NCBI GenBank assembly: GCA_029940535.1
Contig: JAPYUM010000029.1
Coordinates: forward strand, 15,199-48,982
Direction: 5' to 3'
DNA: 33,784 nucleotides
DNA from: Vicinamibacterales bacterium
Lineage (GTDB): Bacteria; Acidobacteriota; Vicinamibacteria; Vicinamibacterales; UBA8438
The translations under genes were made by a program, and so were the position numbers. Each line of letters starts with the position of its first letter. The stretch's first letter is position 1. This document shows, in pieces, positions 1 through 33,784 of this stretch. The notes below the pieces were generated by a model. It was not told where the DNA came from. It saw only the letters and a program-made list of their open reading frames with translations, and made no database searches.

Positions 1-1684
1 CCTCGTCGTCGTACTCGTCAGCATCGTCCGGGTCGTCGCCCAGTCGATCGGCGAGATCGCTCAGCCGGACCGGCTCGTACGGGCCGGCGACCAGTGAATC
101 CGGTGGCTCGGTCGCCACGCGTTCACCTTCCGCCTGAGCCCGGCCTGGTTCGATGATCAGAGTTTCGTCGTCCAATCCATCGTAGGACCCAGGGGCGTCA
201 TTCGGGTCCGCGCCGCGAAGCGGCATCGATATTCCCCCCAGGGTCTGCCGTGCCGCGGCTGGTTCGGCTGACGGCCCCGGCTCGGGCATCTCGACGTCAT
301 CGAACAGGGATACCGGCGGAGCGTCGACGCCGTCACCCTCGTCGACGTCTGGGTCGAGCGCGGCGGACAGATCCAGATCCCAGGACTCGGCGGCCGATGG
401 TCGGTCATCCGGCCGGCTGCCGTCGACGCGCGAGGGAATGCCGATCGTCTCATCAAGGGCTTCATCCTTCGCCTGAGCCGCCGCCCGCGCCGCTGCCGCA
501 TCCTGCACCTGTCCCAGGGTCTGGTCCAGCGTGTAGTCCAGTCCGTCGTCCGTGTCGATCCCGTCCATACGGTTAGCCCGCGGAGCGTCTCGCTCCGGCT
601 CGGGGGGGCGTTCGAACCCCGGCGGTGGACCAACGGGGCGCGGCTGGTACTCCTCGGTCTGACGCAGCTCCTCCGCCTCTCCACGATCCAAGCTGCGTTC
701 GCTCCAGTCGAGCTCAGACTTCCGCTTCTCGTCGGGTCTGTCCCTGTTCGCCATGCCTGCTACCCCCTCGGTCTCTGCGACCGCGCCGGCGACCGAACTC
801 TTCGCCGGATTCTCCGCATCAGCCTGGTCGATGGTCTCCGGCCCGTCCGAACGGGTCATCGCCTCCCGAACCGCTTCGGCGCCGGTCCAGCCCACGGCGT
901 CGGCCAACTGGTCCGCGAAGAGTCGGGCCGACCCCGGGCGCTTTGTCGGTTCGATGGCCAGCGCCGCCGCAAACAGCGGTGCCAGCCGCGTCGCACTGCG
1001 CGTTCCCGACACCCCGTCCAGCCGTTCCGTCAACTGCTCCGCGGTGCCCGTGGCCCGGCGTCCTGTGAGCAGTTCGTAGACGATGGCCGCCAGGGCGAAC
1101 CGATCCGCGCCCGGTCCCCACTCGCCGCTCGACAGCTGCTCCGGCGCGGTGTAGGGCCGCCGAAGCGGTCCACGCAACCCCACCCGCTCCAGTGCCGGGA
1201 CCACGCCGAATCCGGTCATCCGGGCCAACTCCGGCGTGACAAAGATGTCGCGCAGATGCAGGGCGCCGTGCGTGAGGCCCCACGCGTGCGCGGTGTCGAG
1301 CCCATCCGCCAGCTGCACGATGAGCGGTAACGCGTCCTCGACCGGGGCGGGAGCGTAGTGCCGAATCGCGACGTCCAGCGACTCGGCGGCGACGTATTCC
1401 GCCGCCAGATATGGAACGTCGTCAGACAACCCGCCATTGAGCGCGGTGACGAGCGCCGGGTGTGAACCGCTAACTCGGGCGATAGCCTGCAGCGCCTCGG
1501 CCAGCGTGCGGGCACGTTCAGGGGTGAGATCGAGATGGAACGCCTTGAGCGCGACCAGTCGGTCGCCGTCCGGCTCGTAGGTGCGGAAGACCGGCCCGAG
1601 CACGCCGACCCCGATCTGGTGCATAACCCGATAGGGACCGAAAGTGCCCGGAGGGGCTATCGGGTTCTCGTCGTCGTGTGTCAG
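1..1684 (-). CDS. Pseudokinase of the Ser/Thr protein kinase family, C-terminus cut by window edge
   Basis: The frame is open from position 1684 to the left edge with no stop. Residues 1-300 follow a bacterial PknB-type kinase fold: Gly-loop IGVGVLGPV, then VALK with the ATP-binding lysine (about residue 47), and YTAPEQ as the APE motif (about 179). The HRD catalytic loop has become HGALHLRD (about 139), losing the catalytic Asp, and DFG has become GFG (about 158), losing the metal-binding Asp. It is therefore probably catalytically dead. After about residue 300 comes a long tail rich in Asp, Glu, Pro and Ala, likely disordered, with no transmembrane segment seen. Start: kinase homology (FGPYRV) begins upstream of the only nearby ATG (1624). 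A CTG at 1684 with GGAGGT 9 bases upstream fits the promoter better; ATG 1624 is the conventional alternative. Transcribed divergently from bshC. Confidence 0.8.
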   Translation of the reverse strand, partial: MTHDDENPIAPPGTFGPYRVMHQIGVGVLGPVFRTYEPDGDRLVALKAFHLDLTPERARTLAEALQAIARVSGSHPALVTALNGGLSDDVPYLAAEYVAAESLDVAIRHYAPAPVEDALPLIVQLADGLDTAHAWGLTHGALHLRDIFVTPELARMTGFGVVPALERVGLRGPLRRPYTAPEQLSSGEWGPGADRFALAAIVYELLTGRRATGTAEQLTERLDGVSGTRSATRLAPLFAAALAIEPTKRPGSARLFADQLADAVGWTGAEAVREAMTRSDGPETIDQADAENPAKSSVAGAVAETEGVAGMANRDRPDEKRKSELDWSERSLDRGEAEELRQTEEYQPRPVGPPPGFERPPEPERDAPRANRMDGIDTDDGLDYTLDQTLGQVQDAAAARAAAQAKDEALDETIGIPSRVDGSRPDDRPSAAESWDLDLSAALDPDVDEGDGVDAPPVSLFDDVEMPEPGPSAEPAAARQTLGGISMPLRGADPNDAPGSYDGLDDETLIIEPGRAQAEGERVATEPPDSLVAGPYEPVRLSDLADRLGDDPDDADEYDDE

Positions 1685-1710
1685 GGGGCCTGTACCTCCA
1701 CCTGGGTTCG

Positions 1711-1740
1711 TAGAATAGCACGGAAGTGCACTATTTTCAG
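1711..1740. promoter_or_regulatory. Bidirectional promoter between pseudokinase and bshC
   Basis: Positions 1711-1717 read TAGAATA on the plus strand and TATTCTA on the minus strand, so one 7-bp block offers a -10 hexamer to both strands (TAGAAT plus, TATTCT minus). The minus copy has an extended TGC and a CTGAAA -35 (1735-1740) at 17-bp spacing, and leaves about 20 bases of leader before the CTG start of the pseudokinase. An imperfect inverted repeat, AATAGCAC-GGAA-GTGCACTATT (1714-1735, two-base bulge), overlaps the -10 and could be an operator. No good -35 is visible for the plus direction. Confidence 0.5.
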
Positions 1741-1857
1741 CACTATGGCGGCGATCCGGTAGCGCGACACGGTTGCTATCGGTGGCCGTCCTGGTCGACC
1801 CCGAAGACGACCCACTGTCTTGACACCCCCACGCCGGCTCTGCAACAGTGCTGCCCC

Positions 1858-3507
1858 GTGCCTGCGGACCCTGCCACCTCGTCTCTTCCTGACTCAGTTG
1901 CGGTCGATATCGGACGCTTTCCCGGTATCAAGCGCCTGGCGGCTGACTACTCGACGAACTTTGGCGCCGCGGCGCCGTTTTTCGCCGGCGACCCTGATGA
2001 CGACGACGCCTGGCGAGCGGCCATCAGCGCTCGTCGGGCTTCGCCGCGACTGAAGCCCATGGCGGACATCGTAGCCGCGCAGCAACGCGCCCGCCACGCC
2101 CCGCCGGAGGCCATCGCCGCCGCGGAACGTCTGTCGAGTCTGGATACGGTCGCGATCGTGACCGGGCAACAAGCTGGACTGTTTGGGGGACCACTCTACA
2201 CACTGCTCAAGGCGATCTCCGCCATCCGGCTGGCCCGACAGGTCGAGGCACGCCACGGCGTCCCGACGGTGGCCGTCTTCTGGGTCGATGCGGAGGATCA
2301 CGACCTTGACGAGATCCACGCGTGTCACATCCTCGACGCCGAACAGTCCGTGGCGACCTTGGCGCTCTCGTTGCCACCGACCGCGGCGGGTACGCCGGCC
2401 GCCACGGTGCGGCTGGGCGACGACATTGTCGGGTTGCTCGACCAGTTGACGGACTCGCTGCCGCAGACTGACTTCACCGATGAGGTGGCGACCGGCCTGC
2501 GAGAGGCCTATGCGCAGGGACACGGGCTGGTGGAAGCTTTCGCGATCTGGATCGAGCAGCGTCTCGGACACCTTGGGCTGGTCGTGTTCGACGCATCCGA
2601 TCCGGCCGCCAAACCCCTGGCCGCGCCGCTGTTCGAACGGGAGGTCCGCCAGCCCGGGGTGACCGCCACGTTAGCGGGCGCCGCCGGAGAGCGCCTGCGT
2701 GCGGCTGGATTCCATGCCCAGGTTGATGCGCAACCGGACTCGGTGGCGCTGTTCCAGCTCGGGGAGCGGCGTCTCCCGATTCGTCGAGATGGTGACCAGT
2801 TCCGGATCGGCGACGAGACGATCAGCGGCGAGGTGTTGCTGAGCCGGCTTCATGACGACCCGGCGGCGGTTGGTCCGAACGTGTTGCTACGTCCCGTGGT
2901 CCAGGACCGCCTGTTCCCGACCGTGTGCTACGTCGCAGGACCGAACGAGCTGGCCTATCTCGCGCAGCTGAAAGCGGTCTACGCGCACTTCGATGTCCCC
3001 ATGCCACTCATGGCGTTGCGGATGACCGTCTCACTGGTCGACGCCGCCGTCATCAAGTTCGTCCGCCGCCATAACTTGGCGGTCGAGACGCTGCACCGCC
3101 GGGACGAGTCGCTCCTGAATGAGCTGCTGGGGGCACAACTGCCAGAGTCTGTAGACCAGGCGATGCGCGCGGCGGACGCGACGGTGCGTGAGCAGATGGA
3201 GGCCCTCGCCGTGGCGGTGACGGCCGTCGACCAGACCCTGGCCGGCGCGGCCGAGTCCACGCGGGGACGCATGGAGCGTGACCTCAAGAATCTGCGCAAC
3301 AAGGTGGTGCAGGCGGCCAAGCGCCGCGATCAAACCCTGCGGCGCCAGTTCGCGCGGGCCCAGACCCAGCTGTTTCCATCCGGCACGCCCCAGGAACGGA
3401 CCATCGCGGGGCTCTTTTTTCTCAACCGGTACGGACCCGCCCTGATCGACCGCCTCGTCACCGACCCGACGCTCGACACGCGCCACCACTGGGTAGTGGC
3501 CGTTTAG
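1858..3507 (+). CDS. bshC: Putative cysteine ligase BshC (bacillithiol biosynthesis)
   Basis: BshC is thought to add cysteine to GlcN-malate, the last step of bacillithiol synthesis, in the cytoplasm. Family signatures are clear: VTGQQAGLFGGPLYTLLKA, then VFWVDAEDHDLDEI, and later LRPVVQDRLFPTVCYVAGP followed by NELAYLAQL. A charged helical segment near the C-terminus (ERDLKNLRNKVVQAAKRR) is typical of the family's coiled-coil domain. Length about 549 residues, usual for the family. Start: the frame is open back to a GTG at 1726, but residues before 1858 are Cys/His/Trp rich with poor codon bias and do not look like BshC, so GTG 1858 is preferred. It has no strong ribosome-binding site, so the start is uncertain. 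bshA and bshB are not in the window. Confidence 0.87.
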   Translation: MPADPATSSLPDSVAVDIGRFPGIKRLAADYSTNFGAAAPFFAGDPDDDDAWRAAISARRASPRLKPMADIVAAQQRARHAPPEAIAAAERLSSLDTVAIVTGQQAGLFGGPLYTLLKAISAIRLARQVEARHGVPTVAVFWVDAEDHDLDEIHACHILDAEQSVATLALSLPPTAAGTPAATVRLGDDIVGLLDQLTDSLPQTDFTDEVATGLREAYAQGHGLVEAFAIWIEQRLGHLGLVVFDASDPAAKPLAAPLFEREVRQPGVTATLAGAAGERLRAAGFHAQVDAQPDSVALFQLGERRLPIRRDGDQFRIGDETISGEVLLSRLHDDPAAVGPNVLLRPVVQDRLFPTVCYVAGPNELAYLAQLKAVYAHFDVPMPLMALRMTVSLVDAAVIKFVRRHNLAVETLHRRDESLLNELLGAQLPESVDQAMRAADATVREQMEALAVAVTAVDQTLAGAAESTRGRMERDLKNLRNKVVQAAKRRDQTLRRQFARAQTQLFPSGTPQERTIAGLFFLNRYGPALIDRLVTDPTLDTRHHWVVAV

Positions 3508-3614
3508 GGGTTTCCTGGCGAGGTGCCCGTCTGGCGGCGTTGCTGCGTCGGTCACATGCCGTCTGCATGCTCCCTCCTTGCGCCTTGCCAGCCGAACACC
3601 TCGCCAGGAAACCC
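3508..3614. repeat. Inverted-repeat element with 18-bp perfect arms
   Basis: Left arm GGGTTTCCTGGCGAGGTG (3508-3525) is the exact reverse complement of the right arm at 3597-3614. The 71 bases between contain CTGGCGGCGTTGCTGC at one end, a small CATGC/GCATG hairpin in the middle and a GCCAG end, so the whole block can fold into one long hairpin. It begins right after the bshC stop codon. It looks like a non-coding dispersed palindromic or MITE-like repeat; it could also end bshC transcription, although no T-run follows. Confidence 0.65.
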
Positions 3615-3814
3615 GCTGGGGCGGGAGGGTTGACTGGCGGCGCTGCTGCTCGCGTTAGCCCGGGGGGTCGGGGGCTAGCCGTGTCTGAAGAGGTCGCATT
3701 GCTTCCTCGCTCCCACCGCCCAGGGGCGCACGTCCGCGGGGGCTCGTGGCGCGGCCCCATCTCGAGAAGTCCGTCCGTTCCGGTCTTGGGTGTCCTGCGC
3801 CTTCGACCGATAAC
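3615..3814. repeat. Non-coding stretch with a degenerate second copy of the preceding element
   Basis: No convincing gene. CTGGCGGCGCTGCTGC at 3634-3649 matches 15 of 16 bases of the block at 3531-3546 in the preceding element. A TAGCCC/GGGCTA hairpin (3656-3661 with 3672-3677) follows. GCATTGCTTCCTCGCTCCC then resembles the GCATGCTCCCTCCTTGC part of the first copy, ending in GCCCAG near 3731. This suggests two diverged tandem copies. The right part overlaps possible upstream starts of the next gene. Confidence 0.4.
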
Positions 3815-6124
3815 GTGGGCGTGGCCGCCCCCCATCGCAATTCCACGCGCCAGACTCGCCGCCGGTCACCTCGCCGGAGGGCCCGGACGCGTTGGACCCG
3901 CGCCGTCGTCGGCCTGACCACGCTGCTGCTGGTCACGCTGGTCGTCGCGGGCGTCTGGACGTATCGGTCGCTGTCAGCGGAGATCGATGCGCGTCTCGCC
4001 GTCGAGTGGACGCCGGCGCCGACCCAGCTCTTCGCGACCGAGTTCGACATCTCGCCCGGCATAGCGCTCGACCGTCGCGACTTGGCCGGGTGGCTCGATG
4101 AGCTGGCCTACACCGAACGAGACCGAGCGCGGGGGGCGGGTGAGTTTGCGGTGGAGCCGGACGCCATCACCCTGATCGAGCGACAGGGTCCGCACCACGG
4201 TCGAACCGTGCGGGTGCGGTTTACCCGCGACGCCGCGGGACGCGACCGGGTGAGTGCCATCGCGATCCCGCCGGACGGAAAGGCCGCCCGGATCTCGCTG
4301 GGTAGGCCGCTGCTGTCGGTCCGGTCCGCGGCCGCACGGCGCAAGCATCGGATTGTCCCGCTCGCCGCGATTCCAGGTCGGGTGGTGCAAGCCGTCTTGG
4401 CGGCCGAGGATCACCGGTTCTTCGACCACCCCGGGATCGACCCGTTCCGCATCGCCGCCGCCGTTGTCACTAATCTGACCGGCGACCTCCCGTATCTCGT
4501 CGGGGCCAGCACCTTGACGCAACAGTTGGTCAAGAACACGATGCTGACGCCCGGACAAACCTTCACCCGGAAGCTCCACGAGCAAGCGCTCTCGCTTCTC
4601 CTCGAACGTCGGCTGCCCAAGTCGCGCATCGTGGAGCTCTACCTGAACGAGGTCTACCTCGGACAACACGGTTCGTTCGCGATTCATGGGGTCACCCAGG
4701 GCGCGCGGGCGCTGTTCGGCAAAGATCTGCACAACCTGTCGCTTGGCGAGGCTGCGACGTTGGCGGGGACCATCCAGGCTCCGCAGCGCAACACGCCGGC
4801 GCGCCACCCGACCCGGGCCCGGACCCGGCGCAACGCCGTGCTGCAGGCGATGGTCGAGCTGGACTTCATTACACCTGACGCTGCGATGGCGGCCTCGCGG
4901 GAACCGATCGAGGCGGGGGCAGCCCTCGTCGACGTCGAGGCGCCGTACTTCGCCGATCTGGTGGGCGGACAGCTCGAGTCGATGCTCAATGGCCCGGCGC
5001 CCGGCGTCCGCGTCGAGACGACGCTCGACGTCCGTCTCCAGCGGTTGGCGGAGATCGCCGTCCAGGACGGACTGCGCCATATTGCCGGACTCAGCGCTTC
5101 GAGTACCGCACCGGATCCGCAGATCGCCCTCGTCGCCGTGGATCCGCGGAGCGGAGCCATCCGTGCGCTTGTCGGCGGCAACTCGTACGACGGGTCCCAG
5201 TTCAATCGGGCGGCGCGGGCGCGCAGACAGCCGGGGTCGGTCATCAAGCCCTTCGTGTACCTGGCCGCGCTGGAGCGCGCGCGTTACGACCCCGACTTCG
5301 CGTTCACCCCGTCTTCGCTGATCGACGACGAGCCGACCACGTTCATGCACGACGGACGACCGTGGCGCCCGACGAATTTCGGACAGACGTACGACGGCGC
5401 CGTCACCGCGCGTCTGGCGTTGGCCCGGTCACGCAACGTGGCGGCAGTCAAGGTAGCGGAACGAGCCGGGCTCGCGGCGGTCGCCGAGCTCTGGGCCCAC
5501 GCGTCGGGCGGCACGACCCCGCCTCCCTATCCGTCGCTGGCGCTTGGGACCTTCGAGGCCAGTCCTCTGGAGGTCGCCGCCGCCTACACGGTGCTGGCGA
5601 ATGGGGGTGAGCGGGTGCCGCTTCACGCCGTGGCAGGGGTGAGCAGAAGGGACGGCATCGACGTCACCTTGCCTCCTGACCCACCAGTGCGGGTAGCCGG
5701 CGCCGACAGCGCCTTTCTGGTCACGCAGATGCTGCGGAGCACCTTTGAGGTCGGCACGGCCGCCGCCGCCCGCCAGCGCGGTTTCGATCGCGTCGCGGCC
5801 GGCAAGACCGGCACCACCGACGACCTGCGAGACGCCTGGTTCGCCGGATTTACCCCGACGCTGGTGACCGTGGTGTGGGTGGGCCATGACGACAACCGTC
5901 CGCTTGGCCTGACCGGGGCCCAGGCGGCGCTGCCGATCTGGACCGATTTCATGCGGCGTGCGCACGAGGGGCGTCAGCCGGCTGACTTCACTCAGCCCCC
6001 GGGGGTCACCCGCGTCGAGGTCGACCCGGTCTCCGGGCTGCTGGCCACGGCGCGGTGCCCCGCGCCCCTGTTGGAGGCGTTCCGCGACGGCACGGTGCCA
6101 GATGAGCGGTGTCCGCTTCACTGA
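3815..6124 (+). CDS. Class A penicillin-binding protein, PBP1b-like
   Basis: Bifunctional peptidoglycan synthase of the inner membrane that polymerises lipid II and cross-links stem peptides. Order: Arg-rich cytoplasmic tail; one transmembrane helix (VVGLTTLLLVTLVVAGVW); a UB2H-like region; glycosyltransferase domain with catalytic Glu in AAEDHRFFDHPGID (about residue 198), STLTQQLVKN and KSRIVELYLNEVYLG; transpeptidase domain with SVIK (Ser about 475), SRN and KTGTTDD. All key residues are present and the length of about 769 is typical. Start: the frame opens at GTG 3746, but the extra residues look like translated repeat. GTG 3815 or 3821, just before the Arg-rich tail, are better candidates and I cannot choose firmly between them. 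It is monocistronic, since the next gene has its own promoter. Confidence 0.9.
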   Translation: MGVAAPHRNSTRQTRRRSPRRRARTRWTRAVVGLTTLLLVTLVVAGVWTYRSLSAEIDARLAVEWTPAPTQLFATEFDISPGIALDRRDLAGWLDELAYTERDRARGAGEFAVEPDAITLIERQGPHHGRTVRVRFTRDAAGRDRVSAIAIPPDGKAARISLGRPLLSVRSAAARRKHRIVPLAAIPGRVVQAVLAAEDHRFFDHPGIDPFRIAAAVVTNLTGDLPYLVGASTLTQQLVKNTMLTPGQTFTRKLHEQALSLLLERRLPKSRIVELYLNEVYLGQHGSFAIHGVTQGARALFGKDLHNLSLGEAATLAGTIQAPQRNTPARHPTRARTRRNAVLQAMVELDFITPDAAMAASREPIEAGAALVDVEAPYFADLVGGQLESMLNGPAPGVRVETTLDVRLQRLAEIAVQDGLRHIAGLSASSTAPDPQIALVAVDPRSGAIRALVGGNSYDGSQFNRAARARRQPGSVIKPFVYLAALERARYDPDFAFTPSSLIDDEPTTFMHDGRPWRPTNFGQTYDGAVTARLALARSRNVAAVKVAERAGLAAVAELWAHASGGTTPPPYPSLALGTFEASPLEVAAAYTVLANGGERVPLHAVAGVSRRDGIDVTLPPDPPVRVAGADSAFLVTQMLRSTFEVGTAAAARQRGFDRVAAGKTGTTDDLRDAWFAGFTPTLVTVVWVGHDDNRPLGLTGAQAALPIWTDFMRRAHEGRQPADFTQPPGVTRVEVDPVSGLLATARCPAPLLEAFRDGTVPDERCPLH

Positions 6125-6210
6125 GCCGGTACTGGACCGGAACTGTACCGGCGCCGGACCAACACCGAACCAGCGTGCCCTCCATCGGCGTCGCGAGTCA
6201 CGCCACCGGG

Positions 6211-6216
6211 TATAAT
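6211..6216 (+). promoter_or_regulatory. Consensus -10 box TATAAT, leaderless arrangement
   Basis: A perfect TATAAT ends 6 bases before the ATG at 6223, so transcription would begin at or next to the A of the start codon. No -35 match lies 16-18 bases upstream, and there is no room for a ribosome-binding site. The same spacing recurs at rsmE and holA. Confidence 0.6.
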
Positions 6217-6222
6217 CGATCG

Positions 6223-7275
6223 ATGCGCGCCTGGAGCCACACCGTCCGCTGCGTCGGGATCGTGAGCCTGAGCCTAGGGCTCGGGTGCGGCGCCCAGGAC
6301 TCCGAGGTTCCCCCAGAAGCGGCGGTGGACCCGGCCAGCACCCTTGAACCGTTGCCCGTGGCCCCACCCTCGGCCGACCCGGTGCCGGAGACGCTCCCGG
6401 AGATCGTGGCGCGCGTGAACACGCACGATATTACGAATGAGGAACTCGAGCGGGCGGTCAGAAGCGCGGAGATCCAGGCTGGCCAGGCGCTCCCCACGCA
6501 GTTCCGTGACCAGGTGTATCGGTCGGTCCTGGACCGGCTCGTGTCATTCCATCTGTTGCTGCAGGAATCGGAGTCGCGGGGCATTGGCGTCGATGAGGCC
6601 GTGGTGGAGGAGCGCATCGAGAGCCTGAAGTCGAATTTTCCGACCGTCGAAGCGTTCGAGACCCAACTGAGTGACTGGAACACCACGCTTGAGATTCTTC
6701 GTGGGGAGACTCGCAGGGACCTGCTCGTCGAACTCGTGCTCGAGACGGCGGTCAGCCCAGACGTCGACATCGATGTGGAGACGACACGTGCGTTCTACGA
6801 CCAGCACACGGATCAGTTCACCCAAGGCGGCGGGGCCCAGGCCCGACACATCTTGATCGGCCTGAGTCCGGATGCCGGGGAAGATGACAAGACCGCGGCC
6901 CGTTCGCGCGCCGAGAGCGTGGCGAGTGACCTCGCGGCGGGCGGTGATTTCGCGGAACTCGCACAAGCCCATTCCGAGGACCAAGGGTCGGCCGCCAACG
7001 GCGGTGAACTGGGCACCGTCGTCAAGGGGCAGACCGCCCCCGCGTTCGAGGCGGCGCTGTTCGCGCTCTCGCCAGGCGAGACCAGCGGAGTTGTGGAAAC
7101 ACCGTTCGGGTTTCACATCATCCAGATGACGGCGCTCGACGACGCGAGCACGGTTCCGTTCGCGCAGGCCAGCGTGCAGATCCGGGAGTTCCTCGTGCGA
7201 CAGGAACAGCAGGCGCGCACCGAGGCGTTCGTGGCCGAGTTGCGAACCAACGGCGACATCGAGATTCTGATTTAG
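6223..7275 (+). CDS. Parvulin-type peptidyl-prolyl isomerase, probable lipoprotein (SurA/PrsA-like)
   Basis: Predicted periplasmic folding factor. An N-terminal signal peptide with hydrophobic core VGIVSLSLGLG is followed by Cys in LGLGCGAQDS, a slightly off-consensus lipobox. A Pro-rich linker leads to a SurA-N-like helical region (IVARVNTHDITNEELERAV, about residues 60-190). A PpiC rotamase domain follows (about 205-310), with ARHILIGL, GGDFAELAQAHSED, NGGELG and PFGFHIIQM. About 350 residues. The frame is open further upstream, but ATG 6223 directly follows a -10 box and starts the signal peptide. It probably helps outer-membrane or exported proteins fold. xdhC follows after 6 bases, so they may be co-transcribed. 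Confidence 0.88.
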   Translation: MRAWSHTVRCVGIVSLSLGLGCGAQDSEVPPEAAVDPASTLEPLPVAPPSADPVPETLPEIVARVNTHDITNEELERAVRSAEIQAGQALPTQFRDQVYRSVLDRLVSFHLLLQESESRGIGVDEAVVEERIESLKSNFPTVEAFETQLSDWNTTLEILRGETRRDLLVELVLETAVSPDVDIDVETTRAFYDQHTDQFTQGGGAQARHILIGLSPDAGEDDKTAARSRAESVASDLAAGGDFAELAQAHSEDQGSAANGGELGTVVKGQTAPAFEAALFALSPGETSGVVETPFGFHIIQMTALDDASTVPFAQASVQIREFLVRQEQQARTEAFVAELRTNGDIEILI

Positions 7276-7281
7276 GCACCA

Positions 7282-8148
7282 ATGAGAAACGAGGATGTAT
7301 TCGAGGCGGTCGCCGACGCGCTGAAGCGTGGCGAACCTGCGGCGTTGGTGACCATCATCCGGGCGCAGGGGTCCACGCCTCAACGGGTAGGAGCCAAGAT
7401 GTTGGTCTTCCCGGATGGGCGAATCGTGGGCACGATCGGGGGAGGGTGCTACGAGAACGAGGCATTCTGGAAGGCCAAGACCGCCATCGAGACACGCGAG
7501 CCGGTCATCGCCAAGTACGAGCTGGCGGATGACATCGCGGAAGATTCCGGGCTGATCTGTGGAGGCCAGATGGAGGTGTATATCGAACCCCTCGAACCGG
7601 CCCCGGCTCTCTACCTCGTCGGCGCGGGCCACGTGGCCTATCACCTGGGCCAGGCGGCCCAGACCGTTGGCTTCCGCCTGCACGTCATCGACGATCGCGA
7701 AAAATTTGCCAATGCCGAGCGGTTTCCCGAGGCGGAGGAAATCGTCGTGGATGCGATTCCCGAGTGGCTGACCCGGGCCGAGTTACCGTCGCACGCGTTC
7801 GCGGTCATCTTGACGCGAGGCCACCGCCACGATCTCGATGCGTTGCGGGCGCTGGCGCCGAAACAGTTGCGCTACCTCGGGTTAATCGGGAGCCGGGCGA
7901 AGGTGGCGCGAATCTACGAAGCGCTGGAAGCGGAAGGCATTCCGGCGGAGCAGCTCCGGCGTGTGCACGCGCCGGTTGGATTGAATCTGGGCGCGGTGAC
8001 CCCGCAGGAAATCGCCGTGAGCATTCTCGCGGAACTGATCGCGGTCAAGTACGGCAAGATCGGCGGGGACGCGACCAGCAGCGATTTCCAGGACGCCGGA
8101 TCTCTGCGCTGGACCCCACGTGGCGCCGCCGAGACGACCAGCGTGTAG
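7282..8148 (+). CDS. XdhC/CoxI-family protein
   Basis: XdhC proteins bind molybdenum cofactor, help its sulfuration and deliver it to xanthine dehydrogenase-type enzymes. The N-terminal XdhC_CoxI domain has GSTPQRVGAKMLV, GTIGGGCYE and the CGGQMEVYIEP motif (about residues 93-104). The C-terminal Rossmann-type domain has YLVGAGHVAYHLGQAA (about 112) and a conserved YLGLIGSRAK (about 198). The length of 288 is typical. ATG 7282 is 6 bases after the preceding stop with no clear ribosome-binding site, suggesting translational coupling. No molybdenum hydroxylase subunit is nearby, so its client enzyme is unknown. Confidence 0.88.
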   Translation: MRNEDVFEAVADALKRGEPAALVTIIRAQGSTPQRVGAKMLVFPDGRIVGTIGGGCYENEAFWKAKTAIETREPVIAKYELADDIAEDSGLICGGQMEVYIEPLEPAPALYLVGAGHVAYHLGQAAQTVGFRLHVIDDREKFANAERFPEAEEIVVDAIPEWLTRAELPSHAFAVILTRGHRHDLDALRALAPKQLRYLGLIGSRAKVARIYEALEAEGIPAEQLRRVHAPVGLNLGAVTPQEIAVSILAELIAVKYGKIGGDATSSDFQDAGSLRWTPRGAAETTSV

Positions 8149-8163
8149 CCGTCTGGCGAAAGG

Positions 8164-8169
8164 TATACT
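8164..8169 (+). promoter_or_regulatory. -10 box TATACT before hrcA
   Basis: TATACT (5 of 6 to consensus) ends 10 bases before ATG 8180, giving a 5' leader of about 4 bases or, if ATG 8195 is used, about 19. No -35 is visible and no CIRCE inverted repeat (TTAGCACTC/GAGTGCTAA) is seen between 8149 and 8200. Confidence 0.45.
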
Positions 8170-8179
8170 GGCATCTGTC

Positions 8180-9304
8180 ATGCCTCGGCACTCCATGTCA
8201 GCGGGAAACACCGGCACCGGCCTATCGGCTCGGGCGCGCGGGGTGCTGGCCGCGCTCGTGCAGGAGTACATCGACCACGGCACGCCCGTCTCTTCGCGCT
8301 GGCTTGCGGAGCACGGCGGTTTCGGACTGTCCTCGGCCACCGTGCGGCACATCCTGGCCAGCCTCGAAGAGGCCGGATTGGTCTGGCAGCCGCACACCTC
8401 GTCGGGGCGGGTGCCGACCGACTTGGGATACCGCAGCTTCGTCGACCTGCTTCTCGAGCACCGGCTCGCGGCGCGATCGACATCGGCGGTCGAAGCGCGA
8501 CTGCGCCAGGCGGGGTCGGTCAAGGGTGTGCTGTCGAACGTGTCGCACGAGCTCTCTCGGGTGTCGCATCATCTCGGATTCGCCCTGGCTCCGACCAACG
8601 AGGTGGTCGGATTCGACCACATCGAGTTCGTGCCGCTCGAAGGTACCCGCATTCTGGTGCTTGTCGCCGCCGAAGGACAGCAGGCGTGCCACAAGGTCGT
8701 GGACATCGGGGAACGGGTCCGACGGAGCGAGCTCGAGCAGGGCGCGCAATACCTGAATCGCGAATTCCGCGGGTTGACCCTCGGAGAAGTACGCACCCTC
8801 GTGATCGAGCACCTCCGGGAAGAGCAGGTGCTGTGCGATGCGTTGCTCTCCAGATCCCTGCGGCTGGCCAGTTCGACGCTGGAAGAGATGGTGCCACGCG
8901 ACAACGTCTTCGTGGACGGGGCCACGGCCCTCTTCGACGAGGTCTCCGACGACGAGGGCCCCGTCCCGCTCGCTACGTTCCGAGCGCTTCTGGAAATGGT
9001 GCAGGAGAAGCACCGACTGGTGCGGTTGTTGAGCGAGTATCTCGACGTCGACCCCGGCAGCCTGACGGTGGTGATCGGGGCCGAACACACCGCCGTCGAC
9101 CTGCAGCCGTTCAGCCTGATCGCGTCAACCTATTTTGATGGCCGACAGACCGGTACCGTCGGGGTGATCGGTCCTCGTCGGATGCGCTATTCACGAGCCA
9201 TCGCGGCCGTAGACAGCGTGTCGCAGGCCGTCAGTCGAGTCTTGGTGAACCACAGTCCCCCGCCGGCAGACGATGCACGCCGAACGCCCTACGGATCAGT
9301 CTGA
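8180..9304 (+). CDS. hrcA: Heat-inducible transcription repressor HrcA
   Basis: HrcA represses class I heat-shock genes by binding CIRCE operators and is kept active by GroE. The N-terminal winged helix is recognisable: LSARARGVLAALVQEYIDHG, PVSSRWLAEHGGFGLSSATV, and LEEAGLVWQPHTSSGRVPTD. The central and C-terminal part follows the family with GVLSNVSHELSRVSHHLGF, FVPLEGTRILVLVAAEG and an IGAEH segment, ending in a GVIGPRRMRYSRAIAAVDSV helix. The length of 374 is slightly above usual. ATG 8180 lies just after a -10 box; ATG 8195 is an alternative. It is the first gene of hrcA-grpE-dnaJ-prmA and overlaps grpE by 32 bases. No CIRCE element is seen here, so its operators may lie elsewhere. Confidence 0.93.
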   Translation: MPRHSMSAGNTGTGLSARARGVLAALVQEYIDHGTPVSSRWLAEHGGFGLSSATVRHILASLEEAGLVWQPHTSSGRVPTDLGYRSFVDLLLEHRLAARSTSAVEARLRQAGSVKGVLSNVSHELSRVSHHLGFALAPTNEVVGFDHIEFVPLEGTRILVLVAAEGQQACHKVVDIGERVRRSELEQGAQYLNREFRGLTLGEVRTLVIEHLREEQVLCDALLSRSLRLASSTLEEMVPRDNVFVDGATALFDEVSDDEGPVPLATFRALLEMVQEKHRLVRLLSEYLDVDPGSLTVVIGAEHTAVDLQPFSLIASTYFDGRQTGTVGVIGPRRMRYSRAIAAVDSVSQAVSRVLVNHSPPPADDARRTPYGSV

Positions 9305-9890
9305 GCCCACCCCACAGACCCCGGAGCAGCCGGACACGGCGGCCCCGCGCGACGAGACCGCACCCGAGCCGGGCGGCAGTCCGCCGCCCGAAGCGGTTAG
9401 TGACTCCGGCTCCCGTGACGCCGCGGCCGGTGGAGGCACGGTCGGGGAGGACCTCGCGGAGGTCCGCCGACAGCGGGACGACCATTACCAGCGGCTCCTC
9501 CGGACCACGGCCGAGTTCGACAATTATCGCAAGCGCACGGACCGGGAGCGCCGTGATCTCGCCGAGTATGGCGCGACGGATCTGCTGACCGACCTCTTGC
9601 CCGTGGTAGACGACCTCGAGCGAGCGCTGGCGGCCGACACGACGGACGCCGAGGTCTACCGCCGCGGCGTCGAGATCATCCGCAAACAGTTAATGGACCT
9701 GCTCGAACGGCGCGGGGTCACCCCCATCGAAGCGCTGGGGGCCGATTTCGACCCCAATCTTCATCAAGCGGTAACCCAGGAAGCCAGCGATACCCACCGC
9801 GATGGTGAGGTCATCGAAGAGTTGCGCCGTGGCTACACCATGCGCGACCGCTTGCTCCGAGCGGCGATGGTCAAGGTGGCACAAGCGTGA
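9273..9890 (+). CDS. grpE: Nucleotide exchange factor GrpE
   Basis: GrpE releases ADP from DnaK in the DnaK-DnaJ-GrpE chaperone cycle. The first 65 residues are Pro, Glu and Ala rich, as is common for the disordered N-tail. Then come the long dimerisation helix with YQRLLRTTAEFDNYRKRTDR, the LLTDLLPVVDDLERAL segment, and the C-terminal beta domain with PIEALGADFDPNLHQAV and VIEELRRGYTMRDRLLRAAM. All are strong family signatures. Length 205. The start overlaps the hrcA end by 32 bases and the stop overlaps the dnaJ start by 4, so the genes are translationally coupled. dnaK, its usual downstream neighbour, is missing. Confidence 0.95.
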   Translation: MHAERPTDQSEPTPQTPEQPDTAAPRDETAPEPGGSPPPEAVSDSGSRDAAAGGGTVGEDLAEVRRQRDDHYQRLLRTTAEFDNYRKRTDRERRDLAEYGATDLLTDLLPVVDDLERALAADTTDAEVYRRGVEIIRKQLMDLLERRGVTPIEALGADFDPNLHQAVTQEASDTHRDGEVIEELRRGYTMRDRLLRAAMVKVAQA

Positions 9891-11029
9891 CCACGACGCG
9901 TGACTATTACGAGATTCTCGGCGTATCTCGCGACGCCGGCGAAGCGACGATCAAGAGCGCCTACCGGAAGATGGCGCTGAAGCACCACCCTGATCGGAAC
10001 CCAGGCGACAAAGCGGCCGAAGATCTGTTCAAAGAATCGGCTGAGGCCTACGCGGTGCTCGCGGATGGCGAGAAGCGTGCGCGGTACGACCGCTTCGGAC
10101 ACGCCGGTGTCGGCGCGGGTAGCGGCGGGGCCGGCTACGACCCGACGATCTTCGCCGACTTCGGCGACATCCTGGGCGGTCTCGGCGATCTGTTCGGGGT
10201 CAGCGGTGGCGGTCGTCACGGCGGCGTCAGGCGTGGCGCCGACCTCCGGTACGACCTGGAGATCTCCTTCGCGGAGGCGGCGACCGGGACCGAGACCACG
10301 CTACAGCTTCCCCGCGAGGAACCGTGCGACACCTGTGGAGGCTCTGGCTCCGCCCCGGGGAGCACCCCGGAGAAGTGCGGCCAGTGCCAGGGACGCGGTC
10401 AGGTTCGGTTCCAGCAGGGGTTCCTGACCGTCGCCCGTACGTGTCCTGCCTGCGGCGGGATCGGCCGGGTGATCGCCAAGCCGTGTCAGTCCTGCCACGG
10501 CCAAGGCAAGATTGGCCGCGAGAGAAAGCTCACGGTGAAGATCCCCGCCGGGATCGGCACTGCGCAGCGACTGCGGCTGACCGGCGAGGGCGAACACGGT
10601 GGGCCAGGAGCCCCCCCGGGAGACCTCTATGTGGTCGTGCACGTGGGTGACCATGCGTTCTTTCAGCGAGACGGCGACGATCTGCTCTGCGACATGCCGG
10701 TGACGTTCCCCACGCTTGCCCTTGGCGGTGAGATCGAGATCCCGACGTTGACGGACCCGACCACCATCCAGATTCCGCACGGCACCCAGGCGGACACGCG
10801 CTTTCGGTTGCGCGGCAAGGGCATGCCGAATGTGAACGGCCGGGGTCACGGCGACCTCTACGTCCGGGTGCAGGTGGCGGTGCCAACAAAGCTGAGCCGG
10901 GACCAGAAGAGCCTCATCGAAGAGCTCGACGCCACGATGTCCAACCGGGTCCTTGAGCCCGTCCCCGCCGACACCGATGCCGACGAAGAGCGCCCGTTCT
11001 TCGACCGCGTCAAAGACATCTTTGGCTAG
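9887..11029 (+). CDS. dnaJ: Chaperone protein DnaJ
   Basis: Type I Hsp40 that delivers clients to DnaK and stimulates its ATPase. The J domain occupies residues 5-70 with HPD at 34-36. A short Gly/Phe-rich linker (FADFGDILGGLGDLFG) precedes the zinc domain, with four CxxCxGxG repeats between about residues 147 and 208: CDTCGGSG, CGQCQGRG, CPACGGIG and CQSCHGQG. The C-terminal substrate-binding domains include GDLYVVVHV and FRLRGKGMPN. It is full length at 380 residues. The GTG start overlaps the grpE stop (GTGA), and the end overlaps the likely prmA start by 8 bases. Confidence 0.96.
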   Translation: MTTTRDYYEILGVSRDAGEATIKSAYRKMALKHHPDRNPGDKAAEDLFKESAEAYAVLADGEKRARYDRFGHAGVGAGSGGAGYDPTIFADFGDILGGLGDLFGVSGGGRHGGVRRGADLRYDLEISFAEAATGTETTLQLPREEPCDTCGGSGSAPGSTPEKCGQCQGRGQVRFQQGFLTVARTCPACGGIGRVIAKPCQSCHGQGKIGRERKLTVKIPAGIGTAQRLRLTGEGEHGGPGAPPGDLYVVVHVGDHAFFQRDGDDLLCDMPVTFPTLALGGEIEIPTLTDPTTIQIPHGTQADTRFRLRGKGMPNVNGRGHGDLYVRVQVAVPTKLSRDQKSLIEELDATMSNRVLEPVPADTDADEERPFFDRVKDIFG

Positions 11030-11921
11030 TCCGCACCCGGCGCTCGACGTCAGCGGACCTGACCGGGACGAGGGTGGGTTGACGTTGGCCGATCGCGTTG
11101 CCGCCCTTGTTGACGACTTCGCGCCTTCCGCAATTGAAGAAATAGACGAGAGAGGCGAGACGGACACCGCCCACCTCCGGGTGTTCTTCTCGTCCGCACC
11201 GGATCGTGATGCCGCCCAAGTGGCGGTGGCCACCGCGTGCGGGCCCGCCGTGCGGATATCGACCAGGTCGGTCGCCGACGACGGCTGGGCGGCGCGCTCG
11301 CAAGCCGACCTGCGCGCGATTCGGGTTGGCCGAGTCATCGTGGCCCCTCCGTGGGACCTCGCGACGACGATGGCCGCCGGCGCCGACGATGTCGTGGTGC
11401 AGATACGACCGGCGCTCGGCTTCGGCAGCGGTCATCATCCCACGACTCGGCTGGCGCTGCTGGGGTTGCAGCAGGTCCAGTTGGCCGGCCGGGATGTGCT
11501 GGATCTGGGCACGGGCTCAGGCGTGCTGGCCGTGGCTGCCGTCAAGCTCGGAGCTCGTGCCGCCGTCGGCATCGACCGGGACACGGATGCGCTCGGCTCG
11601 GCGGAGGAGTCCCTCGTCCTGAATGGCGTGGCCGACCAGGTTGAGCTGCGCAGCGGGTCTCTCGCGGACACGCGGGACACCGCCCCCATCGTCGTCGCGA
11701 ATCTTACGGGAGCCACCCTGACCGCCCAGTGCCAGGCGATCTCGGCCCTCTCGCGCCCCGACGGATACCTGATACTCAGCGGGATCCTCGACACCGAGGC
11801 GCGAGCCGTGGCCGCGGCCTACGAACCCGGGGGACCGTGTATCTGGCGGGCGGCCGAGGACGAATGGGTGGGGATGATCTTTAGGAAGAAGGCGCCTGAG
11901 GGGCCGAAGCCCGAAGCCTGA
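11022..11921 (+). CDS. prmA: Ribosomal protein L11 methyltransferase PrmA
   Basis: SAM-dependent methyltransferase that trimethylates ribosomal protein L11. The N-terminal substrate-recognition region is followed by the junction motif RPALGFGSGHHPTTRLAL, then SAM motif I VLDLGTGSGVLAVAAVKLGA, an acidic motif II (VGIDRD) and VVANLTGATL in the position of the family's VANI motif. About 299 residues, typical size. Start: the frame extends to an ATG at 10953 inside dnaJ, but TTG 11022, giving MASPHPALDV, overlaps the dnaJ stop by only 8 bases and better matches family length. The dnaJ-prmA order is the same as in the Bacillus hrcA operon. Confidence 0.9.
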   Translation: MASPHPALDVSGPDRDEGGLTLADRVAALVDDFAPSAIEEIDERGETDTAHLRVFFSSAPDRDAAQVAVATACGPAVRISTRSVADDGWAARSQADLRAIRVGRVIVAPPWDLATTMAAGADDVVVQIRPALGFGSGHHPTTRLALLGLQQVQLAGRDVLDLGTGSGVLAVAAVKLGARAAVGIDRDTDALGSAEESLVLNGVADQVELRSGSLADTRDTAPIVVANLTGATLTAQCQAISALSRPDGYLILSGILDTEARAVAAAYEPGGPCIWRAAEDEWVGMIFRKKAPEGPKPEA

Positions 11922-11936
11922 TGCCGCGGGGGGTGC

Positions 11937-11949
11937 GGGGCGAAGCCCC
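11937..11949. terminator. GC hairpin between convergent prmA and rsmE
   Basis: GGGGC-GAA-GCCCC forms a 5-bp stem with a 3-base loop just after prmA. There is no T-run, only CTCTAATTAGA, so it is a weak terminator candidate. The GGGGCGAAGCCCC pattern is also typical of short dispersed palindromes. The palindrome TCTAATTAGA (11951-11960) and the near copy TCTACTTAGA (11971-11980) sit beside it. Confidence 0.35.
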
Positions 11950-11975
11950 CTCTAATTAGAAGTCGCTCCGTCTAC

Positions 11976-12698
11976 TTAGAAATCACCCCAGATATATTGC
12001 AGCACCGAGACGGCGGATACGACGACCGCGTCGGCGCGTAGGGTGCGTCGGCCAAGCGTGACCGCGATAAATCCAGCCGCGCGGGCGGCGTCGAGTTCGG
12101 CGTCGGTCCAACCGCCCTCCGGGCCGACCGCAAGCAGGGCCGTGGCCGGTGCCGGGCCCTCACGCACTTGCCGTAGTCCGGTGCCCGCGCCAACGGCGCT
12201 GGGTTCCACCAGGAGCAGCTTGAGTGCCGACCGGTCATGACACACGTCGTTGAATGAGATCGGAGTCCTGACGTCCGGCACGACCGCTCGGCGACACTGC
12301 TTCGCCGAGGCGACGGCCACTCGCGCCCACCGCTCCGTGTCGCGACTCCGACCCTCCGTGCGCGCCGTCAGCAGGGGTTGGACCGCCACCGCGCCGACCA
12401 TCGTCACATCGCGTACGACGTCGTCGAACTTGCGGCCCTTCAGCAGCGCCTGCGCGACCGTCAACGCGACCACCGGTTCCGGCGTGGCCGGAATCGCCTC
12501 GCAGGGGCGAACGATGGTCACCCGCGACGTCGCTTCCTCAACCCGCGCCAGATACTCGGCGCCGCGCCCGTCGAACACGGCGACCATGTCGCCCTTTCCC
12601 AGCCGCAGCACCCGTCGCAGGTGCGTGGCCTCGTCCTCCGGCATCGGCACCGGCTGTCCGACCGCGGTCAATCCGGGAATAAAGAACCGTGGCGGCAT
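11976..12698 (-). CDS. rsmE: 16S rRNA m3U1498 methyltransferase RsmE
   Basis: SPOUT-class enzyme methylating N3 of U1498 in 16S rRNA. The N-terminal PUA-like domain has PRFFIPG and HLRRVLRLGKGDMVAVFDG. The C-terminal knotted SAM-binding domain has ALLKGRKFDDVVRDVTMVGA, LAVGPEGGWTDAEL and TLGRRTLRADAVVVSAVSVL. In most members the last motif reads LR-E-TA; here it is LRADAVV, a modest divergence. Length 240. ATG 12698 is chosen because PRFFIPG is the family N-terminus and a TATAAT sits 6 bases upstream; the frame remains open further back. It is convergent with prmA rather than in line, and divergent from the kinase gene. Confidence 0.92.
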   Translation of the reverse strand: MPPRFFIPGLTAVGQPVPMPEDEATHLRRVLRLGKGDMVAVFDGRGAEYLARVEEATSRVTIVRPCEAIPATPEPVVALTVAQALLKGRKFDDVVRDVTMVGAVAVQPLLTARTEGRSRDTERWARVAVASAKQCRRAVVPDVRTPISFNDVCHDRSALKLLLVEPSAVGAGTGLRQVREGPAPATALLAVGPEGGWTDAELDAARAAGFIAVTLGRRTLRADAVVVSAVSVLQYIWGDF

Positions 12699-12704
12699 CG
12701 GCGG

Positions 12705-12710
12705 ATTATA
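12705..12710 (-). promoter_or_regulatory. Consensus -10 box for rsmE, leaderless arrangement
   Basis: On the minus strand a perfect TATAAT is followed by CCGCCG and then the rsmE ATG, so the predicted transcript starts at the start codon. There is no ribosome-binding site. The spacing is identical to that at 6211-6216. Confidence 0.6.
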
Positions 12711-12730
12711 ACGACCCTCAGACGGGCTGC

Positions 12731-12736
12731 TATACT
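12731..12736 (+). promoter_or_regulatory. -10 box TATACT for the Ser/Thr kinase gene
   Basis: TATACT (5 of 6) ends 11 bases before ATG 12748, predicting a leader of only about 5 bases and no ribosome-binding site. It lies within the 49-bp divergent intergenic region shared with the rsmE -10 box, 20 bases away on the other strand. Confidence 0.5.
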
Positions 12737-12747
12737 TTCGACTCTTC

Positions 12748-13740
12748 ATGCTGTTCGCGGACCATACCCTCGGAAAATACAAAGTCGTTTCCACGCTCGG
12801 TAGCGGCGGATTCGGGACGGTCTATCTGGCCGAAGACACCTGGATCAACAAGAGAGTGGCCCTCAAGGTGCCACACCGGCAGAACCTGAACTTTAGCGAG
12901 CTCCTGCGGGAGCCGCGTCTACTGGCCTCACTCGACCACCCCAACATCGTCTCGGTCACGACGGCCGAGAAGCAAGACAACATCTTCTTCATCGTGATGG
13001 AGTATGTGCCCGGCGAGACGCTCGAGACGGTCATCGTTGAGGGGGGGCAGCTGGACATCGACCGCGCCATCGACTTTTCCCTCCAGATCGGTCGGGCGAC
13101 GGAGCACGCCCACGGGCAGGGGATCATCCACCGGGACCTGCGTCCCGCCAACGTCCTCGTGTCGGAATCCGGGACGCTGAAAGTGGCCGACTTCGGGACG
13201 TCGCGTTTCCTCGAAATCGCTGCCCACGGGACCACGGTCATCGGGAGCCCACCCTACATGGCGCCTGAACAATTCCTGGGCGAAGCGGTGTTCGCGTCCG
13301 ACCTGTATTCCCTCGGCATTACGATGTATCAGATGCTGACCGGCGTCCTCCCATACGACGCACCCGCACCTGGCGATCTCGACCGATTGCAACGCGGTGA
13401 GCTGGTGCGGTCGCCTCGGTTGCTCAACAGTGCGATTCCGACCGACCTCGCCGATGTGGTGCTCAAGGCGCTGGCTCCGGCCGTGACCGACCGCTATCAG
13501 CGCGCGACCGAGCTGATGGCCGATCTGGAGGACCTCCGCACCCGACGGCGGGTCACGCCGCCCCGGGGAATGCCGACGCACTCGTCGACCGCTGGCGACT
13601 CGGCGGCCACGTCCATGGCGCGCGACATCCACGCCCGTTTGCGGCCGCGGGCCACGCCGCCGGCCGGCTTCTGTTGGCACTGTCGCAAGCCGCTGCATGC
13701 CAGGGCCGACCGCTGTCCGTTCTGCCACGAAGCCCAATAG
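12748..13740 (+). CDS. Soluble Ser/Thr protein kinase with C-terminal zinc ribbon
   Basis: Hanks-type kinase, probably active. Gly-loop LGSGGFGTVYLAED at about residues 17-30, VALK with Lys40, HRDLRPANVLV with catalytic Asp130, DFG at Asp148, and GSPPYMAPEQF as the activation-segment end. The usual Lys of HRDLKPxN is Arg here, a change tolerated in some kinases. After about residue 265 a Thr/Ser/Pro/Arg-rich linker leads to a two-knuckle zinc ribbon, CWHC and CPFC, at the extreme C-terminus (about 309-328). No transmembrane or PASTA domain, so it is cytosolic and not a PknB-type wall sensor. Substrate unknown. Unlike the kinase at the left edge, all catalytic residues are intact. Confidence 0.92.
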   Translation: MLFADHTLGKYKVVSTLGSGGFGTVYLAEDTWINKRVALKVPHRQNLNFSELLREPRLLASLDHPNIVSVTTAEKQDNIFFIVMEYVPGETLETVIVEGGQLDIDRAIDFSLQIGRATEHAHGQGIIHRDLRPANVLVSESGTLKVADFGTSRFLEIAAHGTTVIGSPPYMAPEQFLGEAVFASDLYSLGITMYQMLTGVLPYDAPAPGDLDRLQRGELVRSPRLLNSAIPTDLADVVLKALAPAVTDRYQRATELMADLEDLRTRRRVTPPRGMPTHSSTAGDSAATSMARDIHARLRPRATPPAGFCWHCRKPLHARADRCPFCHEAQ

Positions 13741-13745
13741 CTACG

Positions 13746-13764
13746 CCCGCGAGGTTCGCGCGGG
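13746..13764 (+). terminator. GC hairpin after the kinase gene
   Basis: CCCGCG and CGCGGG form a 6-bp stem with a 7-base loop, followed by AAATCTATT. It lies 6 bases after the kinase stop and could be a weak intrinsic terminator. No long T-run. Confidence 0.35.
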
Positions 13765-13843
13765 AAATCTATTGCGTGGCGGCCGGGGTGAACACTACAC
13801 TCTCGTAAGTGCTTGATAAGACGGCGGATGAGTAGGGCTAGTG

Positions 13844-14794
13844 ATGAAACTTGAGGGTAGCGGCAAGATCTGGATGAACGGCAGGTTCGTGGAGTGGGCC
13901 GATGCGAATATTCACATCGCGTCCCACGTCGTCCACTATGGCAGCGGGGTGTTCGAGGGGGCTCGGTGTTACGAGACGCCCAACGGCTCTGCCTGCTTTC
14001 GCCTCGACGCGCATCTTCGACGCCTCTACGATTCGGCCAAGGTCTATCGGATGACCTACGATCTCGAGCTCTCCGCGTTTCACGATGCGGTGCTGGAGAC
14101 GATCCGTGTCAACGACTACCAAGCGTGCTATATCCGCCCCTTGATCTATCGTGGCTACTACGAACTGGGTGTGAACCCATTCCAATGCCCGGTAGAAGCC
14201 GCGATTCTGTTGTGGAGTTGGGGTGCGTATCTGGGAGATGAGGCGCTCGAAAAAGGCGTCGACGTCCAGGTCAGTTCGTGGGCCCGCCCCGCGGCGAATA
14301 CGTTCCCCGCGATGGCGAAATCGACAGCCAACTACGCCAACTCGCAGCTCATCAAGATGGAGGCGACGCTCAATGGCTACAGTGAGGGGATCGCGCTCGA
14401 CCCATCCGGGCTCGTGAGCGAGGGCAGCGGCCAGAACATTTTCGTGGTCCGAGATGAGGTAATTTTCACGCCGACCGTTGGCGGGTCTGTGCTCCCGGGC
14501 ATCACCCGGGAGGTCATCATGACGCTGGCCGGCGACCTGGGGCTGGAGGTGCGCGAGCGGCCCATTCCTCGCGAGATGCTCTATATCGCCGACGAGGTCT
14601 TCTTCACCGGCACCGCGGCCGAACTCTCGCCGATTCGCAGCATCGACAAGATCACGATCGGCAATGGCCGACGCGGTCCGGTGACCGCGGCCATTCAGCG
14701 CCGCTTCTTCGATGTCGTGAACGGCGTCATCCCGGACACCCACGGCTGGCTTACCTACGTGACTCCGACCCCGGCCGCGGCCGGGCAGGGGTGA
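13844..14794 (+). CDS. ilvE: Branched-chain amino acid aminotransferase (class IV)
   Basis: PLP enzyme for the last step of Val, Leu and Ile synthesis (or first of breakdown), cytosolic. The N-terminus KIWMNGRFVEW and HYGSGVFEGARCYE are hallmark. The PLP lysine is in MAKSTANYANSQL (about residue 158). GLVSEGSGQNIFVVRD, the phosphate-site SVLPGITREVI and FFTGTAAELSPI follow in family order. 316 residues, normal length. The start is ATG 13844, although a GTG directly before it (13841) is in frame. A weak GAG/AGGG lies upstream. The 103-bp gap before it has no strong promoter. D-amino-acid transaminase or ADC lyase of the same fold are less likely given EGARCYE and the length. Confidence 0.92.
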   Translation: MKLEGSGKIWMNGRFVEWADANIHIASHVVHYGSGVFEGARCYETPNGSACFRLDAHLRRLYDSAKVYRMTYDLELSAFHDAVLETIRVNDYQACYIRPLIYRGYYELGVNPFQCPVEAAILLWSWGAYLGDEALEKGVDVQVSSWARPAANTFPAMAKSTANYANSQLIKMEATLNGYSEGIALDPSGLVSEGSGQNIFVVRDEVIFTPTVGGSVLPGITREVIMTLAGDLGLEVRERPIPREMLYIADEVFFTGTAAELSPIRSIDKITIGNGRRGPVTAAIQRRFFDVVNGVIPDTHGWLTYVTPTPAAAGQG

Positions 14795-14813
14795 CGGCCA
14801 CCCTGGCCGTGAC

Positions 14814-14894
14814 ATGGAGATCACCGAACTCCTCGGCATGGCGGTCGACGCGGGCGCGTCCGACTCGGTCATTACCCGTTTCGGCGACTCGTAG
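14814..14894 (+). pseudogene. Remnant of pilT (type IV pilus retraction ATPase N-terminus)
   Basis: A 26-codon frame begins MEITELLGMAVDAGASD, which matches the conserved opening of PilT ATPases (M-[DE]-I-x-E-L-L...GASDLHL), and then breaks off into unrelated residues and a stop. The start codon is intact, but the ATPase body is gone before recX. It lies between ilvE and recX. It is too short to act as an ATPase; expression as a peptide cannot be excluded. Confidence 0.55.
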
Positions 14895-14914
14895 ATCTTC
14901 CAGGTGTAGCCACG

Positions 14915-15397
14915 GTGCCTTCCCGCCCCAGGAGCGCCCACCAGGTCGCTCTGCGACTCCTCGCGCGGCGTGAATACTCGACCTCCCAAATTCGGGTGCG
15001 CCTCGCTCGGCGGGAGCTGCCAGAGCCAGAGGTCGACGCTGCCATCGCACGCCTGACCGACGCCGGCCTACTCGATGATGCCCGGGTGGCGCACGCCTGG
15101 GCTCGCCGGGCGGCTGAGATCAAACTGCGGGGACGCAGCCGGGCCAGGCGCGAAATCGAGGCGCTCGGCATTGCGCCCGATACCGCGAGACAGGCCGTCG
15201 ATACGGTGTTCGACGAACTCGACGAGGAGGCCGTGCTTGAGCGCGCCATCGCGAAGCGGGTTGATGGCCCGATACGGGACCGGGCCCACTTTCGACGGGT
15301 GTATCAGGCGCTACTCCGCCAGGGATTTCCCCCCGACCGCGTCGCCGCGCGGCTCCTGGCCGGCACCGATGGCGCCCAGCCTTTTATGGAAGAATAG
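14915..15397 (+). CDS. recX: Regulatory protein RecX
   Basis: RecX binds RecA filaments and limits their activity. Its three-helix repeats are visible: ALRLLARREYSTSQIRVRL, then EVDAAIARLTDAGLLDDARV and AHAWARRAAEIKLRGRSRARREIEALGI, and a last repeat with FRRVYQALLRQGFPPDRVAARL. Length 160. Start GTG 14915, no strong ribosome-binding site. recA, its usual upstream neighbour, is absent, but the recX-alaS pairing is retained with only 4 bases between the genes, suggesting co-transcription. Confidence 0.88.
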   Translation: MPSRPRSAHQVALRLLARREYSTSQIRVRLARRELPEPEVDAAIARLTDAGLLDDARVAHAWARRAAEIKLRGRSRARREIEALGIAPDTARQAVDTVFDELDEEAVLERAIAKRVDGPIRDRAHFRRVYQALLRQGFPPDRVAARLLAGTDGAQPFMEE

Positions 15398-15401
15398 CCG
15401 G

Positions 15402-18137
15402 ATGACGTCCAGCGAGGTCCGACAGAGTTTTCTCGACTATTTCGGTGGCCAGAACCACCAGATCGTGCGCAGTGCGCCGCTGGTGCCGGCCGATGACCCG
15501 ACGTTGTTGTTCACCAACGCGGGCATGAACCAGTTCAAGGACCTCTTCCTCGGTCGCGAGCGCCGTTCCTACACGCGGGCCACCAGCTCTCAGAAGTGCA
15601 TGCGGGTCAGTGGGAAACACAACGATCTGAACAATGTCGGTCCGTCCTGGCGTCATCACACGTTCTTCGAGATGCTCGGGAATTTCTCGTTCGGCGACTA
15701 CTTCAAACCGGAGGCGATTCCGTTCGCCTGGACGCTCCTGACCGACGTGTGGGGACTCCCGGCGGACCGGTTGTACCCGACGATTTTCAGGGGCGAATCC
15801 GGTATTCCGCGAGACGATGAGGCGCACGCGATCTGGAGCGGACTGGTGCCCGCGGATCGCATCATTGAACTAGGCCTCGAGGAGAACTTCTGGGCCATGG
15901 GCGACACCGGTCCGTGCGGCCGATGTTCAGAGGTCCACTACCACCGGGGCGACGAGATCCCGTGCGGCGAACCGGTCTGTCTCGGCATCGACTGCAGTTG
16001 CGATCGCTACGTCGAGATCTGGAACAACGTCTTCATGGAATTCGACCGGGATGAGGGTGGGGCGTTGACCCCGCTGCCGGCCGCCTCGATCGACACCGGG
16101 ATGGGGCTCGAGCGGATCGTGGCGGTGCTCCAGGGTAAGGTCTCGAACTACGACACCGACCTGTTTGACTCCCTACTGCGGGCCATCGGCGACCTTACCG
16201 GCCGCACCTACGGGCCGCACACGCCGCAGCCATCGCCCGGACCGCACGACGTGTCGATGCGGGTCGTTGCCGACCATCTCCGTGCGATGACGTTCTTGAT
16301 CGCGGACGGCGTCATGCCCTCGAACGAGTGGCGCGGCTACGTGCTTCGCAAGATCATGCGTCGCGCGATGCGACACGGCAAGCGGCTGGGCACCACCGGC
16401 CCGTTCCTGCATGAGCTGGTGGATGTGCTGGTGACAGACATGGGACCGGCGTACCCGGAGCTCCCGGCCAATCGAGACACCGTGGTGCAGGTGGTGCACA
16501 CCGAAGAGGAGCGGTTCGACGCCGTCCTGAACGATGGGCTGCCCAGACTGGAGTTGGCGCTGGCCGATGCCGCCCAACGCGGCGTGCTGGCGGGCCCGGA
16601 CGTATTCCGACTGTATGACACGTACGGTCTGCCGCTCGACTTTGTGGAGGATCTCGCCAGCGAACGGGGCATCACCATCGACCGCGAGGGGTTCGACGTG
16701 GCTCTCGATGCCCAACGGCACCAATCGCGGGCCACGGCCAGCTTCGGCGCTGGCGGGGCGACCCAGTTCCAGTTCGCGTCGGATGATGAGCGGGGTTCGG
16801 TACTGGCCCGCCCGGATCACTTCGACGGCTACACCGCGACACAGATCTCTTCGACTGAGATCCTGGTGCTGTTCGACGAGACCCGCTCCGCGGTGGCGGA
16901 GCTTGGCTCGGGCGCCGGCGGGTACGCGGTCCTTGACCGCACGCCGTTCTATCTCGAGGCCGGTGGGCAGGTCTCGGATACCGGCCGGCTGACGGATACC
17001 GAGACCGGCCTGGTCGCCGCGGTGGCCGGGGTCGAGCGTCTGTCGCCAGGAGCACCACGGGCCCATCACGTGCAGGTGACCGAGGGCTGCCTCCGCACCG
17101 GGTCCCGGGTCACCGCCACGGTCGACCAGACGCGGCGCGATGCCATCCGACGCAACCATACCGCCACTCATCTGCTGCATGCTGCCCTGCGTGAACGGCT
17201 TGGTGCCCACGTCAAGCAGGCCGGCTCATTGGTGGCACCGGACCGCCTCCGGTTCGACTTTGCGCATGGCAGCCCGGTCAGCCAGACCGCGCTGGACGAG
17301 ATCGAGCGGGACGTCACCGCGGCGGTGCTCGCCAACGGATCGGTCGAGACCCAGGTGCGACCGACGCAGGATGCGATCGACGCCGGGGCCATGGCGCTGT
17401 TCGGGGAGAAGTACGGGGAATCGGTGCGCGTGGTGTCTGTGCCTGGTGTCAGCATGGAACTCTGCGGTGGGACGCACTGTCGTGCCACCGGCGATATCGG
17501 ACCGTTCACAATCACCCAGGAGAGTGGCGTGGCGTCCGGCGTCCGGCGGATCGAGGCGGTGACCGGTCATACCGCCGTCGATTACCTCCAAGGCCGACGC
17601 GCGGTGGTGCACGCCGTGATCGGAGCGCTGGGTGTACCTGAATCACAAGCGGTGGAGACGGTTGATCGCCTGCACACAGACGCGAAGCGGCTTGCGCGTG
17701 AGCTCGAACAACTCAAGTTGCAGACGGCGCTAGGGGGGACGACCGGCGGGGCCACCGACGACGCGGTCGAGATCGGTGATGCGCAGTTTGTCGCCAGACG
17801 GGTCGCGGGGCTGGAGAAGGGCTCGCTACGGGGCCTGGCGGACTCGCTGCGCGACCGCCTGTCGCGCGGCGTGGTGGTCTTGGCCTCGGAGAGTGACGGC
17901 AAGGTGTCGCTGGTCGTGTCGGTCAGCCAGGACCTCGTGGGCCGCGTGCACGCGGGCCAGATCGTCAAGACCCTGGCACCGATCATTGGCGGCGGTGGTG
18001 GTGGCCGAGCCGATTTCGCGCAGGCCGGTGGACGACAACCGGAGAAGATCGATGCGCTGCTGGCCAGCAGCCGCACCGTCGTCGGTGACATGCTCGCCGG
18101 GAAGCAACCGGCGACGGGCGTTACGGCGCCGGCTTGA
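15402..18137 (+). CDS. alaS: Alanine--tRNA ligase
   Basis: Charges tRNA-Ala. The class II catalytic core starts SSEVRQSFLDYFGGQNH and includes LFTNAGMNQFKDLFLG, then SSQKCMRVSGKHNDLNNVG and FFEMLGNFSFGDYFK. The tRNA-recognition part follows. The editing domain has NHTATHLLHAAL and CGGTHCRATGDIG with the conserved His and Cys zinc ligands. The C-terminal DHHA1 domain ends with the Gly-rich GGGGGGRADFAQAGG. 911 residues, slightly above the common 875. The frame is open upstream through recX, but ATG 15402 matches the family N-terminus and lies 4 bases after recX. Confidence 0.97.
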   Translation: MTSSEVRQSFLDYFGGQNHQIVRSAPLVPADDPTLLFTNAGMNQFKDLFLGRERRSYTRATSSQKCMRVSGKHNDLNNVGPSWRHHTFFEMLGNFSFGDYFKPEAIPFAWTLLTDVWGLPADRLYPTIFRGESGIPRDDEAHAIWSGLVPADRIIELGLEENFWAMGDTGPCGRCSEVHYHRGDEIPCGEPVCLGIDCSCDRYVEIWNNVFMEFDRDEGGALTPLPAASIDTGMGLERIVAVLQGKVSNYDTDLFDSLLRAIGDLTGRTYGPHTPQPSPGPHDVSMRVVADHLRAMTFLIADGVMPSNEWRGYVLRKIMRRAMRHGKRLGTTGPFLHELVDVLVTDMGPAYPELPANRDTVVQVVHTEEERFDAVLNDGLPRLELALADAAQRGVLAGPDVFRLYDTYGLPLDFVEDLASERGITIDREGFDVALDAQRHQSRATASFGAGGATQFQFASDDERGSVLARPDHFDGYTATQISSTEILVLFDETRSAVAELGSGAGGYAVLDRTPFYLEAGGQVSDTGRLTDTETGLVAAVAGVERLSPGAPRAHHVQVTEGCLRTGSRVTATVDQTRRDAIRRNHTATHLLHAALRERLGAHVKQAGSLVAPDRLRFDFAHGSPVSQTALDEIERDVTAAVLANGSVETQVRPTQDAIDAGAMALFGEKYGESVRVVSVPGVSMELCGGTHCRATGDIGPFTITQESGVASGVRRIEAVTGHTAVDYLQGRRAVVHAVIGALGVPESQAVETVDRLHTDAKRLARELEQLKLQTALGGTTGGATDDAVEIGDAQFVARRVAGLEKGSLRGLADSLRDRLSRGVVVLASESDGKVSLVVSVSQDLVGRVHAGQIVKTLAPIIGGGGGGRADFAQAGGRQPEKIDALLASSRTVVGDMLAGKQPATGVTAPA

Positions 18138-18182
18138 AGTTCCGATAAGAGTACCGATGCGTCGAATATTCTCCAATAGATA

Positions 18183-18950
18183 GTGACTAGATTATTGGGT
18201 TTGCTCGCTCTGAAGACGGTTGTTGCCGTCACCGTCGCGCTTGTTCTGGGCGGCAGCGCGACCGCGCACGCCCAGATATTCACCTGGCGGGAGGCCGACG
18301 GTGTGCTCGTCGTGTCCGATACGCCGCGCACGCCAGGCCTCACCGCGGTCGCCGTTCGTGGCGCGACCGCCATTCGCGCAACCCGGGTCGCCCGGCCGCC
18401 CAACGGGCAGGATTTTTCCGCCATTATCCTGCGGGAGGCGACCCGACACGGGGTTCGGCCGGAGTTGGTACGGGCCGTCATTCAGGTCGAATCGGCGTTC
18501 GATCCGCGAGCGCGATCGCCGGTGGGCGCCATGGGACTGATGCAGCTGATGCCAGGCACCGCTGCGGATCTGCGGGTGACGGACCCGTATGATCCGGAGC
18601 AGAACATCCGTGGCGGGGTCACTTATCTCCGTGGTCTGCTTGACCGTTTCGACGGGAACGAGGAGTTGGCGCTGGCCGCCTACAACGCCGGCCCCGGGGC
18701 GGTGGCGCGTCATGGCAATCAGGTGCCGCCATACACCGAAACGCGGAACTATTTGGCCCGGGTTCGCTCCTCGGCTGGTTCGCCGCTGGCCAGCGGCCTC
18801 GCGGATGCGGCCCGCCACACGACCATCGCGGGACGGGGTCAGACCATCTACAAGAGCTACGAGGTGGTCAACGGCCGGCGAATCCCTTCCTTCTCGGACG
18901 TTCCGCCCCGGATCCCGCCCCCCGCGGATGACGCGGGCGAGGACCGGTGA
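18183..18950 (+). CDS. Lytic transglycosylase (SLT domain) with signal peptide
   Basis: Periplasmic enzyme cleaving the MurNAc-GlcNAc bond of peptidoglycan. A signal peptide with core VVAVTVALVLGG and cleavage after AHA is followed by a short DUF4124-like segment (IFTWREADGVLVVSDTP). The SLT domain spans about residues 80-195 with catalytic Glu103 in QVESAFDPRARSPVGAMGLM, then QLMPGTA, NIRGGVTYLRGLLDRF and LALAAYNAGPGAVARHG. A C-terminal tail contains YEVVNGRRIPSFSDVPP. Start GTG 18183; a TATTCT -10 candidate (18167-18172) lies 10 bases upstream. The end overlaps the S4 gene by 4 bases. Confidence 0.9.
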   Translation: MTRLLGLLALKTVVAVTVALVLGGSATAHAQIFTWREADGVLVVSDTPRTPGLTAVAVRGATAIRATRVARPPNGQDFSAIILREATRHGVRPELVRAVIQVESAFDPRARSPVGAMGLMQLMPGTAADLRVTDPYDPEQNIRGGVTYLRGLLDRFDGNEELALAAYNAGPGAVARHGNQVPPYTETRNYLARVRSSAGSPLASGLADAARHTTIAGRGQTIYKSYEVVNGRRIPSFSDVPPRIPPPADDAGEDR

Positions 18951-19348
18951 CCCCGGACGATGTCCCCGCCGGCCGCGTCAGGCTCGACGTCTGGCTCGAC
19001 GTGACCTGTCTCTTCAAAACCCGGTCTGAAGCGCAGCGCGCCTGTCGGAACGGGAAGGTGGAGATAAATGCACAGCGCGCCAAGCCGCACCGCACCGTCG
19101 AGGTCGGCGACCGTCTCTCGGTCAGGCGCCCTCAGGGCCGGACCCAGCAAGTCGTGATCCTGGTCATTGCCGCCCAGCATCTCCCGAAGGCGGACGCCCG
19201 GATGCTGTACGAGGACGTGACGCCGCCGCCGACACCGGAGGAGGTCGAATTCCGACGGATGGGTGGCGGGTCCAGCCGAGGGACCAGCGCCCCAGACAAA
19301 CGACAGCGACGCGAGCTACAACGGCTGAAGAGATTGCAGGGGGCGTAG
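18947..19348 (+). CDS. S4-domain RNA-binding protein (Hsp15/RqcP family)
   Basis: A small S4 domain at residues 10-75: VRLDVWLDVTCLFKTRSEAQ, then CRNGKVEINAQRAKP and VEVGDRLSV. Hsp15 and RqcP relatives bind 50S subunits carrying a stalled peptidyl-tRNA and take part in ribosome rescue. The C-terminal part is charged, with a PPPTPEEVEFRRM segment and a basic KRQRRELQRLKR end that resembles Hsp15 tails. Length 133. The GTG start overlaps the transglycosylase stop by 4 bases. Which family member it is cannot be settled from sequence alone. Confidence 0.8.
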   Translation: MTPDDVPAGRVRLDVWLDVTCLFKTRSEAQRACRNGKVEINAQRAKPHRTVEVGDRLSVRRPQGRTQQVVILVIAAQHLPKADARMLYEDVTPPPTPEEVEFRRMGGGSSRGTSAPDKRQRRELQRLKRLQGA

Positions 19349-19362
19349 GCCGCACTCAGGCG

Positions 19363-19371
19363 TGTTAAACT
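19363..19371 (+). promoter_or_regulatory. Extended -10 for rpsT
   Basis: TGTTAAACT fits an extended -10 (TGn plus TAAACT, 4 of 6). It gives a leader of about 58 bases before the TTG start at 19436, which, unlike several other genes here, has an AAGGA ribosome-binding site (19420-19424). No -35 match. Confidence 0.35.
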
Positions 19372-19435
19372 GCCTGGTCGCTCGGTGAGCAGAATCGCGG
19401 CATCGACACCATCAGAAAAAAGGATCCGGAACGAT

Positions 19436-19708
19436 TTGGCGAATCACAAGCACACGTTGAAGTCACAGCGGCAGGACATTGTCCGGCGAGAGCGCAATCG
19501 GGGCCTACGCACCCGCTTGCGACGGGCGTTGCGATCGCTACGCTCGGCCATCGATGCGGGCAAGACGGACGAAGCTCGGTCGGTGCTCAACGGCACCGTG
19601 TCGTTGATCGACAAGATGTCGGCCAAAGGCATCATTCACGACAACGCGGCGGCCCGATACAAGTCGCGGCTCGCCAAACGTCTTGCCGGCGCCGTCGCAG
19701 CTAGCTAG
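19436..19708 (+). CDS. rpsT: 30S ribosomal protein S20
   Basis: Binds 16S rRNA early in 30S assembly. The N-terminus (M)ANHKHTLKSQRQDIVRRERN is the classic S20 opening; RSAIDAGKTDEARSVLNG and a long GIIHDNAAARYKSRLAKRL helix follow. It is 90 residues and very basic. The start is TTG 19436, since the conserved sequence begins at ANHK and a run AAAAAAGGA lies at a suitable distance. A GTG 51 bases upstream is in frame but adds residues not expected in S20. Its stop overlaps the convergent holA stop by 4 bases. Confidence 0.94.
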   Translation: MANHKHTLKSQRQDIVRRERNRGLRTRLRRALRSLRSAIDAGKTDEARSVLNGTVSLIDKMSAKGIIHDNAAARYKSRLAKRLAGAVAAS

Positions 19709-20667
19709 GACCGTCGCCCGCTCGGCGACACCGTGGCAGGGACATCACCCACGCCGCATAGCGCCATCACCAATCTCTCCAGCAGCACCCGGTGCTCACC
19801 GGCCGAGCTCTTGAGTTTGAGGTCTGTCTGGAACAGGGCGTCGACGGCGGCTGGCAGGCGGTGTGACGGGAGTTTCGTTCGCACCACCCAGGCCAGCTGG
19901 CCTAGCAGCATATAGGGCGCCGCGCCCGACTCCAGCACCAGGGCCAGTTCTCTCAGCGCCTCCGCCGCCTGACCGCGCTCGATGGCCCGGGCGACGGCCC
20001 AGTCGTCATGCGACGTGGCCGGACCGGCCACGGCCCGCACGTCGTCCAAGCCAATGGAGGACTGACCGGCCGCGAACAACAGAAGCCGGTCGACATCGCC
20101 CCGCAGACGAGTGAGATTCGGTCCGGCGGCCGCGGCCAGGAGTTTCGCGGCCGACGGCTGAATCGTCGAGCCTTCTTCCGACACCCGCCGTCGCACCCAT
20201 CGCTCGGCGTCGGCCAGCGTCTCGAGCACGCCGCAGGTGACGACAACCGCCGCCGCGAGCAGTCGCGTCGTGAGGCGGCGACGCTTGTCGAGGTCTCCCG
20301 ACACAAGCACGAGGGTGGCATGAGGCGAAGGCTCCGCCAGATAGGCCTCGAACGATTCCTGGTCGCGGGCCGTCGCCTTGGTCTCGCGCTTGGGCGCCAG
20401 GCAGCGTTCCGCGTGCGGCACGATGACCACCCGTCGCGACGCCATCATCGGCAACATCTGCGTCGCGTCGGTGACATGCCCCAGGGTCGTCTCCCCCCCG
20501 TGGAGTCGTTCAACGTTGAACGCGCGTAGCCCCTCGTCGACGACCTCCTCGAACGCGTCCGCCATCTCCGCCTTTTCCACCGCATCGTCGCCCAGCACGA
20601 GATAGATCGGCTCCAGATCACCGGACGCTATCTGCTCTCGGGCCGTACTGGGAGTGATGCTACGCAC
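19705..20667 (-). CDS. holA: DNA polymerase III subunit delta
   Basis: Clamp-loader subunit that opens the beta clamp. An N-terminal AAA+-like fold begins PIYLVLGDDAVEKAEMADAF. Also seen are MMASRRVVIVPHAERCL, EAYLAEPSPHATLVLVSGDLDKRRRL, then RVSEEGSTIQPSAAKLLAAAAG, NLTRLRGDVDRLLLFA and a C-terminal collar with LLGQLAWVVRTKLPS, all characteristic of HolA. 320 residues. The GTG start (20667) is preceded by TAGAAT with 6 bases between. It forms the end of leuS-lptE-holA, an order also known from many proteobacteria, but may have its own leaderless promoter. Confidence 0.92.
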   Translation of the reverse strand: MRSITPSTAREQIASGDLEPIYLVLGDDAVEKAEMADAFEEVVDEGLRAFNVERLHGGETTLGHVTDATQMLPMMASRRVVIVPHAERCLAPKRETKATARDQESFEAYLAEPSPHATLVLVSGDLDKRRRLTTRLLAAAVVVTCGVLETLADAERWVRRRVSEEGSTIQPSAAKLLAAAAGPNLTRLRGDVDRLLLFAAGQSSIGLDDVRAVAGPATSHDDWAVARAIERGQAAEALRELALVLESGAAPYMLLGQLAWVVRTKLPSHRLPAAVDALFQTDLKLKSSAGEHRVLLERLVMALCGVGDVPATVSPSGRRS

Positions 20668-20673
20668 GTCGAG

Positions 20674-20679
20674 ATTCTA
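20674..20679 (-). promoter_or_regulatory. -10 box TAGAAT with 6-base spacing to holA start
   Basis: On the minus strand TAGAAT (5 of 6) is followed by CTCGAC and then GTG, the holA start. This matches the TATAAT-N6-start layout seen at 6211 and 12705 and would give a leaderless holA transcript inside the leuS operon. No -35 match. Confidence 0.45.
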
Positions 20680-20729
20680 CCAGGGTGCCGAAAACCCACC
20701 GTGGGGCGGTGGGAGCGGGCCCTCAACCG

Positions 20730-21278
20730 CTAAAACGCTTCTAGGATCGAACTCACTACCGTGATGGCGAAATCGCGGGCCAATCGTTCGACGGCATTCG
20801 ACTGCTGTCCGAAGAACGTATTGGCATCCAACTGGCCACCGCTGCCTGACGCGACTTCGTACTCGTCGCTGAAGGTCAGGGCCGGGTTTTCCCAGAGAAT
20901 CTCGTCGGTCGTCAAGTCACGGAATTCGATGGCGACGCGGAGCGTAAAAATATACTGGGACGCCTGTTGCTGGGCGCTGAATGTCGCTGGCTGTATGTCG
21001 ATGCTACTGATCGTGCCGGATAGCAAGGCGTCGACGCCGGTATCGGCCGACGATACGTTGTAGCTGCCTCGTCCGATGAACTGCGTGACGACCTGTTGGG
21101 TCAGGGTCTGCTCGACCTCGAACACCGTCGTTGCGTTCTCGAACAGCGGGATCCCGATAGTCTGGATGTAGTCCGGCAGGAATGACCCCTGCCCGGCCAG
21201 CGTGTAACCGCAGCCGCTGTTGGCCGCGGCCGTCAGGAGCGCACCAGCCAGAACCATCGCGCGATGTCGCCTGATCAT
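20730..21278 (-). CDS. lptE: LPS-assembly lipoprotein LptE
   Basis: LptE plugs the LptD barrel that inserts lipopolysaccharide in the outer membrane. A signal peptide (VLAGALLTAAANSG) leads to Cys in SGCGYTLAGQG, and GYTL directly after the lipid Cys is a family signature. IGIPLFENATTVFEVEQTLT, then DALLSGTISSIDI and AIEFRDLTTDEILWENPALTF follow the family pattern. 182 residues. A GGAGAAG ribosome-binding site lies 5 bases before the ATG. The lipobox has Asn at -3, slightly unusual. Lies between leuS and holA as in proteobacteria and supports a diderm host. Confidence 0.88.
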   Translation of the reverse strand: MIRRHRAMVLAGALLTAAANSGCGYTLAGQGSFLPDYIQTIGIPLFENATTVFEVEQTLTQQVVTQFIGRGSYNVSSADTGVDALLSGTISSIDIQPATFSAQQQASQYIFTLRVAIEFRDLTTDEILWENPALTFSDEYEVASGSGGQLDANTFFGQQSNAVERLARDFAITVVSSILEAF

Positions 21279-21337
21279 CTGTCTTCTCCGGTCTCCGCGC
21301 GGCCGGCTACGCCTCGTCCTGGCCGCCCGCTAGGGCA

Positions 21338-23905
21338 CTAGGTCACCACGATGTTCACGAGTTTGCGTCGAACCACCACCACTCGGGCGATCGTCTTGCC
21401 GTCGGTGTAGGACTGCACCGACGCGTTCGCGAGCGCGGCGGCCCGCAGGTCGTCGTCCGAGATGTCGGCCCCGACCGTGAGACGAGCGCGGAGTTTCCCG
21501 TTGATCTGAACCGGCACCACGAGCTCGTCGGCCCGCGCCACGTCCGGGTCGAAGGTGGGCCACGCCGCCGTGGTCAAACCGCCCGTGCGCCCCAGCCGCT
21601 CCCACAGCTCCTCGCAGAGGTGGGGCGTAAACGGTGACAGCATCAGGACGAGCGCGTCCACCGCTTCGGCCAGGACCCGGGCGGTATGGGCCGGCGCCTG
21701 GTCCGCCGCGTACGCGTCCGTTGTTCCGTGTGGTGCCAGTCCCTGCTGCTCACAGAACGCGTAGAGGTCGTTCACCAGTTCCATCAAGGCGGAGACCGCA
21801 GTGTTCAAGTGTACACGTGGGTCGAGGTCGGCCGATACCCGGCGAATCGAGTCGTGCGTCTTGCGACGCAGCGCGCGATGGGCGTCATCGAGCGTCGTCG
21901 AGTCCAAGTCGCCCGACGCTCCGGTGACCACGGGCCCGATGGTCGTCACGAGACGCCAGACCCGCGTCAGAAACCGGTAGCTCCCTTCCAGCCCCGAGTC
22001 GTTCCACTCGAGCTCCTTCTCCGGAGGCGCGACGAACATCTCATACAGACGCAGCGCGTCGGCGCCGAACTGGTCGATCATCTTGTCCGGGTCAACGACG
22101 TTGCCCTTCGATTTCGACATCACGTTGCCGTCACGCAGCACCATGCCCTGCGTCAGCAGCCGCGTAAACGGCTCGTCGTGGTCCACCTGTCCGAGATCCT
22201 TGAAGACGCGGCAGAAGAACCGCGAATAGATCAGATGCAAGATCGCGTGCTCGACACCACCGATGTAGAAATCGACGGGCGCCCAGTAGCGCACCCGCTC
22301 TGGGTCGAAGGCCTGACTGTCGTTGGTCGGATCGCAATAGCGATAGAAGTACCACGATGAATCGAAGAACGTGTCCATCGTGTCGGTCTCTCGGCGGGCC
22401 GGGCCCGCGCATGACGGACAGGCGACATTGACGAACTCCGGAATCTGCGCGAGTGGGGAATCGCCCCGGCCCGTGAACTCGGCCACGTGCGGCAACTCGA
22501 CTGGCAGATCGTCGTACGGCACCGGCTGCAGCCCACAGACCTCACAATGGATGATCGGGATCGGCGTGCCCCAGTATCGCTGCCGCGAGACGCCCCAATC
22601 CTTGAGCCGGAACTGAACCGTGGGCTGTCCCACGTCCAGGGTCTCGGCCGCGCCGGCCATGAACGTGGCGGCGTCATCCGTTGAGCGCCCGGTGAATTCG
22701 CCTGAATTCACGAGTGTGCCGGGACCCGCGTAGGCGGCCTCCATGGTCGCTCCATCAAGCGGCGCCGTGGCCAGGTCATCGCCCTCAGCCGGCTGGATCA
22801 CCACCTGCACCGGAAGGCCGTACTTGCGAGCGAACTCGAAGTCTCGCTGGTCGTGCGCCGGTACGGCCATCACCGCGCCCGTGCCGTAGTCGACCAGGAC
22901 GAAATTCGCGATCCAGATCGGTACCGGGCGACCGGTGAACGGATTGACGGCGGTTCGTCCGGTGTCAAACCCCTCCTTTTCGACCGCCCCGGTCCGCCGG
23001 TCGGTGCGATCCTGCGCGCGGAATTGTTGCACCTGCCGGCGAAAGGCGTCCCCGTCTGGCGCCTCGTCGGCGAACCGGTCGACCAGCGGATGCTCTGGCG
23101 CGAGCAGCACGACGGTGGCGCCGAAGATGGTGTCGATCCGGGTGGTGAACACCTCGATATCGACCGGGTCGGCTTGTCCTGTCCCTACATCGACCGCGAA
23201 TCGGACCAGCGCGCCCTCGGAGCGGCCGATCCAGTTGCGCTGCATCGTCAGCACTTTGTCGGGCCACTCATCCAGGCCGTCGATCCCCTCGAGGAGATCA
23301 TCCGCATACTGCGTGATCCGCAAGAACCACTGCTCGAGATCGCTCGGCTCCACCGTGGACCCGCACCGCCAGCATCCGCCATCTACCACCTGCTCGTTGG
23401 CGAGCACGGTCGAGCAGCCCGGGCACCAGTTCACCGTCGACCGGCGCCGATACGCGATGTCCCGCTCGAACATCTGCAGGAACAACCACTGGTTCCACTT
23501 GTAGTAGCTGGGATCGCACGTGGCAAACTCACGCTCCCACGAGTAGCTGATCCCCAGACGCTGGAGCTGCCCCTTCATGTGGGCGATGTTCTCGCGGGTC
23601 CAGGTCTCCGGGTGCGACTTGTTCTTGATGGCGGCATTCTCGGCCGGCAACCCAAACGCGTCCCACCCGAACGGGTGCAGGACGTTGAACCCCCGCATCC
23701 GTTTCATGCGCGCGATGACGTCCCCGATCATGTAGTTGCGGACGTGCCCCACGTGCGCGTGACCGGACGGATACGCGAACATGACCAGGCAGTAGTACTT
23801 GGGACGATCGGGATCCTCCCGTACCTCGAAGGCACGCTGCTCGGTCCAGCGTCGTTGCCACTTCTGCTCGATGGACTGCGGCGTGTAATCGGGCACGATG
23901 CTCAC
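21338..23905 (-). CDS. leuS: Leucine--tRNA ligase
   Basis: Class I synthetase charging tRNA-Leu. Signatures in order: [14 protein letters not shown], the HIGH region [20 protein letters not shown], then [17 protein letters not shown], a zinc-binding CPGC/CWRC pair, the editing CP1 domain with [13 protein letters not shown] and [19 protein letters not shown], and [13 protein letters not shown] as KMSKS. The first Lys of that motif is Val here. About 855 residues. The frame is open to an ATG at 23980, but a TATGAT -10 (23967-23972) overlaps that ATG, so GTG 23905, giving [10 protein letters not shown], is preferred. First gene of leuS-lptE-holA. Confidence 0.95.
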
Positions 23906-23966
23906 TACCGAATGTCGGGTGGAAACGTGGACAAACCGCTCGAGGTGTGCGGCACTGGATGCGCCA

Positions 23967-23972
23967 ATCATA
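23967..23972 (-). promoter_or_regulatory. -10 box TATGAT for leuS
   Basis: TATGAT (5 of 6) on the minus strand would start transcription near 23959, about 54 bases before GTG 23905. This supports the internal GTG start of leuS. No -35 match at the expected distance. Confidence 0.35.
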
Positions 23973-24114
23973 TCAGGCACCTCGCGGCCGCTCCGCGGCG
24001 ACCCTCGTCGTGGTCCGCACGCGTCGCCGCCGGTTCGAGTCGGGCCTTGACGTCGGCCGTCTCGGTGGGCATCCTCGGCAGGACGCGCTCGCTTGGTAAC
24101 CGGGGGAACTATCG

Positions 24115-25326
24115 ATGCCTCAGATGAATCGCCGCATGTGCCTCAAGTCCATGGTGGGCGCGGGTACGTTTCTTGGGCTGGACGCCATGTTCACCGCCGA
24201 ACGGTCCGACGCGGCCCAGATCGGTCCGAACGATCAGATCAAGGTCACCAAAATTGAGTCCTTTGTGCTGACCAATTCGTGGGTCTTCGTCAAGATCTCC
24301 ACCGACGCCGGTATTACCGGCTGGGGGGAGATGCTCAAGGACGACGCCAAGGCCTGTGCGGCCGGCGCCCTCGAAGTCGCGGACTATCTGGTCGGTCTCG
24401 ACCCGTTTCCGATCGTGCATCACTGGCAGGCGATCCATCGGGGAGCGTTCTATCGCGGTGGACCGATCAAGACCGCTATTCTGAGCGGCATCGATCAAGC
24501 GCTCTGGGACATCAAGGGCAAGGCCTACGGGGTTCCGGTCTACAAGCTACTCGGCGGTCCGGTGCGTGACCGTGCGCGCGTCTATGGCACCATCAGCGCC
24601 GACACCGGTGTCAACGCCATGAAGTTCCTGCTTCGGGGGGCAGAGGGCCGGCAGCCGACCAAGTATGTCGAAGGCAAGAGGTTTGTCGATTCGGTCGTGG
24701 AGCGTTTCGCGGCGCTGCGTGAAGAGCACGGCGACGAGGCCGACATCGGCGCGGAATTTCACGGAGCGGTGCAGCCGGCGACCGCCGCGCTGTTGATCAA
24801 GGCGCTGGAGCCCTACAATCCGTGGTTCTACGAAGAAGTCGTCCAGGCGCTCAACGTCGACGTCATGGCCGAACTGGCGAAGACGACGCATGTTCCCCTG
24901 GCCACCGGTGAACGTATTTTCACCAAGTGGGGCTTCCGGGAAGTGCTCGAGAAGGGAGCCGCCAAGATCCTGCAGCCGGACGTCGCGTACGCCGGGGGCA
25001 TCACCGAGTTGCGGTTGATCGCCGGCATGGCCGAGGCCTACTACGTCCCGATCGCGCCACACAACCCCAACGGGCCGTGCTCGCTGGCGGCGAGCCTCCA
25101 ACTCGCCGGGTGTGTCCCCAATTTCCTGATTCAAGAGCGGGGCGACCGCGAGCACGACCTGCTGGCCAAGCCGCTGCCGCCAGTCAAAGACGGCTACCGA
25201 CCGTTGCCGACCGATCCCGGTCTGGGCATCACCATCGACGAAGACAAGCTCATGGCTCGGGTCGGTGAACCCAGGCCGTATCTGCCCCGGTTCGATGAAG
25301 ATGACGGCTCGGTCATCGACTGGTAG
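24115..25326 (+). CDS. Enolase-superfamily sugar-acid dehydratase (galactonate dehydratase-like), Tat-exported
   Basis: Mandelate racemase/muconate lactonizing family member, likely dehydrating a sugar acid. The N-terminus has a twin-arginine-like signal ([20 protein letters not shown]), so it is predicted to be exported folded. The capping domain includes [16 protein letters not shown]. The barrel has GAEFHGAV (GalD has Asp-x-His here; Asp is replaced by Glu), [15 protein letters not shown] and the catalytic His in [14 protein letters not shown]. 403 residues. The best match I recognise is D-galactonate dehydratase, but substrate specificity cannot be read from sequence. ATG 24115 follows a GGGGGA at workable distance. 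Divergent from leuS. Its export places it in the same compartment as the PQQ dehydrogenases downstream. Confidence 0.75.
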
Positions 25327-25578
25327 ACGCTCACCCTCGCGCTGGTGGCCGCCGTGGCCGGCCCGGAGTTCATCCGGATGGTCGGCCCGGGAGCTGACTC
25401 GGGATTCGGTCTGATCGGTGCCGTGGGCCCCTCATTTGGTGAGCGCGGGGTCTACGCGGTCGTGGGGGCGTCTGTGGCGGTCGGCATGGCGGCGTCTTTC
25501 GTCGTTCGATACGAGTTCATCGTACCAGACGTGCGTCTCGGCAGACTCCGCCAGAGGCGAAGCCCTACGCACGATTGA
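25327..25578 (+). other. Possible membrane-protein remnant between two genes
   Basis: Directly after the preceding stop, in the same frame, 83 codons are open and encode two hydrophobic stretches (LTLALVAAVAG and YAVVGASVAVGMAASFVV) separated by a Gly-rich segment. Possible start codons are internal GTGs such as 25345. I do not recognise a family. It could be a decayed fragment of a membrane protein, a small membrane protein, or chance reading in high-GC DNA. Its last 10 codons overlap a palindromic repeat, which favours a remnant. Confidence 0.25.
25548..25570. repeat. Short palindromic repeat, copy A
   Basis: CCGCC-AGA-GGCGAAGCCC followed by TACGC: a small hairpin plus a GCCCTACGC tag. A related sequence with the same hairpin and tag lies at 30411-30435. 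CGTGCGT (25530-25536) and ACGCACG (25567-25573) form outer inverted arms. Confidence 0.4.
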
Positions 25579-25604
25579 CTTCCAGCAAGACGTGAAAGGA
25601 GGGC

Positions 25605-25610
25605 TATACT
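25605..25610 (+). promoter_or_regulatory. -10 box TATACT for the PQQ dehydrogenase
   Basis: TATACT (5 of 6) would start transcription near 25617, leaving a leader of about 36 bases with a GGGGGAG ribosome-binding site 6 bases before ATG 25653. TTGACT (25575-25580) is too far (24 bp) to be its -35. Confidence 0.4.
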
Positions 25611-25652
25611 CTGGGCCGAATCGTTCTACGAAGGCAATCGGGGGAGTGCGAA

Positions 25653-27638
25653 ATGACGCGTCGACCGACCGGCTCACTCCTGGGCCTCCTGGCGCTGGCC
25701 GTGGTGCTGTGGCCGGGTATCGCGCGCGCCCAGTATGGGGCGACCGGTGGCGAGTGGCCGACCTACGCCGGTGACCTGGGCGGTACGAAATACTCGCCGC
25801 TCGACCAAATAGACGCGTCGAATTTCTCGGATCTCGAGATCGCGTGGCGGTGGGAGTTGGCCGATGGGGCGCTGGATCTGGACGCTCTCCGCGAACGCCA
25901 CCCCGAGATCGGCATCCGCAACTTCAAGACCACCCCGCTGATGGTCGGCGGCAGGGTCTATGTCTCGACCCCGCTGGCCTTGTCGGCCGCCCTCGATGCC
26001 GGGACTGGCGAGGTGCTCTGGCAATATGATCCACAGGCCTATCTGGCGGCCCCGTATCCGCATGCCAGCGTCCTCAGCTACAACACGCGTGGGCTCGCCT
26101 ACTGGACCGATGGCGACTCGGAGCGCATCTTCTACGGGACGAATGACGGATATCTACTGGCGGTCGACGCGAACACCGGGCAGCCGGTGCGCAGCTTCGG
26201 AGACAACGGTCGGGTCGATCTGACCGAGGGGATTCCGCGCGCCACCCGTGGTACGACCGACCGACTTGGTTATAGCTGGCTCGGGGTGGCGTCGGCGCCG
26301 ATCGTTGCCCACGACGTCGTCGTGACGCCGACCGTGATCTCCGATCTCCCGATTACGAAAGAGGCGCCGCCTGGGTGGGTCAAAGGCATCGATGCGCGCA
26401 CCGGCGACACGAAGTGGACGTTCCGAACGGTGCCGCAGGGAGACGACTTCGGGTCCGACAGCTGGCAGAACGAGTCGTGGCGTTACTCGGGCAACACCAA
26501 TGTCTGGTCGACGTTCGCCGTCGATGACGAGCTTGGCTACATCTACCTGCCGACCGGGACGCCGACCAGCGACTACTACGGTGGGCATCGGCTCGGCGAT
26601 AACCTGTTCGCCGAGAGTCTGGTCGCCCTTGACATCGAAACCGGCCAGCGTATCTGGCATTTCCAGGCCGTGCACCACGGCGTGTGGGACTACGACTTTC
26701 CGACCCATCCGAACCTGCTCGACGTCACGGTCGACGGCCGCGCCATCAAGGCCATCGCGCAGATCAGCAAGCAGGGCTTCACCTATGTCTTCGACCGGGC
26801 GACCGGCGACCCGGTCTGGCCCATCGAGGAGCGCCCGGTCGAGACCGACACCGACCTGGAGGGTGACGTGTTGTCGCCCACCCAGCCGTTCCCGACGAAG
26901 CCACCCCCGTTTGAGGAACAAGGGGCCTCGATCGACCAACTGGTCGATTTCACGCCCGAGATTCGTGCGCTGGCGGTAGAGGCCGTGCGTGACCATCGGC
27001 TTGGCGGTCTGTTCACGCCACCGACGCTGTCAGTGGAGGGCGGCGCGCAGGGGACCATCCAACGGCCGGCGATCGGGGGCGGAGCGAACTGGAACGGTTC
27101 GGCGGTCGATCCTGAGACCGGTTTGCTCTACGTGCCGTCGAACAACGCCTTCTCGGTGATGCACTATTACACGCCCGACCCGGCGGACGGCGGCAACCTG
27201 AATCTCACGCAGGGCGGATTCGACACCGCACCGCTGATGCCACAGGGGCTCCCGCTCTTCAAGCCGCCCTACTCACGCATGACCGCGATCAACCTCAACA
27301 CCGGCGACCACGCCTGGATGCAGCCGAACGGCGACGGCGACCGCTACCGGAGGCACCCGATGTTGCGGGGGCTGAACCTGCCGCCCCTCGGTGGCGAAGG
27401 ACGAGGGGGTCCGGTCTTGACGAAGACGCTTCTGATTAGCGCGCTCACGGCCGGGGGGGGCACCGGTGGTCCCCGGCTCATCGCTCGCGACAAAGCGACC
27501 GGTACCATCGTCGGGTCTGTCGATCTGCCGGCCGGCGCGATCGGTACGCCGATGACCTACATGCAAGAGGGCACCCAGTACATTGCCCTGACAGTCGGCG
27601 GCGAAATTCCGGAGCTCATCGCGCTCGCGCTCCCGTGA
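25653..27638 (+). CDS. PQQ-dependent dehydrogenase, glucose/quinate type, periplasmic
   Basis: Quinoprotein that oxidises a sugar, polyol or alcohol in the periplasm and feeds electrons to the respiratory chain. A signal peptide (LLGLLALAVVLWPG, cleavage after ARA) precedes an eight-bladed propeller: GEWPTYAGDLGGTKYSPLDQ opens blade 1, followed by repeated Trp-docking blades such as GTGEVLWQYDPQAY and ETGQRIWHFQAVHHGVWDYD. The latter contains the catalytic-Asp region (about residues 341-350; WDxD as in glucose dehydrogenase). The end carries GTPMTYMQEGTQYIALTVGG. 661 residues, without the five N-terminal helices of membrane glucose dehydrogenase. No PQQ synthesis genes or cytochrome partner are in the window. 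Confidence 0.88.
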   Translation: MTRRPTGSLLGLLALAVVLWPGIARAQYGATGGEWPTYAGDLGGTKYSPLDQIDASNFSDLEIAWRWELADGALDLDALRERHPEIGIRNFKTTPLMVGGRVYVSTPLALSAALDAGTGEVLWQYDPQAYLAAPYPHASVLSYNTRGLAYWTDGDSERIFYGTNDGYLLAVDANTGQPVRSFGDNGRVDLTEGIPRATRGTTDRLGYSWLGVASAPIVAHDVVVTPTVISDLPITKEAPPGWVKGIDARTGDTKWTFRTVPQGDDFGSDSWQNESWRYSGNTNVWSTFAVDDELGYIYLPTGTPTSDYYGGHRLGDNLFAESLVALDIETGQRIWHFQAVHHGVWDYDFPTHPNLLDVTVDGRAIKAIAQISKQGFTYVFDRATGDPVWPIEERPVETDTDLEGDVLSPTQPFPTKPPPFEEQGASIDQLVDFTPEIRALAVEAVRDHRLGGLFTPPTLSVEGGAQGTIQRPAIGGGANWNGSAVDPETGLLYVPSNNAFSVMHYYTPDPADGGNLNLTQGGFDTAPLMPQGLPLFKPPYSRMTAINLNTGDHAWMQPNGDGDRYRRHPMLRGLNLPPLGGEGRGGPVLTKTLLISALTAGGGTGGPRLIARDKATGTIVGSVDLPAGAIGTPMTYMQEGTQYIALTVGGEIPELIALALP

Positions 27639-27665
27639 ACGCGCGCGCCGCGGGCCGGTCCGTCC

Positions 27666-28400
27666 TCATTCGGGAATGGCGACGATGACGAGCGTGACGT
27701 CGTCCTGCCCGATACAGAGACCCAAGCGGTCTCCACTCAACTCCAGCACGTCGTAGTAGTCGCCACCGACCGCCTTCGCCGGGTGCCAGCTGCAGGCGAT
27801 GGCGATCCCGTGCCGCTGGGGGATCGTCGTGGGGAGCATGCGTCGCTGGGTCGCCGTCGCGTCATCCAGGTCCGTCTGTTGCGAGCGCAGGCGGAGGCTG
27901 GCCAGCCCGAGGCCGAGCTGGTCGGCGACGGTGGCGAGGAACTCTCGGTCGTCGTCGTCGTACGGCGCCTCTGAGACTTTGGCACCCAGGCTGATGAAGC
28001 CGACGGTGTCGTCTTTGGCCGTGAGGGGCACGACCAATCGGGTGCCGAGCGATTCGAGGATCCCGCGCTCCTCGGGCGGTAGCCCCTCGCGGTGGGGTTC
28101 GAACGGCAAGGTGCGACCACGGAGCATGACACCGTCCGACGGAAATCGCCGGTTGGTCGCCTCGACTGAGCCGCCCTGCATCGCCGAGACGCCATAGCCG
28201 GGATTGGTGTCTGACCGGGTGCACAGCGCCACCGGCCGCGCGCCGGTGGCCTCGTGGAGCCAGTCAACGACGATGGTGGCCAGAGTGCCGAGGTGGTCGG
28301 CCTCGGCGACTTCCCGGGCCAGTTGACGGGCAATCTCGGCGTAGCGATTCCACGTGTGCGTCTTGCGCCCGGCGCCGGTCGTGGCCGGCTCTTGAGACAG
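27666..28400 (-). pseudogene. GAF-SpoIIE (PP2C-type) phosphatase with the catalytic core deleted
   Basis: The frame runs from an in-frame stop at 28425-28427 to 27666. A helical segment ([20 protein letters not shown], near 28350) leads into a GAF domain with RLVVPLTAKDDTVGFISLGA and FLATVADQLGLGLASLRL. The linker TQRRMLPTTIPQ and HPAKAVGGDYYDVLELSGDR then begin a SpoIIE phosphatase domain, but LGLCIG is joined directly to QDDVTLVIVAIPE, the end of that domain. Everything between, including the metal-binding GDVSGKG and TDG motifs, is missing in frame. No ATG exists; GTG 28232 gives 188 residues starting inside the GAF domain. It is overlapped antisense by a permease remnant. It is surely not a working phosphatase; a residual GAF protein is possible. 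Confidence 0.7.
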
Positions 28401-28959
28401 CTGCTCACCGAGAGCCTGCTGCTGTCAGTGCTGGGCGGCGTCGCCGGGGTTGTCCTGGCGTTCTGACTGGTTGGCGTGCTTGACGGGTTCGTGCCGGTGG
28501 CGGCCCCCCCTCGACTTCGACTTTGCGATGGAGGAGCATTGGGGCACGGGAGCGCTGGGGCTGGCGCCGACTCGATTCCTTTCCGCGCTCACGACTGGAT
28601 TCGCCATCATCGCGTTGTTGCTCGCCTCGGTCGGACTCTACGGGGTGATGGCCCACTCGGTTAGTCGGCGCGAACGAGAGCTGGGTATCCGGATGGCCCT
28701 CGGAGCACGCTGGGCCACCGTCATGATGTCGGTGCTCGGCCAGGGACTGGGCTTGACCGGGATAGGAACAGCGCTCGGCCTGTTGGGTGCCTTCGGCCTT
28801 GCACGCCTTGCGGCGAGTGCGGTCCCCGACATGCAGCTCGACCTGGCCACGTTCGTTGCCGTCCCAGCCATCTTGCTGAGCATTGTCCTGGTCGCCTGCT
28901 ACATTCCGGCCCGCCGCGCGACCCGTGTCGACCCGATGGAGACGTTGCGCCACGAGTAG
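28359..28959 (+). pseudogene. Remnant of an ADOP/MacB-type FtsX permease
   Basis: Two pieces of one permease in different frames. The first (28359-28500) reads [20 protein letters not shown] then [15 protein letters not shown], stops at TGA (28467, likely a mutated Trp codon) and continues recognisably as LVGVLDGFVPVAAPPRL. The second (about 28525-28959, another frame) is the C-terminal FtsX domain: FAIIALLLASVGLYGVMAHS, then RRERELGIRMALGARWATVM and ACYIPARRATRVDPMETLRH with a normal stop. The N-terminal domain, the first helix and the middle are missing. The sequence style matches acidobacterial duplicated orphan permeases (ADOP). It has a nonsense codon, a frameshift and deletions. Confidence 0.75.
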
Positions 28960-28960
28960 A

Positions 28961-28986
28961 CGGCCCGCGCGGCGTCGTGCGGGCCG
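28961..28986 (+). terminator. Strong GC hairpin after the permease remnant
   Basis: CGGCCCGC (28961-28968) pairs perfectly with GCGGGCCG (28979-28986) around a 10-base loop, one base after the permease stop codon. No T-run follows, so rho-independent activity is doubtful. It may be the original terminator of the decayed gene. The rest of the gap to 29119 holds no clear feature apart from an AGGAGA ribosome-binding site before the next gene. Confidence 0.4.
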
Positions 28987-29118
28987 ACTCCCTCAGGCCG
29001 GCCCGCCCACCTCCGCCCCGAACCACTCGGCCTGAACCCATGCGATACTGACCGATGTGACACACACGCGCGGTCTCGGGTCTGCCAGCCAGGTCCGAAA
29101 TGCCAGGAGAAGCAGTAC

Positions 29119-30273
29119 ATGACTCGAACCCTCGTAGCGTCGGCGGTCGGTATGGTCCTGTTGACGGGCAATCTTTCGGCGGGACAGGAGGTCTTCAAGT
29201 CGGCCCTCCACGACTTTCGGCTGACGACGGTGGCAGATGGCCTGGTGAACCCCTGGTCGATGGCCTGGCTGCCGGATGGCGACATGCTGATTGGGGAGCG
29301 GCCCGGGCGTCTCCGCATCGTGCGCGACGGGAGCCTGCTGCCCGATCCGGTGCCTGGCGTCCCCGCCGTCTTTGCCGAGGGCCAGGGCGGGCTGTTCGAC
29401 GTGTTACCCCATCCTGAGTTCGCCTCGAACCGGCTCCTCTACTTGAGCTACGCGCGCCCCAAGGGCGACGGCTCGACCACCGCGGTCATCCGCGGGCGGT
29501 TCGAGAACGACCGCCTGACAGACATCGAGGAGGTGTTTGAAGCGAAGACCGCGGGCCGCGGACATTACGGGGGGCGTCTGGCGTGGGACCGAGACGGTTT
29601 CCTCTTCCTCACCGTGGGCGAGCGCATGGTGCCGTCCACCGGTGACCTTTCGGCGCATCCCGCGCAGGATCTGTCGAACCATCATGGCGTCACCATCCGG
29701 TTGCACGATGATGGGCGCGTCCCCGCTGACAACCCGTTCGTGGGGCAGGAGGGGGCCCTCCCGGGGATCTGGAGCTACGGGCACCGCAATCCGCAAGGAC
29801 TCGCTATTCATCCGGACACGGGCGATGTCTGGATCCACGAACATGGGCCACAGGGGGGCGACGAGCTCAACCTCGTCCAGCCCGGGCTGAACTACGGCTG
29901 GCCGGTCATCGGGTACGGCGTGAACTACGGGTCGGGGTCCGCCATTCACGAGGGGACGCTCCGCGACGATATCGAACCGCCGACCCATTTCTGGGTGCCG
30001 TCGATCGCGACCTCGGGACTGCTGATCTACTCGGGCGACCGTTTCCCCGAGTGGAGGGGCAGCGTCTTCGTCGGGGGGCTGTCGGGAGAGCAACTGGCCC
30101 GGTTGACGCCGAGTATCGATCGGCCGCGGCGGTTCGAGCAGGAAGAGACCCTCGCCTACGGGATAGGACGGGTGCGCGACGTCCGACAGGGTCCGGACGG
30201 CTACATCTATCTCGCTATCGAAGACCGTGGCGGCGCCCCAACCGCCGTCGTAAGGCTGGAACCGGCCCCCTAG
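29119..30273 (+). CDS. Soluble PQQ-dependent sugar dehydrogenase (aldose dehydrogenase family)
   Basis: Six-bladed propeller quinoprotein that oxidises aldoses in the periplasm. A signal peptide (VASAVGMVLLTGNLSA) precedes VADGLVNPWSMAWLPDGDML, IGERPGRLRIV, GQGGLFDVLPHPEFASN, GRGHYGGRLAWDRDGFLFLT, SYGHRNPQGLAIHPDTGDVW and EHGPQGGDELNLVQPGLNYG, a motif order diagnostic for the GSDH family. The HEHGPxGGDE segment and the paired His/Arg motifs contain the PQQ and calcium site. 384 residues. ATG 29119 is preceded by AGGAGA at 8 bases. It is unrelated in fold to the other quinoprotein at 25653, yet shares the cofactor and compartment. Confidence 0.9.
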   Translation: MTRTLVASAVGMVLLTGNLSAGQEVFKSALHDFRLTTVADGLVNPWSMAWLPDGDMLIGERPGRLRIVRDGSLLPDPVPGVPAVFAEGQGGLFDVLPHPEFASNRLLYLSYARPKGDGSTTAVIRGRFENDRLTDIEEVFEAKTAGRGHYGGRLAWDRDGFLFLTVGERMVPSTGDLSAHPAQDLSNHHGVTIRLHDDGRVPADNPFVGQEGALPGIWSYGHRNPQGLAIHPDTGDVWIHEHGPQGGDELNLVQPGLNYGWPVIGYGVNYGSGSAIHEGTLRDDIEPPTHFWVPSIATSGLLIYSGDRFPEWRGSVFVGGLSGEQLARLTPSIDRPRRFEQEETLAYGIGRVRDVRQGPDGYIYLAIEDRGGAPTAVVRLEPAP

Positions 30274-30291
30274 GGTTTCCGAGCGAGGCCC

Positions 30292-30343
30292 TGTGGCGCA
30301 GGCCTTCAGGCCTGCGATCGCACGGCTGAAGCCGTGCGCCACA
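30292..30343. repeat. 52-bp palindromic repeat with two nested hairpins
   Basis: The outer arms TGTGGCGCA and TGCGCCACA are perfect inverses. Inside are two back-to-back hairpins, GCAGGCC-TTCA-GGCCTGC and GCACGGC-TGAA-GCCGTGC, separated by GATC, so the element can form a three-way (cruciform-like) junction. It lies 18 bases after the sugar dehydrogenase stop. This design is familiar from dispersed intergenic repeats in Acidobacteria and other high-GC genomes (recollection, not searched). The intergenic stretch 30274-30474 contains no gene. Confidence 0.65.
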
Positions 30344-30410
30344 AGGCGATCTGTGCCGAGCCGGTACGCGGCGAGAAGCGGTCGCGATCCACGCGGCGGC
30401 GGTTCGGCTG

Positions 30411-30435
30411 TCGCCGGAGTGGCGAGCCCCTACGC
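30411..30435. repeat. Short palindromic repeat, copy B
   Basis: TCGCC-GGAGT-GGCGA followed by GCCCCTACGC. It shares the hairpin design and the GCCC(C)TACGC tag with copy A at 25548-25570. Confidence 0.4.
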
Positions 30436-30437
30436 GT

Positions 30438-30466
30438 TTGACCGCGGCCGAGGAGCGGTGTACGGT
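30438..30466 (+). promoter_or_regulatory. Candidate promoter for xsc
   Basis: TTGACC (30438-30443, 5 of 6) and TACGGT (30461-30466, 3 of 6) are 17 bp apart. The -10 ends 8 bases before ATG 30475, predicting a leader of 1-3 bases. This is one of the few places in the window where a good -35 is seen. Confidence 0.4.
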
Positions 30467-30474
30467 CGGCCTCC

Positions 30475-32196
30475 ATGAGTACCCCAACCCGTATGACGCC
30501 CAGCGAGGCGTTTGTTGAGACGCTGGTCGCGCACGGCGTGACCACGGTCTTCGGCATCGCCGGCTCGGCCTACATGGATGCGATGGATCTGTTCCCGTTG
30601 GCGGGCATCCGTCTGGTGTCGGTCGCGCACGAGCAGAACGCGGCTCATATGGCCGACGGCTACTCGCGCGTGACGAACCGTCACGGTGTGTGTATCGCGC
30701 AGAACGGTCCCGGCGTGACCAATTTCGTGACCGCAATCGCGGCCGCGTATTGGGCCCATTCGCCCGTCGTTGCCATCACCCCTGAGGCCGGTAGCACCAC
30801 GGCCGGACTCGGGGGTTTTCAGGAGACGGACCAGATGCCGATCTTCTCGAAGATCACCCGGTATCAGGTCCATGTGAATTCGCCCGCCCGGATCGCGGAA
30901 CTGACCCATCGGGCCTTGACCATCGCCCTCGATGAGCGAGGGCCGGTGCAGATCAATATTCCGCGAGACTATTTCTACGGGGAGCTCGAGACCACCATCG
31001 CCACGCCCAGACCCACCGAGCGCAGCGCCGGTGGGAGCGAGTCGCTCGACCGCGCGGCCGAGTTGCTGGCCGGGGCTCGCTGCCCCGTGATCATCGCTGG
31101 TGGCGGCCTGGTGATGGGTGACGGCGTGGATGCGGCGCGGCGGTTGGCCGAATATCTCTCCTGCCCGGTCGTGACGAGTTACTTGCACAACGATGCCTTC
31201 CCGGCGAGCCACGAGCTGGCGTGTGGGCCGCTCGGGTATCAGGGGTCCAAGGCGGCGATGCGGATGATCGAACAGGCCGACGTGGTGCTGGCGCTGGGGA
31301 GCCGGCTCGGGCCGTTCGGGACTCTCCCGCAACACGGGATCGACTACTGGCCGGTCGAGGCTCAGGTGGTGCAGGTCGACACCGACACGCGCATGCTCGG
31401 ACTGGTGAAACCGATTGCCGTGGGCATTTGCGGCGACGCCGGACTGGCCGCCGAGGCCGTGCTGGCACGGCTGCGGGTCTTGACCCCGGCGCCCGCGCGC
31501 GACGAGGCCCGTGTGGCCACGATCGCGGATGAGAAGGCCGCCTGGGCCGCCGAGTTGGCCGGGTTGGCGACGCCGTCGGCGACCGGGCGAATCAGCCCGC
31601 GGGCCGCGCTGATGGAACTGGCCCGGGCGATGCCGGCCGACGCGGTCGTCTCGACCGACATCGGCAACGTCTGTTCCACGGCCAACAGCTATCTCGCGTT
31701 CGATCGGCCACAGAGCTTCCTGGCCGCGATGAGTTGGGGCAACTGCGGCTACGCATTCCCCGCCGCGATCGGGGCCAAAGTGGCGAGACCCGACCGGCCG
31801 GCCATCGCCTACGTTGGCGAGGGGGCGTGGGGCATGAGCCTCACCGAGACGATGACCTGTGTCCGCGAGCAGATCCCGGTGGTGGCCATCGTCTTTGACA
31901 ATCGGCAGTGGGGCGCCGAGCGACGGAATCAGCTCGATTTCTTTGATGGACGGACCGTCGCGACGAATCTCGAAAATCCCGACTTTTCGGCCGTCGCCCG
32001 AGCCATGGGCGCCGAAGGCACACTCGTGGAGGAGGTCGACCAGATCGGCGACGCGCTTCGATCGGCGGTGGCGTCGAATCGGCCGACGGTGCTGACGCTG
32101 CGCCTCAACCAGGAGTTGGCCGATCCGTTCCGACGCGATGCGTTCAAGCCGACGCCGACCCGGTTGCTCGAGAAATACCGCTCACTCAGCGGATAA
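30475..32196 (+). CDS. xsc: Sulfoacetaldehyde acetyltransferase-like TPP enzyme
   Basis: Xsc converts sulfoacetaldehyde and phosphate to acetyl phosphate and sulfite in taurine and C2-sulfonate breakdown. The fold is that of acetohydroxyacid synthases, but specific Xsc-like blocks stand out: FGIAGSAYMDAMDLFPLAGI, the TPP-activating Glu53 in AHEQNAAHMADGYSR, AQNGPGVTNFVTAIAAAYW, GGFQETDQMPIF, HNDAFPASHELACGPLGYQG, then RLGPFGTLPQHGIDYWP, and the TPP motif GEGAWGMS...FDNRQWGAERRNQ (about 447-482). 573 residues, the usual Xsc length is near 590. Taurine transaminase/dehydrogenase and phosphotransacetylase genes are not in the window. A relative with another aldehyde or keto-acid substrate is possible. 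A permease gene follows. Confidence 0.75.
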   Translation: MSTPTRMTPSEAFVETLVAHGVTTVFGIAGSAYMDAMDLFPLAGIRLVSVAHEQNAAHMADGYSRVTNRHGVCIAQNGPGVTNFVTAIAAAYWAHSPVVAITPEAGSTTAGLGGFQETDQMPIFSKITRYQVHVNSPARIAELTHRALTIALDERGPVQINIPRDYFYGELETTIATPRPTERSAGGSESLDRAAELLAGARCPVIIAGGGLVMGDGVDAARRLAEYLSCPVVTSYLHNDAFPASHELACGPLGYQGSKAAMRMIEQADVVLALGSRLGPFGTLPQHGIDYWPVEAQVVQVDTDTRMLGLVKPIAVGICGDAGLAAEAVLARLRVLTPAPARDEARVATIADEKAAWAAELAGLATPSATGRISPRAALMELARAMPADAVVSTDIGNVCSTANSYLAFDRPQSFLAAMSWGNCGYAFPAAIGAKVARPDRPAIAYVGEGAWGMSLTETMTCVREQIPVVAIVFDNRQWGAERRNQLDFFDGRTVATNLENPDFSAVARAMGAEGTLVEEVDQIGDALRSAVASNRPTVLTLRLNQELADPFRRDAFKPTPTRLLEKYRSLSG

Positions 32197-32258
32197 CAGC
32201 GCGCGTGGACACCGTGTACGAGCGGTCGATGTAGCCGGCACCAACCCATCCAGAGCCT

Positions 32259-33668
32259 ATGTCGGATCGCCAAGCGCTTGACCCGACCTTGAAGCCGCTG
32301 CAGGTCGGCGCCTTGGCGGTGGGCTGCATCATCGGGTTCGGGTGTTTCGTTCTGCCGGGGGACTTCCTGGTCACCGCCGGGCCCCTTGGCGCCACGCTGG
32401 GTGTCCTGCTCGGCGGGGCGGCGATGCTCATCATCGCTCGGAGCTACGGCGTGATGGTGCGGGCGTTTCCTGTCGCCGGCGCCGAGTTCGCCTACGCCTA
32501 TCATGCCTGCGGGCGGTATCACGCGTATGTCTGCGGCTGGTTTCTGGCGCTGGGGTATCTGAGCATTGTCCCGCTCAACGCCACGGCGCTTGGCGTGCTC
32601 GGCACCTTCGTGGCGCCTCAGCTCTTCGCGCGCGGCTACCTGTACACGGTGGCCGGCTTTGACGTGTTCATCGGCGAGATCCTACTGGCCAGCACGGCCA
32701 TCGTCGGTATCGGTCTGCTGCACGTGCGCGGCGTGCGCGGCGTCGGCCATCTGCAGGTCGGTCTGACGGTGCTCCTGATCGCGGGCGTCGTGGTGGTGGG
32801 CCTCGGGACGCCCCTGTCCGAGACGGCCGCCGCGGTGCACTTGCAGCCCTATTTTTCTCCGGACCGCAGCCCACTCGCTGGCGTGCTGGCCATGCTGGCG
32901 ATTGCCCCGTGGCTCTACGTCGGATTCGACACCGTGCCGCAGGCGGCCGAGGAGTTCGATTTCTCGCCGAGGCACGGTCTCCGGCTCATGGTGCTCGCCA
33001 TTGGCGCCGGGGCCGTCATGTATGCGGTGGTGATTCTGGCCACGGCCTCGGTAAGGCCGTGGCGGGACCTGGTCGCGGCCGAGCCCCTATGGGCCACGGG
33101 CGCCACCGTGCGCGAGAGCCTGGGCGGCCCGGGGCTGGCGATCCTCGCCGTAGCGGTCATGATGGCGGTCTTCACCGGGATCAACGGCTTCTTCCTGGCC
33201 TCGAGCCGACTCCTGTTCGGGATGGGCCGGGCACAGCTCCTGCCGCCGTGGTTTGCCCGGGTCCATCCGACGCACCGCACCCCGGCCAACGCCATTCTGT
33301 TCGTCGGCGGTGTGTCCCTCGTCGGTCCATGGTTTGGCCGTGAGGCGATTGTCTGGGTGGTGGACATGGCGGCGCTGGGGACCGCCTTCGGCTACGGGTA
33401 TACCTGTCTTGCCGCCGCGAGGTTGGCGCGAGCCGGCGCGCACGACACCGGTTCGACGGACCGGCGACGGGGGTTGGTCGGGGTGGGACTGTCAGTCGGA
33501 TTCATCGTGTTGCTGTGCACGCCCGGTTTACCTGGCTTCATGGCCAGGCCTTCCTGGTTCGCGCTGGCCGCCTGGGTCGGTCTGGGCCTGGCGTTCTTTG
33601 CCAGCCGGGCCGGCGAGTACCGTGCGTTACCGGCGGCGGAACTGGACCGGTTGATTCTGCAGAGGTGA
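32259..33668 (+). CDS. APC-superfamily amino acid/amine permease
   Basis: Integral membrane transporter with about 12 hydrophobic segments over 469 residues. The opening LKPLQVGALAVGCIIGFGCF carries the APC-type Gly-rich first helix (GxxIGxG). Later segments include VAGAEFAYAYHACGRYHAYV, then APWLYVGFDTVPQAAEEFDF in the helix-6 region, GINGFFLASSRLLFGMGRAQ and LPPWFARVHPTHRTPANAI, all typical of the amino acid-polyamine-organocation family. Starts 62 bases after xsc in the same direction, so probable co-transcription. Substrate unknown; the position suggests import of an amino-sulfonate or related amine (inference). No clear ribosome-binding site; ATG 32259 precedes the first helix by about 15 residues. 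Confidence 0.85.
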   Translation: MSDRQALDPTLKPLQVGALAVGCIIGFGCFVLPGDFLVTAGPLGATLGVLLGGAAMLIIARSYGVMVRAFPVAGAEFAYAYHACGRYHAYVCGWFLALGYLSIVPLNATALGVLGTFVAPQLFARGYLYTVAGFDVFIGEILLASTAIVGIGLLHVRGVRGVGHLQVGLTVLLIAGVVVVGLGTPLSETAAAVHLQPYFSPDRSPLAGVLAMLAIAPWLYVGFDTVPQAAEEFDFSPRHGLRLMVLAIGAGAVMYAVVILATASVRPWRDLVAAEPLWATGATVRESLGGPGLAILAVAVMMAVFTGINGFFLASSRLLFGMGRAQLLPPWFARVHPTHRTPANAILFVGGVSLVGPWFGREAIVWVVDMAALGTAFGYGYTCLAAARLARAGAHDTGSTDRRRGLVGVGLSVGFIVLLCTPGLPGFMARPSWFALAAWVGLGLAFFASRAGEYRALPAAELDRLILQR

Positions 33669-33784
33669 GAGGTGGCCCTTCGTTAGAGCGAACTATTCCC
33701 CGGTTCGTCGCGAAATCCAGCCCCCAAGAGTCACCGCGAACGCCCCTCACCGAGCACGATCGGGTGCTGCTCTCCCGGTCTCTT

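Follow-up and report, generated by a model that had tools for sequence, protein, structure and literature searches.

The window analysed here is the whole 33,784-nucleotide stretch of contig JAPYUM010000029.1, from a member of the Vicinamibacterales (Acidobacteriota), and several of its genes have a -10-like hexamer a short distance ahead of the start codon. The number of bases between the box and the start codon is written below as N6, N7 and so on. The features concerned, with their window coordinates and strand, are as follows.

1711..1716, plus strand: -10-like box TAGAAT of bshC, N9 to GTG 1726
6211..6216, plus strand: -10 box TATAAT of the surA-like gene, read directly, followed by the spacer CGATCG (N6) and ATG 6223
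6223..7275, plus strand: gene for a SurA-like peptidyl-prolyl isomerase (Pfam Rotamase_3, 7.5e-28, and SurA_N domains), predicted leaderless
8164..8169, plus strand: -10 box TATACT of hrcA, N10 to ATG 8180 (HrcA, Pfam 1.9e-40)
11976..12698, minus strand: rsmE, 16S rRNA methyltransferase family (Pfam Methyltrans_RNA, 3e-36), predicted leaderless
12705..12710, minus strand: -10 box TATAAT of rsmE, N6 to ATG 12698-12696
12731..12736, plus strand: -10 box TATACT ahead of the kinase gene, N11 to ATG 12748; a leader of about 5 bases is predicted
12748..13740, plus strand: Ser/Thr protein kinase gene (Pfam Pkinase, 2e-48), near-leaderless and divergent from rsmE
19705..20667, minus strand: holA, DNA polymerase III delta subunit (Pfam DNA_pol3_delta, 5.4e-14)
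20674..20679, minus strand: -10-like box TAGAAT of holA, a weak case, N6 to GTG 20667-20665
20691..20713, minus strand: hairpin CCCACCG-CCCCA-CGGTGGG followed by TTTT, between lptE and holA (-12.7 kcal/mol)
30461..30466, plus strand: weak -10-like box TACGGT of a thiamine-pyrophosphate enzyme gene ('xsc'), N8 to ATG 30475

A sequence-only reading of this DNA had described the TATAAT-N6-ATG layout at the surA-like gene and its recurrence on the minus strand at rsmE (TATAAT, ATG) and holA (TAGAAT, GTG), and the sequence reads as claimed at all three. The coding score of the surA-like gene is positive past ATG 6223 and negative ahead of it. No -35 element or Shine-Dalgarno (SD) sequence stands out in the three N6 cases, which agrees with the same reading, and neither appears as a group signal in the 56 genes of this kind described below. 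Three other genes had been called near-leaderless; their spacings hold (hrcA N10, the kinase N11 and 'xsc' N8), but the box of the last is weaker, and Pfam identifies its product only as a generic thiamine-pyrophosphate enzyme, leaving the name xsc unproven. The hairpin between lptE and holA is terminator-like, but it is followed by four T only and falls under the threshold of the terminator scan. Given this hairpin and its short T run, a private holA promoter would make sense as a possibility.

Box counts and a gene-level model

The genome holding the window is that of an uncultivated bacterium (4.83 Mb in 228 contigs, 96.85% complete). Patterns were counted over the whole genome, and 916 kb (19%) of it underlies the gene-level statistics. 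Base composition predicts about 2.4 copies of TATAAT-N6-ATG; there are 14, and none of the reversed pattern used as a control. At control spacings of 13–15 bases from ATG, TATAAT is found eight times, or 2.7 per spacing. Two of the perfect sites lie in the window, where 0.013 would be expected by base composition (P ~9e-5). All but one of the 14 open a convincing ORF, with a coding score that is positive inside and near zero or negative just upstream. Pfam supports the identity of a DAHP/KDO8P-synthase family enzyme, QueF, a VapB antitoxin, a metallo-beta-lactamase-fold protein, LexA, a leucyl aminopeptidase and an aminotransferase among the products, as well as the SurA-like protein and RsmE. 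Among these 13 genes, L003 and L004 are small and antitoxin-like, one being VapB by Pfam and the other judged by eye only.

Genes were called in the 916 kb with a purpose-built coding-score caller that chooses starts without regard to any upstream motif (793 genes, 86% coding); the gene starts used here are those of this simple caller rather than of a curated annotation. Ahead of candidate ATG starts, TANNNT is found twice at N5, 30 times at N6, 18 times at N7 and ten times at N8, over a background of 4.6 per spacing, and the excess at N6 is significant (P 4e-15). ATG and GTG codons inside genes of the same 916 kb give no spacing peak, and GTG starts of this genome give a weak excess at N6 (9 versus 4.3).

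The upstream regions of 776 genes were also fitted with a model of three classes: a -10 box at any spacing from 0 to 30, a Shine-Dalgarno sequence, or neither. When started from TATAAT with a flat spacing distribution, the model converges on N6 (29%) and N7 (14%), leaves N5 nearly empty and shows a further shoulder at N9–N11. The box is recovered only from the TATAAT start; fits begun from unrelated motifs (TTTTTT, CATCAT) ended in codon-like patterns. A box at N5–N8 with P>0.5 is assigned to 56 of the 776 genes, compared with one or two in dinucleotide-shuffled upstream regions, and box-bearing genes make up 6.8–7.2% of the total against 0.1–0.3% in the shuffles. The share is 7.7% in contigs fetched for their hits and 6.8% in the rest. 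The surA-like gene is absent from the 56, its ATG lying 48 bases inside the start chosen by the caller (6175), and the estimate of about 7% is slightly low because the search was limited to 45 bases and missed it. The enrichment of the -10/N6/start layout that the sequence-only reading had proposed to look for genome-wide against shuffled controls is therefore clear, with a sharp peak at N6, a shoulder at N7 and next to nothing at N5.

The box learnt by the model is T-A-n-A-a-T, with frequencies of 0.88 for T1, 0.84 for A2 and 1.00 for T6 in the 56 sites, values that are partly circular in that the sites were chosen with the same model. SD-like sites are found in none of the 56 genes, as against 17% of the other genes. 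A search of the 56 for a -35 element (TTGACA, 15–19 bases) gave no signal, the mean best match being 2.50 of 6 positions compared with 2.65 in shuffled sequence. The TG of an extended -10 precedes the box in 12 of the 56 (2.5 expected), which is a minority of sites. Box genes are about twice as common among divergent or well-spaced genes (9%) as among those that follow a co-directional neighbour by under 40 bases (4%).

Conservation and distribution

The three N6 cases of the window differ in how far they are conserved. The surA box is kept at N6 in several members of the family (57–74% protein identity) and at N7 in the closest relative (93% identity), and its conservation is confined to the family. 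Of 29 other rsmE loci in the order, 21 have TANNNT at N6–N8 (N6 in 12, N7 in six, N8 in three, and none closer than six bases), and the box is kept down to about 45% protein identity. Around the box, these loci diverge in the rest of their upstream sequence, and some start with ATG, others with GTG. Under independence, the probability of such conservation is about 2e-30, a figure inflated by the relatedness of the genomes. The holA layout recurs in one of 29 other loci (L248), and elsewhere holA mostly starts right behind the stop codon of the upstream gene.

Beyond individual genes, the family as a whole has 303 N6 sites against 110 per control spacing, with an excess in 28 of 28 genomes, and 17 other genomes of the order have 106 against 29 (3.7 times the control spacing, P 8e-19). 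Elsewhere in the phylum the ratio to control spacing is 3.1 in family f13, 4.0 in genus g46 of family f33 and 2.0 in family f16, and families f26, f28, f30, f42 and f50 show no N6 excess over control spacing. Perfect TATAAT-N6-ATG sites number 36–87 per genome in three genomes of f13 (G004, G020 and G047) and three of f33/g46 (G034, G083 and G138), far above the counts in the family of the window, and leaderless expression may be heavier in these two groups, judging from the counts. The gene-level model gives 14% for G083 (182 kb), and a sample of G004 (44 kb, 37 genes) was too small for a usable fit. For G217, a member of the window's family with 70% GC, 400 kb gave 5% with the model of the window's own genome and 12% with one fitted to G217; its gene caller was trained from the own-genome model, self-training having given wrong frames.

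Genomes of family f48, including G088, have almost no TATAAT near gene starts. G088 was tried as a negative control and was not clean, as TATAAT is almost absent, yet TANNNT precedes ATG at N6–N10 in the 200 kb examined. This family is possibly leaderless with a GC-rich form of the -10 box.

Probable leaderless promoters and alternative readings

The observed combination of the box, its exact spacing, statistical excess, conservation and the missing -35 and SD sequences very probably marks promoters of the housekeeping sigma factor that would give leaderless mRNAs. With the -10 box at this distance, RNA polymerase would begin transcription at the initial base of the start codon, and the message, lacking both a 5' leader and a ribosome-binding site, would be translated by ribosomes that recognise a 5'-terminal start codon. 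RNA polymerase usually starts about 7–9 bases past the -10 box. N5 would then be nearly empty because a transcript from that spacing would lack the opening base of the start codon, and the main peak would fall at N6, followed by N7, because the purine of the start codon occupies the first favoured start position at N6 and the second at N7. We infer that transcription starts on the start codon and that translation is leaderless. On these estimates about 7% of genes, more often those at the heads of transcription units, would be built in this way, and many others would use leaders with Shine-Dalgarno sequences.

The hexamer might instead be an unstructured, A/U-rich translation enhancer within a longer leader, with the promoter further upstream, as in Bacteroidota. 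The sites do sit at the position of a ribosome-binding site and have no SD sequence, and initiation of the non-SD type is known in Bacteroidota (PMC6847099). However, the nearly fixed T1, A2 and T6, together with the TG in front, are the signature of a -10 box and not of general A/U enrichment, and the spacing is held to within one or two bases with N5 nearly empty, so we consider an enhancer very improbable. There is similarly little probability that the transcripts have a very short leader of 1–5 bases rather than none, a case in which translation would rely on the same recognition of the 5' end. The shoulders of the model at N7 and N9–N11 would suit such leaders, as would the kinase (N11) and hrcA (N10) in the window, but the main peak is at N6, where the start-codon purine is at the first favoured start position. 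Least probable of all is chance, by which some TATAAT would fall six bases from an ATG in a long window: it may account for holA, whose layout recurs so rarely, and for some lone TANNNT sites, but for surA and rsmE it is refuted by the genome-wide excess with 13 of 14 sites at real gene starts, by the conservation at rsmE (with independence assumed) and by the excess in every genome of the family.

Leaderless genes have been predicted in this phylum before: Zheng et al. 2011 (PMC3160421, Table 2) reported them in three of three Acidobacteria genomes, at 9.7–19.4% of genes (average 13.3%). Their TA-led genes resemble those described here in having TANNNT about 10–12 bases before the start codon and no SD sequence, alongside SD-led genes in the same genome, and the distance of their first T from the start, about 12 bases or roughly N6, is what is found here. 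The share here is somewhat lower, at about 7%, and the enrichment is patchy across the families of the phylum. The suggestion that this would be notable as a frequent mode in the lineage thus stands as regards enrichment, and is softened as regards novelty because of this earlier prediction. More broadly, GeneMarkS-2 has predicted leaderless transcription in 21.6% of bacterial species, as quoted in PMC9581028. A literature search conducted largely outside subscription journals returned neither a report of leaderless genes in this lineage nor any mapped 5' ends from the phylum.

In Deinococcus-Thermus, -10 motifs adjacent to ORFs were shown experimentally to act as promoters without a -35 element (Zhong et al. 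2025, PMC12340547). Shared with the present case are TANNNT about 6–7 bases before the ORF, no need for a -35 and classical promoters alongside. In D. radiodurans, however, about a third of genes and a TACACT-type box are involved, compared with about 7% and a TATAAT-type box here, and promoter and sigma-binding assays are available for that group, whereas the promoters described here are predicted from their sequence. The leaderless transcripts of Mycobacterium tuberculosis (Cortes et al. 2013, PMC3898074) also have a TANNNT -10 box and no SD sequence; those were mapped by RNA-seq, whereas ours are predicted, and in the genome studied here ATG is clearly preferred over GTG. Toxin-antitoxin transcripts of M. 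tuberculosis are predominantly leaderless (PMC8485053); among the 13 genes with a perfect layout here, one or two are antitoxin-like.

While the leaderless mode itself is known, its predicted place in this Acidobacteriota lineage is new and well supported by the comparisons above. In this uncultivated lineage leaderless expression would be a regular and conserved mode, with no recognisable -35 needed, and its uneven spread over the families of one phylum makes gain and loss comparable. For gene starts in these genomes, leaderless-aware calling is advised, and conservation of the box pins down the start codons of surA and rsmE.

Predicted promoters at lexA and between rsmE and the kinase gene

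At lexA (L008, G000:C143:13214-13260), the box of the TATAAT-N6-ATG layout abuts the palindrome ATAATACAAATGTATTAT. The palindrome is a likely LexA operator for self-repression; no second close copy of it was found near a gene start in the 916 kb read.

The genes for RsmE and the protein kinase are divergent in most members of the order (window 12699-12747; loci L199-L228), both with predicted short leaders or none. Many of these genomes have a TATACT box ahead of the kinase gene, at variable spacing. In L212, L216, L222, L224 and L226 some 12 bases separate the two -10 boxes; in L213 the boxes overlap, sharing one symmetrical AGTATAGT. With the boxes this close or overlapping, neither promoter would have room for an undisturbed -35 of its own. 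We suggest, tentatively and with more doubt than confidence, that back-to-back leaderless or near-leaderless promoters across the order could be mutually exclusive, linking a signalling kinase with an enzyme that modifies rRNA; the symmetrical sequence in L213 could serve both directions.
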